The notes beneath the pieces were generated by a model. It did not search any database and was not told the DNA's origin. It saw only the letters and a list, made by a program, of their open reading frames with translations. The translations under genes and the position numbers were made by a program. From NCBI RefSeq assembly GCF_000687995.1, contig NZ_JIAC01000001.1, positions 558,001-622,000 of the forward strand: 64,000 nt of DNA, written 5' to 3'. Positions 1 through 64,000 of the stretch are shown here, one piece after another (the first letter of the stretch is position 1; each line of letters starts with the position of its first letter). Origin of the DNA: Selenomonas ruminantium AC2024. Its GTDB lineage: Bacteria; Bacillota; Negativicutes; Selenomonadales; Selenomonadaceae.

Positions 1-852
1 TCCTATACTGCCTATACGTCGCTGTTCTGGCTGCGGGAGGCTGGTGTGCCGGAGGCGGCTGAATATGCCAAGGCAACGGGGAAACAGCATCTTTTGTTCA
101 CGGGGAAAATCAAGAATTTTTATACTCTGCAGCCGGTGAATATGCTCTACCATGAGATGCGTTATGCGGCACTCAATGAATATATTCAGCAGAACGGCTA
201 CAAAAATGTCATGGACATTGCCTGCGGGTTTTCCTCCCGGGGACTGTACATGGCCCGTCATGGAATCCATTTTGTGGGTGCAGAATTCCCCGCTGTTGCA
301 GTCTATGGCAATCAGTATCTGGCCAAATGCCTGAAGCCGGAGGAAGTGAAACTGGCATCCTATGAGGTCGCAGATGCTACGGATAAGGCGCAGATGATGG
401 CTGCGGCCGACAAGATGGAAGGCCCGATCTGCATTACCATGGATGGCCTGATGATGTATCTGACCCATGAACAGCAGGCCAGCGTCCTGCAGAATATCAA
501 GGCTGTTTTGCAGAAACATGGCGGCTGCTATATTACGTCGGACTTTTCTGCCCGTGATTTCGTCATGGGGGCTTCCAAGGTCGTTTATGGGGAGAAAAAT
601 GCTCGTGAAGTTTATAAGGAATCGGCCAAGGTTTACGAGGAAATTGCCGATGCCGATTTTGACCAAAAATTCTTTGCTACCGACGAAGAAATCAAAAAAT
701 TTATTGAGGCACAAGGGCTGAAGGTAAAACAGATTCCCTTGTTTAAGGAATCATTTAAGCTCTACAGCGAGAAGGGGTTGAATAAATTGCAGCTTCAGCG
801 TTTGGATGACCTGAAGAAAGCGAAGATTTTATGGCTGATTACACTCGAATAA
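1..852 (+). CDS. Class I SAM-dependent methyltransferase, 5' end cut off by window
   Basis: The frame is open from base 1 to the stop at 850-852, so the true start lies upstream; 283 residues are visible. A GTG at 46 is only an internal codon. The region reading VMDIACGFSSRG is the glycine-rich SAM-binding loop, followed by the acidic GAEFP stretch that would bind ribose. The layout resembles leucine carboxyl methyltransferase or O-methyltransferase-like proteins, but the substrate cannot be read. Its 3' end overlaps the next gene by 22 bases, so the two are probably co-transcribed and translationally coupled. Confidence 0.7.
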   Translation, partial: SYTAYTSLFWLREAGVPEAAEYAKATGKQHLLFTGKIKNFYTLQPVNMLYHEMRYAALNEYIQQNGYKNVMDIACGFSSRGLYMARHGIHFVGAEFPAVAVYGNQYLAKCLKPEEVKLASYEVADATDKAQMMAAADKMEGPICITMDGLMMYLTHEQQASVLQNIKAVLQKHGGCYITSDFSARDFVMGASKVVYGEKNAREVYKESAKVYEEIADADFDQKFFATDEEIKKFIEAQGLKVKQIPLFKESFKLYSEKGLNKLQLQRLDDLKKAKILWLITLE

Positions 853-2462
853 CGGACCGTTCTTTTGTCATTACATGGAAAAATTTTTCGCAGGCCATGG
901 ACTGGATTGCGGATTCATTGTCCCAAGAAAAGGCTGAACAGCATGAAATTTATCTGATGCAGCTGCTCGTAGAGGAAACTTTTCAGCGTTTGGCCCAGCA
1001 GGATAAAAAGGCGGAAGACTTTAGCCTGACGTTGAGCTGGAAAAAGTCCTTTCATCGCTTAAAGCTGTTGCTGACGGCCAAAGGGGATGCCTATAATCCT
1101 TTGTTGCTGCTGCCGGAGGATATGGAAAGTGACCTGACAGGGTATGCAATTCTGAAAGCCCATCGCAAACGGCTGAAGTATTCGCGCAGCAGACGGCGGG
1201 GCGAAAATATTGTGGCCATACAGTTCCGTGACCCGGAGTATCAGGAAGTGCGCAGGATTCTGGCAGGACTGATTTTTGGCACGGCTGTGGGGGCGTTGCT
1301 GTACTTTGAAGCTAGTCAGGCAGCTAAGGACTGGCTGGAGGCAGTTGTTATCGAACCGATACAGACGGTATTTATCAGCGCACTGATGATGGCGATTGCG
1401 CCGATGATATTTTTCTCGGTTATTGAGGGGATTATCAGTATGTCCTATTCCAGCAATATCGGACGTATCGGCTGGCATGTGGTCTTATGGTCACTGCTGA
1501 AACTGGCTTTTTTCGTAGCGGCCGGCCTACTGGCAGGTTATCTTATGGGCGGCACACCGGAAATTTTGGATACCCTTACCCTTACGTTGGAGGGCAATCT
1601 TGGCAATGCTCCGGGTATTACGGTGGGGTCGCTGTTAGGAGGAATTGTGCCGGGGAATGTGGTTTCGCCTTTTTCGACCAATAACATCATGCAGACTTTG
1701 TTTCTGGCCTGCTTCTGTGGTTTTATCCTGAATAAAATGGACGGACAGCTGGATTGGGCGCGTGAAGGGGTTCGCTTTATGAGCAATTTTACGATGAATG
1801 TTGTTCAGACCGTGAGCCTGCTGCTTCCCTTTCTGGTGTGTATATCCACTATCAAAATGGTTATGCAGCTGGGGATTATTGGCCTTTGGGCGTATGGCCG
1901 GATGCTCCTGGTCATTGCGTTGGGGCTGCCCCTTAGCTTTTTGGTGGCGGCTTTGCTGATTCTGCTAGTTGCCCGTTGCTCGCCCCTGCCTTTTTTACAA
2001 AAAACAGTGCCTTTTAGTGCGCTGCCTTTTTCCAGCAGTAATTCCAGTGCCTGTCTGCCGGCCACGCTGAAATTTTGTGTGGAAAAATTGGGCATGAATG
2101 AGCGGATTACGAAATTTACGGTACCGGTAGGTATGCAGTTCAACATGGATGGCACAGCCTATTATGTGTCCGTAATATCCATGATGCTCGCGTGTACGTT
2201 TTCGGTGGAGATGAATGCAGACTTTATCTTTTCCCTGTTCTGCGTAGAGTTCCTGATGGCGATGACGGGAGTGGGACTTCTCGTTATGCCGCCGGTATTG
2301 GAGAATATGGGGATTCCGGGAACTGCGGTTATGCATTTTATCGGCATTGAGCCGATTATCGATATGCCGGGAACGGCGCAGAATGTGGTAGGGGATATTA
2401 CATCGGCGTTTTTGGTGGCAGGGAAGGACAGGCAGGTGGATGAGGCGGTTTACCGTTCTTAG
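831..2462 (+). CDS. DAACS-family Na+/dicarboxylate-type symporter with N-terminal RsbW-like domain
   Basis: The 543-residue product has two parts. Residues from about 139 to the end are a polytopic transporter of the glutamate/dicarboxylate:cation symporter family, with the serine-rich re-entrant motif near residue 400 (SSSNSS) and the NMDG motif near 438. Residues of about 10-135 are extra. They read like a worn HATPase_c_2 (RsbW/anti-sigma kinase) fold: LLVEETFQRL at the N-box position, a KGDAYNPL stretch like the G1 box, then a YAILKAHRKRLKYSR stretch followed by the closing strand ENIVAIQF. The N-box Asn is missing, so ATP binding is doubtful. The start is inside the upstream methyltransferase gene. 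Substrate is unknown; the transporter family call is firm, the N-domain call is inference. Confidence 0.75.
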   Translation: MADYTRITDRSFVITWKNFSQAMDWIADSLSQEKAEQHEIYLMQLLVEETFQRLAQQDKKAEDFSLTLSWKKSFHRLKLLLTAKGDAYNPLLLLPEDMESDLTGYAILKAHRKRLKYSRSRRRGENIVAIQFRDPEYQEVRRILAGLIFGTAVGALLYFEASQAAKDWLEAVVIEPIQTVFISALMMAIAPMIFFSVIEGIISMSYSSNIGRIGWHVVLWSLLKLAFFVAAGLLAGYLMGGTPEILDTLTLTLEGNLGNAPGITVGSLLGGIVPGNVVSPFSTNNIMQTLFLACFCGFILNKMDGQLDWAREGVRFMSNFTMNVVQTVSLLLPFLVCISTIKMVMQLGIIGLWAYGRMLLVIALGLPLSFLVAALLILLVARCSPLPFLQKTVPFSALPFSSSNSSACLPATLKFCVEKLGMNERITKFTVPVGMQFNMDGTAYYVSVISMMLACTFSVEMNADFIFSLFCVEFLMAMTGVGLLVMPPVLENMGIPGTAVMHFIGIEPIIDMPGTAQNVVGDITSAFLVAGKDRQVDEAVYRS

Positions 2463-2483
2463 TTAACATCATAGTGTAAAGGC

Positions 2484-2565
2484 GCCCGTGGGGCTGGTAA
2501 CACTTTTCCTCCGCCATAGACAGGCTTGTCAAAAGCTGCGGAAAAGCATTACCAGCCCCACGGGC
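2484..2565. repeat. Long perfect inverted repeat (17-bp arms) downstream of the symporter
   Basis: Arms at 2484-2500 and 2549-2565 are exactly complementary. Inside, CTTTTCC near 2503 can pair with GGAAAAG near 2540, and a small GACA/TGTC hairpin lies at the centre. No U-run follows either arm, so it is not a simple intrinsic terminator. It may be a REP-like element or a transcript-end protecting structure. Confidence 0.6.
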
Positions 2566-2604
2566 TTAATGCGAGATGATTGCTCCGCCATGAATAAATT
2601 TTTC

Positions 2605-2633
2605 TTGTGCTTATCGGAATGAGATGCTATAAT
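2605..2633 (+). promoter_or_regulatory. Sigma70-type promoter facing a nearby terminator
   Basis: TTGTGC at 2605-2610 and a perfect TATAAT at 2628-2633 are separated by 17 bases. Transcription would start near 2640 and meet the hairpin at 2661-2698 after only about 20 bases. No gene on this strand lies downstream. Confidence 0.45.
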
Positions 2634-2639
2634 GACAAC

Positions 2640-2698
2640 ATAAGAAGGACACGAACATAGAAAAATCCCCTGCGAGTACCAGTCGCAGGGGATTTTTT
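2640..2698 (+). ncRNA. Candidate roughly 60-nt RNA between promoter and terminator
   Basis: The predicted transcript consists of an about 20-nt purine-rich 5' tail, containing AAGAAGGAC, and the terminator stem. There is no useful reading frame. It is supported only by the promoter and terminator pair, so it may be a small RNA, a decoy, or non-functional. Confidence 0.25.
2661..2698. terminator. Bidirectional intrinsic terminator
   Basis: A 15-bp stem (arms 2661-2675 and 2683-2697; core ATCCCCTGCGA) is flanked by A-run and T-run on the two sides. It can stop plus-strand transcripts and, about 90 bases past its stop codon, the minus-strand azlC transcript. Confidence 0.8.
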
Positions 2699-2785
2699 GC
2701 GCATCATTTACGTTCTTAGTGGTTTAACCAATAGCTGAATAATTCAACCAGGATGCCTTGATAAACGCGGCTGGTCTTTGTTTAT

Positions 2786-3505
2786 TTATTCCTTTACCGG
2801 ATGCAGGATGGCGCCTATGGCGGCGATGGCGACGGTCAGGATGATGGTTATTGTGCCGCCGGACAGGTCGCTGATTTCGGGCAGGTGGGCGCAGGCGAAG
2901 CTGGCGATGAAGCTGATGGCGACCAGCACACCAATAATGCGGTTATCTCTGGCGGGCGGGATAATGACCCAGATGAACATGCCAAAGAGTGCTACGCTCA
3001 GGGCGCTGACGGCGGCTACAGGCAGGAGGTTGCCCGCCATAACACCGAGGGCGGTGCCGACAGACCAGCCCGGCAGGGCTACGCTCATGGCACCGTAATT
3101 GTAGTAGGGATTCAAGGGGCCTTTTCTCGCAATGGTGATGCCGAAGATTTCATCGGTGATATCAAAGCCCACCAGCACCCGGTGGAGAATATTGGTATCT
3201 GGGGAGAATTTTTGGCTGACGACGCAGCTCATAAGGAGGTAGCGGGCGTTGGCTACGAGTGTCATAATGGCCAGTTCCAGATAGGGAGCGTCAGCAGCGA
3301 TAATGGTAAAGGCCGCGTATTCACCTGCTGAAGCGTTGTTGAAGAAGCTGGCTAAGAAGCCTTCAAAAGGGGTAAGTCCTGCATTGCGGGCGGCAATGCC
3401 CAGGGTAAAGGAGACTACGAAGTACCCCAAGGCAATGGGCGTGCCATCGCGAATTCCGTCCATAAATGCCTCCCGGCGAGGAGAGGATGTTGTTGCCAAA
3501 GTCAT
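2786..3505 (-). CDS. azlC: AzlC-type branched-chain amino acid exporter large subunit
   Basis: The 239-residue integral membrane protein matches the AzlC/YgaZ family: an N-terminal DGIRDGTPIALGYF stretch, the short motif FFNNASAGEYAAF and several hydrophobic helices. Family members export branched-chain amino acids together with a roughly 100-residue partner, AzlD/YgaH. No AzlD frame is present between this gene and the terminator at 2661-2698 or upstream, which is unusual. The ATG at 3505 is preceded by GAAAGAAGTG; an internal Met at residue 15 is a possible alternative start. It may be co-transcribed with thrE, whose stop lies 77 bases upstream of this start. Confidence 0.8.
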   Translation of the reverse strand: MTLATTSSPRREAFMDGIRDGTPIALGYFVVSFTLGIAARNAGLTPFEGFLASFFNNASAGEYAAFTIIAADAPYLELAIMTLVANARYLLMSCVVSQKFSPDTNILHRVLVGFDITDEIFGITIARKGPLNPYYNYGAMSVALPGWSVGTALGVMAGNLLPVAAVSALSVALFGMFIWVIIPPARDNRIIGVLVAISFIASFACAHLPEISDLSGGTITIILTVAIAAIGAILHPVKE

Positions 3506-3531
3506 ACGTTCACTTCTTTCATAGATTAGAT

Positions 3532-3582
3532 AGCCTTCCCCTATGGGGAAGGTGGTCGCGTAGCGCTCGGATGAGGTTTTTC
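3532..3582 (+). repeat. Dispersed intergenic repeat, copy A
   Basis: The core reads AGCCTTCCCCTATGGGGAAG followed by GGTGG and CGGATGAGGTTTTTC. CCTTCCCC and GGGGAAGG form a tight hairpin. Related sequence occurs at 12455-12502 and, inverted, at 44141-44230. It touches the thrE stop codon. Confidence 0.6.
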
Positions 3583-4911
3583 TTAATCTTCCGATTCGGC
3601 ATAGCGTTTGGCCAACAACCTCTGCACGTTATTTTGCTTGCGCCGTTCAATCTGCCGATGGATAAAGATGTTGGGAATGGCCACACCTACGGCAATGCCG
3701 ATAATGATGGTCACGGCATCTACGCCCATGCGGAAGCTGGCAAAGAATTCTTCGCTGGTGATGAACTGGATATTCAGCAGGGCAAAGAGCAGACGGTAGA
3801 GCAGTACCCCGGGAATCATGGGGATAGCCGAAGGAATGGTCATGACGATATTGGGCGTATGGAACCAGTGAATGGCTTTGAGGGCAATGAGGCCAACCAC
3901 TGCTGCGCCGATAAAGGAACCGGCGGTTTGGGACATTCCAAGCTCGATTACGGAAATATTGCGCAGCAGCACCGTGATAATGCCACCTACAGCCACTACT
4001 GGCAGAATTCGTTTGGGCACGTTGAAGATGATGGAAAAGCCCGTGGCCGCAATGGCTGCCGCGATAGCTTGGGACAGGTATTGAGTGTCGGGAGTGAGCT
4101 GGACACTGGTAAAGTCTGTAACCCCGCAGAGGCGGATGGCAATAACGATACCGAAGGTCATGCTGCCTACAACTAACAAAGTGTGCATGGCTCTTGTCAT
4201 GCCGGCCACGATAAAGTTATTGAGCAAATCATCCACGGCATTTATCAGCGGAATTCCCGGTACGAGAAATAGAGTGCAGGCAATTAGAGGATACCAGTTC
4301 AATTCTCCCGTAAGGAATTGGGTACTCCAGGCCAGAATCGTGGTGACAAAAGAAGTGATGGCAATGGTGGCATAGGCATTAAAAGCGTAGGCATTGCAGA
4401 GCCTTCGCGTATAAAAGCCCAGCAAAGAGCAGATGGCCGTCAGCAGAAAATCAAGCCAGCTGCCGCCGAAGAGTTTGCAGAAACCACCGCAGGCCGCGCC
4501 TGCTCCGAGTGCAGTCAGCCATACGGGATAGGCCCGCGGAAGATTGCGTATATTGTTCAGCTGACGGCGGAATGCTTCGAGGCTGTAATTTTGGGCCAGG
4601 GCCCGCCAGGTCAGTTTGCTCACCGCTGACAGGGTAGTCATATTGACGCCCAGCTTTTGGTACTTGCAGAATTCCGTATAGGAATGGCGGCTGTCGCTGA
4701 CATTGAGCATCAACGTGGTATAGAGCACATGCTGATGCATATGTTCCTGGTCAATACCCATAAAGGCCGCAGCCCGCCGCATATCCCGCACGGTGCGGTC
4801 ACTGTCGGCACCGTTTTCCATCAAGAGGGCCCCGGTCTGCAGCAGCAGATGCAGTTTCTCGCCGATTTCAGCAAAGGGTTTATTCAGAATTTCATCCTTG
4901 TCGTCACTCAA
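3583..4911 (-). CDS. ThrE-type threonine/serine exporter
   Basis: The 442-residue product has an N-terminal cytosolic part containing GALLMENGADSDRTVRDMRR, the conserved ThrE/YjjP start, then about ten hydrophobic segments that join the ThrE and ThrE_2 (YjjB-like) halves in one chain. Such proteins export threonine and serine by proton antiport. The start is the TTG at 4911, which reads MSDDKDE and follows AGAAAGGA at suitable distance. The frame stays open a further 125 codons upstream, but that extension is unlike the family and runs into the promoter region of the divergent def gene, so it is rejected. Confidence 0.8.
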   Translation of the reverse strand: MSDDKDEILNKPFAEIGEKLHLLLQTGALLMENGADSDRTVRDMRRAAAFMGIDQEHMHQHVLYTTLMLNVSDSRHSYTEFCKYQKLGVNMTTLSAVSKLTWRALAQNYSLEAFRRQLNNIRNLPRAYPVWLTALGAGAACGGFCKLFGGSWLDFLLTAICSLLGFYTRRLCNAYAFNAYATIAITSFVTTILAWSTQFLTGELNWYPLIACTLFLVPGIPLINAVDDLLNNFIVAGMTRAMHTLLVVGSMTFGIVIAIRLCGVTDFTSVQLTPDTQYLSQAIAAAIAATGFSIIFNVPKRILPVVAVGGIITVLLRNISVIELGMSQTAGSFIGAAVVGLIALKAIHWFHTPNIVMTIPSAIPMIPGVLLYRLLFALLNIQFITSEEFFASFRMGVDAVTIIIGIAVGVAIPNIFIHRQIERRKQNNVQRLLAKRYAESED

Positions 4912-4936
4912 AATATCCCTATCCTTTCTTATAATA

Positions 4937-4975
4937 TGTAAACAACATTGTAAATGTATGTAAACTATTGTAGGA
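4937..4975. promoter_or_regulatory. Four tandem TGTA(A/G) repeats between divergent thrE and def
   Basis: TGTAAAC, TGTAAAT, TGTAAAC and TGTAGGA start at 4937, 4949, 4959 and 4969, that is about one helical turn apart. They lie just upstream of thrE on its strand and upstream of the def promoter. A regulator binding site is plausible but nothing identifies the protein. Confidence 0.3.
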
Positions 4976-5013
4976 CAGTAGAAGATAGATGTAAAGTTTT
5001 TTGGCGGGAAAAA

Positions 5014-5042
5014 TTGTGGTAAAATAAATAAGAAAATATAGT
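5014..5042 (+). promoter_or_regulatory. Promoter of def
   Basis: TTGTGG at 5014-5019 and TATAGT at 5037-5042 have a 17-base spacer. The predicted start of transcription is near 5049, which favours the downstream ATG at 5062 over the one at 5047. Confidence 0.45.
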
Positions 5043-5061
5043 CGAAATGAGGAAGATAGAT

Positions 5062-5475
5062 ATGGTAAAGAACATCATCAAAGATACGGAATTCCTGCAG
5101 AAAATGGCGGAACCTGCTACCCGCAAGGATAAGGCTGTGGCAGAGGATTTGTTGGATACCCTCAAAGCAAACAAGGCTATCTGCGTAGGGTTGGCAGCTA
5201 ATATGATTGGTGTGGCCAAGAGCATCATCGCTGTGCAGGTGGGCAAGCAGAATATCGCCATGTTGAACCCGCAGATTGTCAAACATTCCGATGAATGCAG
5301 CGAGGTTATGGAAGGCTGCCTGTCACTGCTGGGAGAACGTCCGGCCAAACGCTATACATGGATTGAAGTAGAGTATAAGGATATAAAATTCAAACCGCAG
5401 AAGCAGCGCTTCTCCGGCTTCACCGCAGAGGTCATCCAGCATGAGATTGACCATTGCAATGGCATCATAATTTAA
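5062..5475 (+). CDS. def: Small peptide deformylase
   Basis: The 137-residue protein carries the three deformylase motifs: GLAANMIG (motif I, with N-M in place of the usual P-Q), EGCLSL (metal-binding Cys) and QHEIDHCNG (HExxH metal and catalytic residues). It removes the formyl group from the initiator Met of new proteins in the cytosol. The length is short for the family but matches the compact form common in Firmicutes. Start: the ATG at 5062 has TGAGGAAG at correct spacing; the ATG at 5047 would overlap the predicted transcription start. A second, full-length def elsewhere in the genome would be expected. Confidence 0.85.
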   Translation: MVKNIIKDTEFLQKMAEPATRKDKAVAEDLLDTLKANKAICVGLAANMIGVAKSIIAVQVGKQNIAMLNPQIVKHSDECSEVMEGCLSLLGERPAKRYTWIEVEYKDIKFKPQKQRFSGFTAEVIQHEIDHCNGIII

Positions 5476-5491
5476 CTCATCAGGAGAAAAT

Positions 5492-5529
5492 AAAGGCAGA
5501 TTCGCCAGTGAAAAGCGAATCTGCCTTTT
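5492..5529. terminator. Bidirectional terminator between def and the alanine symporter gene
   Basis: Arms 5492-5505 (AAAGGCAGATTCGC) and 5515-5528 pair perfectly; A-run and T-run flank them, so both convergent genes can terminate here. Confidence 0.8.
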
Positions 5530-5539
5530 GACATGTCAT

Positions 5540-6922
5540 TTATTCTGCTATCGTTGCATGAGGAATGTCGTCCTCATCAAGTTCCCCTTTGCGGGACAAG
5601 TAGCTTTCGGTTTCTGCCACAACGACGCCGGACAGGGCAATCAGGGCAATCAGGTTCGGGATAGCCATGAGGCCGTTTACGATATCGGCCAGAATCCAGA
5701 TGGCTTCGAGTTTGAGGAAACCGCCGCTGGCAATCAGTGCAATGAAGATTACGCGGTAGGGCATTACACCTTTGGTACCGAAGAGATAGATGCAGGCACG
5801 TTCGCCGTAGTAGTTCCAGCCCAAGATAGTGGTGAAGGCGAAGAGCACGAGTGCGATAGTCAGGAGGCTGCTGCCCACAGCACCGTAAGCAGAAGCAAAG
5901 GCGGCGCTCGTCATGGCGGCACCGGCGGCATCACCCTGCCATACGCCCGTGAGGACGAGGGCCAGGCCTGTCATGGTGCAGATAATCAAAGTGTCGATAA
6001 AGGTACCCGTCATGGAGATAAGACCCTGTTCAGCAGGTTCCTTGGTCTTGGCGGCAGCGGCGGCAATGGGGGCAGAACCGAGGCCGGATTCGTTGGAGAA
6101 CACGCCGCGGGCGATACCATTCTGCATGGCCATCATAATGGTGGAACCGGCAAAACCGCCGGCTGCTGCCGTGCCGGTGAAAGCGGATTCAAAAATCAAA
6201 GCGACAGCGGCGGGAACGCCATCAAAATTCATGGCGATAAGCCCCACGCTGATGGTGATATACATGACCGCCATAAAGGGAATGACCTTGGCGGCAACTT
6301 TGGCAATGCTCTGCAGGCCACCGATGGTGATGGCGGCAATCAGAATCGTGAGTACAGCGCCTGTGAGCACCTTAGACAGGCCAAAGGAAATTTCCGCACT
6401 ATCCACAATGGCGTTGACCTGCGGGAAGGTGCCGATACCGAAATATGCTACGAGGATGGTGGCAGCGGCGAAGAACGTAGCCAGCGGCTTATACTTTTCG
6501 CCCATGCCCTGACGGATGTAGTACATGGGGCCACCGGCGATATTGCCCTTGGCATCCGTGCTGCGGTACTTAACGGCCAGCAGGCCTTCGGCGTACTTGG
6601 TAGCCATGCCGAAGAAGGCGGCCATCCACATCCAGAAGATAGCGCCGGGGCCACCGATTTTCACAGCTGTTGCCACGCCGACGATATTACCCGTGCCGAC
6701 CGTAGCAGCCAGTGCCACACAAAGGGCCTTGAAGCTGGAAACGTCTCCTTCGCCGTGATTCTTGGCTTTGAAAATCAGGGAGAGAGCCTTGGGCAGGCGT
6801 ACAACCTGCAAAAGTTTCAGGCGCAGGGTCAGGTAGATGCCTGTGCCCACCAGCAGGGTAATCAGCGGCGGCCCCCACATGAAGGAGTCGATGGCATTAA
6901 GCATAGGGATAAATGATTCCAT
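5540..6922 (-). CDS. AGCS-family Na+/alanine symporter
   Basis: The 460-residue membrane protein has the hallmarks of AlsT/DagA: VGTGNIVGVATAVKIGGPGA near the N-terminal third, GGPMYYIRQG, and NESGLGSAPIAAAAA. It would couple uptake of alanine or glycine to sodium. The start at 6922 (MESFIPMLN) is preceded by GAGGAGG; a 19-residue upstream extension lacks a ribosome site. The final charged residues (RKGELDEDD) are cytosolic. Single gene, closed by the terminator at 5492-5529, with a long leader containing a hairpin at 6957-6981. Confidence 0.9.
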   Translation of the reverse strand: MESFIPMLNAIDSFMWGPPLITLLVGTGIYLTLRLKLLQVVRLPKALSLIFKAKNHGEGDVSSFKALCVALAATVGTGNIVGVATAVKIGGPGAIFWMWMAAFFGMATKYAEGLLAVKYRSTDAKGNIAGGPMYYIRQGMGEKYKPLATFFAAATILVAYFGIGTFPQVNAIVDSAEISFGLSKVLTGAVLTILIAAITIGGLQSIAKVAAKVIPFMAVMYITISVGLIAMNFDGVPAAVALIFESAFTGTAAAGGFAGSTIMMAMQNGIARGVFSNESGLGSAPIAAAAAKTKEPAEQGLISMTGTFIDTLIICTMTGLALVLTGVWQGDAAGAAMTSAAFASAYGAVGSSLLTIALVLFAFTTILGWNYYGERACIYLFGTKGVMPYRVIFIALIASGGFLKLEAIWILADIVNGLMAIPNLIALIALSGVVVAETESYLSRKGELDEDDIPHATIAE

Positions 6923-6956
6923 AAATTGATGTCCTCCTCGTATGATATAAACAGGT

Positions 6957-6981
6957 CTGTGTCTATTTAGAAAAGACACAG
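6957..6981 (-). promoter_or_regulatory. Hairpin in the leader of the alanine symporter gene
   Basis: CTGTGTCT at 6957-6964 and AGACACAG at 6974-6981 are perfect 8-bp arms, between a plausible minus-strand promoter (TTGTAG near 7035, AT-rich -10 near 7012) and the ribosome site. It could be an operator or an RNA control element. Confidence 0.35.
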
Positions 6982-7032
6982 GTACTTCTGAAATAAGATA
7001 GTCCCTATATTATCATACAAAAAGACATTTGT

Positions 7033-8802
7033 CTACAAGATTCCTGCCATTTTTAGCAAATATTGAGCATTGGTCGTCTGGCAGCGGCCATTCTTTATTT
7101 TATAGTCAAATTTTATCTTGTTATTCTCGTAGTATTCGGCAAAGTGATAATTGGTCACGGGAATATCATTATCTGATTGCAAATCGCAGAGTTCAAAGTC
7201 ATGGGTGGATACTAACGTGATGGCGTAAGGACGGGTCAGACGCTTGATGGCCTCGCGGGCGCCGATAATCCGGTCGGCCGAGTTGGTTCCCTTGAAAATC
7301 TCGTCAATGCAGATAAACATCGGCGTCTGTTTCTGGCTGAAATCCACCATCTGCTTGATGCGCAGAAGTTCGGCATAAAAAGTGGAAATCCCCTGCGATT
7401 GGTCATCATGAACCTGAATAGAGGTAAAGACAGCCATGGGCGTGCAGGCAAAACTTTTGGCGCAGACGGGAGCGCCCGCATAGGCCAGCACCAGAGAACT
7501 GGCCAAAGTGCGCATATAGGTGGTTTTGCCGGACATGTTGGAGCCGGTGATGATGCGTGTTTCGGCAGTCATGGCAGTATCGTTGGGCACGGCCTTTTCT
7601 TCAGTGATTAGCAGGGAGGAAAGGCCTGTCGTGTTCAGTTGGGGTGCGCCTTTTAGTATCTGCGGGAAGGTGAACTGTTCCCGGGTATGGGCTGTCATGG
7701 CCAGGGAAATATAGAGTTCCATCTCTGCCCAAGCATCCAGCCAGCTTTTTAGGTTTTGTGCGGCGTTGTCCTGCCAGCGGCTAAAGCGGGCGGCGCAGTG
7801 GCAGTCCCAAAGCAGCAGGGCATTGCCCATCACGAAGAAAAAGAGATTGCGGCAGAGGTTTACATGGTCCGTGAGGCGGGCAAGTTTCTGCAGGGCAGGA
7901 GCGCCCGCTGTTGACAGGTCATTGGCCAGCTTGTTAAGCTGCGGGCTTGTAAAGTTTGTCTTTCCCAAGCGGATAAACAAGGCGCGATAGGCGTGTAACT
8001 CCTGATTGAGGGTGCGCAGCGGGGCGAGGATGGTCTGATTCTGCCGGTGAAAGACCATGGCAATGGCAAATTGCAGCAGTATGAGGAGGCCGGGAATATG
8101 CCATTCCATAAGGCCGCCGAGTGCCAGTACAATACTCGTCATGGTTAGTAGCGGGAGCAGCCGGGCCGTTTGCTGCAGGACAGGGCTGATATGATGAGGC
8201 TGGTCTGCAGTTACTTCCTTTATCAAAGGCGCAGTGTCGTGCCCTGTGGGGAGAAAACGGCTTAAGGCCAGCAGTTCCACGCAGAAACGCTGGCGGTCAA
8301 TGAGTTCGTTGACCGCTGCCTGACGTTTGGTGATGACATCTGCGGGCGGCGGTGTTACCGTCAGCGCTTGGGCAAGTTTTTGTTGGCCGAGGGCGGTGCG
8401 GGCACAGCACAGGTATTGATAAAGGGAGGATGGGCCATAGATATGCAGGTCAATGTCCTGGGGACGCTCGGGATGAATGAATTCATCCCCTTTGTCGGTC
8501 AGCTTTTGCCAATTTCCATTGAAGCGCGAGAGATATTCTTCCGTTACGTCTAAAGAATTTTGGATAAAATGGATGCGCTTTTTCAAGCGGTTGTGCTGGT
8601 GGATAAGCCGGCTAAAGAACAACAGCAATAGCACGCCGATGACAGTTGCGCCCCTTACGCCGTCATAACCTGCCGCAAAGGAAAAAATCAGGGCAAAGAA
8701 GCAGGCGGTGCGATAGAGGGTATATCGGCCGGACAGTTTTTCATCAGCGGTCAGCTGCGTCTGCGCTTCTGCCTGCAGGTTTTTATAAAAATCCTGTTTC
8801 AT
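7033..8802 (-). CDS. Membrane-anchored MutS-like ATPase
   Basis: The 589-residue protein starts with two hydrophobic segments (about residues 30-65), has a middle part typical of MutS lever/clamp regions with two more hydrophobic stretches near 215-250, and ends in a MutS domain V ATPase: Walker A GSNMSGKTTYMR, the STFYAELLRI stretch, Walker B FICIDEIFKGTN and the switch His in STHDFE. The mismatch-recognition domain of true MutS is missing. Membrane-attached proteins of this kind are common in Firmicutes and of unknown role. Start: the ATG at 8802 follows AAGGAG by 8 bases; a GTG at 8811 would touch the ribosome site. A TATAAT lies at 8839-8844 (minus). Confidence 0.75.
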   Translation of the reverse strand: MKQDFYKNLQAEAQTQLTADEKLSGRYTLYRTACFFALIFSFAAGYDGVRGATVIGVLLLLFFSRLIHQHNRLKKRIHFIQNSLDVTEEYLSRFNGNWQKLTDKGDEFIHPERPQDIDLHIYGPSSLYQYLCCARTALGQQKLAQALTVTPPPADVITKRQAAVNELIDRQRFCVELLALSRFLPTGHDTAPLIKEVTADQPHHISPVLQQTARLLPLLTMTSIVLALGGLMEWHIPGLLILLQFAIAMVFHRQNQTILAPLRTLNQELHAYRALFIRLGKTNFTSPQLNKLANDLSTAGAPALQKLARLTDHVNLCRNLFFFVMGNALLLWDCHCAARFSRWQDNAAQNLKSWLDAWAEMELYISLAMTAHTREQFTFPQILKGAPQLNTTGLSSLLITEEKAVPNDTAMTAETRIITGSNMSGKTTYMRTLASSLVLAYAGAPVCAKSFACTPMAVFTSIQVHDDQSQGISTFYAELLRIKQMVDFSQKQTPMFICIDEIFKGTNSADRIIGAREAIKRLTRPYAITLVSTHDFELCDLQSDNDIPVTNYHFAEYYENNKIKFDYKIKNGRCQTTNAQYLLKMAGIL

Positions 8803-8879
8803 GGAGGTCACTCCTTACGGTTGTTTTTGCTTTTCTACATTATACCATTGGAAAAAAGATAAATGGAGGGAAGTTGCCT

Positions 8880-8908
8880 TTGGCTGGGTAAATATTGTAA
8901 AATATAAG
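8880..8908 (+). promoter_or_regulatory. Promoter of the SpoIIE-type phosphatase gene
   Basis: TTGGCT at 8880-8885 and TATAAG at 8903-8908 with a 17-base spacer, about 40 bases before the start codon. Confidence 0.4.
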
Positions 8909-8949
8909 GAAACTAAGAAATTTTTAATGAAAGAGGGCGGCTGGAATAC

Positions 8950-11148
8950 ATGGTGAAGTTATCGATTCGTGGGCGGGTATTGCTGCTGCTGCTGGCCAGT
9001 GTATTGATTACGCTGATGGCAGTGGGCGGTCTGGCTTTTTATGCCCTTAACACCACCAAAATCACCATGTTGGCGCAAAGTGAGGCAGTAGGCCAGTTTC
9101 TGGCTGAATCCATGGGGAGAAAGGCTGCCAGTGACGCCAAGAATGATTTGCAGGAGATGACCCGCGTAAAGGCTCAGCATCTTAGCCGGGAACTGATGAT
9201 GGTGAAGAAGGATGTGGCCTATATGGCTGATTCCCTGCAGCTCATCCTGACATCTCCTGCCCAGTATCGTCCCCGAAAATTGCCGGATACCCAGCAGGAG
9301 CCGGATATTTTATCGGAAACGGTGTATATTCATTACAGTCCGGAGCTACAGTCCCGCGGGATAGATGGGAATTTGCATCGACAAATTGCCTTGGCGGGAA
9401 ATTTTGCTGATGTGCTGGAGCCTCTGAGTAAATACTATCGTGGGTATCGCACGTCTCTTTATGCCGGTTCCCGTGATGGCTATTTTATCTGTTTGGATAT
9501 TGTCCCTAGTGAGCAGGGAAGGGCCAGCATTTATCCATCGCCGGAGGTGCGGCAGGATTTCATTCAGACCTATGACCATCGGGAAAGGTTTTGGTATAAA
9601 CTGGGGAAACAGACGGACACGCCAGCTTTTTCCGATATTTACCGCGGTGCGGAAGGTAAGCTGGATGTGACCTGCGCCATGCCCTATTATGATGGGAATG
9701 GTTTTGCCGGCGTGGTGGGCATCAGCTACAGTGTCGATGACCTGTACCGAACCTTCCTGGCAGATGCGATAAAACAGGACGGCATCAGTTTTGTTATGGA
9801 CAGTCATGGACGGGTGGTTTTTTCCTCCGAGGAAGAAGGCGTTCTGGCAGCCCGGCTGGATGGTACGGATATCCGCCAGTTGTCGGAATCTGAGCCGGAT
9901 ATGGCGGCAGCAGCCCAACGGATGGTGGCTGGGGGAAATGATGTCATGTCCGTAATCATGAACGGCAAAAAGTATTATTTGGCATTTGCTCCGCTGGAGG
10001 GGGCGAACTGGAGTTTTGGCACGATGATTGAAGCCCAGACGGTTATGACACCCGTGGAGCGGGTGAAAGATGCCGTTCTGGAGAAGATGACAGAACTGCA
10101 GACCACCGGGCAGAGCACCATTAACAAGTTTATCTGTCGGTCTGCAATATTGTTGATTCCCATATTGCTCCTGCTGATATACAGCAGCGGTCTTATGGCT
10201 GGCCGCCTGACCCGGCCAATCCGGCAATTGGAGGGCGGCGTCCGGGAAATTGCGGCAGGGAATTTTGACAAGAAACTGCATATTTCCACCGGGGATGAGA
10301 TTGAAAAACTGGCGGTAAGTGTCAATTCCATGTCGGAGGACTTGAAGCTCTATACGGAAAATCTGGCACAGGTGGCAGCGGAGAAGGAACGCAGCCGCAC
10401 AGAGCTGGAAGTGGCAGCGCAGATTCAGCAGGATATGCTGCCGGGCACCCGCCAGCCTTTCCCCGAACGGCAGGAGTTTTCCATTTATGCACTGATGGAA
10501 CCGGCCAAGGACGTGGGGGGCGATTTCTACGATTTCTATATCGTACAGGACAACTATCTGGTGGTCACCATTGCCGATGTTTCAGGCAAGGGGGTCCCTG
10601 CAGCCTTGTTTATGGCGAAATGTCAGTCGGTATTGAAGAGCTGCATTATGGGCGCAAAGAGTCCGGAAAATCTGGGGGCTATTTTGGAAAAGGCCAATCG
10701 GGAGCTTTGCCAGAATAATGAAGCCGCCATGTTCGTTACCGTGCTGGTGGGGGTATTGGACCTGCGCAATGGTCATTTTACGTATGCGCATTGCGGCCAC
10801 TGCCCGCCGTTGCTGCAGCATGAAGGCTGTTATGAGTTTTTGCCACTGCCCAAGAGTTATGTGCTGGGGCTTTGGGAAAGACCTTATACACAGAAAAGTA
10901 TGGAGTTATCCCCAGGGGATATGATTTTCCTGTATACCGATGGGGTATCGGAAGCCATGGATGTGGATGGCAATCTCTTTACGGAACCGCGGATTCGGGA
11001 TACGTTGAACAATCTGTCTGCAGAACGGCAGCCGGAAAAACTCCTGCCGCAAATGTTGGCGGCTATACGGCAGTATGCAGGTGGAGAAGATCAGTCTGAC
11101 GATATCACTATGGTGGGGCTGCGTTATGACGGGCAGCCAGTCAAATAA
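8950..11148 (+). CDS. Transmembrane Cache-HAMP-SpoIIE serine phosphatase
   Basis: The 732-residue protein has a transmembrane helix at about 9-31, a large extracytoplasmic sensor of dCache type (about 35-390), a second helix at about 395-415, a HAMP linker, a short coiled coil and a PP2C/SpoIIE phosphatase domain from about 480. Metal-binding positions are visible: GGDFYDF near 523, ADVSGKG near 542, YTDGVSEAMD near 663 and SDDIT near 716. Such proteins dephosphorylate a STAS-domain antagonist to release a regulator (partner switching, RsbU/RsbP-like). The best local candidate partner is the STAS-kinase at 50439-51629. Monocistronic, with promoter at 8880 and a hairpin after the stop. Confidence 0.9.
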   Translation: MVKLSIRGRVLLLLLASVLITLMAVGGLAFYALNTTKITMLAQSEAVGQFLAESMGRKAASDAKNDLQEMTRVKAQHLSRELMMVKKDVAYMADSLQLILTSPAQYRPRKLPDTQQEPDILSETVYIHYSPELQSRGIDGNLHRQIALAGNFADVLEPLSKYYRGYRTSLYAGSRDGYFICLDIVPSEQGRASIYPSPEVRQDFIQTYDHRERFWYKLGKQTDTPAFSDIYRGAEGKLDVTCAMPYYDGNGFAGVVGISYSVDDLYRTFLADAIKQDGISFVMDSHGRVVFSSEEEGVLAARLDGTDIRQLSESEPDMAAAAQRMVAGGNDVMSVIMNGKKYYLAFAPLEGANWSFGTMIEAQTVMTPVERVKDAVLEKMTELQTTGQSTINKFICRSAILLIPILLLLIYSSGLMAGRLTRPIRQLEGGVREIAAGNFDKKLHISTGDEIEKLAVSVNSMSEDLKLYTENLAQVAAEKERSRTELEVAAQIQQDMLPGTRQPFPERQEFSIYALMEPAKDVGGDFYDFYIVQDNYLVVTIADVSGKGVPAALFMAKCQSVLKSCIMGAKSPENLGAILEKANRELCQNNEAAMFVTVLVGVLDLRNGHFTYAHCGHCPPLLQHEGCYEFLPLPKSYVLGLWERPYTQKSMELSPGDMIFLYTDGVSEAMDVDGNLFTEPRIRDTLNNLSAERQPEKLLPQMLAAIRQYAGGEDQSDDITMVGLRYDGQPVK

Positions 11149-11150
11149 GG

Positions 11151-11180
11151 AAAGGCAGCGCGGGTTAGGCGCTGCCTTAG
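11151..11180 (+). terminator. Hairpin after the phosphatase gene
   Basis: AAAGGCAGCGC and GCGCTGCCTT pair (11151-11161 with 11169-11178). Only a weak T-run follows, so termination may be partial. Confidence 0.5.
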
Positions 11181-11209
11181 TTGTAGAAACGGGCTGATTT
11201 TGTTATACT
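11181..11209 (+). promoter_or_regulatory. Promoter of the 55-residue protein gene
   Basis: TTGTAG at 11181-11186 and TATACT at 11204-11209, spacer 17; it abuts the preceding hairpin. Confidence 0.5.
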
Positions 11210-11233
11210 TATAGCCGTTGGAGGATAAGATTT

Positions 11234-11401
11234 ATGGATGACAAAACGGCGGCTATGGCGCGGCTGCAGGCCAGCATCGATGCGATTAACAAGCGTCTGG
11301 CCATTGATTCTAATGATTTGGATTATGAGACGCATTTGCGTCAAAAGCGGCAGCTGCAGCAGATTTTAGACCGCATGAAGGAAAAAATGTCCCAAAAGTG
11401 A
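11234..11401 (+). CDS. Small charged helical protein, 55 residues
   Basis: An ATG at 11234 follows GGAGG at good spacing and lies just behind a clear promoter. The product starts MDDKTAAMARLQ and is hydrophilic with heptad-like Leu and Gln spacing (RQKRQLQQILDRMKEK), so it is probably one helical hairpin. No family is recognised. It could regulate or stabilise a neighbour, but context gives no firm hint. Confidence 0.55.
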   Translation: MDDKTAAMARLQASIDAINKRLAIDSNDLDYETHLRQKRQLQQILDRMKEKMSQK

Positions 11402-11476
11402 GATTATCATGTTATTTTCAGCATATCCTGCTAGAATAATAAACATCAAAAAGTCAAAGATGAAAGGATGAACACT

Positions 11477-11752
11477 ATGTCGCAGCGTATGACCATGGAC
11501 GAAGTCTTGAAAGAGTATGGTGTGCCCCAGATTAAACTGGATATTCATGCTACCCGCAGTGAGCTTTTGAAGCTCCGGGAAAAGCTGATGGCCATTCGTG
11601 ACCTGTCAAATGGCACGGAGCAGGGCTATCTCGACCTCGATTGCAAACTCTACATTGATGTGGACGATATCGACCGCTATCTGTCCGGCGAGCTGGACAC
11701 GGTGGGGGAAATCTATGCGTTCCCCGAAGATATTAAATCCTATAAAGAATAA
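11477..11752 (+). CDS. Hypothetical protein, 91 residues
   Basis: The chosen ATG at 11477 lies 8 bases behind AAAGGA; an ATG at 11468 overlaps that ribosome site. The product begins MSQRMTMDEVLKEYGVPQ, is acidic, and has alternating short helices and strands (YIDVDDIDRYLSGELD). No known family. Its stop overlaps a GTG-free junction with the next gene 26 bases later, so co-transcription with the exported protein downstream is likely. Confidence 0.6.
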   Translation: MSQRMTMDEVLKEYGVPQIKLDIHATRSELLKLREKLMAIRDLSNGTEQGYLDLDCKLYIDVDDIDRYLSGELDTVGEIYAFPEDIKSYKE

Positions 11753-11778
11753 TGGACAGAGTCAAAAGGAGATTTGAC

Positions 11779-12447
11779 ATGAAGATGAAGAAAATTCTCG
11801 CGTCCCTGATGGTGGGAGCAATGGTAATGACGACAGTTCCTGTGGTAAATATGAGCTATACGGCTACGGCCTATGCCGCCAAAGGCGGGGCAAAACTTGG
11901 CGGCGGTGCCAAGAGTGCACCAAAGGCTGCAGCTCCTAAGGCAGCTGCGCCTAAGAGCAATGCCGATACCCATAAGTCCGTATCCGGCAGCGGCGATACC
12001 TATAAGCCGTCCAAGGATGCCAAGAGTCTCGATAAGAATGCTCCGGCGGCGGGCAGTAAGAGTAACGCAAATGCCAATACGGCCGCCAATACCCAGAGCG
12101 GCAGCCGTTGGGGCAATGCCCTGCGTACCGTAGGCCTGCTGGCTGGTGGTATGCTGCTTGGTTCCATGCTGGGCAATCTCTTTGGCAGCTCGATGCTGGG
12201 GGATATCTTTGGCGTTATTGCCAATGTGGTGATGTTCCTGGCTGTGTTTATGCTGATTCGCTGGGCTTGGAATAAGTTCCGCAATCGCGGCAAGGAAAAT
12301 GTATACGCATCGCAGATGAATAACTACAATCGTCCGAACGAGCCGATTGATATTACGCCGCGCAACAACCAGCCGATACAGGACATTCGTGGCCCGCAGG
12401 CTGGCTATGATGCCCGCAGCACGGCGAATAAATATAGGAACAAGTAA
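11779..12447 (+). CDS. Exported Ala/Lys/Ser-rich protein with C-terminal membrane helices
   Basis: The 222-residue product has a classical signal peptide ending near AYA-AKGG, a low-complexity linker (repeats of KAAAP and many Asn/Ser), a Gly-rich hydrophobic stretch LLAGGMLLGSMLGNLFG and a transmembrane helix around residues 155-178, then a polar tail. The order signal peptide, low-complexity linker, Gly-rich membrane part resembles the N-terminal half of bacterial Tim44-like proteins, but the Tim44 domain itself is absent. Start: the ATG at 11779 follows AAAAGGAG. Function unknown. Confidence 0.65.
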   Translation: MKMKKILASLMVGAMVMTTVPVVNMSYTATAYAAKGGAKLGGGAKSAPKAAAPKAAAPKSNADTHKSVSGSGDTYKPSKDAKSLDKNAPAAGSKSNANANTAANTQSGSRWGNALRTVGLLAGGMLLGSMLGNLFGSSMLGDIFGVIANVVMFLAVFMLIRWAWNKFRNRGKENVYASQMNNYNRPNEPIDITPRNNQPIQDIRGPQAGYDARSTANKYRNK

Positions 12448-12454
12448 CGATATA

Positions 12455-12502
12455 CAGCCTTCCACTTTGGGAAAGGTGCCCCTTAGGGGCGGATGAGGTT
12501 TA
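12455..12502 (+). repeat. Dispersed intergenic repeat, copy B
   Basis: CAGCCTTCCACTTTGGGAAA then GGTGCCCCTTAGGGGCGGAT and GAGGTTTA match copy A at 3532-3582. CCCCTTAGGGG forms a tight stem. The element ends right at the ribosome site of the next gene (TAAGGAG at 12503). Confidence 0.6.
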
Positions 12503-12517
12503 TAAGGAGTATCTATT

Positions 12518-13177
12518 TTGGTTAAAGAATCTACATTGAAATGTGTCGAGGATTTGATTGCTCGCTATCCGCAGATGGCGGAGTGCCGGGCTGATTTGCA
12601 GGCGGCGGTGGAGGCAATCTGCGAGAGCTACCGCGGCGGGCATAAGCTGATTGCCTGCGGCAATGGCGGCAGTGCTTCGGATAGTGAACATATCGTAGGC
12701 GAATTGATGAAAGGTTTCCTGCTCAAGCGGGAAATCAAGGGCGAACTGGCCGAGAAAATCCGTGCAAACTGCGGCGAAGATGCGCAGTATCTCATTGACA
12801 ATTTGCAGGGAGCTCTGCCTGCGCTGTCCATGGTCAATCAGGTGGCGCTCAACACGGCCTTTGCCAATGACCAGGCGCCGGATTTATCCTTTGCCCAACA
12901 GCTTTTGGGCATGGGGGATGAAGGGGATGTATTGCTTGCTATCTCTACTTCTGGCAATAGCACCAACGTAATTTATGCGTTGGAAATGGCTAAGGTCAAG
13001 GGTGTGAAATCCATCGGCCTGCTGGGACATAGCGGCGGCAAAATCAAAGCCCGCGGCCTTGCGGATATCAATATCTGTGTGCCTGAGGATGAAACCTTCA
13101 AGATTCAGGAATTGCATTTGCCGGTATACCATATGCTGTGCATTGCGGTGGAAAATGAATTTTTCGGCGATTGCTGA
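12518..13177 (+). CDS. GmhA-like sedoheptulose-7-phosphate isomerase (SIS domain)
   Basis: The 219-residue protein is a SIS-fold phosphosugar isomerase: CGNGGSASDSEHIVGEL near residue 47 is the GmhA phosphate-binding signature, followed by LLAISTSGNSTNV and GLLGHSGGKI. GmhA makes heptose phosphate for lipopolysaccharide core or other heptosides. A roughly 40-residue insertion after the first motif is seen in a subset of Firmicute homologues. Start is the TTG at 12518, 8 bases after AAGGAG. Downstream lies the toxin-antitoxin candidate and then a phosphohexomutase, so a sugar-nucleotide role fits the context. Confidence 0.8.
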   Translation: MVKESTLKCVEDLIARYPQMAECRADLQAAVEAICESYRGGHKLIACGNGGSASDSEHIVGELMKGFLLKREIKGELAEKIRANCGEDAQYLIDNLQGALPALSMVNQVALNTAFANDQAPDLSFAQQLLGMGDEGDVLLAISTSGNSTNVIYALEMAKVKGVKSIGLLGHSGGKIKARGLADINICVPEDETFKIQELHLPVYHMLCIAVENEFFGDC

Positions 13178-13181
13178 CGAA

Positions 13182-13210
13182 TTGATTTTTTTAGCAAAAT
13201 GTGATAAGAT
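13182..13210 (+). promoter_or_regulatory. Promoter of the antitoxin RNA candidate
   Basis: TTGATT at 13182-13187 and TAAGAT at 13205-13210, spacer 17; predicted transcription start near 13217. Confidence 0.5.
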
Positions 13211-13216
13211 AAAACA

Positions 13217-13306
13217 CAAGAAAGGCTACCGGTGACGGTCAGCCCTACAGTTAAACGAACAATGAAGAATTGCCGCCTGCTGATTGGGAGTCGTTAGGCG
13301 GCTTTT
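13217..13306 (+). ncRNA. Candidate type I antitoxin RNA, about 90 nt
   Basis: The RNA would begin at the promoter above, fold a 5' hairpin (GGCTACCG, loop GTGA, CGGTCAGCC at 13228-13248) and end in an intrinsic terminator (GCCGCCT at 13272-13278 with AGGCGGC at 13296-13302, then TTTTCTT). It has no useful reading frame. It runs opposite to the 3' part of the toxin transcript, as RatA and SR4 do in the TxpA and BsrG systems of Bacillus. Read from the other strand, its 5' hairpin followed by TTTCTT serves as the likely toxin-mRNA terminator. Confidence 0.5.
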
Positions 13307-13307
13307 C

Positions 13308-13376
13308 TTATGCCTTTATGGTGATTACAAGCGCAAGAACTAAAATCAGTATCAGATAAAAATCATATCTACTCAT
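13308..13376 (-). CDS. Candidate type I toxin, 22-residue membrane peptide
   Basis: The peptide starts MSRYDFYLILILVLALV and ends ITIKA: a short polar head, one continuous hydrophobic helix and a basic end. This is the build of TxpA/BsrG-like or holin-like toxins. AAGGGG lies 9 bases before the ATG, and a promoter lies at 13436-13464 with an about 50-base structured leader (ACCGAACGGT stem). It is too short for usual gene callers. Convergent overlap with the RNA at 13217-13306 is the main reason for the call; toxicity is inferred. Confidence 0.55.
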   Translation of the reverse strand: MSRYDFYLILILVLALVITIKA

Positions 13377-13435
13377 TGTTCAGCGCCCCTTCCCAGGGCC
13401 ATCGATTAACCGCCACCGTTCGGTAGCCGTTTAGT

Positions 13436-13464
13436 AGTATATCACAGCAGCAGGAAATCGTCCA
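13436..13464 (-). promoter_or_regulatory. Promoter of the toxin candidate
   Basis: On the minus strand TGGACG (13459-13464) and TATACT (13436-13441) with a 17-base spacer. Confidence 0.5.
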
Positions 13465-13515
13465 TATCATGGCGAATCTATATATTATATGACAACAACA
13501 GGGGAGGCATTATCT

Positions 13516-15024
13516 ATGATTATTCCAGAAAAGAATCTGATGAAGCTGGCTAACGGCAGTGATGTGCGTGGTGTAGCCATTGAAGGCGTGGCAGACGAGC
13601 CTGTGACCTTGAGTACTGACGCAGCGAATGTCATTGCTAGCGGGTTCCTTGATTTTCTGGCTGACAAGACCGGCAAGAAGAAAAAAGACCTGCGCATTGC
13701 TGTCGGCCATGATTCCCGCCTGTCGGCTGGCGACCTCAAAAAGGCAGTCTTGAACGCTCTGACGGCGGCAGGAGTGGTAGCAGTGGATTGCGGCCTGGCT
13801 TCTACGCCGGCTATGTTTATGTCCATCGTTTTCCCGGAAACTAAGATGGACGGCTCCATTATGATTACGGCAAGTCACCTGCCCTACAACCGCAATGGCC
13901 TCAAGTTCTTCACGAAGGACGGCGGCGTGGAACATGATGATGTTATCGCCATCCTCAAAAATGCCTCCCGCAACCCTGTGGTCGAAGGGGACTTGGCTAA
14001 GGTTCAGAAATACGATTTGATTGAACGCTATGGTCATCACCTGCGCAAGAAAATCCGTCAGGCTCTGGGCGGGGAGAATGAACCCTTGAAAGGTATGCAC
14101 ATTGTGGTGGATGCCGGCAATGGTGCAGGCGGCTTCTTTGCTACGCAGGTCTTGAGCCGTTTGGGTGCCAATACTTCCGGCAGCGTCTTTTTGGAACCGG
14201 ATGGGCACTTCCCCAATCACATCCCCAACCCCGAAAATAAGCAGGCTATGGCAGCCATCAAAAAAGCAGTGCTGGACAGCCGTGCAGATTTGGGCTTGAT
14301 TTTCGATACGGACGTTGACCGCATGAGTGCCGTGCTGAAAAACGGTAAAGAAATCAGCCGCAATGCCCTGATTGCCATGATGGCAGCAATTCTGGCTCCG
14401 GATTATCCCGGCAGCACCATTATCACTGACTCTGTAACCAGTGATGAACTGACGGTGTTCCTGGAGAAGGAACTGGGGCTCAAGCATCTCCGCTATATGC
14501 GCGGCTACAAGAATGTCATTGACGAGTGCATCCGCCAGAATAAGGCTGGCACGGTTTCCCCGCTGGCCATTGAGACTTCCGGCCATGGTGCCCTGTCGGA
14601 AAACTACTACCTGGACGACGGCGCTTACCTGGCAGTAAAACTGTTGATTGCCGCTGCCAAAGCCCGGGCCAAGGGCAAGAAGCTCTCTGACCTGGTAGCC
14701 AAACTGGGCGAGCCGGTGGAAGGCCGTGAGTTCCGTCTCAAAATCAAGGGCGAAGAGGATTTCCGTGGCTACGGCAATGACGTGCTGCAGAAGTTTGAGG
14801 AACGCGCCCAGGCCGCTGGCATCAAGATTGCCAAACCCTCCTATGAAGGGGTGCGTCTGGTATTCCCCGATGGCTGGGCCCTTCTCAGAATGTCCCTCCA
14901 TGACCCCAATATGCCGCTGAACGTGGAAAGCCGCAAGGCTGGCGGCGTTGTGGTTATTGCAGATAAAGTAAAGGAGTTGCTCGCGGGCTTTACCAGCCTC
15001 GATATGAGCGTGTTTGAAAAATAA
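13516..15024 (+). CDS. Phosphomannomutase/phosphoglucomutase
   Basis: The 502-residue enzyme belongs to the alpha-D-phosphohexomutases. It shows the phosphoserine loop TASHLPYNRNG, the metal loop DTDVDR, the sugar-binding ETSGHG and the C-terminal phosphate-binding ESRKAGG. It interconverts hexose 1- and 6-phosphates for glycan precursors. The exact sugar cannot be read. The start at 13516 has GGGGAGG upstream at correct spacing; the in-frame codons before it lie across the ribosome site. Its stop overlaps the ATG of the FCD regulator (TAATG), implying coupling. Confidence 0.85.
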   Translation: MIIPEKNLMKLANGSDVRGVAIEGVADEPVTLSTDAANVIASGFLDFLADKTGKKKKDLRIAVGHDSRLSAGDLKKAVLNALTAAGVVAVDCGLASTPAMFMSIVFPETKMDGSIMITASHLPYNRNGLKFFTKDGGVEHDDVIAILKNASRNPVVEGDLAKVQKYDLIERYGHHLRKKIRQALGGENEPLKGMHIVVDAGNGAGGFFATQVLSRLGANTSGSVFLEPDGHFPNHIPNPENKQAMAAIKKAVLDSRADLGLIFDTDVDRMSAVLKNGKEISRNALIAMMAAILAPDYPGSTIITDSVTSDELTVFLEKELGLKHLRYMRGYKNVIDECIRQNKAGTVSPLAIETSGHGALSENYYLDDGAYLAVKLLIAAAKARAKGKKLSDLVAKLGEPVEGREFRLKIKGEEDFRGYGNDVLQKFEERAQAAGIKIAKPSYEGVRLVFPDGWALLRMSLHDPNMPLNVESRKAGGVVVIADKVKELLAGFTSLDMSVFEK

Positions 15025-15701
15025 TGGCAAAAGCAACATTAGCCGAAGATACGGCCCAGTCCATAATCCAGTACATTTTGGATAATCATTTGAAACCCGG
15101 GGACAAATTGCCCACAGAACCGGTTTTCATGGAGAAGCTGGGCGTGGGCAGAGGAACCCTGCGGGAAGGAATAAAGCTTCTGGCAGCCAGAAATATTCTG
15201 GACATCCGTCAGGGGGCTGGTTCCTATGTGTCCCATCAGCGGGGCATTCCCGATGACCCGTTGGGGCTGACCTTTATCGAAGAGGACAGCGAGCTCATTG
15301 TCGATATGCTGGATGTGCGTCTGCTGTTCGAACCGCATGTGGCCAGACTGGCTGCGGCGCGAGCCGGCGAAGAAGAGAAAGCTGAGATAATGGCGCAGGC
15401 GGAAGAAGTGGAACGCTGCATTGAGGCCGGTGAGTCCTATGTGGCTGCTGACGCCCGCTTCCATCGCTTGATTGCCGAAGCCAGCGGCAATAAGGTTTTT
15501 GGTAATCTGACTTACATCCTCAATACTTCCATTGCGCAGAATATCGCCATCACCAAGGATGCTCAGCGGGACAGCAACACCATCCGCTATCACCGCAAAA
15601 TCGCGCAGGCAATCATGGATAAGCAGCCTGATGATGCGGCCAGCTACATGAATATGCATTTGCAGCTGCTGCGGGAATTCGTCAGAGAAAAGATGAGTTA
15701 A
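15024..15701 (+). CDS. GntR/FadR-type regulator with FCD domain
   Basis: The 225-residue protein has an N-terminal winged helix (LKPGDKLPTEPVFMEKLGVG, then RGTLREGIKLL) and a C-terminal FCD effector domain with the metal-binding pattern DARFHRLIAEASGN and later His residues (YHRKI, MHLQLL). FCD regulators usually sense organic or sugar acids. The adjacent lut operon and a palindrome at its promoter (15798-15812) suggest lactate control, as with LldR; this is inference. Translation is coupled to the phosphohexomutase gene, and a strong terminator follows. Confidence 0.85.
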   Translation: MAKATLAEDTAQSIIQYILDNHLKPGDKLPTEPVFMEKLGVGRGTLREGIKLLAARNILDIRQGAGSYVSHQRGIPDDPLGLTFIEEDSELIVDMLDVRLLFEPHVARLAAARAGEEEKAEIMAQAEEVERCIEAGESYVAADARFHRLIAEASGNKVFGNLTYILNTSIAQNIAITKDAQRDSNTIRYHRKIAQAIMDKQPDDAASYMNMHLQLLREFVREKMS

Positions 15702-15707
15702 ATAGGG

Positions 15708-15748
15708 AGAGATTCACAGAAAACACAGTCTGTGAATCTCTTTTTTTA
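15708..15748 (+). terminator. Intrinsic terminator after the FCD regulator
   Basis: 13-bp arms AGAGATTCACAGA (15708-15720) and TCTGTGAATCTCT (15729-15741) followed by seven T. Confidence 0.9.
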
Positions 15749-15768
15749 TGTATTACATGAATGAAAAG

Positions 15769-15797
15769 TTGACATTTTCAGAAAATAAAGTTATACT
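15769..15797 (+). promoter_or_regulatory. Strong promoter of the lut operon
   Basis: Consensus TTGACA at 15769-15774, 17-base spacer, TATACT at 15792-15797. Confidence 0.75.
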
Positions 15798-15812
15798 ATT
15801 CATATGATGAAT
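15798..15812. promoter_or_regulatory. Palindromic operator candidate at the lut transcription start
   Basis: ATTCATATGATGAAT has perfect 6-bp arms around ATG and directly follows the -10 box, so a bound repressor would block initiation. The FCD regulator encoded just upstream is the natural candidate. Confidence 0.45.
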
Positions 15813-15860
15813 TTATAGGTATTATAGGAGAGTGGTTTTATCTAAAAAGGGGGAGCCTTT

Positions 15861-16478
15861 ATGGAAAAAGTATGTGCAGATTGGCCGGCAAAAGCATTTG
15901 ATGAGCAGCTGGTCAGTGGTAAATACTGGGACGAATTCGCCGAAAACACAAAAGCGGCGGCTACGGAGCTAGTTCATGCCGGCACCTGGCAGGAAGCGGA
16001 GCAGTTGCTGCAGGAATTGGTGGATGACATGGAAGCTAAGGAGATTTTGGCTGTTGGCGGCGAGGAAAATCCACGTTTAGGTATGATGTATAAACATTTG
16101 GAAGGTCATGGCCGAGTGGTTTATACGGATAAGTTTGCGATAGCCGAGCATGCACCGCAGGCGGATTTGGGCATTTCCACGGCAGAATTCGGCGTAGGGG
16201 AGAGTGGCAGCGTCTGTGTGGATACAGCCTCCTACGAGTCCCGCGTTACCGGCATGCTTCCCCCGACACATATTGTTTTTCTGCAGGCTGACCACATGGT
16301 CAAGAATATCGACACGGCTTTTCGCGTGATTTCCAAGGTGTACAAGAAGGGCTATATGGGTTTTATCACCGGCCCGAGCCGTACCGCCGACATTGAACGC
16401 GTATTGAGTCTCGGGGTTCACGGCCCCGGCCGCTTTATCGTAATTGCCGTTGATGAACCAGCACAAGGGAGGGCTTGA
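15861..16478 (+). CDS. lutC: Lactate utilisation protein C (LUD domain)
   Basis: The 205-residue product matches LutC/YkgG: AEFGVGESGSVCVDT in the centre and the C-terminal GPSRTADIERVLSLGVHGP signature. With LutA and LutB it forms the iron-sulfur L-lactate oxidation complex that turns lactate to pyruvate. It is the first gene behind the strong promoter at 15769, with GGGGGAG before the ATG at 15861. The stop at 16476-16478 is two bases before the next ATG, and the ribosome site of lutBA lies inside this gene. Confidence 0.88.
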   Translation: MEKVCADWPAKAFDEQLVSGKYWDEFAENTKAAATELVHAGTWQEAEQLLQELVDDMEAKEILAVGGEENPRLGMMYKHLEGHGRVVYTDKFAIAEHAPQADLGISTAEFGVGESGSVCVDTASYESRVTGMLPPTHIVFLQADHMVKNIDTAFRVISKVYKKGYMGFITGPSRTADIERVLSLGVHGPGRFIVIAVDEPAQGRA

Positions 16479-16480
16479 CC

Positions 16481-18661
16481 ATGGCCGTAAAGGAAAAACG
16501 CAATATCCGCAAGGAAATCCATACGAAACTTGATGATAATGTCATGCAGGGGGCATTGGCCAAGTTTACCTCTGAGTATCCGCTGGCCCGTCTCAAAGCC
16601 TATGCCAATGTGGACAGCATTGACGATTTGCGGGACGATTTGCGCACCATGAAGCGCTGGGCCGTTGACCACATCGATGCGCTGGCTGATGAATTCCAAC
16701 ATTCCGTAGAGGAGCGGGGCGGCAAGGTGTTCCGGGCTGCCACTGGTGATGATGTGAAGAAGATTCTCCTGCAGATTTGTGAGGAAAACGGCGTACAACG
16801 CATCGTTAAATCCAAGTCCATGGCCACGGAAGAAATCAAACTTAACGGCGCTTTGGAAGAAGCTGGCCTGCATGTAAGAGAAACAGATTTGGGCGAGTGG
16901 ATGCTCTCGGTAGCTGGCCAGAAGCCTTCGCATATGGTTATGCCGGCGATTCATCTCAACAAGGAACAGTGCGCTGGTTTCTTTGAACAGGAATTGCACG
17001 AGGAAGTGCCCAGCGATATTTCCTATATGATTCATACGGCTCGCCGTGTTCTGCGGGAAGAATTCCTGAATGCAGATTTGGGTATCACGGGCGCGAACTT
17101 CGGCATTGCAGAAAATGGCGCGATTGGCCTTGTGACCAATGAGGGGAATGCTCGCCTGGTTACGACCACGCCGAAGATTCACGTGGTGCTTATCGGTTAT
17201 GAAAAACTGATTCCAAAAATCAAAGATGCTGCCAAAATCCTGCGCCTGCTGCCCCGCAACGGCACCTGCCAGCGCATGACCAGCTATATGACTATGGTTT
17301 CCGGGCCGACCCCCATCATCTACAAGAAGGACGGGAAATGGGTGGAGGAAAACCGCAAACAGTATGTAATTCTTCTGGATAACGGCCGTCTGGCTGCGGC
17401 CAAAGACCCCAAGATGAAACAGGTTTATCAGTGCGTGCGCTGTGCTTCCTGCCTCAATGTCTGCCCTATCTGGCGCATGGTTGGCGGCCATGTCTATGGC
17501 CATATCTATTCCGGTGGAATTGGCGCTATCCTGACGGGCCTGTTGGGCAATATGGAGGCTTTCTCCAAGTTCAGTGACCTTTGCATTGGCTGCCGTCAGT
17601 GCACCACCATCTGCCCGGGTGAAATTCCCATTCCTGACCTCATTGACGAACTGCGGGCCCGCTATGTGAAGAAATACGGCCTTTCCATGCCGGAAAAAAC
17701 CGCCTTCCAACATATACTTACACATCGCAAGGTATTCCATTCGCTTCTGCGCATTGGTTCCGTGGCGCAGAAACCGGTGCAGTCCGGCAAGTTTATCCGC
17801 CATCTGCCGCTGTTCTTCTCCGGAATGACCGATGGCAGAAGCCTGCCTGCTATTGCCGCCAAGCCTTTGCGTGACCGCACGGAGGATTTGTGCAAGCACA
17901 ATCCGAAGAATCCCGTTATGACGGCGGCCTTCTTCAGCGGCTGCAATATGGACTTTGTATTCCCCGATACCGGCGAATCTGTGGTAAAGGTATTGCAGGA
18001 TTTGAATATTGCTGTTAGCTATCCGCAGGAACAGACCTGCTGCGGCAAGCCGGTCTTGGGTATGGGCGACCGGGAGACGGGCAAGGTCATTGCCAAGCAG
18101 AATATTGAAGCCTTGGAAGCCACGGGAGCCGATGTGATTATCAGCGCCTGCCCCACCTGCGCCGAAACTCTGGAGCGCACCTACAAGGAACTCTTTAAGG
18201 ATGACCCCGAGTGGCGGGATAGAGCCGCAGCCTTGGCCGGAAAAGTGCGGGAGTTCACCAGCTTTGTGGCTGAGCAGTATAAGGCGCAGGGGCGTACACT
18301 TCCCAAGAACGAAAGAGGCAGCCGTATCACCTACCACGATTCCTGCCATATGCGCCGCGGCTTAGGCGTTTGGGAACAGCCCCGGGAACTCATCAAAATG
18401 ACCGGCGCGGACTTCGTGGAGATGAAAGACAGCGACCGTTGCTGCGGCATGGCTGGTGCCTTCGGTGTCAAGTACAGTGAAATCTCCAAGCCTATCCTCC
18501 ATGATAAACTGGAGAATATCGCAAACACTGGAGCCGATACTGTAGCCGTAGCTTGCCCGGCCTGCATGATGCAGATAGGCGGCGGCCTCAACCAGCAAAA
18601 TCCGCGGGTTAAGGTAAAACATGTGGCCGATATTCTGGCGGAGTGTATTGCGGAACGGTAA
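16481..18661 (+). CDS. LutB-LutA fusion, iron-sulfur lactate oxidation protein
   Basis: The 726-residue protein joins two normally separate subunits. The first part is LutB-like: a LUD domain (TGANFGIAENGAIGLVTNEG) followed by two [4Fe-4S] sites, CVRCASCLNVCP and CIGCRQCTTICP. The second part is LutA-like with two CCG domains: CNMDF...QTCCGKP...ACPTC and DSCHMRRG...RCCGMAGAFG...ACPACM. Together with LutC it should oxidise L-lactate to pyruvate. The ATG at 16481 is chosen because AGGGAGGG lies 7 bases upstream; the TTG at 16475 is too close to it. A large hairpin follows. Confidence 0.88.
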   Translation: MAVKEKRNIRKEIHTKLDDNVMQGALAKFTSEYPLARLKAYANVDSIDDLRDDLRTMKRWAVDHIDALADEFQHSVEERGGKVFRAATGDDVKKILLQICEENGVQRIVKSKSMATEEIKLNGALEEAGLHVRETDLGEWMLSVAGQKPSHMVMPAIHLNKEQCAGFFEQELHEEVPSDISYMIHTARRVLREEFLNADLGITGANFGIAENGAIGLVTNEGNARLVTTTPKIHVVLIGYEKLIPKIKDAAKILRLLPRNGTCQRMTSYMTMVSGPTPIIYKKDGKWVEENRKQYVILLDNGRLAAAKDPKMKQVYQCVRCASCLNVCPIWRMVGGHVYGHIYSGGIGAILTGLLGNMEAFSKFSDLCIGCRQCTTICPGEIPIPDLIDELRARYVKKYGLSMPEKTAFQHILTHRKVFHSLLRIGSVAQKPVQSGKFIRHLPLFFSGMTDGRSLPAIAAKPLRDRTEDLCKHNPKNPVMTAAFFSGCNMDFVFPDTGESVVKVLQDLNIAVSYPQEQTCCGKPVLGMGDRETGKVIAKQNIEALEATGADVIISACPTCAETLERTYKELFKDDPEWRDRAAALAGKVREFTSFVAEQYKAQGRTLPKNERGSRITYHDSCHMRRGLGVWEQPRELIKMTGADFVEMKDSDRCCGMAGAFGVKYSEISKPILHDKLENIANTGADTVAVACPACMMQIGGGLNQQNPRVKVKHVADILAECIAER

Positions 18662-18692
18662 AAAAATAAAAGGGTTGCGAAATGTAACTCTT

Positions 18693-18744
18693 ACAGCGAA
18701 AAAATTCCGATGATATAAAAATGTCATCGGGATTTTTTCGCTGT
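18693..18744. terminator. Terminator-like hairpin after the lut operon
   Basis: Nearly perfect arms of about 20 bp (ACAGCGAAAAAATTCCGATG with its complement ending at 18744). The T-run lies within the right arm. Confidence 0.65.
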
Positions 18745-18749
18745 AATTA

Positions 18750-18778
18750 TTGCAAATTTATTAGAGGAAGATTATAAT
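18750..18778 (+). promoter_or_regulatory. Promoter of the M48 protease gene
   Basis: TTGCAA at 18750-18755 and TATAAT at 18773-18778, spacer 17. Confidence 0.55.
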
Positions 18779-18853
18779 TCCCTTAGAAAATATCTGCTAA
18801 AGCACAGGTGTTTTTGAAAGCGTGTTTTTCGGCTTTTATTTTTAGGAGGAAGT

Positions 18854-20572
18854 ATGATTCAGGGAAAGAAAATCAGACAGAAAAAATGGCAGAAGAAAGT
18901 TGCGGCAGCCTTGCTGGCAGCAGGGATGTTCAGCTTCTTGCCGGCTGGTCTGCCGACGGCGCAGGCTTTTGGCTGGGGGAATGTGGTCGGCAGTATAATC
19001 GGTGCCTCGATACAGGCAGATGCGCTGCGCTCGAATTTTCTTAGCGCTGGTGATAACCCAACGGTACAGAATGCCCATCATGATTTAGCGACGCGTCATG
19101 CCACGGCCAACCGTCCGGTTGATGCACGGGCTGTGAAGATGACGGATGAAATTATGAAGCAGATGATTGAACGTGGCGATTATGTGCTGCGCAACAATTC
19201 CCTGCCGTTTCGTTGGCAGGTTGTGCCCAACAACACGTTTAACGCCTCCTGTTATTTTTCCAATTTTATCATCGTCCATGATGGTTTCGTAGAAAAATGC
19301 GGCTATAACCGGGATATGGTTGCCGCTGTGTTAGGCCATGAAATGACGCATGGCTTCAATCAGCATATTGCCAATAGCGCCGCAAAAAGCACTTGGGCGA
19401 ATGCGCTCTCCGGCATGGCCAACAGTGCCCTGAGTGCATCGAACTTCGGTGTAGGCGTGGGGCTTACGGGACTGTCGGATGCGACCCTCCGCTTTCTGAC
19501 GGTGAAAAACATCAATGTCGCCGATGAAAAAGATGCCGACCGCAATGGCTTCTATGTCATGGCCTCGGCTGGTTTCAACCCGGGCGGTGCGGCAGCAGCT
19601 ATGGCACGCATGAGCTATTATACGGAACACCGCAGCCAGGTGGCAGATTTCTTCAATCCCAGCGATCATCCGGATACACGCAAGCGCCTGAAGGACATGG
19701 CTGAACTGCTGCACAAATATGGTATCGGCCATACGGAAGTCAAGAATGTCAACGATGTATACTTTGACAAGGAATTGTTGCTGACTGCTGAACCGGAAGG
19801 GCTGCAGGATGCTGAGGAAATGGCTTATCTGATTTCCGGCGGCATTGCCAAGGGCTTCCATGATAACCGCTTCTATGCTTCGTGGAATTTTAAGACCAAT
19901 GCAGATGGCACTGTGGATTTCCTCAACAATGACCCCGCCTATCAGCCGCTCAAGAATGCACTGAAGGTTGAAAAAGGTCTGGGGCAGCGCTTCCAGGCAT
20001 TAGTAGAACGTGCCTATAACAATGATGTAAAGAATAATGCACGCGAAGAATATTTGCAGGACGAAATGGATCGCAAACAGCGGAACCGTGAACTGCGTCA
20101 GGAGCAGGCTGCCCGCAAGCATGATTCCAACGATAAGGCCATAAACGGTCAGACGTATCTGAAAATGGGCCTGACCAATTTGGCCGAGCAGGAATTTAAG
20201 CGTTCCTCCAAGCTGGATAATACCAATCCGTCTGCAAAGAGCGGTATGGCAACGGTGCTGGGTAAGCAGGGGAAATTTGACGAGGCCTTAAAGATGGCAA
20301 ATGAAGCCATTGCGATGAATCCGGAACTAGGTTCCAGCTACGTTGCCCGGGCAATTATCTACAAGGATATGGGCAAGTTGGACAGTGCCTTAAATGATTG
20401 CAATACGGCTTTGCAGTCGCCGCAATCCAATACTTATGCCTACAAGCTGGCCGGTGATATATTCCATCTGCAGGGTGCTGAAGACAGTGCACTGATGGAA
20501 TATCAGGCTTACCATGATTCCAGACCGGCAGCCAAAGATATTCCAGCAGCTTATGCGGCACGCCTGAACTGA
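18854..20572 (+). CDS. Exported M48 metalloprotease with TPR domain
   Basis: The 572-residue product has a signal peptide (cleavage likely after AQA near residue 38), an M48-type zinc protease domain with LGHEMTHGFNQH (HExxH at about 162-166) and the distal Glu in ADEKDAD near 225, and C-terminal tetratricopeptide repeats from about 430. The build resembles BepA/LoiP-like periplasmic quality-control proteases but with an inserted region of about 100 residues rich in charged residues before the TPRs. It would act in the periplasm. A strong Shine-Dalgarno AGGAGG precedes the ATG. The next gene also encodes an exported TPR protein. Confidence 0.82.
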   Translation: MIQGKKIRQKKWQKKVAAALLAAGMFSFLPAGLPTAQAFGWGNVVGSIIGASIQADALRSNFLSAGDNPTVQNAHHDLATRHATANRPVDARAVKMTDEIMKQMIERGDYVLRNNSLPFRWQVVPNNTFNASCYFSNFIIVHDGFVEKCGYNRDMVAAVLGHEMTHGFNQHIANSAAKSTWANALSGMANSALSASNFGVGVGLTGLSDATLRFLTVKNINVADEKDADRNGFYVMASAGFNPGGAAAAMARMSYYTEHRSQVADFFNPSDHPDTRKRLKDMAELLHKYGIGHTEVKNVNDVYFDKELLLTAEPEGLQDAEEMAYLISGGIAKGFHDNRFYASWNFKTNADGTVDFLNNDPAYQPLKNALKVEKGLGQRFQALVERAYNNDVKNNAREEYLQDEMDRKQRNRELRQEQAARKHDSNDKAINGQTYLKMGLTNLAEQEFKRSSKLDNTNPSAKSGMATVLGKQGKFDEALKMANEAIAMNPELGSSYVARAIIYKDMGKLDSALNDCNTALQSPQSNTYAYKLAGDIFHLQGAEDSALMEYQAYHDSRPAAKDIPAAYAARLN

Positions 20573-20580
20573 GGCCATTT

Positions 20581-21099
20581 ATGATGAAAAAAATTCTTTG
20601 CTTGTTTTTAGCAGGGGTGCTGATATCCCTGCCGCTGTCCATGTTGCAACCGTCCTTTGTCATGGCAAATCAGAAGGTTTTTCGCAAGGTGACGCCGGCC
20701 GATAATCAGCGGGCGCTGCAGCTGTTAGAACAGGCCAACAGCCTGCGGAGCAGCAAAGAATATGAAGAAGCAATCCCACTTTACACCAAGGCCATTCACA
20801 TCAATGAGAGGTTGGGTGGTTATGCGGGCAGAGCTTATTGCCGATTCATGCTCCACGACTATGAGCAGGCCGAACGGGATGCCAACACTTCCATCCATAA
20901 TCGCAGTGCCAGAGATTTACTTCTCCCTGGCATGATGGGTATGGCTGAATACGTGCGCGGCATCTGCCGTTACCGGCAGGGTAAATATGCCGAAGCTGAA
21001 AAAGACCTGCGCATAGCAGCCAACAGCCGCTATGGTACAGACGAGGTTAAACAGCTGTATCAGACTTGTAAAGAAAAAGCTGCGGCGGTGCAGAAATAA
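20581..21099 (+). CDS. Exported TPR-repeat protein
   Basis: The 172-residue protein has a signal peptide (about 30 residues, ending near VMA-NQ) and about three TPR units (ALQLLEQANSLRSSKEYEEA, RAYCRFMLHDYEQAERDA, YRQGKYAEAEKDLRIA). It starts only 9 bases after the M48 protease stop, so both are likely one transcript closed by the terminator at 21109. It may deliver or recognise substrates for the protease; this is inferred from context. The ribosome site is weak (GAGG), suggesting translational coupling. Confidence 0.72.
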   Translation: MMKKILCLFLAGVLISLPLSMLQPSFVMANQKVFRKVTPADNQRALQLLEQANSLRSSKEYEEAIPLYTKAIHINERLGGYAGRAYCRFMLHDYEQAERDANTSIHNRSARDLLLPGMMGMAEYVRGICRYRQGKYAEAEKDLRIAANSRYGTDEVKQLYQTCKEKAAAVQK

Positions 21100-21108
21100 C
21101 GATACCTC

Positions 21109-21142
21109 AAAACGCTCTCAGTCATTGGCTGAGGGCGTTTTT
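21109..21142 (+). terminator. Intrinsic terminator
   Basis: AAAACGCTCTCAG pairs with CTGAGGGCGTTTTT across a 7-base loop. Confidence 0.85.
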
Positions 21143-21208
21143 GTGAGCATTAAACAATATATAATGCTATATACTAGTACGTCGTTGAGGGATTTAGTAC
21201 CTGCCCTC

Positions 21209-21237
21209 AAGACATGCCTATCCTTTTCTGCTATAAT
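21209..21237 (+). promoter_or_regulatory. Promoter of the yybS-gdpP-rplI-lonC-dnaB cluster
   Basis: AAGACA at 21209-21214 and perfect TATAAT at 21232-21237, spacer 17, 30 bases before the first ATG. Confidence 0.55.
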
Positions 21238-21266
21238 GAAATGTGATTTTCAGAAAGGATGACAAC

Positions 21267-22229
21267 ATGAATCAACATAGAATGACACCGTTGACGGAGA
21301 GCGGGCTCTTGACGGCACTCAGTGTGGTGCTGGCGTTAATGGCGGTTTACCTGCCCTTTATCGGCTTTTTACTGGTTCTGTTCTGGCCGCTTCCTCTGAT
21401 TGTTCTGGTGGTGCGTCATGGACTGCGCTGGGGGCTGATGGCGGCAGTAGCGGCGGGTGTATTGATGGGACTGCTTTTGGAACCGTTACTGTCCCTGCGG
21501 CTGATGATTGCGTATGCTCCGGCTGGACTGCTTCTTGGCTGGGCCTTTGCCAAAGGCTTGTCCGGTGTGAAGGCTTTTCTGCTGACGATTGCAGCAGCGA
21601 TTGCCGGGCAGGCAGCGTCTGTTGGACTGCTGCTTCTGGTTACGGATGTGAATCCGCTGACCATGCAGGTGGATCTTTTGCAATCTTCCTTTGACACATC
21701 TTTGCAGCTCTACGAAGGGATGGGCATGAGTGAGGATACTCTGGCCAAGACCCGGGCGGAAATTGAGCAGGGGTTGCAGATGCTGACGTATCTTTTCCCT
21801 CTGGTATTTATTATTATAGGGCTGTTGTATGGCGGCGTGGCCTATGTGACGGGTGGAAAAATCCTGAAACGGCTGGGCCATAATGTGCCGCAGTTCCCGC
21901 CTGTACACGAGTGGCGTTTGCCGCAGGCGTTCCTGTATCTCTTTGGCTTTGCGCTGGTGGGGCTCTACTGGGGCGGCACCAGGCAGATTATGTGGCTCTA
22001 TCAGATTTCCCTGAATGCCAATGCATTGGCTATTATGGCCGGACTTTTGCAGGGGCTGGTGCTGATGCACTGCCTGTTCCGTCATTTCAGGGTGAGTCTT
22101 TTTTTGAGGATTGTCTTTTATGTGTTTATTGTGATGAATCCCTTTTTGGCCCAGGTGGTGGCCATGACGGGGCTTATCGATATGATTTTTGACTACCGGC
22201 AGCGTTTTTCTGCCCGCAATCAGAAATGA
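21267..22229 (+). CDS. YybS-like DUF2232 membrane protein
   Basis: The 320-residue protein is almost wholly hydrophobic with about eight membrane segments, starting MNQHRMTPLTESGLLTAL, the typical DUF2232/YybS opening. Its place directly before gdpP, rplI and dnaB is the same as yybS in Bacillus subtilis. Function is unknown; it resembles ECF-type substrate-binding membrane proteins in general build. The ATG at 21267 follows AGAAAGGA; an upstream in-frame start overlaps the promoter region. Confidence 0.8.
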   Translation: MNQHRMTPLTESGLLTALSVVLALMAVYLPFIGFLLVLFWPLPLIVLVVRHGLRWGLMAAVAAGVLMGLLLEPLLSLRLMIAYAPAGLLLGWAFAKGLSGVKAFLLTIAAAIAGQAASVGLLLLVTDVNPLTMQVDLLQSSFDTSLQLYEGMGMSEDTLAKTRAEIEQGLQMLTYLFPLVFIIIGLLYGGVAYVTGGKILKRLGHNVPQFPPVHEWRLPQAFLYLFGFALVGLYWGGTRQIMWLYQISLNANALAIMAGLLQGLVLMHCLFRHFRVSLFLRIVFYVFIVMNPFLAQVVAMTGLIDMIFDYRQRFSARNQK

Positions 22230-22239
22230 GGTGCGCTAA

Positions 22240-24249
22240 ATGCCACGAAATCTTTCGGCGTGGATAGATTTATCGATACATTTGCTTATCATGCTGGTGC
22301 TTATCGGCGTGCTATCCTATTACAATTTTTACATTGCCGCCATTGCCGGTGTGGTATGGCTGGCGCTGGCTTCTTTCGCACGGGAACGGTGCGCGGACAG
22401 GTCCAGGCGCTTCGAGCGGTATTGCCGCAATGTAGTGCGCAATATCAATGAAATGCTCAATTATGCGGTGGATGAGCTGCCTCAGGCCATTATGATTGTC
22501 AATGAGGAAGGGCGCCTGCAGTGGTGCAATGACCGCATTACCGCATACTTAGGGGAAAAGCCCGAACAGGATACGGATGTGAAGGACATCTGGCCGGGCA
22601 TCATCATTGCGCCGGTCTGGGGGCAGGAAGGCGAATACGTCTTTGCCCATGAGGACAGGTATTACCATGTGTTCTATCATCCGGTGAAGATGGCTCCGCG
22701 TCAGGAACCGCTGATGACCCTTTACATTCAGGATGTGACCAGCCACGAACAGCTCAAGAGTACCTATCAGCAGAGTCGTACGGTATTGGTTTACATTCAG
22801 ATTGATAACTATGACGAGGTCATGCAGGGGCAGACGGAAGCTGAGCGCACATCGCTGCTTTTGGCCGTCAATCAGACCATTGATAAATGGATGAAGAATC
22901 TCGGCGGCTTTATGCGCCGTGTCAGCGAGGACTTGTATGTGGTGATTCTGACCCGTGAGGGGCTGGATCAGGCCATGAACGAGAAGTTCGATGTGCTGGA
23001 TAAGGCGCGTCAGCTGCAGAGTACCAACCGTTTGCCGGTAACCCTGTCCATGGGTGTAGCTGTGGCGGAAAATCAGACCATGGCCGAGCTTGGGGCACAG
23101 GCGCAGGCCGGTTTGGATTTGGCTTTGGGCCGCGGCGGCGACCAGGTGGCCGTGCAGATGAACGGCAAGACCCAGTTCTTTGGCGGCCGGGCTAAGGCCG
23201 TGGAGAAGCATACCCGTGTCAAGGCGCGGGTGGTGGCTCATGCCATTCGGGAAATCATGGAAGGCGCCGACGAAATCTACATTATGGGGCACCATAATGA
23301 GGACTTTGACTGCTTCGGCGCAGCTATGGGCGTGGCCAAGATGGCCCGCCAGCTGGAAAAGCCTTATCATATCGTGCTGTCGGATATGAACGATGGTATT
23401 GACAAATTCCATGATTTGCTTAAAGATAAAGAGGAATACGCAGGCGTTTTCGTTCACGCCGAGGATATTAAGGGCAGCACCGCTCTTAACCCGGTGCTCA
23501 TCGTGGTGGATACCCATATTCCCCATCTGGTGGCTGACCCCACTTTGCTGGAGCGGGTTCATCAGGTGGTGGTTATCGACCATCATCGCCGCAGCGAGAA
23601 CTTCATCAAGAGCCCGCTGCTGGTTTACATCGAGCCAGGAGCCAGCTCCACGAGTGAGCTGATAACGGAGCTTCTGATGTACTTTGGCGAGGATATCCGG
23701 CTGGGACGAATGGATGCCACCGCCCTTTATTCCGGCATTGTGGTGGATACCAAGAATTTTGCGGTACAGACTGGCGTGCGAACCTTTGATGCGGCGGCCT
23801 TCCTGCGGCGCAGTGGGGCTGACCCGGTCATGGTGCGCCATCTCTTCCGCTCCGATTTTGATACTACGGTGGCTTTGGCTAAGACCAAGGCGCGGGCGGA
23901 ACTCTTCCCCGGCGGGCTCATTGTGTCCACCATTTCCGAGCGTATCCCCAACATTCAGGTTATCGCAGCGCAGGCGGCGGACAGCTTGCTGCGCATTGAA
24001 AATGTGCGCATGAGCATCCTCATCTTCCAGTTGACGGAGGACACCGTCGGCCTCAGTGCCCGCTCCACTGGTGAACTCAACGTGCAGGTCATCATGGAAG
24101 CCTTCGGCGGCGGCGGCCATCAGAATGTGGCCGGAGCGCAGGTGAAGGACGGCGACATTGAGGTAATCAAGGCCAAGGTTGTTGAGATAAGCGAAAAATA
24201 TATCGAGGAGAATGATAAAGATGAAAGTGATTCTGCAGCAGGACGTTAA
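22240..24249 (+). CDS. gdpP: GdpP-type cyclic-di-AMP phosphodiesterase
   Basis: The 669-residue protein has two N-terminal membrane helices, a PAS-like segment, a degenerate GGDEF domain (about 175-305) and a DHH/DHHA1 phosphodiesterase. Metal ligands are visible: GHHNEDFDCFGAA near 350, DTHIPH near 424 and DHHRRS at 447-449, with the GGGGHQNVAG substrate loop near 625. GdpP cleaves c-di-AMP at the membrane and thus affects K+ and cell-wall balance. The trkA/trkH genes in the same window are classical outputs of c-di-AMP control, though not adjacent. It overlaps rplI by 29 bases. Confidence 0.92.
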   Translation: MPRNLSAWIDLSIHLLIMLVLIGVLSYYNFYIAAIAGVVWLALASFARERCADRSRRFERYCRNVVRNINEMLNYAVDELPQAIMIVNEEGRLQWCNDRITAYLGEKPEQDTDVKDIWPGIIIAPVWGQEGEYVFAHEDRYYHVFYHPVKMAPRQEPLMTLYIQDVTSHEQLKSTYQQSRTVLVYIQIDNYDEVMQGQTEAERTSLLLAVNQTIDKWMKNLGGFMRRVSEDLYVVILTREGLDQAMNEKFDVLDKARQLQSTNRLPVTLSMGVAVAENQTMAELGAQAQAGLDLALGRGGDQVAVQMNGKTQFFGGRAKAVEKHTRVKARVVAHAIREIMEGADEIYIMGHHNEDFDCFGAAMGVAKMARQLEKPYHIVLSDMNDGIDKFHDLLKDKEEYAGVFVHAEDIKGSTALNPVLIVVDTHIPHLVADPTLLERVHQVVVIDHHRRSENFIKSPLLVYIEPGASSTSELITELLMYFGEDIRLGRMDATALYSGIVVDTKNFAVQTGVRTFDAAAFLRRSGADPVMVRHLFRSDFDTTVALAKTKARAELFPGGLIVSTISERIPNIQVIAAQAADSLLRIENVRMSILIFQLTEDTVGLSARSTGELNVQVIMEAFGGGGHQNVAGAQVKDGDIEVIKAKVVEISEKYIEENDKDESDSAAGR

Positions 24250-24664
24250 AAAATTAGGCAAGAAAGGCGAAATCGTGGAAGTATCGGAAGGCTACGGCCG
24301 CAACTTCCTCCTGCCCCGCAAGGCAGCCGTGCTCGCCAATGCTGAGAATATGAATGTGGCCAAGGCACAGGCCGGTTCCAAGGCCCGCAAGGAAGCCATG
24401 GCTACGGATGAAGCAAAACTGATGGCAGCCCAGCTCGAAAAGGTTTCTGTGACCATCCCGGTGAAAATCGGCGAAAACGGCAAGCTGTTCGGCTCTGTTA
24501 CGGGCAAGGATGTAGCCGATGCTTTGAAAAAGGAAAAGATTGATATTGACCGCCGGAAAATCACCATCAAGGGTGATGTAACGGGCGTTGGTGAATACGA
24601 AGCCGTCATCAAGGTGCATCCTTCGATTACCAGCACCATCAAGGTCAATGTAGTGGCAGGTTGA
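24221..24664 (+). CDS. rplI: 50S ribosomal protein L9
   Basis: The 147-residue product begins MKVILQQDVKKLGKKGEIVE and contains the L9 signature GYGRNFLLPRKAA, the long central helix and the C-terminal RNA-binding domain. The start at 24221 lies behind GAGGAG and inside the end of gdpP; an ATG at 24212 is too near that site. It binds 23S rRNA at the base of the L1 stalk. Confidence 0.95.
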   Translation: MKVILQQDVKKLGKKGEIVEVSEGYGRNFLLPRKAAVLANAENMNVAKAQAGSKARKEAMATDEAKLMAAQLEKVSVTIPVKIGENGKLFGSVTGKDVADALKKEKIDIDRRKITIKGDVTGVGEYEAVIKVHPSITSTIKVNVVAG

Positions 24665-24665
24665 T

Positions 24666-26654
24666 ATGAAATTTCTGGATTATATTCGCAATCTATTTAC
24701 GAAAAAACAGGAGCAGGCATTGCCTGCTCCTGCTTCACGCAGTGCTACCCCGCTGGACCGGCAGATTGAGGCCCTTTACGCCATTTTGGTAGACGTTATG
24801 GGCACGGAAAAACTGGTGATTCAGGCCGGGAAGATGAAGGCACTGGACCTCATGCGCTCCGCAGACCCCTGTGAACGGGTACTGGCCCTGCAGCGCATCT
24901 TAGGGGAAGACCCGCTGATTAATCCTGCGCCCAAGCCAGAACAGGTGCCCGCCATTATGGATGCCCTGTCCGAGCGGGTGGCGGACATTGTGGCCCGCCG
25001 CAATGTGGAAGACAGCATTGAGAAGAAGGTCAATGAAAAACTCGAAAAAGATCACGCCGATTATGTGAACGATATCCGCCAACAGGTCATAAAGGACGAA
25101 AAAGGCGGCAATGAAAGTCCGCAGGACAAGGAAAAGCGGGAGAAACTGGAAAAGCTGGAAACGATTAAGCTGACCCAGTCCATTATGGAACTTCTGCGCC
25201 CGCAGGATTTCTCGGAAATTGTCGGTCAGGAGCGGGCGGTTAAGTCGCTGATGGCTAAACTCAGCTCCCCTTATCCCCAGCATCTGCTGCTTTACGGCCC
25301 TCCCGGCGTGGGCAAGACTACAGCAGCACGATTGGTGCTGGAAGCGGCTAAGAAAAAGGCCGTATCACCTTTCGGCGAGGAAGCGCCCTTTGTGGAGACG
25401 GACGGCACAACCTTGCGTTGGGACCCGCGGGATATTACGAATCCTTTGTTGGGTTCCGTTCATGACCCCATCTATCAAGGCGCGCAGAAGACGCTGGCGG
25501 ACAGCGGCATTCCCGAACCGAAGCCGGGCCTTGTTACAGACGCCCACGGCGGCATCTTGTTTATCGATGAAATCGGTGAAATGGATGAAATGCTGCAGAA
25601 CAAACTGCTAAAGGTGCTTGAAGACAAGCGGGCCTATTTCGAGTCGGCTTACTATGACCCCACAGATAAGAAGGTGCCGCCCTATATCAAGAAGCTCTTT
25701 GAGGAAGGGGCACCGGCAGATTTTGTGCTGATTGGCGCCACCACCCGGGATGCAGGCCATATCAATCCGGCGCTGCGCTCCCGCTGTGCGGAAATCTACT
25801 TCGAACCGCTGACGCCGAAGCACATTCAGCAGATTGTGCGCAATGCGGCAGAAAAGCTCAAGGTTACGGTCAGTGATGAAGTGACGGCCTTAATCAGCGA
25901 GTACACCATCGAGGGCCGCAAGGCCATCAACATCCTGGCTGACGCTTACAGTCTGGCCTTGGAACGCCGCGGCGTTGGGGACGAGTTCAAGGTGGAGGAT
26001 TTGGGCACGGAAAATGGCCCGCAGGTAGAAATCACCAAGGCGGACATCTACGAGGTGACTCAGGTCAGCCGTTTGACACCATACGTCACCAAGAAGGCTT
26101 CGGATAATGCCCTCCAGGGCCATATCTTCGGCCTGGGGGTAGCAGGCTTCTTAGGCTCGGCCATCGAGATTGAAGCAGTGGCTTTTCCGGCCAAGGAAAA
26201 GGGCAAGGGCACGGTGCGCTTCAATGAAACCGCCGGTTCCATGGCCAAGGATTCCGTGTTCAATGCAGCTTCGGTGATGCGTCAGCTCACCGGCAAGGAT
26301 TTGCATGATTATGATGTGCATATCAATGTGATTGGTGGCGGCAATATTGACGGCCCCAGCGCAGGTACGGCAATACTGGCGGTTATCACCAGTGCCGTAA
26401 CCGGCCGCAAAATCCGTCAGGATGTGGCGGTAACCGGCGAAATTTCTTTGGCAGGCCGGGTGCGCCCGGTTGGCGGCGTCTTTGAAAAGGCTTATGGGGC
26501 CAAACAGGCGGGAATTAAAACCCTGGTAATCCCCAAGGAAAACAGCAAGGATATTCCGCAGGAGCATTTGGGACTGGACATTCATCCTGTGGATACTGCG
26601 GAAGAAGCCTTTAAGTATATCTTTGCGCCGGAAATGGAGAAGGAAGAGGAGTAA
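24666..26654 (+). CDS. lonC: LonC-type ATP-dependent protease
   Basis: The 662-residue protein has a unique N-terminal region with a coiled, highly charged segment (about 115-170), an AAA+ module (Walker A GPPGVGKTT near 211; Walker B ILFIDEIGEMD near 297, with an insertion before it) and a C-terminal Lon protease domain. The catalytic pair is the Ser in GPSAGTA near 564 and the Lys in GGVFEK near 608. The LAN substrate-binding domain of LonA is missing, as in LonC/LonB-like forms. It starts one base after the rplI stop and is followed 4 bases later by dnaB, so it is part of the replication/translation cluster. Confidence 0.88.
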   Translation: MKFLDYIRNLFTKKQEQALPAPASRSATPLDRQIEALYAILVDVMGTEKLVIQAGKMKALDLMRSADPCERVLALQRILGEDPLINPAPKPEQVPAIMDALSERVADIVARRNVEDSIEKKVNEKLEKDHADYVNDIRQQVIKDEKGGNESPQDKEKREKLEKLETIKLTQSIMELLRPQDFSEIVGQERAVKSLMAKLSSPYPQHLLLYGPPGVGKTTAARLVLEAAKKKAVSPFGEEAPFVETDGTTLRWDPRDITNPLLGSVHDPIYQGAQKTLADSGIPEPKPGLVTDAHGGILFIDEIGEMDEMLQNKLLKVLEDKRAYFESAYYDPTDKKVPPYIKKLFEEGAPADFVLIGATTRDAGHINPALRSRCAEIYFEPLTPKHIQQIVRNAAEKLKVTVSDEVTALISEYTIEGRKAINILADAYSLALERRGVGDEFKVEDLGTENGPQVEITKADIYEVTQVSRLTPYVTKKASDNALQGHIFGLGVAGFLGSAIEIEAVAFPAKEKGKGTVRFNETAGSMAKDSVFNAASVMRQLTGKDLHDYDVHINVIGGGNIDGPSAGTAILAVITSAVTGRKIRQDVAVTGEISLAGRVRPVGGVFEKAYGAKQAGIKTLVIPKENSKDIPQEHLGLDIHPVDTAEEAFKYIFAPEMEKEEE

Positions 26655-26658
26655 GAAA

Positions 26659-27987
26659 ATGGCATTGCCAGAACGTGTACCACCCCAGAACATTGAAGCC
26701 GAACAGGCGGTTTTGGGGGCCATGCTCATAAAGAAAGAAGCCATCATTGAGGTGCAGGAAATCCTGCGCCCGGATGACTTTTACCGGGAAACCCACCGCA
26801 TTATCTACGAGGCCATGGTGCGTCTGCAGAATAATGATGAAGCGGTGGATTTGGTAACCTTGACGGAGGAACTGCGGAAAACCGATATGCTCGACAAGGT
26901 GGGCGGCCTTGGCTTTATCACCCAGCTGGCCAATATCGTGGCCACGGCGGCCAATGTCAGCTACCACGCTAAAATCGTCAAGGAAAAGGCAGAGCTCAGA
27001 AACCTTATCAACGTGGCCACGGAAATTGCGGGCAAGGCTTATGAGGACAGCGATGAAGTCGAAAACATCATGGACGAGGCGGAGAAGAAGATTCTCGCCG
27101 TGGCCAGCCGCCAGGGGGGCGGGGCTTTTGAGTCCATGAAGAATATCGTCATGCGCACCTTTGAGCGCATCAATGTGCTCTATGAATCCAAGGGCGGGCT
27201 TACGGGCCTGAGTTCCGGGTTTAAGGATTTGGACAAGTTGACGGCGGGGCTGCAGAAGTCGGACCTCATCTTAGTGGCGGCTCGTCCTTCCATGGGTAAG
27301 ACGGCCTTCACGCTGAATATTGCGAGCTATGTTGGTCTGCATGGCGGTAATGTGGCGTTTTTCTCGCTCGAAATGAGCAAGGAGCAGCTCATGCAGCGTA
27401 TGCTCTGCTCCGAAGGCGGCATCGATGCGTCAAGACTCCGCACCGGCCAGCTCGACGAGGTGGAATGGAATAAGCTCGTCGGCGTGGCCGACCGTATGAG
27501 CCGGGCGCCTATCTATATTGATGATACGGCAGGCATCACGGTTATGGAATTGCGCTCTAAGGCGCGGCGCCTCAAGGCGGAGCATGGCCTTGACCTCATC
27601 ATCATCGACTATCTGCAGCTGATGCAGGGGCGGGCCAGCAAGAACAGCGACAACCGCCAGCAGGAAATCTCCGAGATTTCCCGCTCGCTCAAAGCCCTGG
27701 CGCGTGAACTCGATGTGCCGGTTATCGCGCTCTCCCAGCTCTCCCGTTCTGTGGAAAGCCGACAGATTAAAAAGCCGATGCTTTCCGACTTGCGTGAATC
27801 CGGGTCGTTGGAGCAGGATGCGGATATTGTTATGTTCCTCTATCGCGAAGATTACTACGATAAGGATACGGAGAACAAGAACATCACCGAAATCATCGTG
27901 GCGAAACATCGTAACGGCCCGGTCGATAGCGTGCAGTTGTTCTTCCAGAAGGAATATACCAAGTTCCGGGATTTACTTGTACAGTAG
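26659..27987 (+). CDS. dnaB: Replicative DNA helicase
   Basis: The 442-residue product has the DnaB N-terminal domain (PPQNIEAEQAVLGAML), linker, and RecA-like ATPase: AARPSMGKTAFTLNIA, FFSLEMSKEQL, IIIDYLQLMQG, ALSQLSRSVE and SGSLEQDADIVMFLYR. It unwinds the fork as a hexamer. The ATG at 26659 follows GAGGAG in the lonC tail; upstream in-frame codons cross that gene. The gene matches B. subtilis dnaC by position after rplI. It ends before the palindrome and terminator at 28007-28209. Confidence 0.95.
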   Translation: MALPERVPPQNIEAEQAVLGAMLIKKEAIIEVQEILRPDDFYRETHRIIYEAMVRLQNNDEAVDLVTLTEELRKTDMLDKVGGLGFITQLANIVATAANVSYHAKIVKEKAELRNLINVATEIAGKAYEDSDEVENIMDEAEKKILAVASRQGGGAFESMKNIVMRTFERINVLYESKGGLTGLSSGFKDLDKLTAGLQKSDLILVAARPSMGKTAFTLNIASYVGLHGGNVAFFSLEMSKEQLMQRMLCSEGGIDASRLRTGQLDEVEWNKLVGVADRMSRAPIYIDDTAGITVMELRSKARRLKAEHGLDLIIIDYLQLMQGRASKNSDNRQQEISEISRSLKALARELDVPVIALSQLSRSVESRQIKKPMLSDLRESGSLEQDADIVMFLYREDYYDKDTENKNITEIIVAKHRNGPVDSVQLFFQKEYTKFRDLLVQ

Positions 27988-28006
27988 AAGATTGTTTAGT
28001 TCGAGA

Positions 28007-28209
28007 CTGGCGGGGTGGATGGTGGTTGTTCACGCTGCGCTAAGACATCTGGCTAAAAATCATTTTTGCCTTTTATAAAACTCAAAGCACTTAAACTCAC
28101 TGCGTTCAGACAAAAGTGCTTTGAGTTTTTTTGTATGTGGGCAAAAATTATTTTCTTTACGCCAACTGTCAAACGCTGCGCTTAGAACAACCACTAACCG
28201 CCTCGCCAG
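28007..28209. repeat. Large imperfect palindrome (about 200 bp) between dnaB and the accessory island
   Basis: Outer arms of about 65-70 bases (28007-28070 and 28140-28209) share CTGGCG, TGGTGGTTGTTC/AGTGGTTGTTC and an ATTTTTGCC end with mismatches. The centre holds a perfect intrinsic terminator. It has no ORF. The build is that of a MITE-like insertion or a large transcription-barrier structure. Confidence 0.55.
28077..28132 (+). terminator. Terminator of the dnaB cluster
   Basis: AAAACTCAAAGCACTT (28077-28092) pairs with AAGTGCTTTGAGTTTT (from 28114), followed by T-rich sequence. The complement also ends in T, so it may work both ways. Confidence 0.8.
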
Positions 28210-28301
28210 AAGCTATTGCATATAAGCAATGATAGAGGAAAAATTTTTATCAATGTCGAAGTATTCGAATATGAGATTCTATTAGAAAGTGGGCGGCGTA
28301 T

Positions 28302-30830
28302 ATGAGTTATGCGGGAAAATGGGACTATACAATCAATACAACTAAGTCAAAGTCAGATGGAAGAAAGCTGATGATGCCTCATCAACAGGAGGCTGTAAAT
28401 GCGCTAAATGCGTATTATGATTTGTCAGGTAACTGTACGAAAGAACAAAGTGGTTTACTCATAATGCCAACAGGAAGTGGGAAAACATTTACGACAATTA
28501 CATGGCTTATGGAAAGTGTTATCCCTGCAGGGTATCGTGTTATCTGGTTTGCACATCGGCAGGAATTGGTGGGACAGGCATTGAAGGAATTTTGCCGTGT
28601 AGCTCCAATACTTTCAGAACATGGAATAAAGAAAATAAAGATCCTGCCAATATCTGGTCAACATGCTGGAATGTCGCAATCATCAGGCTATGATATAAAT
28701 GTTTGTTCTATAATGTCCGTAGCTACCAGAAACGGTATGCGATTCATTCGGAGGATGCTGGGGACGCCAGGAGCTAGAAAAGTAGTTGTTGTCATTGATG
28801 AGGCTCACCATGCTCCAATGCAGTCATATCAGAATGTGCTAGAGAAAATTCGTCATATTAATCCTGCCATGATATTGCTGGGGCTAACTGCTACGCCAAA
28901 ACGCTTACAAGATAATCAGGTGCTTATGAAGATGTTTAATGTAGAGGAAAATCGGGAGAAATATGGAAAGGGGTTTATTTACGAGGTTTCCTTACAACAC
29001 TTAATACAATACGAATATTTAGCTACACCACGTTATATACCAGTCAATACAGAGATTCATGGTGATAAAGTATATAATATTGATGAAAAAAATATCAAGT
29101 TTTTCGAGCAATTCGGTGAATTGCCTGAAGCTGTTTTTGATAGAATAGCTTGTAATGTAGCTAGGAATAAATGTATAGTAAATCATTATTTGGATAATCG
29201 TAAAAAATATGGGAAAACTATAATCTTTGCAATCAATAAGAATCATGCGGAAGAACTATATGATATTTTTTCTACAGCAGGAATTGCCTGTGATTATGTA
29301 GTTTCGGGAAAAACTGATAACCATGATGTTATTCAAGCTTTTCGTGAAAATGCATTTGACGTGTTAATTAATGTTCAAATTTTAACGGAAGGAGCTGATG
29401 TACCAGATATACAAACTGCTTTTATGACTAGAGAAACAAATAGTGATTCACTTTTTATGCAAATGATTGGCCGAGCATTAAGAGGCCCTTATGCAGGAGG
29501 AACGAAAGAAGCTTACATTGTCGATTTTCACGATAAATGGGAAATGTTACATTTTTGGTTCAAACCGAAAGACTTGGATGTATTCAAAGATGTGGATGTA
29601 CATGATATTATAGCGGATGATAAAGGATATAATGAAATAAATGATATTGTTGAAGATGAAAATTATGATGAAAATATTGAATTAGAAGATGATGAAAATA
29701 CTGATGATGAGAATACTATCATTCCACTGGATGAATTTGTTGAAATATATCGGAATATAAGCAAAAATATTAAAACTAATTGGGAAGTAATTGAAGATCT
29801 TCCACGATGGCCTGTTGGTTGGTATGCGATTCCAAATAAGTCTGCTGTAATAGTATTAAATGATCAGTTGGAAGCATATCAAGATATGCAGAAGTATCTT
29901 GATGTTCTTTTGGATGAGAATCGTTCTGCTGAATTTATTAAAGACAATTATTTTGCAGAATGTACTCAGCCCTCTAGTGAAGATGTAGATAATTTACTTA
30001 TTTATGCACAAGAGAAAAGAGAGTTGCCGTCGTACTATGAATTGGCAGAAACAGATATTGCTGATCCGCATTTTATGGCGCAGATGGTTTTAGAAAAGTA
30101 TCCTGATTGTGTATATGATTTAAGTGGAAGAGCGATATATTGGCTACAAGAAAAGTATGAATCATCATCAAGAATACAATCCTTGTATCCACAATTTGTT
30201 TCTTACAGACGTGCAGTCGAAAATATATTATCAGCATATAAAAAAGCAGAAATATATAATGAGGATGAAAGGAAAGAATATCATTTAGTAGATGACTATT
30301 ATGATATTGAAGAATTATCCAATGAGATTTATAGTGCGTATCCTTCATTAAAAACGGCAAATGTGATAGCAATTAGTTGGAGCGAACGAGTCGTTAAAAG
30401 CTGGTTAGGGATATGTCATAAATTAAGCTCGGATACTTATAGAATACGTATTAATAAGCTGTTATCTTCGCCGGATGTAAGCCGGGAGGCAATTAAATAT
30501 GTGATTTATCATGAGCTTTTACATGCTAATGGATTATGGGCACATGATGAGAGATTTCGAGACACAGAATGGGAATATCCTAATTCAGACCAGTTGGATG
30601 GGGAATTGGATAGCCTGGCAAACAAGTATAAAATTGATTATAGAGAATTAAAGAAGGGGTATCATAACGTAGGACATAAAGAAAAAGATAAATTAAAATG
30701 TAACAATCATTTTAATCCAGAGGCAGCTGGTGTATTAGCAGGATATAAATACTGTCAAAACTGTGGATATAGACTTCCTGAAAGTGCAAAATTTTGTAAT
30801 AAGTGTGGAAGACCTGCAATTTATGATTGA
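28302..30830 (+). CDS. SF2 DEAH helicase fused to SprT-like metalloprotease domain and zinc ribbon
   Basis: The 842-residue protein has an N-terminal superfamily 2 helicase core: Walker A MPTGSGKTFTT near 56, DEAHHAP at about 166, GLTATP near 196 and QMIGRALRG near 388. A long acidic middle region follows (about 440-620). Near residue 736 a metalloprotease-like YVIYHELLHANG (HExxH) gives a SprT/WLM-type domain, and the C-terminus is a four-Cys zinc ribbon (CQNCG ... CNKCG). It probably acts on DNA or DNA-protein adducts. Base use is strikingly AT-rich: 15 G+C of 60 at 29041-29100, against 36 of 60 at 27541-27600 in dnaB, a sign of transfer. A defence role is plausible but unproven. Confidence 0.75.
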   Translation: MSYAGKWDYTINTTKSKSDGRKLMMPHQQEAVNALNAYYDLSGNCTKEQSGLLIMPTGSGKTFTTITWLMESVIPAGYRVIWFAHRQELVGQALKEFCRVAPILSEHGIKKIKILPISGQHAGMSQSSGYDINVCSIMSVATRNGMRFIRRMLGTPGARKVVVVIDEAHHAPMQSYQNVLEKIRHINPAMILLGLTATPKRLQDNQVLMKMFNVEENREKYGKGFIYEVSLQHLIQYEYLATPRYIPVNTEIHGDKVYNIDEKNIKFFEQFGELPEAVFDRIACNVARNKCIVNHYLDNRKKYGKTIIFAINKNHAEELYDIFSTAGIACDYVVSGKTDNHDVIQAFRENAFDVLINVQILTEGADVPDIQTAFMTRETNSDSLFMQMIGRALRGPYAGGTKEAYIVDFHDKWEMLHFWFKPKDLDVFKDVDVHDIIADDKGYNEINDIVEDENYDENIELEDDENTDDENTIIPLDEFVEIYRNISKNIKTNWEVIEDLPRWPVGWYAIPNKSAVIVLNDQLEAYQDMQKYLDVLLDENRSAEFIKDNYFAECTQPSSEDVDNLLIYAQEKRELPSYYELAETDIADPHFMAQMVLEKYPDCVYDLSGRAIYWLQEKYESSSRIQSLYPQFVSYRRAVENILSAYKKAEIYNEDERKEYHLVDDYYDIEELSNEIYSAYPSLKTANVIAISWSERVVKSWLGICHKLSSDTYRIRINKLLSSPDVSREAIKYVIYHELLHANGLWAHDERFRDTEWEYPNSDQLDGELDSLANKYKIDYRELKKGYHNVGHKEKDKLKCNNHFNPEAAGVLAGYKYCQNCGYRLPESAKFCNKCGRPAIYD

Positions 30831-30875
30831 TTACGAAATCAAATGGCAAAATTAAACTATAAGAAGGTATGTAAA

Positions 30876-31526
30876 ATGAATGTTATTTTTTGTAAGATTA
30901 CTTCCATGAAGTATTACAAAGGGGTTACTTTCTATGACCAACCTTCTAGAGGTGGCAGTTATATTGACGAAAATGGTACAGGTGGAGAGGTGACAAATTT
31001 CTATCCTACGAAAGATGCTGATGGAGAGGAAGTATGCTTTGGGTTTGTGGAACCTAAGCATAATCATGGAGTAACTAATACTATACATTTAGAAAATATT
31101 ACAGGAAATATGGCTGATAAGGAGGCTGAGTATGTAGATGATGTTCTTGTGATATGGTGTGCTACGTTAGATACTCATCATCCCGCAGTGGTTGGATGGT
31201 ATAAAAATTCTACTTTTTATAGAACAATACAAGAAGTAATGATTGATGATTATTACTATCCTTATAATGCGTTAGCTAAGGCTGATGATTGTGTTTTGTT
31301 ACCGAGAAATGAGCGTGATAAGGGGATTTGGAGCATACCAGTATCCAGGTATGATGGCTATGGATTTGGGCAATCTATGATATATTATCCACAGTCAGAT
31401 TTTGATAAACAGAAGGTAAAAAAGATTATTGAGTCTATTGAGTCCTATGCTGGGAATAATTGGTTAAGAGTTTTTAATGAAGACCAAGAACCAAAACCGG
31501 AAAAGAAGTATTTTTGGCAAAAATAG
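30876..31526 (+). CDS. Conserved protein of unknown function in the accessory island
   Basis: The 216-residue product begins MNVIFCKITSMKYYKG and contains VDDVLVIWCAT and VVGWYKNSTFYR. These stretches recall a small uncharacterised family with an EVE/PUA-like reading-module flavour that often occurs near nucleases or helicases; this link is from memory and unverified. The start at 30876 follows AAGAAGG by 9 bases; the ATG at 30843 has no ribosome site. It lies 45 bases behind the helicase gene and shares its AT-rich base use, so they probably form one unit. Confidence 0.6.
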   Translation: MNVIFCKITSMKYYKGVTFYDQPSRGGSYIDENGTGGEVTNFYPTKDADGEEVCFGFVEPKHNHGVTNTIHLENITGNMADKEAEYVDDVLVIWCATLDTHHPAVVGWYKNSTFYRTIQEVMIDDYYYPYNALAKADDCVLLPRNERDKGIWSIPVSRYDGYGFGQSMIYYPQSDFDKQKVKKIIESIESYAGNNWLRVFNEDQEPKPEKKYFWQK

Positions 31527-31649
31527 AGTATGGAAAATGGTTAAGCAATGAATGGTTATTATGATATCGACAAATATATGTTAATAGATTATAATGATTA
31601 AGTTGAGCGTATTTTTAGAGCAGTGTATATTATTCGCACATAAGAGTTG

Positions 31650-33143
31650 ATGAATAGAGGGAAAAAATTGGCAATCCAATCACATATTAATCCTTTCCTT
31701 AATTTGGAGTATATGCAAAATGAAAATGAGAATAAATATTTTGATAGGAAATCTGCAAAAATCAAGCCTGCTGATTTAGCTCCCTTAATATCGGCTTTTG
31801 CAAATGCAGATGGTGGTACGATTGTTATAGGAATTAGTGATAAGAGCCGCAGGTTAGAGGGAATAAATTCTGTAGGTGAAGAGCGTGTGAATGGATTGAT
31901 AGCTGCACGTAAAGATTGTTGTAAGCCTATGCCTCAATGCGATGAAGAATTTTTAGAAATAGAAAATGAAGAGGGGCAGCAGGACAGATTATTATTGCTT
32001 CATGTACAAAAGAGTATAGATCAAATTATCCGTACAAGTGATGACCGTACGTATTTGCGTATAGGAGATAAGACAAAGGAACTTCGTGGCGAAGATTTGA
32101 TAAATCTCGAATATGCTAAAAGCACGCGTCATTTTGAGGACGAAATCAATAGGGATGCGACTTTAGAGGATTTGGATGAGGAGCTGCTTAGGGAATATCG
32201 TCATAGGTTAGATGCAGATGAGTCTACAGATTGGCAAGTGCTGAATGCAAGAGGTTTTATCAAGAAAGTGGACGATAGAGACTATCTGACAAATGCAGCA
32301 GTATTGCTTTTTGCCAGGAATATAGCTAAGTTCTATCCTAATTGCCGTGTGCGCTTTTTGCGTTATGAAGGAGACTCGGCTAAAACAGGAACAAGAATAA
32401 ATATCATTCGAGACAAGAGCATAGAGCTTCCGCTGCTACGGATAATTGATGCAGCAAGGGAGTTCATTGCCACGCAGTTAAGAGAATTTACTATGTTGGA
32501 TGTTAGGGAAGGAAAATTTCGTGTTGTGCCAGAGTACCCTGATTTTGCATGGCTGGAGGGAATTGTAAATGCAGTAACTCACCGTGAATATGCTATGAGT
32601 GGCAATTTTATTAAAGTAAGTATGTATGACGACCGTTTAGAAGTGGAAAGCCCTGGCCGTTTGCCTAATATTGTGACGCTAGAGAATATCAAGGAAACTC
32701 GGTATTCCAGAAATCCGCGGATTTCTCGTGTTATGACGGAATTTGGTTGGGTAAGGGAGCTTAATGAAGGCGTGAACCGTATATACAGTGATATGGCAGA
32801 GTTCTTTTTGGATGAGCCAGTGTACAGCGAAAATGGTGAAACATTGAAATTAGTCTTGAAGAATAATATTGTAATGCGCAGGATGCGTCGAGAATTGTAT
32901 GCACTGAACAATGTAGGTATTTCGGTCTGGAGACAGCTTGACTATATGGAACAGGCTATATTGGCATATATATTAAATCGTGGGAACGCTAGTCGTGCGC
33001 AATTAGCTGCTTATGTTGGAAAGTCAGACAATACAGTAAGAACACGACTGAATAATTTAATGAAGAGAAAGCTGATTAAGTCCAAGGGCAATAAATATGA
33101 CCCAAATCGTACCTATGAAGCTGGTCCGGCAGTAGTGGAATAA
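31650..33143 (+). CDS. AlbA_2/Schlafen-type ATP-binding protein with C-terminal winged helix
   Basis: The 497-residue protein has an N-terminal AlbA_2 domain (FDRKSAKIKP, SAFANADGGTIVIGI), a central region and an HATPase_c_4 ATP-binding part (EGIVNAVTHREY, DDRLEVESPGRLP, RNPRISRVM), then a helix-turn-helix (ASRAQLAAYVGKSDNTVRTR). Proteins of this build are often transcriptional regulators or defence-associated. The 123-base gap before it holds only a 17-codon ORF. The ATG at 31650 has a weak ribosome site; a TTG at 31668 follows AGAGGG by 6 bases and is a fair alternative. Base use is intermediate between the island and the chromosome. Confidence 0.75.
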   Translation: MNRGKKLAIQSHINPFLNLEYMQNENENKYFDRKSAKIKPADLAPLISAFANADGGTIVIGISDKSRRLEGINSVGEERVNGLIAARKDCCKPMPQCDEEFLEIENEEGQQDRLLLLHVQKSIDQIIRTSDDRTYLRIGDKTKELRGEDLINLEYAKSTRHFEDEINRDATLEDLDEELLREYRHRLDADESTDWQVLNARGFIKKVDDRDYLTNAAVLLFARNIAKFYPNCRVRFLRYEGDSAKTGTRINIIRDKSIELPLLRIIDAAREFIATQLREFTMLDVREGKFRVVPEYPDFAWLEGIVNAVTHREYAMSGNFIKVSMYDDRLEVESPGRLPNIVTLENIKETRYSRNPRISRVMTEFGWVRELNEGVNRIYSDMAEFFLDEPVYSENGETLKLVLKNNIVMRRMRRELYALNNVGISVWRQLDYMEQAILAYILNRGNASRAQLAAYVGKSDNTVRTRLNNLMKRKLIKSKGNKYDPNRTYEAGPAVVE

Positions 33144-33163
33144 AGTCCTTTTAGGATAGTGGT

Positions 33164-33298
33164 GATTTTGCGAGGTTATAGGACGATTTTGCGAGGTTGA
33201 CATTAAAGGAAATAGGATAGATCCCTGCAAAGCCTTTATTTTTACGGCGTTTGACACTATTTTTGATTTGCGAGGTTAAGCAGAGGTTTTGCGAGGTT
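33164..33298 (+). repeat. Four direct repeats of TTTGCGAGGTT
   Basis: Copies end at 33177, 33198, 33277 and 33298. They form two pairs, each with a 21-bp period, and the second pair is offset 101 bp from the first. Three copies are preceded by GA. This marks the right side of the AT-rich island. Confidence 0.7.
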
Positions 33299-33324
33299 CT
33301 TGAAAATGAAAGAAAACTAACAGG

Positions 33325-33387
33325 GCCGGAGCGGGGGCAAAAGGAACAGCGGCTTAGCGTAGTCGTGCCTTTTGCCCCCGCTTCGGC
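33325..33387. repeat. Long GC-rich hairpin with 20-bp arms
   Basis: 33325-33344 pairs with 33368-33387 with a single G-T wobble (core GCGGGGGCAAAAGG). No T-run follows, so it is a REP-like palindrome rather than a typical terminator. The rest of 33144-33461 shows no gene. Confidence 0.65.
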
Positions 33388-33461
33388 TGTACATAGTATC
33401 TTATTGTTGAGATGAAAGAGAGACTCTTGACCGATTTTGACGGATTTTTGCAAGTTCAATC

Positions 33462-33490
33462 TTGACAAAGCGATATGGAACTTGTAAACT
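33462..33490 (+). promoter_or_regulatory. Promoter of the sucrose PTS operon
   Basis: Consensus TTGACA at 33462-33467, spacer 17, TAAACT at 33485-33490. Confidence 0.7.
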
Positions 33491-33492
33491 GT

Positions 33493-33516
33493 AAATATGA
33501 AATTGGTTTCATATTT
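33493..33516. promoter_or_regulatory. Palindromic operator for the sucrose genes
   Basis: Perfect 10-bp arms around TTGG; the inner 20 bases read ATATGAAATTGGTTTCATAT. It covers the predicted transcription start (about 33497), the place for a repressor. No repressor gene is adjacent. Confidence 0.6.
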
Positions 33517-33572
33517 TACCCTTGCAGGAATTATATTTTGAAGACGCGAATATTTAGAAGGAGGCATTTCCT

Positions 33573-35414
33573 ATGAAGGAAATTCGTTTGGACAGCCCGC
33601 TGAAAGGCGAACTGGTGGAACTGTCCCAGGTGAATGACCCGGCTTTTGCCAGCGGGGCCATGGGCTTTGGTGCAGCGGTAAAGAACCCGGACGGGAAGGT
33701 TTACGCTCCCGTTGACGGTGAAATTACGGTGCTTTTCGAAACGAAGCACGCTATCGGCATTCATGGTGTGAACGGTGAAGACCTGCTGATTCATGTTGGT
33801 CTGGATACCGTGAAACTGAATGGCGAGCACTTCACGGCACATGTGGAGCAGGGCGCAACGGTGAAAAAAGGCCAGCTGCTGCTGGAATTTGACGGCGAGG
33901 CCATCAAGGCGGCAGGTTATGACATCACTACACCGTTCGTTGTAACCAATTCCACTGAATTTGACAAAATCACCATTGCTCTGGGCGATAAGGAAATCGT
34001 TTCTGCTGAAGCTGAAGCCAAGGCTGAAACGGTGACGGCTGACGACGAATACGCGGACCTTCCGCAGGAAGCCCGCGTGGCCAAGCTCATTGAAAAATAT
34101 GTAGGCGGCATGGACAACGTGCGCAATGCAGAACACTGCGCTACGCGCCTGCGCCTCATCATTAACGACAAGTCCAAAATCGATGAGAAAGCGATTGAAA
34201 ACATCGATGGCGTAAAGGGCCAGTTCTTTGCAGCTGCGCAGTATCAGATTATCCTGGGCACGGGCTTTGTGGACAAAGTCTTTGCAGAATTCGTCAAGGG
34301 CACGAATTTCTCCGGTGTCAGCAATAAGGAAGAGGCTTATGCACAGATGACGCCGCTGCAGAAGATTTCCCGTACGCTGGGTGACGTATTCGTACCCATC
34401 ATCCCCGTACTGGTGGCAACCGGTTTGTTCATGGGGCTGCGCGGTGCAGCACAGAGTCTCGGCGTACAGTTCAGCGATAATGTACTGCTCCTGAGCCAGA
34501 TCCTCACGGATACGGCCTTCATCTTCCTGCCGGCACTCGTTTGCTGGTCCACGATGAAACGCTTCGGCGGCACGCCGGTTATCGGTCTGGTGCTCGGCCT
34601 CATGCTCGTTGGCCCGCAGCTGCCAAACGCTTGGGCGGTTGCCGGTGGCGATGTGAAGCCCATTCCGATGGAAATCTTCGGTATGACCATTGGTATCGTT
34701 GGCTATCAGGGTTCTGTTCTGCCGGCACTTGTTCTCGGTATCTTTGCTGCGAAACTGCAGAAAGCCCTCAAGACGGTAGTCCCCGATATTATCGACCTGA
34801 TTGTTACGCCGTTTGTTACCCTGTTCATCTCCATGATTCTGGGTATCCTCATCATCGGCCCCATCATGCATTCTCTGGAAACGACGATTTTCGGTGCGGT
34901 TTCCGCATTCCTGCAGATGCCTATGGGTATCGGCGGTTTCATCGTCGGTGGCCTGCAGCAGGTTATCGTAGTATTTGGTGTGCATCATGTGTTTAACGCT
35001 CTGGAAGTACAGCTCCTGGCTACTACGGGCGTTGACCCCTTCAATGCTATCATCACCGGTGCTATCGTAGCGCAGGGCGGTGCGGCTGTGGCTGTTGCCA
35101 TGAAGACGCAGGACCCGAAGAAACGCGCGCTCTACATTTCCTCTGCTGTGCCTGCATTCCTGGGCATTACGGAACCGGCTATCTTCGGTATCAACCTGCG
35201 CTTCATGAAGCCGTTCCTCTATGCACTCGTTGGCGGTGCCTGCGCTGGCGGCGTGGCCAGCTTCCTGCATCTGGCAGGTACGGGCATGGGTATCACGGTT
35301 CTGCCGGGTACGCTCTTGTATCTTGACCATCTGCTGGAATATGTGATTGTAAATCTCATCGGCTTTGGGGTTGCCTTTGCGCTGACCTTTACGTTATTTA
35401 AGCCGGAAGAATAA
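33573..35414 (+). CDS. Sucrose-type PTS permease, EIIA-EIIB-EIIC in one chain
   Basis: The 613-residue protein has an N-terminal EIIA of glucose type (phosphoryl-accepting His in LLIHVGLDT, residue 74), an EIIB (NAEHCATRLRL, phospho-Cys 189) and a Glc/Scr-family EIIC from about 275 with the GITEPAIFGI motif. The order A-B-C is less usual than B-C-A. Sucrose is inferred from the following GH32 hydrolase; uptake would yield sucrose 6-phosphate in the cytosol. GAAGGAGG precedes the ATG. The leader carries the operator at 33493-33516. Confidence 0.87.
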   Translation: MKEIRLDSPLKGELVELSQVNDPAFASGAMGFGAAVKNPDGKVYAPVDGEITVLFETKHAIGIHGVNGEDLLIHVGLDTVKLNGEHFTAHVEQGATVKKGQLLLEFDGEAIKAAGYDITTPFVVTNSTEFDKITIALGDKEIVSAEAEAKAETVTADDEYADLPQEARVAKLIEKYVGGMDNVRNAEHCATRLRLIINDKSKIDEKAIENIDGVKGQFFAAAQYQIILGTGFVDKVFAEFVKGTNFSGVSNKEEAYAQMTPLQKISRTLGDVFVPIIPVLVATGLFMGLRGAAQSLGVQFSDNVLLLSQILTDTAFIFLPALVCWSTMKRFGGTPVIGLVLGLMLVGPQLPNAWAVAGGDVKPIPMEIFGMTIGIVGYQGSVLPALVLGIFAAKLQKALKTVVPDIIDLIVTPFVTLFISMILGILIIGPIMHSLETTIFGAVSAFLQMPMGIGGFIVGGLQQVIVVFGVHHVFNALEVQLLATTGVDPFNAIITGAIVAQGGAAVAVAMKTQDPKKRALYISSAVPAFLGITEPAIFGINLRFMKPFLYALVGGACAGGVASFLHLAGTGMGITVLPGTLLYLDHLLEYVIVNLIGFGVAFALTFTLFKPEE

Positions 35415-35471
35415 AGAGTTGAGGCTGTCGCTTTCGGGTGGCAGCCTTTTGTAATAAGGAAGGTGACTCAT

Positions 35472-36917
35472 ATGGAAAAATTCAATAAGCAGGAAATAGA
35501 TGAAAAGTTAAAAGCTGGTTTCCCGATGGAACACCGCTGGCATAACCGTTTCCATTTGGAAATGCCCTTTGGTCTGATTAACGACCCAAATGGACTGGCT
35601 TTTTGCGATGGCAAGTTCCATGTCTTTTATCAGTGGAACCCGCTGGGCTGTGAGCATAAGAACAAGTGCTGGGCGCATACGGCAACCAGGGATTTCATAC
35701 ATTACAGCACACCGGAACTGGCCCTGTGGCCGGATGATGTCCACGATAAGGATGGCTGTTACTCCGGCTGCGGCACCGTGGAAGACGGACAGCTGCGGGT
35801 GCTTTATACCTGCAACCGCAAGGAAGATGGCGTGCGGATTCCTGCGCAGCGTTTTGGCAGCTTGAAGGGCGGTCAGATTAAGAAGGAAGACATTATTGTG
35901 CCGGACCATCCGGAGGGCATTACCGGCCATTTCCGTGACCCCTATCTCTTTACGCGGCGGGGCAAGCGGTACTTTGTGATTGGTGCTCAACGGGAAGCGG
36001 ACGAAACAGGTACGGTGCTGGTTTACGAAGAAACTGCGGAGGGTTGGAAGAATCTGGGTGAGGTACAGACCCGCTTAGGGGAGTTCGGCTATATGTGGGA
36101 ATGTCCCAACCTCGTGCAGTTTGGCAGTTATGATGTGCTGATTTTCTGTCCGCAGGGATTGGATGAACGAGCCTTTGACCGGCAGAACCTCTATCAGGCC
36201 GGTTATATCGCAGGGCATTTATCTCTGGACAGCATGGATATGATGCAGCACACCAAGTTCCAGGAATTGGACAAGGGGTTTGACTTTTACGCACCGCAGG
36301 TGCTGACGCATGAAGGGCGCCAGATTCTGATTGGCTGGATGGGGATGCCTGACAAGGATAACGAATATCCCACGGCGGAAATGGGCTGGCAGTACAGCCT
36401 GACCATGCCGCGTGAGCTGCGTCTGCGTCAGGGCCATATTTACTCCCGTCCGGCGCGGGAAATGAAGGATTTGCGCATTGCGGAGACGGCAGTGGAACTG
36501 GAAGTTGAGAATACGACAGCAATCAGCCGCACGCTCTTTGACGGTTCGGAAATTCTTCTGGATATGGAACTGGGCGAAAGCAAGGAAATCGTCATCACCA
36601 TTGCCTTTGGTGCGGAGAAACTGCGCTTTATCTATGACCTCAAGGCGCAGGTTATGTCCATTGACCGCAATGAAATGCGCAATGGCGGCCGGGGTGTGCG
36701 CCGCTTCCGCCTGTTTGCCGATGAAAACCTCTCGCTGCAGATTTTCGTGGACAAAACCGCGGTGGAAGCCTTCTTCCAGCATGGCGAAGAAGCCGCCAGC
36801 CTCCTGGTGTTCCCGGAGAAAAACATTCAGCCGGAACTCACCGTGGAATCCAATGGCATACTTAAGTCCCTAAGCGGAAAAATCTGGCAGCTGGACGGTT
36901 TCAAATTCAACTGTTGA
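35472..36917 (+). CDS. scrB: Sucrose-6-phosphate hydrolase (GH32)
   Basis: The 481-residue enzyme shows GH32 catalytic motifs: nucleophile Asp in NDPNG (residue 38), RDP near 155-157 and acid/base Glu in ECPN (residue 210), then a C-terminal beta-sandwich. It splits sucrose 6-phosphate into glucose 6-phosphate and fructose. No signal peptide is seen, as expected for a PTS partner. The ATG at 35472 follows AAGGAAGGTG. Only 57 bases separate it from the permease; a strong terminator follows. Confidence 0.9.
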   Translation: MEKFNKQEIDEKLKAGFPMEHRWHNRFHLEMPFGLINDPNGLAFCDGKFHVFYQWNPLGCEHKNKCWAHTATRDFIHYSTPELALWPDDVHDKDGCYSGCGTVEDGQLRVLYTCNRKEDGVRIPAQRFGSLKGGQIKKEDIIVPDHPEGITGHFRDPYLFTRRGKRYFVIGAQREADETGTVLVYEETAEGWKNLGEVQTRLGEFGYMWECPNLVQFGSYDVLIFCPQGLDERAFDRQNLYQAGYIAGHLSLDSMDMMQHTKFQELDKGFDFYAPQVLTHEGRQILIGWMGMPDKDNEYPTAEMGWQYSLTMPRELRLRQGHIYSRPAREMKDLRIAETAVELEVENTTAISRTLFDGSEILLDMELGESKEIVITIAFGAEKLRFIYDLKAQVMSIDRNEMRNGGRGVRRFRLFADENLSLQIFVDKTAVEAFFQHGEEAASLLVFPEKNIQPELTVESNGILKSLSGKIWQLDGFKFNC

Positions 36918-36928
36918 GCATATAAAAA

Positions 36929-36970
36929 GGAATAAGCCCCTGAAACCGATGGTTTCAGGGGCTTATTCCT
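36929..36970. terminator. Terminator between scrB and the convergent small gene
   Basis: GGAATAAGCCCCTGAAACC and its exact complement flank a 2-4 base loop; about 20-bp arms. The sequence is near symmetrical, so it can act in both directions. Confidence 0.75.
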
Positions 36971-36998
36971 GTCAGAAAACGGCTGGGGAAGCCGCACG

Positions 36999-37235
36999 TC
37001 AGTTGTTTACTGCGCGATTTTCGAAGGACTCTTTTTTCAGAGGAATTCGTCTAATTCGGTCGAAGGGGATTGACTCAAACGAATAACGAATATCTAAATA
37101 CGCATCAGATCGATTAAAAATAACCTTCTTCAGGGAAAATTTCGAGGTCTTTTTAATGCGATTGATATAATACTGCGCATCTTCCGCTGAAAATGTTCCG
37201 TTCTCGATAATAACGCGGACGTTATCGACTATCAT
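36999..37235 (-). CDS. Hypothetical protein, 78 residues
   Basis: The product starts MIVDNVRVIIENGTFSAEDA and ends RIPLKKESFENRAVNN. It is mixed alpha/beta in look, basic, with no membrane segment and no recognised family. GGAGGTG lies 8 bases before the ATG at 37235; the 11-codon extension upstream lacks support. The gene has its own strong promoter and a roughly 130-base structured leader, unusual for such a small gene, which suggests regulated expression. Confidence 0.6.
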   Translation of the reverse strand: MIVDNVRVIIENGTFSAEDAQYYINRIKKTSKFSLKKVIFNRSDAYLDIRYSFESIPFDRIRRIPLKKESFENRAVNN

Positions 37236-37264
37236 GGGGAAACACCTCCAACAAATAAAACACC

Positions 37265-37355
37265 GCATAAGCTACCTATTGGGGATTATCAGGGACGGTA
37301 ACTTATGCTTCCTTGTTGTTAGCGAAGCAAAGGAATAGAGTAAATCCTTAACAAC
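37265..37355 (-). other. Structured 5' leader RNA of the 78-residue protein gene
   Basis: Two hairpins lie in the transcript: GTTGTTA/TAACAAC closing 37315-37355, and GCATAAG/CTTATGC closing 37265-37308 with further inner pairing (TTACC/GGTA). No known riboswitch consensus was recognised. The ribosome site lies just downstream. Confidence 0.4.
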
Positions 37356-37364
37356 TCGATATAC

Positions 37365-37393
37365 AGTATACACTATGAAACTCTCCTTGTGAA
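37365..37393 (-). promoter_or_regulatory. Promoter of the 78-residue protein gene
   Basis: Minus strand TTCACA (37388-37393) and TATACT (37365-37370), spacer 17. The rest of 37394-37612 is AT-rich and shows no gene. Confidence 0.6.
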
Positions 37394-37612
37394 GTAGTAA
37401 AAGTTACCGATATTGCCCAAAAGTCCTAATTCACATGGAATTATTCCCAGTGAAGGAACTTTACATAAAAATCTCGCCTGTTTTTGGCGGATTTTAGCGA
37501 TTTTTGACGGTTTTTTTATAATCTGGTCATATAAATGTTTATATAAGGCAAACTTAGCAATATTTATTTTTGTTATAAGCATAGCGGGTTTTTTATGGAT
37601 GAATTTTGTCTA

Positions 37613-37642
37613 TCGACAAAGGTTGAAGAATGGCGTTATAAT
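37613..37642 (+). promoter_or_regulatory. Promoter of the trk operon
   Basis: TCGACA at 37613-37618, 18-base spacer, perfect TATAAT at 37637-37642. Confidence 0.5.
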
Positions 37643-37690
37643 AAACTGAAAAATGTATGAAAGATTAACGGTCAGCGGGGAGGGTATAAT

Positions 37691-39043
37691 TTGCGTATTA
37701 TTGTTGTGGGGGCCGGGAAGCTGGGGTACAGCATTGCCGAGCTTTTGTCCAAGGAACAATTTGATGTGGTGGTTATCGACAAGGACGAAAGCCAGCTGGA
37801 GGCGGCCAAGAATACGCTGGATGTGCTGACGATTGCGGCCAATGGCGCCAGCCCCATTACCATGGACGACCCGGATGTGCGGGATGCGGATATTCTCATT
37901 GCGGTGACGGCCAGTGACGAAGTGAACATGGTGGCCTGTGTACTGGCCAAGAAACATGGCATCAAGCATACCATTGCCCGCATCCGCGATATGAAGTTCA
38001 TGTCGGAGGCCAAGGATTATCTCAAGAAAAACTTTGATATTGATGTGATGCTCAATCCCGAGCTTATCACTGCTAACGAAATCAACCGGATTCTCATGAC
38101 CCCGGCAGCATTGGACGTGGAAGACTTTGCGCACGGGAAAATCCGGCTCTTTGAAACGAAAATCCAGCGCAAATCCTCTTTAGCAGGGATTCCGCTGAAG
38201 GATATTCAGTTGCCCAAAGGGGTGCTGGCCGGGATGATTTTCCGCGACCATCGCATGATTATCCCTCATGGTGATGATTGCTTCCAGCCCCATGACAATG
38301 CCTATTTTATCGGGATACCCGAGGAAATCGAGAAGTTCAGCCAGAAATTTGTGCAGCGGGATGCCCGCAAGCTGCACAGGGTGCTGATTATCGGTGCCGG
38401 CCGTGCCGGCCGTGCGCTGGCCCAACAGCTGGATGAACAGGGCGTCCATGTGAAGGTCATCGACCAGGACAGGGAACGCTGCCAGCTCATGGCGGGAATG
38501 CTCACCAACGGCATTGCCATCTGCGGGGATGGCACGGATATTGACCTGCTCGTGGAAGAGGATGTGGCCCACGCTGATGTGGTGGTGTGCCTGACGGAGG
38601 ATGACAAGTTGAATCTCATGCTGGCATTGCTGGCCCGTCATCTGTCCGGCAATAAGACCAAGACGGTCGTGCGTGTGTCCCGCAATGAGTATGTGGAACT
38701 GATGGAGAAAGTCGGCGTCAATATCGTTTTGTCGGCGCGTTTGCTGTCGGCCAGTGAGGTACTGGCCTTTGCCCGCCGCGGCGGGGTGGTATCTGTCTCC
38801 CTGCTCGAAGGGGCCAAGGCGGAAGCCGTGGAAGTTATCGTGCAGGAAGGTGCGCCGGTGGCCGGCAAGAAGCTGATGGAGGTAAACCTTCCGCGGGAAT
38901 GTCTGGTCTGTGCTTATGTGCGGAACGGCGAAGCCAGCATCCCGAATGGTCATACGGTTTTGCAGCCTGGAGACAGAACCATCCTCTTTATCCAGACCCG
39001 GTTTTCACAGCAGGTTATCAAGTATTTCAAGGGAAAGGAATAG
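37691..39043 (+). CDS. trkA: TrkA potassium uptake regulator, two RCK units
   Basis: The 450-residue cytosolic protein has two Rossmann RCK_N domains (IIVVGAGKLGYSIAELLS at the start; VLIIGAGRAGRALAQQL near 233) each followed by an RCK_C domain, the full-length TrkA form. It binds NAD(H) and gates the TrkH channel at the membrane. Start is the TTG at 37691, 6 bases after GGGGAGGG. Two trkH-like genes follow. Confidence 0.92.
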   Translation: MRIIVVGAGKLGYSIAELLSKEQFDVVVIDKDESQLEAAKNTLDVLTIAANGASPITMDDPDVRDADILIAVTASDEVNMVACVLAKKHGIKHTIARIRDMKFMSEAKDYLKKNFDIDVMLNPELITANEINRILMTPAALDVEDFAHGKIRLFETKIQRKSSLAGIPLKDIQLPKGVLAGMIFRDHRMIIPHGDDCFQPHDNAYFIGIPEEIEKFSQKFVQRDARKLHRVLIIGAGRAGRALAQQLDEQGVHVKVIDQDRERCQLMAGMLTNGIAICGDGTDIDLLVEEDVAHADVVVCLTEDDKLNLMLALLARHLSGNKTKTVVRVSRNEYVELMEKVGVNIVLSARLLSASEVLAFARRGGVVSVSLLEGAKAEAVEVIVQEGAPVAGKKLMEVNLPRECLVCAYVRNGEASIPNGHTVLQPGDRTILFIQTRFSQQVIKYFKGKE

Positions 39044-39069
39044 GCGCTTGTGCCTAAGGTCGCAAGAGT

Positions 39070-40547
39070 ATGCGCATGGAAAAGGAAAACGGCTTGGAAC
39101 TCTTCTGGCTCCTGATGGGGCAGATGTCAATACTTATGGCAGGGGCACTTATCGTGCCCTTTTTGGTCACGCTTATCTGGGGCGATACAGAAGCGTGGCT
39201 TTTTGTGCTGCCGGCGGCCTTTGCTTATGGACTGGGGCGCGTGATGATAAAAATGGGTTCCAGTGAGCACCGGGGACGGCAGCTTACCATTCGGGAGGGC
39301 GTGTACTTCATGTCCTTTGTCTGGTTTTTGATGTGCATTATCGGTTTGATGCCTTATGCCATTTCCGGGATATTTCCTAGTTTTCCATCGGCCTTTTTCG
39401 AGGCCATGTCCTCGCTGACGACCACAGGGCTTTCCTGTCTGCCCTATGACCGCATGGAGCTTCCGCGGGGCTGATACTTTGGCACAGCGTCATGAGCTGG
39501 CTTGGAGGGCTGACCTTTGTGGTGGTGATGGTTACGGTACTGCCGCAGGTCAGCGGTTGTTTTGGTCTGACTTTGTCGGCCCGCCAGTCCATCTTTTTCA
39601 GTCCCGTCTGGAATAAAATGGCCCAGTCGGCCCGGCAGGGTACGACGGTCTATGCCGTTTTGACGGTGGCGGCGGCGGGGGTTTTCTATCTGGCCGGGCT
39701 GAATCCCTTTGAGTCGCTGCTGCGGGCCATGGTGACCATATCCTCCAGCGGCGGTTCTTCCGTGTATGCCTTCATTTATTACAATAATCCTGCTCTGGAA
39801 CTGGCGGCCATGGCGGTTATGCTCATGTCCAGTTTAAGTCTGCTGCTCGTCTGGAAGGCCTGGAAAATCAAGAGTATCTTGTGGCTCTTAAAGGATACGG
39901 AAATCCGCAATTTCCTGCGGGTGGTTTTGATAACGGGGGCGGTACTGGCAGGGCATCTTTATGTTACGGGAACCTATGATTGGGTGGAAAGCCTGCGCTA
40001 TGGCTTTTTCCAAACCATGTCTTTTATTTCCACCAATGGCTTTGTGGCGGCACCTTTTTGGCTCTGGCCCTCCTTTGACCGCTATGTGCTCTTCCTGCTG
40101 GTGTTCGTGGGCGGCTGTATCGGTTCGGCAACTGGAGGCCTTAAAATCATGCGTCTATTGGTGCTCTTTCGCCTGGCTTGGGCGGAGATGCGCCGTACTT
40201 TGCATCCTCGCATGGTTCTTTCCATCAAGGTGGATAAGCTGCCGGTGCCGGATAAAATCGTGGGACGAATTTTGGCCTTTTTCTATCTCTACATGACGGC
40301 GTTTTTCGTCTTTGCCATGATTCTTTCCCTGTCGGGCATCAGCATTATACAGGCTTTGGGGCTGGCGGCCGGGTGCCTGACCAGTACCGGTGCATCCAGT
40401 GCACTGTTTGGGCTGGAGAATCTGCATATTCTGCCGGATTGGGCCAAAATCTTTTGCAGTCTGCTGATGGTCATGGGTCGGGTGGAAATATTTTCCTTCC
40501 TGGTGCTGTTGGACATGGGCCGGCGCAGTTTCCAAAAGAGGTGGTAA
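39070..40547 (+). pseudogene. trkH with a frameshift near 39470 (two frames)
   Basis: The first frame (39070-39474) encodes the N-terminal 134 residues of a TrkH potassium channel up to DRMELPRG and then stops. The next frame (ATG at 39492, to 40547, 351 residues) continues with MSWLGGLTFVVV. Reading LILWHS across 39471-39488 in the second frame restores the usual TrkH junction. One extra base in the GGGG run at 39467-39470 would rejoin them, so this is a one-base loss, a sequencing error, phase variation, or programmed slippage. Selectivity-loop residues (TTTGLS, SSGGSS, STNGF) are all present. An intact paralogue follows. Confidence 0.8.
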
Positions 40548-40550
40548 GGG

Positions 40551-42002
40551 ATGGATATACGCATTATTTACTATGTGCTGGGCCGTCTGGTCATGGCGGA
40601 AACCATCACCATGTTTATCCCCTTTGCCATGGCTTTGTGGAATCTTGAGAGCAGTGTTTCCGGCTTTGCGGTGGCGCTGGGGCTTAGTGCTTCGGTCGGT
40701 TTGGTTCTGCAAGCCAATGGCCGCAAAAGGGAAACGGATTTATCCATGCGCGAGGGCATTGCTATTACGGGCTTTGGCTGGGCTTTGGCAACCGGCTTGG
40801 GCATGCTTCCCTATGTCTGTGGCGGCTACCTCAATGCGTTGGATGCGGTGTTTGAAAGCATTTCCGGCTTTTCCGGCACTGGGGCTACAGTGTTTAACAG
40901 TCTGTCGGGGCTGCCTGCCAGCATTCTTTTCTGGCGTATGATGACTCATTGGTTTGGCGGGTTGGGCATTATCGTGATATTTATCGCGCTGCTGCCCCAG
41001 ACCGGGCAGAGTTCTGTTTATATGTACAACGCGGAAACCACGGGGCCGACAGAAGAACGCGTACTGCCCCGGCTGAAGGATATGACCAAGGTACTCTTCC
41101 GCATGTATCTGATGTTTACCTTTTTGGCGGCGTCGGTTTATATGCTCTGCGGGCTGACACCCTATGAGGCACTGACGCATGCCATGAGTACCATTGGAGC
41201 CGGCGGCTTTTCGACTTACGACGATAGTGCCATGCACTTTGACAGTCCGGCTTTTGAGTGGTGGATGACCTTCTTTATGATATTGGCGGGAGGCAACTTC
41301 GGCCTCTATTATCGTATCTGGCAGAAGGGCCCCGGGGTTATCAAGCGTAATTCGGAGTTCAAGGCCTATTTATGGATTCAGGGGCTGGCCATTTTGCTGG
41401 TGTTTCTGAACCTTGCGGCGACGATGCCGCTCGCCTTGGGGGATGCTCTGCGCTATGCGGCCTTTCAGGTGGGCTCGCTGTCTACTACGGGCTTTGTGTC
41501 GGCGGACTTTGAGCAGTGGCCGCCATTTTCCAAGGGTATCATTTTGCTTTTGATGATGTGCGGGGGCTGTGCCGGTTCCACCGCCAGCGGTATAAAGGTG
41601 GTGCGGGTGCTGGTACTCCTGAAAAATGCCTGGGCTGTGGTGCATCAAAAACTTTCGCCTCGCCGGGTGGTGGAAGTGCGTCTGAACGGCAGCCGGGTCA
41701 GTGAGGAAACCCTGCGGCGGGTAGGACAGTTCTTTTTCTTATACATCTTCTTTATCGCTTTTTGGGCTTTGCTGTTGACCTTAGATGGTATTGAAGTCTT
41801 TGATGCCCTGGGTCTCAGCGTCAGCACCATGGGCAATATCGGCCCTGCTTTCGGTATTGCCGGGGCAACTTGCACATATGCAGGCTTATCGGTGTTCAGC
41901 AAAAGCATTCTGTGCATTTCTATGCTGCTTGGCCGTTTGGAAATGTTTACCCTGCTGGTTATGCTGACGCCGGATTTTTGGCAGAAAGGAAATCGGTGGT
42001 AA
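40551..42002 (+). CDS. TrkH-type potassium channel subunit (intact)
   Basis: The 483-residue membrane protein has the four-fold M1-P-M2 plan of TrkH with pore loops SGFSGTGATV, STIGAGGFSTYD, GSLSTTGFVSADF and STMGNIGPAFG. It would take up K+ under control of TrkA, encoded two genes upstream. The ATG follows AAGAGGTGGTAAGGG, 3 bases after the preceding stop, so it is co-transcribed with the broken copy. The two copies differ clearly in sequence, so this is not a recent duplication. Confidence 0.9.
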   Translation: MDIRIIYYVLGRLVMAETITMFIPFAMALWNLESSVSGFAVALGLSASVGLVLQANGRKRETDLSMREGIAITGFGWALATGLGMLPYVCGGYLNALDAVFESISGFSGTGATVFNSLSGLPASILFWRMMTHWFGGLGIIVIFIALLPQTGQSSVYMYNAETTGPTEERVLPRLKDMTKVLFRMYLMFTFLAASVYMLCGLTPYEALTHAMSTIGAGGFSTYDDSAMHFDSPAFEWWMTFFMILAGGNFGLYYRIWQKGPGVIKRNSEFKAYLWIQGLAILLVFLNLAATMPLALGDALRYAAFQVGSLSTTGFVSADFEQWPPFSKGIILLLMMCGGCAGSTASGIKVVRVLVLLKNAWAVVHQKLSPRRVVEVRLNGSRVSEETLRRVGQFFFLYIFFIAFWALLLTLDGIEVFDALGLSVSTMGNIGPAFGIAGATCTYAGLSVFSKSILCISMLLGRLEMFTLLVMLTPDFWQKGNRW

Positions 42003-42006
42003 GTCA

Positions 42007-42954
42007 ATGGATATGATGAATAATTTTTGGGTAGCGGTAGGGGCCGTAGTGCCGCTCTTTACCCTGCTCTTTATGGGACTGGTCATTAAAAAGCTGAAGC
42101 TTATGACGGATTCGGAACTGGCACATACCAACCGTATGGTCTTTACCTTGTTTTTCTTCTGCATGATGTTTTATAACATCTACACCACGGATTTGGCCCA
42201 TACGGTGCGGCCTTACCTGATGCTGTTCGGCGGCGCGGGCGTTTTGCTGGTATGCCTGCTGGCTGGCATGCTGACTTGCTTTTTTGACAAGGACAATCGC
42301 CATCGGGGAGCCATGATTCAGGCCATCTTCCGCAGCAATTTCGTGCTGTTCGGCATTCCGATTGTCGGCAATATCTTCGGCGATTCGGCACTGGCCATTC
42401 CGTCCATGATGATTGCGGTGATTGTACCCATCTATAACGTGCTGGCGGTATTCGTGCTGGAAACCTTCCGCGGGGGGCGTTTTGCCCTGTGGCCGATTCT
42501 GCTGGGCATCCTCAAAAATCCCATGATTATGGGGGCGATTGTGGCTGTTATCCTGCGGCTTATTGACTTCCCCGTGCCCAAGCCGGTGCTCAAAGGCATT
42601 GGGCAGGTGGCGGCGGCCACAACACCAGTGGCGCTGATTATCTTGGGCGCATCCTTCAAGGGTGGGAGCTTCCATAATCATCTGCCACAGCTCATCAGTT
42701 GCGTGACGGCAAGGCTCGTTATCGTGCCGGCAGTGGCACTGAGTCTAGCAATTTATCTGGGCTTTCGGGATATTGAACTCGTGACACTTTTGGCTATCTT
42801 TGCCTCCCCCTGCGCCGTGGCCAGCTTCGCCATGGCACAGCAGATGGGAAGTGACGCGGATTTGGCAGGGAACTGCGTGGTGTATACTACGGGGCTGTCG
42901 TGCTTTACCATATTCTGCTGGGTATTTGTGCTGAAAACATTGGGGCTGTTTTGA
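42007..42954 (+). CDS. AEC-family transporter
   Basis: The 315-residue protein has ten hydrophobic segments in two halves, with a charged central loop, as in auxin efflux carrier family proteins (GLVIKKLKLMTDSELAHTN near the start; ASPCAVASFAMAQQMGSDA near the end). Bacterial members move malate, malonate or amino acids; substrate is not readable. It starts 5 bases after the trkH stop and is probably on the same transcript. Confidence 0.85.
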   Translation: MDMMNNFWVAVGAVVPLFTLLFMGLVIKKLKLMTDSELAHTNRMVFTLFFFCMMFYNIYTTDLAHTVRPYLMLFGGAGVLLVCLLAGMLTCFFDKDNRHRGAMIQAIFRSNFVLFGIPIVGNIFGDSALAIPSMMIAVIVPIYNVLAVFVLETFRGGRFALWPILLGILKNPMIMGAIVAVILRLIDFPVPKPVLKGIGQVAAATTPVALIILGASFKGGSFHNHLPQLISCVTARLVIVPAVALSLAIYLGFRDIELVTLLAIFASPCAVASFAMAQQMGSDADLAGNCVVYTTGLSCFTIFCWVFVLKTLGLF

Positions 42955-42965
42955 GCGGGAAATTC

Positions 42966-42994
42966 TTGTATTTAAGGCCCGCTCATGATATACT
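42966..42994 (+). promoter_or_regulatory. Promoter of the structured RNA leader
   Basis: TTGTAT at 42966-42971 and TATACT at 42989-42994, spacer 17. Confidence 0.55.
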
Positions 42995-43000
42995 TTATAT

Positions 43001-43176
43001 GTACAGAGGCGGTAGCCAATCCGTTTCTAACCGTTTGAGCTTGAGGTTCATCGCCGTGGATGTAGTCAGCGAGGTTTCGGCAGGTTAGTGTTGAGCCATG
43101 TCACGGATAGGGAGAATGTTTCTTCTAAAGAGAAAAACACATTGCAGGGGGCAGCGCCGTTAAGGCGTTGCCCTTT
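43001..43176 (+). ncRNA. Structured RNA or attenuator leader, about 175 nt
   Basis: The transcript from the promoter above ends in an intrinsic terminator (GGGCAGCGCC at 43149-43158 and GGCGTTGCCC at 43164-43173, then TTT). Inside, GGCGGTAGCC folds locally and CCGTGGATG pairs with CATGTCACGG. It is 18 bases before the start of the PBECR4-like gene. No known riboswitch, 6S, SRP or T-box consensus was recognised. It may be an independent small RNA or a terminator-controlled leader. Confidence 0.45.
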
Positions 43177-43194
43177 GTGTTTGTGGGGGAAGAT

Positions 43195-43494
43195 ATGGAT
43201 TTATTGTACGAAGCAGCTAAAGATTATAGTGAACTGTTGGATAAGGATTATCATATTACGGCAGTTTATAAGGACGAGGTCATAGAACTGTCTTTTTATT
43301 TTTTGCCGGAGCATTTTTATCATTTGATTGGTTTCCATAAATTGCTGGATGAGTCATATGCACATCTTTTCCTGCGCAGGGATGAGAAGTATGGCTATGT
43401 GCCATGTTCTTTTTTCTGTCGCAGTGATGATCGATATATTCGCAATAACAAAAAGTATCGTGTGAAGTCATTTTCCATAACGGCAAGAGGATAA
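43195..43494 (+). CDS. PBECR4-like small protein, 99 residues
   Basis: The product contains LLDKDYHITAVYKDEVIELS and PEHFYHLIGFHKLLD, which resemble the PBECR4 domain, a small nuclease-toxin-related fold found in phage and mobile contexts. Catalytic residues cannot be fixed by eye. The ATG at 43195 follows GGGGGAAG, and the gene sits right behind a terminator-bearing leader. Upstream in-frame codons run into that terminator and are excluded. The protein is shorter than many family members, so it may be a remnant. Confidence 0.5.
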   Translation: MDLLYEAAKDYSELLDKDYHITAVYKDEVIELSFYFLPEHFYHLIGFHKLLDESYAHLFLRRDEKYGYVPCSFFCRSDDRYIRNNKKYRVKSFSITARG

Positions 43495-43544
43495 AGCGAT
43501 AACAGGTGCATGCGGATTTTTAATCAAACTTTAATCGCTTTCTA

Positions 43545-43573
43545 AAGACATTCAAAGGTTGACTGTGTATACT
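43545..43573 (+). promoter_or_regulatory. Promoter of the exported coiled-coil protein gene
   Basis: AAGACA at 43545-43550 and TATACT at 43568-43573, spacer 17. Two TTTAATC motifs 11 bases apart lie upstream (from about 43519), a spacing used by OmpR-family regulators. Confidence 0.5.
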
Positions 43574-43592
43574 ATAAGCATAGTCAACCTTT
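43554..43592. promoter_or_regulatory. Inverted repeat spanning the -10 box
   Basis: AAAGGTTGACT (43554-43564) and AGTCAACCTTT (43582-43592) are exact complements centred on the -10 region, so this is an operator candidate. Confidence 0.5.
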
Positions 43593-43635
43593 ATTCAATT
43601 AGAGAAGAATTTTGGACAGGATGGGAGCGATAGTG

Positions 43636-44130
43636 ATGAAAAGTTTGAGGTGGCAAAAGTTAGTAGGCGGCGTGATGGCTGGCTTAATGACATTTAGCGT
43701 TCTGGGGAGTACGTTGGCCGCCCCGGCTTATGCGGCAAGTTATGAATCCTCCTGGAGTGAGCGTGAATATAGGGAGGATGTTGGCAAGGAACATCGCCGT
43801 CATATGGAGAAGCGGGACAAGATTGAGCAGGAACGTCGCGAGGAACAGGCCCGCCATGAAGAAAAAGTCCGTCAGCTTAAATACGAGAAGGAAAAGCACG
43901 AGCGGGAGCAGTACGAAAAAGAACGCCGTGAAGATTGGGAACGGGAACACCGCAAGAAGACTGCGTATGAGCGCTATCGTGAAGCCAGAGAGCGCGAGGA
44001 TGCGCTTGAGCGCCGGGAAAAAGAACTGGAAGAGCAGCGCAAGCATGATGAAAAGGTAAACCGCAACGAAAAAATTGCTGCGGCTGCTATCGGTGCAATC
44101 GTTGGCGCCGTAATTGCGAAGAATACCTGA
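43636..44130 (+). CDS. Exported coiled-coil protein with C-terminal glycine-zipper
   Basis: The 164-residue protein has a signal peptide ending AYA-ASYES, then an almost uninterrupted run of Glu/Arg/Lys-rich helix (about 45-140) that should form a coiled coil, and a C-terminal hydrophobic IAAAAIGAIVGAVIAKN with small-residue spacing that could insert in a membrane. It may bridge periplasmic layers. No family is recognised. The ATG at 43636 has GGGAG 9 bases upstream. Confidence 0.65.
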   Translation: MKSLRWQKLVGGVMAGLMTFSVLGSTLAAPAYAASYESSWSEREYREDVGKEHRRHMEKRDKIEQERREEQARHEEKVRQLKYEKEKHEREQYEKERREDWEREHRKKTAYERYREAREREDALERREKELEEQRKHDEKVNRNEKIAAAAIGAIVGAVIAKNT

Positions 44131-44140
44131 GTAAAAGAAC

Positions 44141-44230
44141 ACCTCATCCGTCAGCCTAACGGCTGCCACCACCGGGGAGTCTACTGGACTCCCGCGGCTT
44201 CGCCGCCCCCTCCAAGGGGACGGTTTTTCT
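44141..44230 (-). repeat. Dispersed intergenic repeat, copy C (inverted, longer)
   Basis: CCTCATCCG at one end and CCCCTCCAAGGGG near the other are the complement of the ends of copies A and B. Between them lie hairpins GGAGTC/GACTCC and GCGGC/GCCGC. Confidence 0.55.
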
Positions 44231-44256
44231 TTTGCATCGAATTAGTGGTGGCTCTT

Positions 44257-44354
44257 GGCGCTCAAGGATGAGCGCCAGCGGACGTAAATCCCGTGATGGG
44301 ATTTCAGTCCGCAGTTTTCTTTTGGTTACTTTTCTTTACACTAAAGAAAAGTAA
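44257..44354. repeat. Composite of three hairpins
   Basis: GGCGCTC/GAGCGCC (44257-44276), GCGGAC/GTCCGC (44278-44312, with AAATCCC/GGGATTT inside) and a perfect 12-bp TTACTTTTCTTT stem (44326-44354). The last motif, preceded by TTTTGG, resembles a repeat seen in many bacterial genomes. No gene is seen in 44131-44645 otherwise. Confidence 0.5.
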
Positions 44355-44395
44355 TAAAGATTTGTGTTCGAACAAAAATAAAGAATAAAAATCTA

Positions 44396-44424
44396 TTGAC
44401 AAATGCTGTGCGAAAGAGTATCGT
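44396..44424 (+). promoter_or_regulatory. Promoter of the galactofuranose-type ABC operon
   Basis: Consensus TTGACA at 44396-44401, spacer 17, TATCGT at 44419-44424. The leader is about 215 bases long and contains an AGTCT/AGACT hairpin near 44480-44502. Confidence 0.55.
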
Positions 44425-44645
44425 ATAAGACAGAGATGGTTGTGATTGAGCACGGAAATGTTGTTATCTACCATTAATAGTCTGACTTTTGCCAAAAGAC
44501 TATATTGTGTGCAACTTAAAGTGTGCACGAGAACAGATGCAACATTACCAAGCGAACTGCGCTGAAAGCGTCACAAGGGGGGAGGAGCAGAAGATTGGCG
44601 CGGAAATCACAAACGGAATCATGATGTAGCAAAGGAGACGATGAG

Positions 44646-45665
44646 ATGAAAAAGCTCATAGCATTATTACTAGCAAGCGTTATGATGATTGTTGCTGCCG
44701 GCTGCGGCGGTGGTGAACAGGCCAAGGACAACGGCAAGTCCGGTGGCGGTGACAAGAAGATTACCATGGGCTTCTCCCAGATCGGAGCGGAATCCGAATG
44801 GAGAACGGCCAACACGGAATCCATTAAGAAAGCAGCTGAAGAAGCTGGTATCAACCTCCAGTTCTCGGATGCTCAGCAGAAACAGGAAAATCAGATTAAA
44901 GCTATTCGTTCCTTTATCGCTCAGGGCGTTGACATTATCGCCTTCGTTCCTATCGTAGAAACGGGTTGGGATACGGTTCTCAAAGAAGCTAAAGATGCCA
45001 AAATCCCGGTCGTTGTTGTTGACCGCGATGTGAAGCTGGCTGATGATAGCCTCTATGTTGCTAAAATCGGTACTGACTCCGTAAAAGAAGGCAACAACGT
45101 TTTCAAATGGATTGACGAATACATGGCTAAAGAAAAGAAGACCCCGCGTGATGGTGGCAGCCAGTACAACGTAGTTGTTCTCGAAGGCACTGTTGGTTCC
45201 TCCGTTGCTATCCGCCGTCAGGAAGGCTTCAAAGATGCTATGGCAAAATCTCCGAATGCAGGCAAGTATAACATCCTCGCTTCCCAGACTGGTGAATTCA
45301 CCCGTCAGAAAGGCCAGGAAGTTATGGAATCTTTCCTGAAATCCTATGGTCCGAAAATCGACATCCTCTTTGCTCATAACGACGATATGGCTCTCGGTGC
45401 TATTCAGGCAATCGAAAAAGCTGGCCTCAAACCCGGCAAGGACATCACCATCATCTCCATCGATGGCGTAAAAGGTATGTTCCAGGCTATGATTGACGGC
45501 AAAGCAAACTGCACCGTAGAATGCAACCCGCTTCAGGGCAAGCTCCTGATGGAAACGGCTAAGAAGATTCTAGCCGGTGAAAAAGTTGAAAAACTGGTTT
45601 ACGTTGACGAAGGTGTATTCCCTGCTGATGTAGCAGCTAAGACCCTGCCGGAACGCAAATACTAA
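44646..45665 (+). CDS. ytfQ: YtfQ-like sugar-binding lipoprotein
   Basis: The 339-residue product has a lipoprotein signal peptide with Cys 20 (VAAGC), a Gly/Lys linker, and a periplasmic binding fold of the ribose/galactose type. GFSQIGAESEWRTANTESIK is close to the start of mature E. coli YtfQ, which binds galactofuranose. Codon use is highly biased, suggesting strong expression. AAAGGAG precedes the ATG. An intercistronic hairpin follows, fitting surplus of binding protein over transporter. Confidence 0.85.
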   Translation: MKKLIALLLASVMMIVAAGCGGGEQAKDNGKSGGGDKKITMGFSQIGAESEWRTANTESIKKAAEEAGINLQFSDAQQKQENQIKAIRSFIAQGVDIIAFVPIVETGWDTVLKEAKDAKIPVVVVDRDVKLADDSLYVAKIGTDSVKEGNNVFKWIDEYMAKEKKTPRDGGSQYNVVVLEGTVGSSVAIRRQEGFKDAMAKSPNAGKYNILASQTGEFTRQKGQEVMESFLKSYGPKIDILFAHNDDMALGAIQAIEKAGLKPGKDITIISIDGVKGMFQAMIDGKANCTVECNPLQGKLLMETAKKILAGEKVEKLVYVDEGVFPADVAAKTLPERKY

Positions 45666-45681
45666 GATGAAAAACTAATGC

Positions 45682-45725
45682 AAGCCGTGCCCGTACAGCG
45701 TATGTGTGCGGACACGGCTTTATTA
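45682..45725 (+). terminator. Intercistronic hairpin, partial terminator
   Basis: AAGCCGTG pairs with CACGGCTT around an inner CCGTACA/TGTGCGG stem, followed by TATTAT. Probably leaky, since the ABC genes follow in the same direction. Confidence 0.6.
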
Positions 45726-45756
45726 TCGTTAATTCACGCAACAAGGAGTGACATCT

Positions 45757-47265
45757 ATGGCACAGGCACTACTGGAAATGCGGCATATCACCAAGGAATT
45801 TCCCGGGGTGCGGGCGCTGTCCAATGTGGACTTTACCCTGCATGCTGGCGAAATCCACTCCCTGATGGGGGAAAATGGTGCCGGTAAATCCACCTTGGTA
45901 AAGGTGCTGACTGGCGTATATCCCCGGGATGGAGGAACTGTGTTCCTGAACGGCAAAGCCATCAATCCCAAGACCCCGAAGGATGCACAGGACTGCGGTA
46001 TTTCCACCGTTTATCAGGAAGTCAATCTCTGCTCCAACCTCACCGTAGCGGAAAATATCTTTATCGGCCGGGAACCGCGCAAGTTCGGCATGATTGACTG
46101 GAAGACCATCAACCGGCGGGCGGCGGAACTTCTGGCTAAACTCGATGTGCATATCGATGTAACCAAGACACTCGACAACTATTCCGTGGCGTTGCAGCAG
46201 ATGATTGCCATTGCCCGGGCTGTAGATGTGGATGCCAAGATTTTGATTCTGGACGAGCCGACATCTTCCCTGAACGAAGAAGAAACTGCCCATCTCTTTA
46301 AGATTATGCGGCAGCTGCAGAAGCAAGGCTTAGGTATTATTTTTATCTCTCATTTCCTCGACCAGATTTATGAAATTTGCGACCATATCACGGTACTGCG
46401 CAACGGTGAACTGGTGGGCGCCTATGAAACGGCCAAGTTGCCGCGCCTTGAACTCATCGCCAAGATGGTTGGTAAAGACCTCAACGAAGTTAAGGATATG
46501 GACAACTTTGCTGAAAAGAGTGTGCCCAGTGACGAAGTATTCCTGGAAGCTAAGGGTATTGGCGCAGTCGGCAAGCTCAACGAAGTGGATGTACAGATTC
46601 ACAAGGGCGAAGTTATCGGCTTTGCCGGACTCTTGGGCTCCGGCCGTACGGAAACGGCAGAACTCCTGTTTGGTATCAATGAAATCAACAAGGGCTCGTT
46701 GTCCATTAATGGCAAGAAGCTGCATTTGAAGAACCCCATGAATGCCATGGAACAGAAAATCGGTTTCTGCCCCGAAGACCGCAAACTATCTGGTATTATC
46801 GGTGATTTGTCCGTGCGGGAGAACATCATCCTCGCCATGCAGGCCAAAGACGGCATCCTGCGCCACATTCCCTATGAGGAACAGGTCAAGATTGCCGATG
46901 ACTGCATTAAACTCTTGCGTATCAAGGTATCGAGCCGTGAACAGCTCGTGAAAAACCTCTCCGGTGGCAATCAGCAGAAGGTCATTATCGCTCGCTGGCT
47001 GGCTACCCAGCCCGACCTGCTGATTCTGGACGAGCCGACCCGCGGTATCGATGTGGGTACCAAGACCGAGATTCAGAAGATGGCTATTTCGCTGGCCAAG
47101 AAGAAGGGCATGGCGGTGGTGTTCATTTCCTCGGAAATGGATGAGATGGTGCGTACCTGCACGAAGCTGGTGGTTATGCGCGACCGCCGCAAGGTGGCCG
47201 AGCTTACCGGTTCTGACATTAGTTCCGATGGCGTGATGAAGGCCATTGCAGGAGGTGCAGCCTGA
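45757..47265 (+). CDS. ytfR: YtfR-like sugar ABC transporter ATPase (two ATPase domains)
   Basis: The 502-residue protein has two ABC domains: a complete Walker A GENGAGKST at 38-46 in the first and a modified GLLGSGRTE in the second, with signatures NYSVALQQM and LSGGNQQKV and Walker B LILDEPTS and LILDEPTRG. This is the usual RbsA/MglA/YtfR form. It powers the two permeases encoded next. The ATG at 45757 follows AAGGAG by 8 bases; its stop overlaps the next ATG (TGATG). Confidence 0.9.
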   Translation: MAQALLEMRHITKEFPGVRALSNVDFTLHAGEIHSLMGENGAGKSTLVKVLTGVYPRDGGTVFLNGKAINPKTPKDAQDCGISTVYQEVNLCSNLTVAENIFIGREPRKFGMIDWKTINRRAAELLAKLDVHIDVTKTLDNYSVALQQMIAIARAVDVDAKILILDEPTSSLNEEETAHLFKIMRQLQKQGLGIIFISHFLDQIYEICDHITVLRNGELVGAYETAKLPRLELIAKMVGKDLNEVKDMDNFAEKSVPSDEVFLEAKGIGAVGKLNEVDVQIHKGEVIGFAGLLGSGRTETAELLFGINEINKGSLSINGKKLHLKNPMNAMEQKIGFCPEDRKLSGIIGDLSVRENIILAMQAKDGILRHIPYEEQVKIADDCIKLLRIKVSSREQLVKNLSGGNQQKVIIARWLATQPDLLILDEPTRGIDVGTKTEIQKMAISLAKKKGMAVVFISSEMDEMVRTCTKLVVMRDRRKVAELTGSDISSDGVMKAIAGGAA

Positions 47266-48338
47266 TGGAAATGCTGAAAAAATTTAGTGGCAGTTCCCTT
47301 TTCCTGCCCGTAGTGGCATTGACGGTACTGCTCATATTCAACACCCTGTTTGTCGATGGATTTTTGACCATTCAAATGACCGAGGACGGTCATTTATATG
47401 GCCGCTTGGTAGATATTCTGAACCGTTCCTGCTCCTTGATTATCCTGGCTTTGGGCATGACCTTCGTCATTGCGACCAGCGGCATTGATATTTCCGTTGG
47501 TGCTGTGGTGGCAATCTCTGCCGCTGTGGTCTGCACGTTGATTGGCGGCCGTGGTGACGGCGTGGCCGAAATGCCCATGAGTGTTGCCATGCTGGCTGCT
47601 GTTGGCGTTGGTGTGCTTTGCGGTATGTGGAACGGCTTGCTTGTAGCCAAGTTCAAGATTCAGGCCGTTGTGGCAACGCTGATTCTGATGACCGCTGGCC
47701 GTGGTGTGGCCCAGCTCATGACCGAAGGGCAGATTATCACGGTTTACTACAAACCCTTCGAGTATATTGCCGGCTTCCTGCCCAATATGCCTCTGCCCAC
47801 CAATATCTTTATTGCGCTGGCGATGGTCATTCTGGTGGCCATCCTGATGAAGAAAACCAGTATCGGCCTCTTTGTGCAGTCGGTCGGTATCAATCCGACG
47901 GCGGCAAGATACGCGGGCATCAATGTTACCATGGTAATCTTTTTGGTATACGCTTTTTCCGGTCTTTGCGCTGGCGTTTCCGGCCTGATTGAAAGCTCCC
48001 TGATTCGGGCGGCTGATGCCAATAATGCGGGCCTCAATATGGAAATGGATGCGATTCTTGCAGTCGCTTTGGGCGGTACACTGCTCTCGGGCGGTAAGTT
48101 CTATGTGGGCGGTTCCGTAATCGGTGCCATCACCATTCAGACGTTGACCACGACCATGTACGCTTTGGGCGTTTCGGCTGACCAGCTGCCGGTGGTAAAG
48201 GCCGCTGCCGTTATCATCATCTGCCTGATTCAGTCCAAGAAGGCACAGGAGATGTTTGATAAGTGGAAGGCTTCCCGTCATTCCCAGCAGAAAAATGATA
48301 CCAAAGCAGTAATCGGAAAGGCGGTGAAGCAATTATGA
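47265..48338 (+). CDS. ytfT: YtfT-like sugar ABC transporter permease
   Basis: The 357-residue membrane protein belongs to the BPD_transp_2 family (ATSGIDISVGAVVAISA; GLNMEMDAILAVALGGTLLSGG). It forms half of the membrane channel for the YtfQ ligand. Start and stop overlap both neighbours, showing tight translational coupling. Confidence 0.9.
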   Translation: MEMLKKFSGSSLFLPVVALTVLLIFNTLFVDGFLTIQMTEDGHLYGRLVDILNRSCSLIILALGMTFVIATSGIDISVGAVVAISAAVVCTLIGGRGDGVAEMPMSVAMLAAVGVGVLCGMWNGLLVAKFKIQAVVATLILMTAGRGVAQLMTEGQIITVYYKPFEYIAGFLPNMPLPTNIFIALAMVILVAILMKKTSIGLFVQSVGINPTAARYAGINVTMVIFLVYAFSGLCAGVSGLIESSLIRAADANNAGLNMEMDAILAVALGGTLLSGGKFYVGGSVIGAITIQTLTTTMYALGVSADQLPVVKAAAVIIICLIQSKKAQEMFDKWKASRHSQQKNDTKAVIGKAVKQL

Positions 48339-49372
48339 CCAGCAAACTCAATCAGATGATTGCTTCCAAGTATTTCTCCTTCTTTGTAACCTTGGCGCTC
48401 TTTGTGATTCTCTATGGAGCGGGCATGGCCATTTATAAGGGCTTTATGCGGCCGCAGGTTTTTTTGAACCTCTTTATTGACAATGCGGCGCTGATTATCG
48501 TTACGATTGGCATCACCTTTACGCTGATTATCGCGGGCATTGACCTTTCCGTAGGTGCGGTGCTGGCGCTGGTCTGCATGGTGCTGGCATGGCTGCTCGC
48601 CAATACGGGGATTCCTTTGAGCCTCGCGGTGCTGCTGGTGCTCGTCATGGGCACGGTGTTCGGTGCGGTGCAGGGCTATATCATTACAAAATTTGACTTG
48701 CAGCCCTTTATCATCACGCTGGCAGGTATGTTCTTCTGCCGCGGCCTCACGGCGGTTATCTCGCAGGACACCATTCAGATTGTCAATCCCGATTGGGTGG
48801 CACTGGCCAGCTACCGTATTGATTTGGGCGTGGGCTTTGTGTCCATTGGTGCAGTTGTGGCACTCATTATGATTGCCATTGCAGCTCTGGTGCTGGGCTT
48901 TACGAAATTTGGCCGGGCTGTTTTCGCCATCGGCGGCAGTGAATCTTCGGCAGCGCTCATGGGCCTTCCGGTATTCCGCACGAAGGTTATGGTCTATGCT
49001 ATTTCCGGTTTCTGCGCTTCCATGGGTGGTCTTGCCTACAGCCTGATTATGCTGACGGGATATAACCTGCATGGCCTGGGAATGGAAATGGATGCCATTG
49101 CATCTTCGGTTATCGGTGGTACGCTGTTGACCGGTGGTGTAGGTTTTATCCCCGGTGCACTTATCGGTGTCCTGATTCAGGGCGTAATTTTGACCTTTAT
49201 CAGCTTCCAGGGGACCCTGTCGGCATGGTGGACCAAGATTGTGGTCGGTGCACTGCTCTGCGTCTTCATCATCATGCAGGCCTTCATCACGGAGCAAAAG
49301 AGCAAACTCTCCTCCAAGAGCTCTATGGAAGACAACAACAATCCACCTCAGGCAGCGCCTGCGGCACAATAG
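48335..49372 (+). CDS. yjfF: YjfF-like sugar ABC transporter permease
   Basis: The 345-residue permease has the same family motifs (IIAGIDLSVGAVLALV; GLGMEMDAIASSVIGGTLLTGG) and forms a heterodimer with YtfT. The ATGA overlap with the preceding gene and the terminator 14 bases after the stop close the ytfQRT-yjfF operon. The C-terminus is a polar Ser/Asn/Pro-rich tail. Confidence 0.9.
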   Translation: MTSKLNQMIASKYFSFFVTLALFVILYGAGMAIYKGFMRPQVFLNLFIDNAALIIVTIGITFTLIIAGIDLSVGAVLALVCMVLAWLLANTGIPLSLAVLLVLVMGTVFGAVQGYIITKFDLQPFIITLAGMFFCRGLTAVISQDTIQIVNPDWVALASYRIDLGVGFVSIGAVVALIMIAIAALVLGFTKFGRAVFAIGGSESSAALMGLPVFRTKVMVYAISGFCASMGGLAYSLIMLTGYNLHGLGMEMDAIASSVIGGTLLTGGVGFIPGALIGVLIQGVILTFISFQGTLSAWWTKIVVGALLCVFIIMQAFITEQKSKLSSKSSMEDNNNPPQAAPAAQ

Positions 49373-49385
49373 GAAAATAAGCACG

Positions 49386-49420
49386 AAAAAAGCCACCCTC
49401 GACCAAAAGGGTGGCTTTTA
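49386..49420. terminator. Terminator of the ytfQRT-yjfF operon
   Basis: AAAAAAGCCACCCT (49386-49399) pairs with AGGGTGGCTTTT (49408-49419). Confidence 0.85.
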
Positions 49421-49526
49421 ATGTCCAAAAAGCGGACTTCGTGCGTCGCAAGCAGTCAACTTGCAACGCTGCTGTTAATGCATTTCTCAACCTACGCTCA
49501 TTGTAGCACATATCTAAAAAAAATGC

Positions 49527-49532
49527 TATAAT
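49527..49532 (+). promoter_or_regulatory. -10 box of the hydrophobic microORF
   Basis: Perfect TATAAT; -35 is poor (TAGCAC at 17 bases, or TTGTAG at 20). Transcription would begin near 49539, exactly at GCTGTGC. Confidence 0.4.
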
Positions 49533-49573
49533 AATTTTTGCTGTGCACCTCTCAGCGGAAGGGAGGGCTGAAA

Positions 49574-49663
49574 GTGCGATTCTCAACCATGTTGCGTGAC
49601 TTCCTGCTTTCTTTGATTGCAGGATTGGTAGCCAACTATCTTTTTCTCATGCTGGTGAAATAG
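49574..49663 (+). CDS. Hydrophobic 29-residue peptide, type I toxin candidate
   Basis: GTG start, 4 bases after the strong AAGGGAGGGCTG region. The peptide has a short basic head (MRFSTMLRD), one hydrophobic helix (FLLSLIAGLVANYLFLMLV) and a terminal Lys, like Fst/holin-like toxins. The presumed mRNA 5' end GCTGTGC (49540-49546) is complementary to GCACAGC at 49663-49669, overlapping the last base of the stop codon; such end-pairing silences hok-type toxin mRNAs. A hairpin and a terminator follow. No antisense RNA is proven; the opposing transcript is the FluC fragment. It may instead be an ordinary small membrane protein. Confidence 0.5.
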   Translation: MRFSTMLRDFLLSLIAGLVANYLFLMLVK

Positions 49664-49710
49664 CACAGCGACCAGTAAATCCCTCGGGCAAAAGTCAGTC
49701 GTAGAGGGAG

Positions 49711-49745
49711 AAAAGCCGTCCAAGACCAAGTGGACGGCTTTTTGT
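49711..49745. terminator. Bidirectional terminator between the two convergent microgenes
   Basis: AAAAGCCGTCCA (49711-49722) pairs exactly with TGGACGGCTTTT (49731-49742); T-runs in both directions. Confidence 0.85.
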
Positions 49746-49766
49746 ATAAACATTTTTGGACCAAGT

Positions 49767-49883
49767 TCAGTGTGGTGGTTGGTTCGGTTTCGTCATACCG
49801 AATCGGACACTAATGGCTGTGGTGGCCAAATAACGGCAGACCGCGCCTAGGCCGCCACCCAGAAAAACGTAGAGATATTGCAC
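49767..49883 (-). CDS. FluC/CrcB N-terminal fragment, 38 residues
   Basis: The peptide begins MQYLYVFLGGGLGAVCRYLA, matching the first helix of FluC fluoride channels including the GG-x-x-GA-x-x-RY signature, and stops after a polar tail (FGMTKPNQPPH), where FluC needs three more helices. AAAGGAG lies 8 bases before the GTG at 49883, a promoter lies at 49922-49950 and a terminator follows. The intact signals argue for expression of a microprotein; otherwise it is a decayed fluC. No fluoride riboswitch was recognised upstream. Confidence 0.55.
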   Translation of the reverse strand: MQYLYVFLGGGLGAVCRYLATTAISVRFGMTKPNQPPH

Positions 49884-49921
49884 GTGGAAAGCTCCTTTGT
49901 CATTCAAGTCTTTAGGACTTC

Positions 49922-49950
49922 ATGTTACCACGAAGACATAAGACGGACAA
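49922..49950 (-). promoter_or_regulatory. Promoter of the FluC fragment
   Basis: Minus strand TTGTCC (49945-49950) and TAACAT (49922-49927), spacer 17. Confidence 0.4.
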
Positions 49951-50061
49951 GAGGGGATAAGTCATAAGATGAATACAGAATACTTCCCGTAAAACTATCC
50001 ACATTACAGGTGTAAAGTTGTATACTAACCTTGGGTTACGGATAAGAAAGGATGGTTCTGT

Positions 50062-50304
50062 ATGAAAAGTTATTTGGGAATGTTAGCTGGTATTATGGTT
50101 TGGGGCGGTTTGCTCTTTTTGCAGGGCACACCTGCCATTACGGAGGAAATTGCCGAAGAAGCAGTAGTAGCTGCGCATCCGGACACGGAGTTCTGCGAGG
50201 TGGAGCGGCAGGGCAGTGATTTCCGGGTGGCTTATGTGACCGCCAGCCTGGAGCAAGGCAAGGTGACGATTGCTCAGGACGGACATATTGTAAGTATGCA
50301 GTAA
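50062..50304 (+). CDS. Small exported or membrane-anchored protein, 80 residues
   Basis: The product has an N-terminal hydrophobic helix (MKSYLGMLAGIMVWGGLLFL) and a soluble tail of about 55 residues, acidic then beta-rich (FRVAYVTASLEQGKVTIAQD). This looks like a single small periplasmic domain, perhaps PepSY-like, but no family is certain. TATACT near 50020 and AAAGGA before the ATG support expression; a strong terminator follows. Confidence 0.6.
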   Translation: MKSYLGMLAGIMVWGGLLFLQGTPAITEEIAEEAVVAAHPDTEFCEVERQGSDFRVAYVTASLEQGKVTIAQDGHIVSMQ

Positions 50305-50318
50305 TTGATGATAAGGAG

Positions 50319-50360
50319 AGCAGGAAGTCTTACAGCAGAGCTGAGACTTCCTGCTTTTTT
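50319..50360 (+). terminator. Intrinsic terminator
   Basis: AGCAGGAAGTCT (50319-50330) pairs with AGACTTCCTGCT (50344-50355), then a run of T. Confidence 0.9.
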
Positions 50361-50438
50361 GATTTATAAGGAATGGCAGGAATTATTCGGGGAAAAATAG
50401 AATTTACTCAAAAAAGCAGGCGTTAAGGGGGGCTTCCC

Positions 50439-51629
50439 ATGGATAATTTTACATTGGTCATTCCCTTGGAAGGAAAAATAGATTCGGTCAATGCCGCTGA
50501 AGTGGGGCGTAATATTGCCAAAAAACGGGCGGCACAGGAGCATCAGGTGGTAATCTTTGATGCGAAGAACCTGATGTTTATTTCGTCGGCAGGACTGCGG
50601 GTTATCATGCAGGTGGTCAAGGAGGAAAAAGTTCAAAAACATGAGCCGGTTTCCATGATAGAGGTTTCCAAGGAAGTGTACAATATCCTGGAAATGACGG
50701 GCTTTACGGAGTTTATGGAGGTACAGAAGGCTTATCGGGAAATTAGTCTGGAAGGCAGCGAGCTTATTGCGGAGGGCTTTTTTGGCAAGGTTTACCGGCT
50801 GGACGAGGAGACGATTGTCAAGGTATATGGGGAGGGCGAAGCCAGCATTCCCCTGATTAAGAGGGAGCATTCACGGGCCAAACAGGCCTTTGTCAAAGGG
50901 ATTCCCACGGCGATAGCCTATGATATTGTGCGGGTAGGCAATCAGTACGGTTCGGTGTTTGAGTTGCTGCAGGCCAGAAGTTTCAATGATTGGGCGCAGG
51001 AATATGAAGCGGATAGAGCGCAGCTCGATGAGCTCATGCAGCTCTATGTGGACTGTTTGAAGCAGGTTCATGCTACGGAAATGGAACGCGGCGTGCTGCC
51101 TATGGCCAGAGACAATATGCTGGAATCTTTGTCTGCGTTACAGGACTATCTGCCAGCGGAAATTCTTGAACGACTGCGGAAATTGTTGGCAGCCCTGCCG
51201 GATGATAACCATGTGGTTCATGGTGATTTTCAGATGAAAAATGTGCTGCTCTGCGATGGGGATCCCATGCTGATTGATATGGAAACCATGTGTACAGGTC
51301 AGCCCATCTTTGACTTGCAGGGGCTTTATGTGGCTTATAAATCCTTTACCGAGGACGAGCCGGATAATTCGATGGCCTTTTTGGGCCTCCGTATGGAAAC
51401 TGCAGATTACATCTGGCAGCGGATTATGGAGCTTTACTTTGGCACGCAGAACAAGGCGGTGCTCAGTGCCTTGGAGGACAAAATAAAAGTTGTGGCCAGC
51501 GTCCGGTTTTTAAGTCTGTTGACGACAACCGCGCTGAAAGAACATCCCCTTACGGAACTGCGCGTGAAGCATACCCGGGAGCATTTGCAGGAATTGTTGC
51601 TGCGGGTGGATTCCTTGAAGTTAAGGTGA
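50439..51629 (+). CDS. STAS domain fused to aminoglycoside-phosphotransferase-like kinase
   Basis: The 396-residue protein opens with an anti-sigma-factor-antagonist STAS domain (residues 1-105) with the phosphorylatable Ser in MFISSAGLRVI (Ser 50 expected). The rest is an APH/choline-kinase-like fold: GFFGKVYRL nucleotide loop, VKVYGEG Lys, HGDFQMKNVL (catalytic Asp 263) and LIDMET (metal Asp near 280). Such fusions resemble the TIGR02172-type family known from Fibrobacter. The SpoIIE phosphatase at 8950 could act on Ser 50; this is inference. A GTG-started RsiV-like gene follows after 14 bases, so they form an operon. Confidence 0.8.
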   Translation: MDNFTLVIPLEGKIDSVNAAEVGRNIAKKRAAQEHQVVIFDAKNLMFISSAGLRVIMQVVKEEKVQKHEPVSMIEVSKEVYNILEMTGFTEFMEVQKAYREISLEGSELIAEGFFGKVYRLDEETIVKVYGEGEASIPLIKREHSRAKQAFVKGIPTAIAYDIVRVGNQYGSVFELLQARSFNDWAQEYEADRAQLDELMQLYVDCLKQVHATEMERGVLPMARDNMLESLSALQDYLPAEILERLRKLLAALPDDNHVVHGDFQMKNVLLCDGDPMLIDMETMCTGQPIFDLQGLYVAYKSFTEDEPDNSMAFLGLRMETADYIWQRIMELYFGTQNKAVLSALEDKIKVVASVRFLSLLTTTALKEHPLTELRVKHTREHLQELLLRVDSLKLR

Positions 51630-51643
51630 ATGGAGGGAGATTG

Positions 51644-52864
51644 GTGAAGAAAACATTTCGTCTCAGCTTGCTGCTGGCCTTGTTGGTGGGGCTGCTGTCC
51701 CTGTCTGTTGTGGCCAGCGCCGCGCCTCGTGCTTTGGGTGGCTTTTCCAAGCAGATGCATCAAAAGTGCGAGACTGGCCGTGATGTCCGCGGGGAGCATG
51801 AACTGTTGCTTTCCAAGTGGGCAGGGCTGGCGGTGAATGCGGAAATTCGCCGCGATTATCCGCTTTTGGCAAAAGCCATTGAAAAAATCAACCAACGGGA
51901 ATGGCGGCGAATTCAGCAGGTGCAGGAGAAGCTGAAAGGTGAGGCCATCGCGTTCCGGCAAAATGATTTGAAGTACTATCATCCGCTGTCGTATGAATTT
52001 GATGTACAGATGCGGCGGGCGGATACCGTAGCGGTTAGTTTTTTGCAGCAGGAATACACGGGCAGCAGCGGTGTGCACGGCATGTATGCCTGGGAGGGTG
52101 TGAATCTCGACCCGCTGACCGGTGCGAATATTCCTTTGTCAGCGGTGGTGAAGGATAGGGAAGCCTTGGTCAAGACTATCTGCAAGCAGCTGCGGCAGGA
52201 TTATCCCCATAGCAGTTTTGACGGCTTGGAGGCCAAACTGCAAAAAGAAGCCTCAAGCGATACGCTCAACTGGACATTAGACCCGCGGGGGATTACCTTC
52301 TACTTCAATCCCTATGAGATTGCTTCCTATGCCGAAGGTCTGTTGATGGCTACGATTCTGTTCCGGGAACAGCCGGAGCTTTTCAACATAGCTTATCAGC
52401 AGACAGCGGCGGCCTATGCCCAGCCCTTTTCGGCTTATTATCCACTGACGACATCCCTAAAGGACAATGGCAAGCGGGATGTCATTGAAGTAGTGCAAAT
52501 GGATGGGGCAGTGCGTGTACGGCTTAATGGACAGGATACGGTAATAGCTGCTAATTTGACGGATTTGGAGCCCGTGCTAATCCATATGGAAGATGGACGG
52601 AACTATCTCTATATTGACGGCAACGGCAAGGACAGCGTGCGTCAGACACTGGTGGTGCAGCTGGGCGCAAAATCGGCCCGCTATATCAGCACTCTGCCTT
52701 ATTCCTTCCGCCATACCATCGCCGTAGCACCGGCGATGCAGGAGTATTGGAATTTCCTGACGAACCCCAACGGCTTCTATATTGACCGCAAGGGGGCCTT
52801 TACCTCGACTACGAAGACCGATATCTGTGCGGTTGGGGAAAAAGGAGAATTGACCTTCGGGTAA
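51644..52864 (+). CDS. Exported RsiV/DUF3298-like protein
   Basis: The 406-residue product has a signal peptide (cleavage near ASA-APRA) and a periplasmic part with YEFDVQMRRADTVAVSF, YTGSSGVHGMY, LDPLTGANIPLSAVV and PRGITFYFNPYEIASYAEG. These are the marks of DUF4163/DUF3298, the extracytoplasmic domain of RsiV and related proteins that bind cell-wall or lysozyme-like ligands. No transmembrane anti-sigma part is present. GTG at 51644 follows GGAGGG by 7 bases. Its pairing with the STAS-kinase is unusual and may link envelope state to partner switching. Confidence 0.75.
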   Translation: MKKTFRLSLLLALLVGLLSLSVVASAAPRALGGFSKQMHQKCETGRDVRGEHELLLSKWAGLAVNAEIRRDYPLLAKAIEKINQREWRRIQQVQEKLKGEAIAFRQNDLKYYHPLSYEFDVQMRRADTVAVSFLQQEYTGSSGVHGMYAWEGVNLDPLTGANIPLSAVVKDREALVKTICKQLRQDYPHSSFDGLEAKLQKEASSDTLNWTLDPRGITFYFNPYEIASYAEGLLMATILFREQPELFNIAYQQTAAAYAQPFSAYYPLTTSLKDNGKRDVIEVVQMDGAVRVRLNGQDTVIAANLTDLEPVLIHMEDGRNYLYIDGNGKDSVRQTLVVQLGAKSARYISTLPYSFRHTIAVAPAMQEYWNFLTNPNGFYIDRKGAFTSTTKTDICAVGEKGELTFG

Positions 52865-52869
52865 GATAA

Positions 52870-52917
52870 AAAAGTCCGATAAAATCAACATTGCGATGCT
52901 GATTTTATCGGACTTTT
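52870..52917. terminator. Bidirectional terminator between convergent operons
   Basis: AAAAGTCCGATAAAATCA and its exact complement (ending about 52917) around a 12-base loop. Confidence 0.9.
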
Positions 52918-52923
52918 GCTTTT

Positions 52924-55434
52924 TCAGCTTATGCCAAAACGCGATTGTGCTTCGTCTGCCAGTTTAGCATAGAGTTCCATGGCTTCGCCATGATGCTCCT
53001 TGATGTACTGCAGGTTATCCGCCTTTTCTTCCTCCGGCCCGTCACAGTAGGCGTGGCCTGCCATTTCCAATGCTTTGGCGGCTTCGGAGAGTTGGATGCC
53101 GCCGATGGAAAGAGCCGTGGATTTGAGGGCGTGGACGTGGGTGGTATAGTCGGCAATGTTGTCGGCGCTCAGGTCTTTTTCCAGCAGTTTTGTGACAGCT
53201 TTGCGGCGGGTGACGAACATGCTCAGGAATTTTTTCTGCATCTCCTCGTCGTTGCCGCAGTACTGCATGGCGGTGGGCAGGTCAATTTGCTGGTCAGCGG
53301 GGGTGGGGGAGGCAGTTTCGCCTGCTGCCTCGATTTTTTCGGGGGGCAGGTATTTTTGTACCATGTGCTCCAAGGTTTTGCCATCCACGGGTTTTGCTAG
53401 GTAGTCGTTAAAGCCTTTGGCGAGGAACATTTCCTTTACTCCTGCCACGGCATTGGCGGTCAGGGCGATAAAGGGCGTATGTTGGCAGGGAAAGTCGGTC
53501 ATGGTTTTAGCGCGCTGCAGGGTTTCGATGCCGTCCATTTCCGGCATCATATGGTCCAGGAACACGATGTCGTAGTGGTTTTGGGCAATCAGCTGCAGAC
53601 ATTCCTTGCCGGAAGTGGCTGTATGGATATGGACGCGGGTTTTCTCCAGCAGGCTTTCTACGACGGTGAGGTTCATGTCGTTGTCGTCAACCACCAGAAT
53701 ATGGGCCTGCGGGGCGGTGAAGCTTTCCTGATAGTTTTCTTCTTCCCGCAGGGCCGCTTCAATGCGGGTGTTGAAATCCCCGATGGGGTCATATTTTTCG
53801 ACTTGCTGAGGAATGCGAATGGTGAAGGTGCTGCCTTCGCCGTAAATGCTGTCCACGCTGATACTGCCCTGCATCATTTCCGTCAGTTTCACGGTGATGG
53901 CCAGCCCCAGTCCGGTGCCTTCGATATTGCGGTTTTTCTCGATGTCCAGCCGCTGGAATTTGGCGAAGAGTTTTTCCTTGTCCTCCTCGCGGATGCCAAT
54001 GCCCGTGTCCTGCGTGATGAATTCCAGTTCCAGCGTATCGTTTTCTGCCGTCCCCTGTGATTTGACGGTAAAGGTCACGGAGCCTTTGTGGGTGTATTTG
54101 ACGGCGTTGTTGAGGATATTCACGACCACCTGCCGCAGGCGCACTTCGTCGCCAATCAGGGCGTCGGGGATGTCCGGGTCAACGTTCATATGGAACGCCA
54201 GCCCCTTTTGCCCGGCTTTGTAGTGCACCATGTTGTAGACGTCGTTGAGTACAGAGCTAAGACTGTAGCTTACCGGCACAATCTCCATCTTGCCGGATTC
54301 GATTTTTGAAAAGTCCAAAATGTCGTTGATGATGGAGAGCAGAGTTTCTCCGGCACTTTTGACATTGAAGGCGTATTTTTTGAGCTTGCCGCTGGCCTCC
54401 CGCATAATCATCTCGTTCATGCCCAAGATGGCGTTGAGGGGCGTGCGGATTTCGTGGCTCATGTTGGCGAGAAAATCGCTCTTGGCCTGATTGGCCCGCA
54501 GGGCTTCGTCCCGGGCTTCCCGCAGGGCAGTGCTTTCCTCGGCGGCCACCTGATTGGTGAAGGCGTAGAGGATAAAGACGCAGAACAGCACGACCAAAAG
54601 GCCGAATACCCAGAGCACAATCAGATGGATATTGGTGATGCCGGTAACGACCGAGCGCCATTCCCGATAACCGATGGCGATGAAATTCGTATCAGGAATC
54701 GGAGAGGCGTAGAGTACATAATCTGCGTTGATTTTCGGGTCAAAGATGGCGGCTTCCTGGGCACTGTCCAATTTGGCCAGCAGTTGGTCAAGTCCCAGGG
54801 GGATGTCCTTGTCTGCATCGTAGAAGGGGCTGTCCGTGTAGTTTTCAAAGGGCACTACCACCTGCTGGGTGCGGGTATCGTAGAGCAGGATGTTTTCATC
54901 GTCCTTTTTGTCCGCAAACTGGAAGGGGGAGGATTTATCCCGGAGGGATGAGTTTGTGTGGAGTTTGCAGAGTACATAGCGGACGGTGTTTCCCTGATAG
55001 ACCGGCACCATGACCACCAGCCCTACATCTTTGTAGTAGCGCCAGCTGGGTTCCCCCTGCAGAGTGCGGGCACATTGCAGTCTGGCCTCGGCAGGCAGGG
55101 CTACGCCCCAGATACTCTGCCCGTGGATGTCCAACAGACCGCCCAGCTGTCCCTTGTCACTGATGGACTGGACGCCGTTGGCCGGGGTGATTTTTTCGGC
55201 GGCAATCAGGGTGGCGGTTTTGCTCAGCTCGGCGATTTCCGTCTGCAGCAGATTATGGTAGACGAAGGCGAGCAGTTCCCCCTGATGGGTGCTGAATTTC
55301 TCCACTTCCCGGTTCAGGGAGTCGTTCATCTTGCTCTGCAGGGCAAAGCCTATCAGTAGCAGGATGGCGAAGAAAATCATAAAACGTCCCAGCAGGTGCA
55401 GGGTGAATGTGAGTATGCGTTTATCTTGTTTCAA
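52924..55434 (-). CDS. Hybrid sensor kinase with receiver and HPt domains
   Basis: The 836-residue protein has helices at about 10-32 and 268-292 around an extracytoplasmic Cache-like domain, HisKA with the autophosphorylated His 327 (SHEIRTPLN), HATPase (N-box LNNAVKYTH, DTGIG, GTGLGL), a receiver with Asp 627 (VFLDHMMPEMDG) and an HPt with His 768 (HVHALKSTA). It can relay phosphate His-Asp-His, the last step likely to the stand-alone receiver at 57880. It is the last gene of the five-gene minus-strand operon and overlaps its predecessor by 14 bases. Confidence 0.88.
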   Translation of the reverse strand: MKQDKRILTFTLHLLGRFMIFFAILLLIGFALQSKMNDSLNREVEKFSTHQGELLAFVYHNLLQTEIAELSKTATLIAAEKITPANGVQSISDKGQLGGLLDIHGQSIWGVALPAEARLQCARTLQGEPSWRYYKDVGLVVMVPVYQGNTVRYVLCKLHTNSSLRDKSSPFQFADKKDDENILLYDTRTQQVVVPFENYTDSPFYDADKDIPLGLDQLLAKLDSAQEAAIFDPKINADYVLYASPIPDTNFIAIGYREWRSVVTGITNIHLIVLWVFGLLVVLFCVFILYAFTNQVAAEESTALREARDEALRANQAKSDFLANMSHEIRTPLNAILGMNEMIMREASGKLKKYAFNVKSAGETLLSIINDILDFSKIESGKMEIVPVSYSLSSVLNDVYNMVHYKAGQKGLAFHMNVDPDIPDALIGDEVRLRQVVVNILNNAVKYTHKGSVTFTVKSQGTAENDTLELEFITQDTGIGIREEDKEKLFAKFQRLDIEKNRNIEGTGLGLAITVKLTEMMQGSISVDSIYGEGSTFTIRIPQQVEKYDPIGDFNTRIEAALREEENYQESFTAPQAHILVVDDNDMNLTVVESLLEKTRVHIHTATSGKECLQLIAQNHYDIVFLDHMMPEMDGIETLQRAKTMTDFPCQHTPFIALTANAVAGVKEMFLAKGFNDYLAKPVDGKTLEHMVQKYLPPEKIEAAGETASPTPADQQIDLPTAMQYCGNDEEMQKKFLSMFVTRRKAVTKLLEKDLSADNIADYTTHVHALKSTALSIGGIQLSEAAKALEMAGHAYCDGPEEEKADNLQYIKEHHGEAMELYAKLADEAQSRFGIS

Positions 55435-56536
55435 TGATTTCCACTCCCTTCACCAGCCAGTCCATTTTTTCACGCAGGCTGTTGTTGGCGATGACTTCGC
55501 CCTCCTGACAGCGCACATGGCCGTCCCTGTCCACGATGTTGCCGGAGAATACGGGATAGCCCTGCAAAAGTTCCTGCCGGGCCCGCAGTACCAGCGCTTC
55601 TTCACGGGGGCTGAGATTCGGGGCCAGCCGCAGGGTAATCACATCATCCAGTATGCCCTGCCAGTAGACCTTGTTGGCAGTTTTATGGCCGTTGATGTGG
55701 AGCAGCTTGCCATAGACCTGCTGCCAGTCCGTTTCGATAGAGGCGAGGCAGTGCAGGGGTGTTTTTAGCCCTGCACTGTGGAAGTCGATGTAGTCGAGCC
55801 CCAAGGCGGCAGCTTCCTGCGCCGGATGCTGGGAGGCGGCAAAATAGGTAATCACATCGGCCCCTTCGTGTTTCAGGATATAGAGAGCCTTATTTTCCTT
55901 TTCGGGGGAAATCCACTGTCCCGTCCATTGAACGAGAATCCGGGCCTCCGGGCGCACCTTCAGCACGCCTAAGGCAAAGGCGTTGACATCCTGGCGGGTT
56001 TCCAGCGCAGGGAAGGGGGCCAGATAACCCACAATACCTGTCTGGCTGTGGAGTCCTGCGAGCATTCCCGCCAGATAGCGCACCTCGTAGTAGCGCATGG
56101 AGTAGTTGAACATGCGGTCGGAAATGGTCTCGCCTACGGAGTTGGCGTAGAATTCCACCTGCGGATAGCGGCGGGCAATGGCTTCCAGATTGTGCTGGTA
56201 GCCGGGGTTGGCCAGAAAGATTTTTTTGACCCCTTTGTTGACGAGGTTTTCAGTTACCCGGGCCAGGCTGTTGTCGTCGCTGTTCACATTGTCTTCGATA
56301 TAGAGGTTAAAACTCCGCTCGTTGCAGGCCTTTTGCAGCCCCTGTGCCATTTCTCTTGGCCAGCCCGGTGCATCTTTGGGGCTGGCAAGAATCAGGCCAA
56401 CTGCGTCCCGGCGCTCCCAGATGGCCGAACCAAAGTAGTTGATGGAGAGGAAGATGGCCAGACACAGCAGGAAGGCCTGCAGCAGGGCAAAGGCCACAAA
56501 GCGGCGTTTCAGCATATTATGACTGCTAAGCTTCAT
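55421..56536 (-). CDS. Membrane-anchored BMP/PnrA-type solute-binding protein
   Basis: The 371-residue product has an N-terminal helix (about 13-35) that lacks a proper lipobox and probably stays as an anchor. The rest matches the Bmp family (nucleoside or riboflavin-binding ABC receptors): APGWPREMAQGLQ, KGVKKIFLANPGYQHN, YEVRYLAGMLAG, GIVGYLAPFP, GADVITYFAASQHPAQEAA. No ABC permease or ATPase is nearby, so it more likely serves as a ligand sensor for the hybrid kinase. It overlaps both neighbours by 11-14 bases. Confidence 0.78.
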   Translation of the reverse strand: MKLSSHNMLKRRFVAFALLQAFLLCLAIFLSINYFGSAIWERRDAVGLILASPKDAPGWPREMAQGLQKACNERSFNLYIEDNVNSDDNSLARVTENLVNKGVKKIFLANPGYQHNLEAIARRYPQVEFYANSVGETISDRMFNYSMRYYEVRYLAGMLAGLHSQTGIVGYLAPFPALETRQDVNAFALGVLKVRPEARILVQWTGQWISPEKENKALYILKHEGADVITYFAASQHPAQEAAALGLDYIDFHSAGLKTPLHCLASIETDWQQVYGKLLHINGHKTANKVYWQGILDDVITLRLAPNLSPREEALVLRARQELLQGYPVFSGNIVDRDGHVRCQEGEVIANNSLREKMDWLVKGVEIIETR

Positions 56537-57869
56537 GGGGGTGCGCCTCCTCCCGCCGGTCTTCTTCCTGCGTCAGCAGGTTGAAAATGATGACAAAGGG
56601 GGTGTAGACCACGATATCAAGGCTCAGCCATACGAGCTGCAGCACGGCCCCCATCACATCACCGGTGGCCAGCCAGCCCTGCAGCAGCACGGGGGCGGTG
56701 GATTCCACCGTATAGCGGAACAGGGGGACAATGCCCCAGTGAATGGCCAGCCAGCCCACCAATACATTGAGCATGGGCGCCAATAGATATGGCACGAGGA
56801 ACATGGGATTGAGGACGATGGGCAGGGCAAAGAGGAAGGGCTCGTTGATGGAGAGCAGCATGAGGGGAAAACAGTAGGCTGACAGCCGCCGCAGTTTTCT
56901 GCGGGAGGCAAAGACCCAGACGGAAATCGCCAGCCCTAAGAGGGAGATGGAGGTGGCGTCAAAGAATTCAGCGGTAAAGATGAATTTGCCGCCAGTAAGC
57001 TCGTTGGCCGTTTGGGCCGGTACATAGAAGGCTTCGCTCCAGAAACAGGTGAGGCTGTTGCCGTTGAGGCCTAGCCACCAGAGCAGGCGGCGGATGAGTT
57101 CGTAGCCGATGGCCAGAGCGGGGCTTTGGGCGATGTTTTCATGGATAGCATTGGCCAGCAGGGTGGGCAGGGACAGCAGGGCGCTTTCGATGGATATCCA
57201 GCCAAAAGCAGTGAACAAAGAGGCCAGCAGAGTGAAGCTCAGAGGCAGCAGAAGTTTCAGGGATACGGCCATTTCATGGGGCAGTCCGGGTACTACCGAC
57301 AGCTGCCAGAATTTCAGCTGGGAGAGGCGGCTGAACATGAGCGTGCTGAAGGTCGCGATGAGTAGCGCCAGAAAAAAGCCACGCACGGCAAAGTACAGGG
57401 CGAGTTCATGGGAACTGCCCGGAAAGGCGGTGATTAAAAAGAGATAGGCCGATACGGTGCAGATAAGGGCAAGGTATTTATTCCCCTGCCAAAGGTCTGC
57501 CAGTTTTACGGTCAGTACCATGGCAAAGAGCAGGGAGTTCAGGATATTGGTGACTTCTAGATACTCTTTGATTTGGTTCCCCAAGGCAAAGAAGGCGGAT
57601 TCACGGTAGGCCTGGTCATGGAGTCCGCCGGTCAGGATACTGCCCAGCCCCAGCCAGTCTTCGCCCAGCAGGGGGCCGTTGGGATTGCAGAGCAGATAGC
57701 CGGTCATATGGATGAGCGTCAGCAGGATAATGACCGGCATCATCAGGCAGAAGGATTCCCGAATGGCCTTGAGGTATGCAATTTTGCGCAGGCGGCGGCT
57801 CAGGGGGATGATGATACCGTCCAAAAGACCGCCCCGCTGGCTATAATCTTGCTCGTTATGACCGCCCAT
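56526..57869 (-). CDS. PTS EIIC-like membrane protein (lactose/cellobiose class) in a sensory operon
   Basis: The 447-residue protein has about ten membrane helices and the EIIC motif NEPFLFALPIVLNPMFLVP near 340-360. No EIIA or EIIB domain is fused or encoded in the operon. In transport-active members of this class the sugar site includes a His in a W-x-x-GIHG stretch; here the matching stretch reads WWLGLNGNS, with Asn instead. The Glu of NEP is kept. Placed between a receiver and a binding protein, it may be a membrane receptor or scaffold rather than a PTS transporter. Confidence 0.72.
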   Translation of the reverse strand: MGGHNEQDYSQRGGLLDGIIIPLSRRLRKIAYLKAIRESFCLMMPVIILLTLIHMTGYLLCNPNGPLLGEDWLGLGSILTGGLHDQAYRESAFFALGNQIKEYLEVTNILNSLLFAMVLTVKLADLWQGNKYLALICTVSAYLFLITAFPGSSHELALYFAVRGFFLALLIATFSTLMFSRLSQLKFWQLSVVPGLPHEMAVSLKLLLPLSFTLLASLFTAFGWISIESALLSLPTLLANAIHENIAQSPALAIGYELIRRLLWWLGLNGNSLTCFWSEAFYVPAQTANELTGGKFIFTAEFFDATSISLLGLAISVWVFASRRKLRRLSAYCFPLMLLSINEPFLFALPIVLNPMFLVPYLLAPMLNVLVGWLAIHWGIVPLFRYTVESTAPVLLQGWLATGDVMGAVLQLVWLSLDIVVYTPFVIIFNLLTQEEDRREEAHPHEA

Positions 57870-57879
57870 AATTTACTCC

Positions 57880-58320
57880 TTAGAGTCCCAGGTTATCCAA
57901 TGCCTTAAAGATATCGTTGACCTCCGGATTTTTGATGGGCGGGAAAATCTGCTTTTCCACCCGGGTGATGAGGTCGGCGGGGATAAAGGGTTTTTTTACA
58001 TAGTCTGCGATTTTGAGCTGGCTGGCCTTGACGATGGTTTCTCTGTCGGCGGCAGCGGTGAGGAAGATAACCTTCATATCGGCGTAGTCGGGATTTTTCC
58101 GAATGACCGAGAGCGTCTGCAGACCATCCATGCCGGGCATGGCGATGTCGAGCAGGATTAAGTCAATGGCCCCCTGCCGCTTTTGCAGGATGTTCAGGCA
58201 GTCAGAGCCGCTGGTGGTGGTCAGAATTTCGGCCCGCACCTTCATTTCCAAGATGCTTTTGGCCATGGCGATATTCATTTCATCATCATCAACGACTAAA
58301 ATAACGGGTAATTTACTCAT
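57880..58320 (-). CDS. Stand-alone receiver-domain response regulator
   Basis: The 146-residue protein is a CheY-like receiver: acidic pocket DDDE at 11-14, phosphoacceptor Asp 58 (LILLDIAMPGMDG), TAAADRE and KKPF Lys near 110. A tail of about 20 residues follows and no output domain is present. It probably accepts phosphate from the HPt domain encoded three genes later. The ATG at 58320 lies 12 bases after the upstream stop. Confidence 0.85.
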   Translation of the reverse strand: MSKLPVILVVDDDEMNIAMAKSILEMKVRAEILTTTSGSDCLNILQKRQGAIDLILLDIAMPGMDGLQTLSVIRKNPDYADMKVIFLTAAADRETIVKASQLKIADYVKKPFIPADLITRVEKQIFPPIKNPEVNDIFKALDNLGL

Positions 58321-58332
58321 GGTTTTTCCTCC

Positions 58333-60390
58333 TCAGTATTCCAATGGTTTATCCCCAAAACGGGCAGGGGCTCCTTTTTCTCTGGCTTCCTGACAGGCCT
58401 GGGCAGCTATTGCTTCGGCCTGGGAGAGATTTTTGTCGGTCATGGGGCAGCAGCCTGCCTGCCATGCGTAATTCTCCTGCAGGGCGTTCAGGTCCGTAAT
58501 GAATTCGGCAGCAAAGTTCAGCATCTGCCTGTTGTTTTGGGCGGTACAGAGGCAGATAAGCTCGCCGCTGACTGTCCCGGCCACAACGGAGCGCACCCAT
58601 TCCTTAGCCGCTAAGAGCCGGGCCGCTTCCTGCAGGGGCGGGGCCAAAAGATGGCGGCTGGCAGAGGCGTCTTGGGGCGTTATGGCAAAGAGTGCCAGAT
58701 AACAGGCGGGGGGTGCAGGGCCTGTGGGGATTTTTGTCATCAATTCTTCAAGGTGCTGCTCCAGATAGAGCATATTGGGGAGCTGACTGAAATTATCCCT
58801 GCAGGCCAGCTGCTCCATGGCCGCCAGCTGCTGACGGTGGTTGCGGGAACGGTAGTAGATAATACCCATGATGATGCCCATGATGAGGAAAATCAGCAGG
58901 GCAGCCTGTTGGGGATAATGGTACAGGAGATACTGGGGGCTGAAGTGCCGGATGTGTTCATGGGTTCCCTGATTCAGGGTCGTAGTCAGCAGTCCGGGCG
59001 GCAGATGATTGATTTCCTTGTTGAGAATCTGCCAAAGCCGGCGGTCGGCATTCTGGGCAACACCGAGGCTGATGGTGCTGGCAAAGACCTGCTCCGTATC
59101 GGCCGACAGATTGTAGGCCGAGGACGATTCCAACAGGGAGGGAACAGTAGCCCGGGGAATGTAGGTGATATCTGCCAGACCGTTGCTGACGCCCTGACAG
59201 CATTCCTCTAAACTCTTGCAGTAGAGAATCTGCTCCTCGGGATAGCTGGCCTTGACGAAGGTGACGGTTTCAAACAGTCCGTCCACGGCGGCAACTTTGG
59301 GCGATTCCGGCAGAACGGCGCCGTGCTTGGTGATGGGCACAAAGCCGATATCGAGATAAGGCTGGGTCGGGATAAGGCCCAGCTCATCCAGCCAGCTGAA
59401 ATCGCAGGGCACATCCGCGACCATATCCACCGTGCCTCGCAATAACAGGCGGTGGATTTCTGTCAGGGATTTTTCCTCTACCAGTTTAATCTGAATGCCC
59501 AAATCCGCTGCCAGCTGGTCAAGCAGGGCTTTCGTGGCCCCCGTCCATGTTCCGTCAGCATCCTGATAGAAGTAGGGCTTGCTGTTCATCAGTACGGCAA
59601 CTTTGAGGACTTTCTTATCCTGCAGGTAAGCCTGTTCCGCAGGGGACAGCACGAGGGGGAAGCCCTTGGAGCGCTCGTATTTATCGTTGAGCCGGTTGCG
59701 GATATTGGGCTGGTTTAGGAGCATATTGTCCTGAGCGGCATTGACCCGGGCAAAGAGTTCGCTTCTGTCCTGGCGAACCAGCAGGCGGTAACTCACCCGG
59801 TCAAAGAGTGCCAGTACCCGTTCGGCTTTCCCGGGGTGCAGCAGGGGCTGGACATAGCCGTCAATGGCGTGGCTGGTAAAGGCATTTTTCATGGCCGCAG
59901 GCTCATGGAAGGTTATCAGCTCGTAGCTGAAGCCATGTTCTTTGGCTATGCGGGCAAGGTTGGGGGTGGGATAATTGTAATCCAGTGTTCCCAGTCGCAG
60001 ATGGCCGCCGGTGAAATCTTCCTGCACCACCAATTCCATGGGGAAGCGGGCGATAACATGGTCGGTGCGCCGGGCAAAGGGCAGGCTCTTGTAGTCGCCG
60101 GGCATGGCGGGCAGCAGGTCAATCTCACCGCTGTTTAACTTGGCGCCTGCCTCCCACCAGTTTACGCAGGGGATATAGGTGAACTTTGCCCCCAGAAAGC
60201 CGGAAAGAAATTCCATATATTCATAGCCGTTGCCCCGCAGATGCCCCGGGCGGTCTTCCTCGACAAAGCCCGTCCCCGGCACATAGCCTACCTTCAGTTC
60301 CTCAATGGCCGAGGCGCGGGCGGGCAGCAGTATGGTGCAAAGGATGAGCAGCAGGGCGCACAGCCGCCTGGCCCATGAATAAATCCTCAT
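58333..60390 (-). CDS. Sensor protein with two periplasmic solute-binding domains and a degenerate GGDEF-like tail
   Basis: The 685-residue protein has a signal peptide (about 1-29), two tandem SBP_bac_3 domains (about 30-250 and 265-490), one transmembrane helix near 500-520 and a C-terminal domain of about 160 residues. The tail begins like GGDEF proteins (ACRDNFSQLPN) but reads VSGELICL where GGDEF should be, so it should not make c-di-GMP. BvgS/ArcB-like kinases use tandem SBP domains for amino-acid or acid sensing, but no kinase is fused here. GGAGGCGAGG precedes the ATG at 60390, the first gene of the operon. Confidence 0.72.
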   Translation of the reverse strand: MRIYSWARRLCALLLILCTILLPARASAIEELKVGYVPGTGFVEEDRPGHLRGNGYEYMEFLSGFLGAKFTYIPCVNWWEAGAKLNSGEIDLLPAMPGDYKSLPFARRTDHVIARFPMELVVQEDFTGGHLRLGTLDYNYPTPNLARIAKEHGFSYELITFHEPAAMKNAFTSHAIDGYVQPLLHPGKAERVLALFDRVSYRLLVRQDRSELFARVNAAQDNMLLNQPNIRNRLNDKYERSKGFPLVLSPAEQAYLQDKKVLKVAVLMNSKPYFYQDADGTWTGATKALLDQLAADLGIQIKLVEEKSLTEIHRLLLRGTVDMVADVPCDFSWLDELGLIPTQPYLDIGFVPITKHGAVLPESPKVAAVDGLFETVTFVKASYPEEQILYCKSLEECCQGVSNGLADITYIPRATVPSLLESSSAYNLSADTEQVFASTISLGVAQNADRRLWQILNKEINHLPPGLLTTTLNQGTHEHIRHFSPQYLLYHYPQQAALLIFLIMGIIMGIIYYRSRNHRQQLAAMEQLACRDNFSQLPNMLYLEQHLEELMTKIPTGPAPPACYLALFAITPQDASASRHLLAPPLQEAARLLAAKEWVRSVVAGTVSGELICLCTAQNNRQMLNFAAEFITDLNALQENYAWQAGCCPMTDKNLSQAEAIAAQACQEAREKGAPARFGDKPLEY

Positions 60391-60410
60391 GTCCTCGCCT
60401 CCATAATATA

Positions 60411-60444
60411 TGTGTCGCAATTATTCAACAATAAAAGCGACACA
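60411..60444 (-). promoter_or_regulatory. Inverted repeat in the leader of the sensory operon
   Basis: TGTGTCGC (60411-60418) and GCGACACA (60437-60444) are exact 8-bp arms, about 20 bases before the first start codon. Operator or RNA hairpin. Confidence 0.45.
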
Positions 60445-60504
60445 AAGCAAACAATATAATAAAGTTACTTTCGCCTTTGACATGTCATAATCCTGCCATA
60501 GGCA

Positions 60505-60553
60505 GCAAAAAAGGAGGGGCGACAAAGTGTGGATACATTTTGTCGCCCCTCCT
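60505..60553 (-). terminator. Terminator of the EIIA-Gut gene
   Basis: AGGAGGGGCGACAAA (60512-60526) pairs with TTTGTCGCCCCTCCT (60539-60553), followed on the minus strand by TTTTTT. Confidence 0.88.
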
Positions 60554-60567
60554 GTATGGGCAGTTTC

Positions 60568-60930
60568 TTATTTCTTGGTAAAGGTAATATGTGCGCCGAC
60601 AGTCAGCACGGGCAGGGACGGACCCTTGACGATAATCTGGCCGGGCATGGAGCCTTCAGCGTTGAACACCAGCGTGCAATGACCTTCTTCGCGGAGGTTG
60701 TCATTAACGGCGTCACCGACTTTTTCGATGGTGAACTTGATGCCGCCCATCAAGAGTTTGTCGCCCTTCTTGATGTCTTCTTCCAGTTTGCCGGGGGTGT
60801 GTTCCAGCACCATATCCGAAAGGTTCGGGCGGATGCCTTCATCTAACAGGATTGCGCTGTTGTTATTGGTGAGAAAGGTCTTGGCCAGGTTGCCGATGGC
60901 CGTGATTGCTACGTCGTACTTAATGTCCAT
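60568..60930 (-). CDS. Orphan PTS glucitol/sorbitol-type EIIA
   Basis: The 120-residue protein matches EIIA-Gut (SrlB): VGDAVNDNLREEGHCTLVF is close to the E. coli segment, and a phosphoacceptor-like His sits in VLEHTPGKL near 43-47. It should pass phosphate within the PTS, but no EIIB-Gut or EIIC-Gut lies in the window. It stands alone with its own terminator, between two sensory operons, and may be regulatory. The ATG at 60930 has AGGAGG 10 bases upstream; the ATG at 60939 is directly on that site. Confidence 0.78.
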   Translation of the reverse strand: MDIKYDVAITAIGNLAKTFLTNNNSAILLDEGIRPNLSDMVLEHTPGKLEEDIKKGDKLLMGGIKFTIEKVGDAVNDNLREEGHCTLVFNAEGSMPGQIIVKGPSLPVLTVGAHITFTKK

Positions 60931-61152
60931 GCTGTTCATTCCTCCTACAGATACACATTGCCTTTAACTTGCTATACATTCCATATTCATTATGAGTGTT
61001 AATCTTTATTATATCATATTTCCGCGCGAATGTGCGGGGACATTTGTCTTATTGTTGATTTTTTTTTCGGAGACTGGGAATAATATGGCAAAAACTAAGT
61101 ATTGGCGGTATAATTTGACTTAGATTGACTGAGAAAGGCGGAGTTTGCAGGT

Positions 61153-62118
61153 ATGGAACGGGGCGAGCGGTTCTTTTGGAGCGTGATGGGGGCCTTGCTG
61201 ATGTTTTTGACAGGGCTTATCATGTGGCAGGTAATGCAGACGGATTTTTCTTTGCGGCAGACGGAACATCGGCGTAAGTTTGGGGCGGTCTATATGACCC
61301 TTAACAATCCCTTCTATGAAATCGTGGATGAGGAAATCCGCATGGAAGTGGAGCGGCGGGGAGATGTGCTTATTTCCCGGGACCCTGCGCTGTCGGTGGA
61401 ACGGCAGGAAGAAGCGGTGCGGGATCTTATCAACAGTGGGGTGGATGTCATCTTCATCAACCCTGTGGACTGGCAGCGCATTGCGCCAGCGCTGCAGCTG
61501 GCCAAAGAGGCTAATGTGCTGGTGATTGCCGTGGATACCAACGTGGAAGATGAGAATTATGTAGCCGCTACGGTGGTGTCGGATAATTATCTGGCAGGCC
61601 AGCAATGTGCCGAGCATTTGCTGGAACATGCCAGCGGGGGCAATATTGCCCTGCTGAAACATTCGGAAGCCCGTTCTTCTGTGGACAGAATTCAGGGCTT
61701 TTTGGACAGGCTGGCAGGCAATCCCAATTTCAAGGTGGTGGCGCAGGCGGAGTGCCGGGGACAGCTGGAGCTGGCCATGCCTGCCATGCAGGAAATGCTG
61801 AAACGCCATCCGGAAATCGATGTGGTGATGGCGTTGAATGACCCCGCGGCTATGGGCGCCATGGCCGCCCTGCAAAACGTGGGCCGTCTGGACAAGGTGA
61901 TGGTCTATGGCGTGGACGGTGTGCCGGAAACCAAGGAAATGATTTATCAAGGCCATATGATGGCGACGGCTGGGCAGTCGCCGCGCGCTTTGGGTCGTCA
62001 TGCGGCGGAACAGGCCTACAAGCTGTTGGCAGGAGAAAAGGTGCCTAAGCTCATGCGCCTGCCCACAATGCTGCTTACCCGGGATAATCTGGGAACCGAA
62101 ATGAGAGGATGGGATTAA
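61153..62118 (+). CDS. Membrane-anchored RbsB-type sugar-binding protein
   Basis: The 321-residue product has an N-terminal transmembrane anchor (about 8-29) and a ribose-type periplasmic binding fold: AVYMTLNNPFYEIVDEEI, SGVDVIFINPVDWQ, VIAVDTNVED, DRIQGFLDRL, VYGVDGVPETKEMI. No ABC permease is adjacent; the ATG of a NarL-type kinase overlaps its stop (TAATG). It is therefore probably the input module of that kinase, similar in principle to YesM- or LytS-type systems with sugar-binding partners. TATAAT at 61109-61114 gives a possible promoter. Confidence 0.82.
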   Translation: MERGERFFWSVMGALLMFLTGLIMWQVMQTDFSLRQTEHRRKFGAVYMTLNNPFYEIVDEEIRMEVERRGDVLISRDPALSVERQEEAVRDLINSGVDVIFINPVDWQRIAPALQLAKEANVLVIAVDTNVEDENYVAATVVSDNYLAGQQCAEHLLEHASGGNIALLKHSEARSSVDRIQGFLDRLAGNPNFKVVAQAECRGQLELAMPAMQEMLKRHPEIDVVMALNDPAAMGAMAALQNVGRLDKVMVYGVDGVPETKEMIYQGHMMATAGQSPRALGRHAAEQAYKLLAGEKVPKLMRLPTMLLTRDNLGTEMRGWD

Positions 62119-63452
62119 TGGCCGGGGAATATACATGGGAGGAACGGCGGCTCGAATGGCTCTATGGTTTGCTGGGACTTTACAATGGGCTGGTTGTTTT
62201 ACTGATGGCCGGGTTTATGAGCCTGACGCAGGAAAAAATTGTGAACAGTATGACGGCCCATGCATTTTTGACCACGCTGCCCATTGTGCCATTGCCGGCC
62301 TCGAAAGGTTTTTTGCTGTCGGTGGGCGCCTATGCCCTGCTGATTCTGCTGGGCAAGCTCTACCGTCACGGCGGCATGACTTCAGGCCAGCTCCATTTGA
62401 TTTTTGCAGCGGAAATCGGCATCTGCATGCTCTTGATGAAAAGCCTGAATTTGGCTTATGACGGCATTGTGTTGTTGGCGGTGGCTGACCTGATGCACCG
62501 CTACCATGGGGAGAATCAGAGCTGGCTGCTCCTGGGCGCAATGCTTGGAATTTACTTCATGGCCAACTACAATATGGCCATCTTTCAACGCCATGTGGCA
62601 CCTTTTGATGTGTACACGGCCTATTACCGGCCGGAGGTGCAGTCGGTACTGCTGGCCATAAAGAATGGCTTTCAGTCGTTCAATATCGTACTGTTTGTGC
62701 TCTATTTGGTGCTCTTGGTACAGAGCAAGCACCACGAGAAGGAGCGCATTGCCAGTCTCAATAAGCAGCTGGAGGAAGCCAATGTGCAGCTGCGGGCGTA
62801 TGCCTTGGAGGCGGAGCGCACGGCTGAGACACGCGAGCGCAACCGTCTGGCCCGGGAGATTCATGATACGCTGGGCCACACCCTGACGGGCATTGTGGCC
62901 GGGCTGGATGCCTGCATTGTGTTGGTGGATGCGGTGCCGACCGCCGCCAAGAAGCAGTTGGAAAAGATTCGGGAGACGGCCCGCCATGGCATTGTGGACG
63001 TCCGCCGCTCCGTGAAGAAATTACGCCCGGATGATTTGGAAAAAATGCCGCTGCAGCAGGCGGTGAAGAAAGTTATCGCCGAGTTCTCGGCCTCATCCGG
63101 TGTGGAAATCCATCTGGTGGAGCTGGGCTGGCCGGAGAAGCTGCGGGAAGATGAGGAAGAAGTTATCTACCGCATTGTGCAGGAGGGCATAACCAATGCC
63201 CGCCGCCATGGCATGGCAACGAAGGTTACAGTCACCTGCGGTACGGAACCGGGGCGGTTCTATATCATGATTGCCGACAATGGTAAAGGCTGCGACAAGC
63301 CGCAGCATGGCTTTGGCCTGCGCCATATGGAGGAACGGCTGGAACTTCTGCATGGGCGGCTGCGGTATTGGAGTGACAAGGGCTTTACTTTGGAAGCCAC
63401 CATACCCATGGGGAAGAATGTAATGGATAATAATGGGGAGGCAGATGTTTGA
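62118..63452 (+). CDS. NarL-type sensor histidine kinase
   Basis: The 444-residue protein has about six hydrophobic segments (20-205), a short coiled coil, HisKA_3 with His 249 (LAREIHDTLGHTLTG) and HATPase (VIYRIVQEGITNARRHG, IADNGKG, GFGLRHMEERL). It should phosphorylate the regulator encoded next. The membrane part lacks an obvious ligand domain, which fits input from the binding protein upstream. Start and stop overlap both neighbours (TAATG, TGATG). Confidence 0.9.
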   Translation: MAGEYTWEERRLEWLYGLLGLYNGLVVLLMAGFMSLTQEKIVNSMTAHAFLTTLPIVPLPASKGFLLSVGAYALLILLGKLYRHGGMTSGQLHLIFAAEIGICMLLMKSLNLAYDGIVLLAVADLMHRYHGENQSWLLLGAMLGIYFMANYNMAIFQRHVAPFDVYTAYYRPEVQSVLLAIKNGFQSFNIVLFVLYLVLLVQSKHHEKERIASLNKQLEEANVQLRAYALEAERTAETRERNRLAREIHDTLGHTLTGIVAGLDACIVLVDAVPTAAKKQLEKIRETARHGIVDVRRSVKKLRPDDLEKMPLQQAVKKVIAEFSASSGVEIHLVELGWPEKLREDEEEVIYRIVQEGITNARRHGMATKVTVTCGTEPGRFYIMIADNGKGCDKPQHGFGLRHMEERLELLHGRLRYWSDKGFTLEATIPMGKNVMDNNGEADV

Positions 63453-64000
63453 TGATAAAGGTGATTATCGCCGATGATCAGGAACTCATCCGGGAAAGCC
63501 TGAAAATCGTATTGGATCAGAATGAGGATATTGAAGTAACCGGTGTGGCAGAAAACGGTCAGATTTTGATGGATATGCTGACAAATAGCCAGCCAGATGT
63601 CATTCTGATGGATGTGCGCATGCCGGAACTGGATGGGGTGGAGGCCACCCGCGAGGTCAAACGGCTCTATCCGGCAGTCAAAATCATCATCCTCACCACC
63701 TTTGATGATGATGAGTACGTGTTTAACGCCTTGAAATATGGAGCCAGCGGCTACCTCTTAAAGGGTGTGTCCGTGCCTGAGCTCACCGGGGCCATTCGTA
63801 CGGTCGTTTCCGGCGGGGCCATGATTAACCCGGGGATTGTGGCCAAGGTCGTGAAGTTCTTCAATCAGATGGCCCAGGGCAGCAGTGCCGTGGAAACCGG
63901 CCCCATTGGTGAAGGTCTCAGCCGCACGGAGCGCAATATCGCGCATCTGGTGGGGCATGGCCTCTCCAACAAGGAGATTGCGGAAAAACTGCGGCTTTCG
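63452..64000 (+). CDS. NarL/FixJ-type response regulator, 3' end cut off by window
   Basis: 183 residues are visible: receiver with DDQ at 8-10, phosphoacceptor Asp 54 (VILMDVRMPELDG), TTFDDD and LLKG Lys, then the start of a LuxR helix-turn-helix (LSRTERNIAHLVGHGLSNKE). It is the output partner of the kinase upstream. Targets are unknown and may lie beyond the window. Confidence 0.9.
   Translation, partial: MIKVIIADDQELIRESLKIVLDQNEDIEVTGVAENGQILMDMLTNSQPDVILMDVRMPELDGVEATREVKRLYPAVKIIILTTFDDDEYVFNALKYGASGYLLKGVSVPELTGAIRTVVSGGAMINPGIVAKVVKFFNQMAQGSSAVETGPIGEGLSRTERNIAHLVGHGLSNKEIAEKLRLS

Follow-up and report, generated by a model that had tools for sequence, protein, structure and literature searches.

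A conserved operon of Selenomonas ruminantium AC2024 combining binding proteins, a PTS permease-like protein and a hybrid histidine kinase in a putative sensory system

The stretch of DNA analyzed here (the window) comprises 64,000 nucleotides of S. ruminantium AC2024, whose genome consists of one contig of 2.83 Mb. Five ORFs, all on the minus strand and named A to E in the order of reading, fill the region listed in Table 1. A is a protein with two solute-binding protein (SBP) domains, B a stand-alone receiver, C a membrane protein resembling an EIIC of the phosphotransferase system (PTS), D an anchored binding protein of the BMP/PnrA family, and E a hybrid histidine kinase. This composition had been proposed in a previous annotation made from the letters alone (the sequence-only reading), and both the ORFs and Pfam confirmed it. 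The same is true for the tight spacing of the genes, since A and B are separated by 12 bases and B and C by 10 bases, while C overlaps D by 11 bases and D overlaps E by 14 bases. As also anticipated in that reading, neither the ORF list nor Pfam revealed a transport ATPase within the five genes, and an ABC permease was not found among them either. According to Pfam, B is composed of a receiver domain only, and the operon does not encode a DNA-binding response regulator; an intact c-di-GMP enzyme was not found among its products either. A terminator-like stem directly follows gene E, and a promoter-like site precedes gene A. This last site should be considered weak, because four such sites were found in the scanned region compared with a mean of 1.4 in shuffled sequences.

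Table 1. Features of the five-gene operon and its surroundings (positions refer to the window).
Feature	Position	Strand	Remarks
Gene A	58333..60390	-	ATG start; longer TTG start at 60420 also listed
Gene B: stand-alone receiver	57880..58320	-	
Gene C: lactose/cellobiose-family EIIC-like membrane protein	56526..57869	-	
Gene D: BMP/PnrA-family binding protein, one N-terminal TM anchor	55421..56536	-	
Gene E: hybrid histidine kinase, dCache-type sensor (predicted), HisKA, HATPase, REC, weak HPt	52924..55434	-	
Terminator-like 20-pair stem directly 3' of gene E	52870..52917 (52917-52870)	-	
Weak promoter-like site 5' of gene A	60456..60483	-	9/12 consensus positions
Codon of C residue N269, aligned to ChbC His250	57063..57065	-	alignment to 3qnq
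Codon of C residue E343, aligned to ChbC Glu334	56841..56843	-	alignment to 3qnq
GutA-type (glucitol) EIIA gene	60939-60568	-	just upstream of A

The B gene encodes a protein of 146 amino acids that matches Response_reg of Pfam and contains the acceptor Asp58 and the other receiver residues. The E gene encodes a protein of 836 amino acids organized as a TM segment, a sensor, a second TM segment, and HisKA, HATPase_c, Response_reg and HPt domains, the match to the last one being weak (21.8 bits, Pfam cut-off 24.6). When checked against what we take to be the signalling motifs of these domains, the residues of B and E look intact, and the HPt domain of E carries the motif HALKS. The structural model of the E sensor (residues 1-330; pLDDT 87.7) shows a fold matching dCache domains (best E 1.1e-7) and, on this model, the kinase carries a predicted periplasmic dCache-type sensor domain. 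The D gene encodes a protein of 371 amino acids with a single N-terminal TM segment and a Bmp domain (Pfam, 97.8 bits). Among solved structures, the closest to D in sequence is 6pi5, annotated as "Atrazine periplasmic binding protein" (171 bits), and its matches to the lipoproteins BmpD (40.5 bits) and tmpC (30.1 bits) are weaker.

The searches showed that the gene set is conserved. Among 60 relatives, a first search found some EIIC match in 40, and an ortholog of C in only 10 of the 21 relatives of the same genus. The complete arrangement A-B-C-D-E was present, among the 30 loci mapped, in eight same-genus loci and in L050 of genome G023 (i.e., L041 and L043-L050), whereas contig ends truncate others, such as L064 and L042, the latter with A-B-C-D and a cut E. 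The B-C-D-E genes without A were observed in L057 (E cut) and L058. A search over 380 genomes of the class yielded a match to C at E <=1e-60 in 81 of them. In 40 loci from this search, C lies beside D in 32 (29 of these with E in the vicinity and 23 with B), C of the type encoded in this cluster lacks a nearby D in four (L119, L121, L122 and L130), and the remaining four correspond to fragments or to relatives from outside the cluster. Each of the genomes that encode a lone C has a D-E pair on another contig. A D match of >=421 bits was found in 47 of the 380 genomes, and all 47 contain a cluster-type C. The total of genomes with a cluster-type C rises to 52, from 12 genera of the window's family, when two genomes with a weaker D (G250 and G256), one with a short D (G252) and two with contig ends (G160 and G007) are added. 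Three genomes from other families matched C at the same threshold (G059, G138 and G139), and their proteins are His-bearing and of the non-cluster type. In several C-D-E loci there is no B, and several others lack A or carry it on the opposite strand; thus, neither A nor B is essential everywhere, and what is conserved across the 12 genera is C-D-E, often accompanied by A and B. The dN/dS ratio was <=0.37 wherever it could be computed which, together with the recurrence of the gene set in many genomes, indicates that the operon is not a chance assembly.

The C protein (447 amino acids, eight hydrophobic segments) matches the PTS_EIIC family (PF02378; 56.5 bits, cut-off 30.7) and reaches 135 bits against the NCBIfam model lacE, below its cut-off of 236. 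It is homologous over nearly its whole length to the solved ChbC protein (PDB 3qnq; E 1.9e-36), and this alignment places N269 and E343 of C at His250 and Glu334 of ChbC, which we take to be residues of the sugar site. The Asn that the sequence-only reading had assigned to the position of the sugar-site His is therefore correct. This position is changed in 45 of the 47 C proteins encoded beside D, the window included (N in 17, P in 16, F in 11 and D in 1), and the four lone cluster-type C proteins have P. Conversely, the His is kept in all 36 readable EIIC relatives outside the cluster. L064, L133 and L254, whose residue at this position was unreadable, were dropped from the counts. The two D-adjacent C proteins that keep the His (L240 and L241) indicate that its loss is not required for cluster membership, and we have discarded it as a strict marker of the cluster. 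The Glu334 position retains E in the window and in most other C proteins, but several lineages have V, L, P, A or D there. The gene is under purifying selection (dN/dS 0.10-0.29). In the phylogenetic tree, a branch with a support of 99/100 separates off the nearest EIIC relatives outside the cluster (about 33% identical). The branches of the two added outgroups are very long, however, and one outgroup is placed inside the non-cluster side. The label "cluster" needs two changes on the tree, and L240 and L241 are joined to it with weak support (82/71 and 97/66), so that a single clean origin of C was also discarded.

A direct search for Lac-type EIIA and EIIB genes found none near 51 loci with a cluster-type C and none between positions 52001 and 62200 of the window, whereas the same search detected EIIA near 31 and EIIB near 32 of 36 EIIC loci outside the cluster. 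These 36 loci overlap with the 36 relatives with a readable His position but are not identical to them (L254 belongs only to the former and L134 only to the latter). One of the operons outside the cluster encodes, according to Pfam, EIIA, EIIB and a family-1 glycosidase, and three of the 36 loci (L065, L067 and L069) have neither EIIA nor EIIB and keep the His. The claim that a PTS partner is lacking stood for the Lac-type proteins near C, but it had to be qualified in two respects. On the one hand, a GutA-type EIIA gene that ends in its own terminator-like hairpin (z -8.15) lies upstream of gene A. Such a gene is found upstream in the 10 cluster loci of the same genus (no more than about 250 bases from A in nine of them and at about 2 kb in L043), and a direct search detected it in none of the 41 cluster loci of other genera. 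This last result makes it a genus-level neighbor and not a core component. We rejected it as the partner of C because it belongs to another EII family, has its own terminator and is absent from those 41 loci, and it may have a regulatory link to the operon within the genus. On the other hand, there are two lactose/cellobiose-family EIIA genes elsewhere in the genome and, thus, phosphorylation of C in trans is possible.

The A protein (685 amino acids) contains an N-terminal hydrophobic segment, two SBP_bac_3-type domains, a TM segment and a C-terminal alpha/beta domain, Pfam recognizing SBP_bac_3 in one stretch. The top PDB matches of its AlphaFold2 model (pLDDT 81.3, pTM 0.53) were the periplasmic domains of EvgS (9ilw) and BvgS (4q0c), and no GGDEF structure appeared among the 50 PDB matches listed. 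The C-terminal domain aligns with the GGDEF region of A relatives and is a degenerate GGDEF-like domain; even in the relative from L050, this region scores 21.1 bits against Pfam GGDEF, below the cut-off of 23.8. We aligned 22 A proteins, i.e., that of the window, eight others of its genus and 13 EAL-bearing relatives, and scored them with what we take to be the GGDEF and EAL active-site motifs. The EAL domain is present in 13 of the 22 proteins and absent in the nine from the window and its genus. Its motifs are intact in seven relatives (L050, L107, L113, L114, L118, L127 and L128) and degenerate in six (L099, L101, L102, L103, L105 and L120), and an intact GGDEF motif was found in none of the 22. 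Judging from these alignments, A is the stump of a GGDEF-EAL protein whose enzyme was lost stepwise. The dead GGDEF-like tail of the sequence-only reading was consequently right as to its degeneracy, and must be corrected as to its origin, being the remnant of a larger GGDEF-EAL module. Within the genus, the tail evolves faster than the SBP domains, yet it is constrained (dN/dS 0.20-0.37).

To place D and E in a wider context, the D alignment was scanned over 84,980 species, each represented by one genome, and the best 80 loci of at least 588 candidates were retained, which include Selenomonadaceae, Lachnospiraceae, Ruminococcus, Fibrobacter, Succinivibrio, Desulfovibrio and Clostridium. An E-like kinase gene directly follows D in 62 of these best 80 loci. 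A gene with a GGDEF, EAL or HD-GYP domain was located within 6 kb in 45 of the 62 D-E loci, compared with 1 of the 16 unpaired BMP genes of the same set (Fisher p 1.5e-6, which is only indicative because the loci are related and most of the unpaired BMP genes belong to other taxa). Two loci judged by eye, L155 (a misframed pair) and L201 (a contig end), were left out of the latter count, which becomes 3 of 18 if they are included. No c-di-GMP domain was found within 6 kb in the other 17 D-E loci. The local GGDEF, HD-GYP and EAL profiles were built partly from the same loci after Pfam naming, and the neighbors named by Pfam are REC-HD-GYP, REC-GGDEF and EAL genes. A cluster-type C accompanies D-E in 11 of the best 80 loci, titled Selenomonas, Selenomonadaceae or Schwartzia, or Veillonellaceae in the case of L141. 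The window's genome itself contains a sister operon (G000:C1:865323-870002) that encodes a REC-HD-GYP protein, a BMP protein and a hybrid kinase, in which the REC-HD-GYP gene, located at 7957-9003 of L259 and with HD and GYP motifs present, overlaps the D-E pair. A receiver-containing ORF of 357-373 amino acids precedes the D-E pairs of G001, G007, G012 and G018, and in L240, one of the two loci whose C keeps the His, a REC-HD-GYP gene comes after B-C-D-E. In total, four matches to HD-GYP (HD_5) and five to EAL were found in the genome. D and E are thus part of a BMP/hybrid-kinase module that extends beyond this operon and is associated with c-di-GMP enzymes, and these data suggest that it is widespread in rumen and gut bacteria.

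These results suggest that the five-gene operon probably feeds a second-messenger pathway rather than sugar import. On balance, we lean toward considering it a membrane-bound multi-receptor phosphorelay of c-di-GMP ancestry, with C and A acting as two catalysis-deficient co-receptors. E would be the kinase of the relay, and D, anchored to the membrane by one helix, would most likely dock on the periplasmic dCache domain of E and signal to it the binding of a small solute, nucleosides being one candidate by family. C would be a former lactose/cellobiose EIIC retained as a membrane co-receptor and not as a PTS permease, and A would be another co-receptor, with two SBP domains, which in this lineage would have lost its GGDEF-EAL output on the cytoplasmic side by decay. 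The phosphate would travel from His327 to the receiver Asp627 and the HPt His768 of E, and then to Asp58 of B, which would probably signal to c-di-GMP enzymes encoded outside the operon or modulate the flow of phosphate to them. The module would descend from a BMP/hybrid-kinase system controlling c-di-GMP turnover, a link that comes from the relatives and the sister operon and not from the window operon. The loss of the His beside D and the absence of Lac-type EIIA/EIIB fit with the recruitment of C for sensing. The idea that the membrane proteins were recruited for a putative sensing role, already advanced in the sequence-only reading, withstood both of the conditions that would have refuted it, the gene set being conserved and no Lac-type EIIA/EIIB having been found near cluster-type C, although 2 of the 47 D-adjacent C proteins keep the His. 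More tentatively, the non-transporting PTS permease, the anchored BMP protein and the double-SBP protein A could form, in one family of gut bacteria, one large membrane sensor that gates the phosphorelay of c-di-GMP origin.

It could be argued that C still transports, either importing sugar without phosphorylation or borrowing a distant EIIA/EIIB, and that the operon senses the imported sugar. The eight hydrophobic segments, the conserved E343, the purifying selection, the two Lac-family EIIA genes of the genome, the GutA EIIA upstream in 10/10 same-genus loci, and the His of the D-adjacent C proteins of L240 and L241 are consistent with this. We regard it as unlikely, however, since Lac-type EIIA/EIIB are near 0/51 cluster loci versus 31/36 and 32/36 of the others, GutA represents a different EII family and is missing in the 41 other-genus loci, the His has been replaced by four different residues, the Glu334 position varies in several lineages, and the score of 135 bits is below the lacE cut-off of 236. 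There might also be no single receptor, so that A, C and D-E would be separate sensors or membrane proteins merely co-transcribed, as the loci without B, those without A or with A in the opposite orientation, and the four C genes distant from D-E would suggest. The co-inheritance of C with a strong D in 47/47 genomes and the overlapping or close genes of the mapped loci make this improbable.

In other systems, lone receivers are known to act in the manner of Spo0F or CheY. The output might not be c-di-GMP at all, with B acting like CheY on motility or the phosphate reaching a DNA-binding regulator encoded elsewhere, and it is true that B has no output domain and that the operon encodes no intact c-di-GMP enzyme. 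Nevertheless, the relatives of D-E are repeatedly found beside REC-HD-GYP, REC-GGDEF or EAL genes, L240 has a REC-HD-GYP gene after B-C-D-E, and the relatives of A end in EAL, and we therefore consider such an output rather unlikely and keep the phosphorelay of c-di-GMP ancestry as the preferred reading. The cluster provides many natural cases of kinase-adjacent PTS permease-family proteins that have lost the His and, because they have close relatives with the His, the change from permease to receptor can be studied stepwise. The A proteins offer a parallel series, running from an intact EAL through a decayed one to its loss and to the absence of gene A, in which the passage from an enzyme-receptor to a plain receptor can be followed stage by stage.

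Our literature searches, covering open-access texts, found related ideas and no described system with this composition, in accordance with the sequence-only reading. With respect to the lactose/cellobiose EIIC proteins, C differs in the replaced sugar-site His, the lack of Lac-type EIIA/EIIB nearby and its signalling neighbors. The EvgS and BvgS sensor kinases share with A a periplasmic part made of tandem SBP_bac_3-type domains, but they are kinases, while A has no kinase and its cytoplasmic part is a degenerate GGDEF domain (GGDEF-EAL in its relatives). In c-di-GMP enzymes, PTS_EIIC and SBP_bac_3 occur as input domains, RmcA being the studied SBP_bac_3 example, and the EIIC domain is described as a phospho-receiver within the enzyme (PMC8846402). 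In contrast, C is encoded by a separate gene and lacks the counterpart of His250, while the enzyme part linked to it has degenerated or is missing.

Systems formed by a solute-binding protein and a histidine kinase include XylFII-LytS, LuxP-LuxQ and TorT-TorS. A binding protein acts through a membrane kinase in CuaDSR (PMC10384115) and two binding proteins work with one kinase in LevQRST (PMC3043104), so that all these systems resemble D-E in having a sensing binding protein encoded with a membrane kinase. Several features of this class are found here as well, since D is directly beside E, E has a dCache sensor (as modelled), and there is no ABC permease or ATPase. The operon differs from them in that the binding protein is of the BMP family, in the addition of the permease-like C and the EvgS-like A, and in its response side, which consists of the lone receiver B instead of a DNA-binding regulator. 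Regarding C and E, a likeness is found in the pairing of a transporter-family protein with a histidine kinase, as in UhpC, the membrane sensor of UhpB (PMC8871633), and DctA, the partner of DcuS (PMC5703999). E differs in its dCache-type sensor and in its relay through REC and HPt. To our knowledge, neither UhpC nor DctA belongs to the PTS EIIC proteins. Sensing by binding protein and kinase and sensing by transporter and kinase are already known, and their combination in this operon appears, within the open-access texts covered, to be new.

The gene that encodes the GutA-type EIIA was found upstream of the five-gene operon in all 10 of the same-genus loci that carry the cluster-type EIIC-like protein, and its copies share 93-99% identity where they were aligned by BLAST. 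The operon of the RbsB-like protein and the HisKA_3 kinase also adjoins the five-gene operon in several genomes of the genus and in L050, a locus of a relative with all five genes. The protein encoded beside the PTS permease fusion is likely a sucrose hydrolase, judging from the sequences.

Features of the window around the five-gene operon
Feature	Position	Strand	Remark
PTS permease fusion with EIIC; adjoining gene of a likely hydrolase	33573-35414; 35463-36917	+	
STAS domain and APH-type kinase domain	50439-51629	+	one fused protein
GutA-type EIIA gene	60568-60939	-	solitary, own terminator
Membrane-anchored RbsB-like sugar-binding protein and HisKA_3 kinase	61153-63452	+	overlapping genes; neighbour operon, divergent

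At four loci (L150, L151, L154 and L181), a B-like receiver of 249-274 aa is encoded downstream of the hybrid kinase, in place of the lone receiver B; Pfam, run on those of L150 and L181, detected a second receiver stretch in both. Many of the loci L155-L193 and L203-L209, in rumen Lachnospiraceae and Fibrobacter, carry operons of the tandem form BMP-BMP-hybrid kinase, and genes for REC-HD-GYP or REC-GGDEF proteins frequently accompany them; these loci are among the best 80 of a scan with the alignment of the anchored BMP receptor, in which at least 588 candidates encoded a relative.
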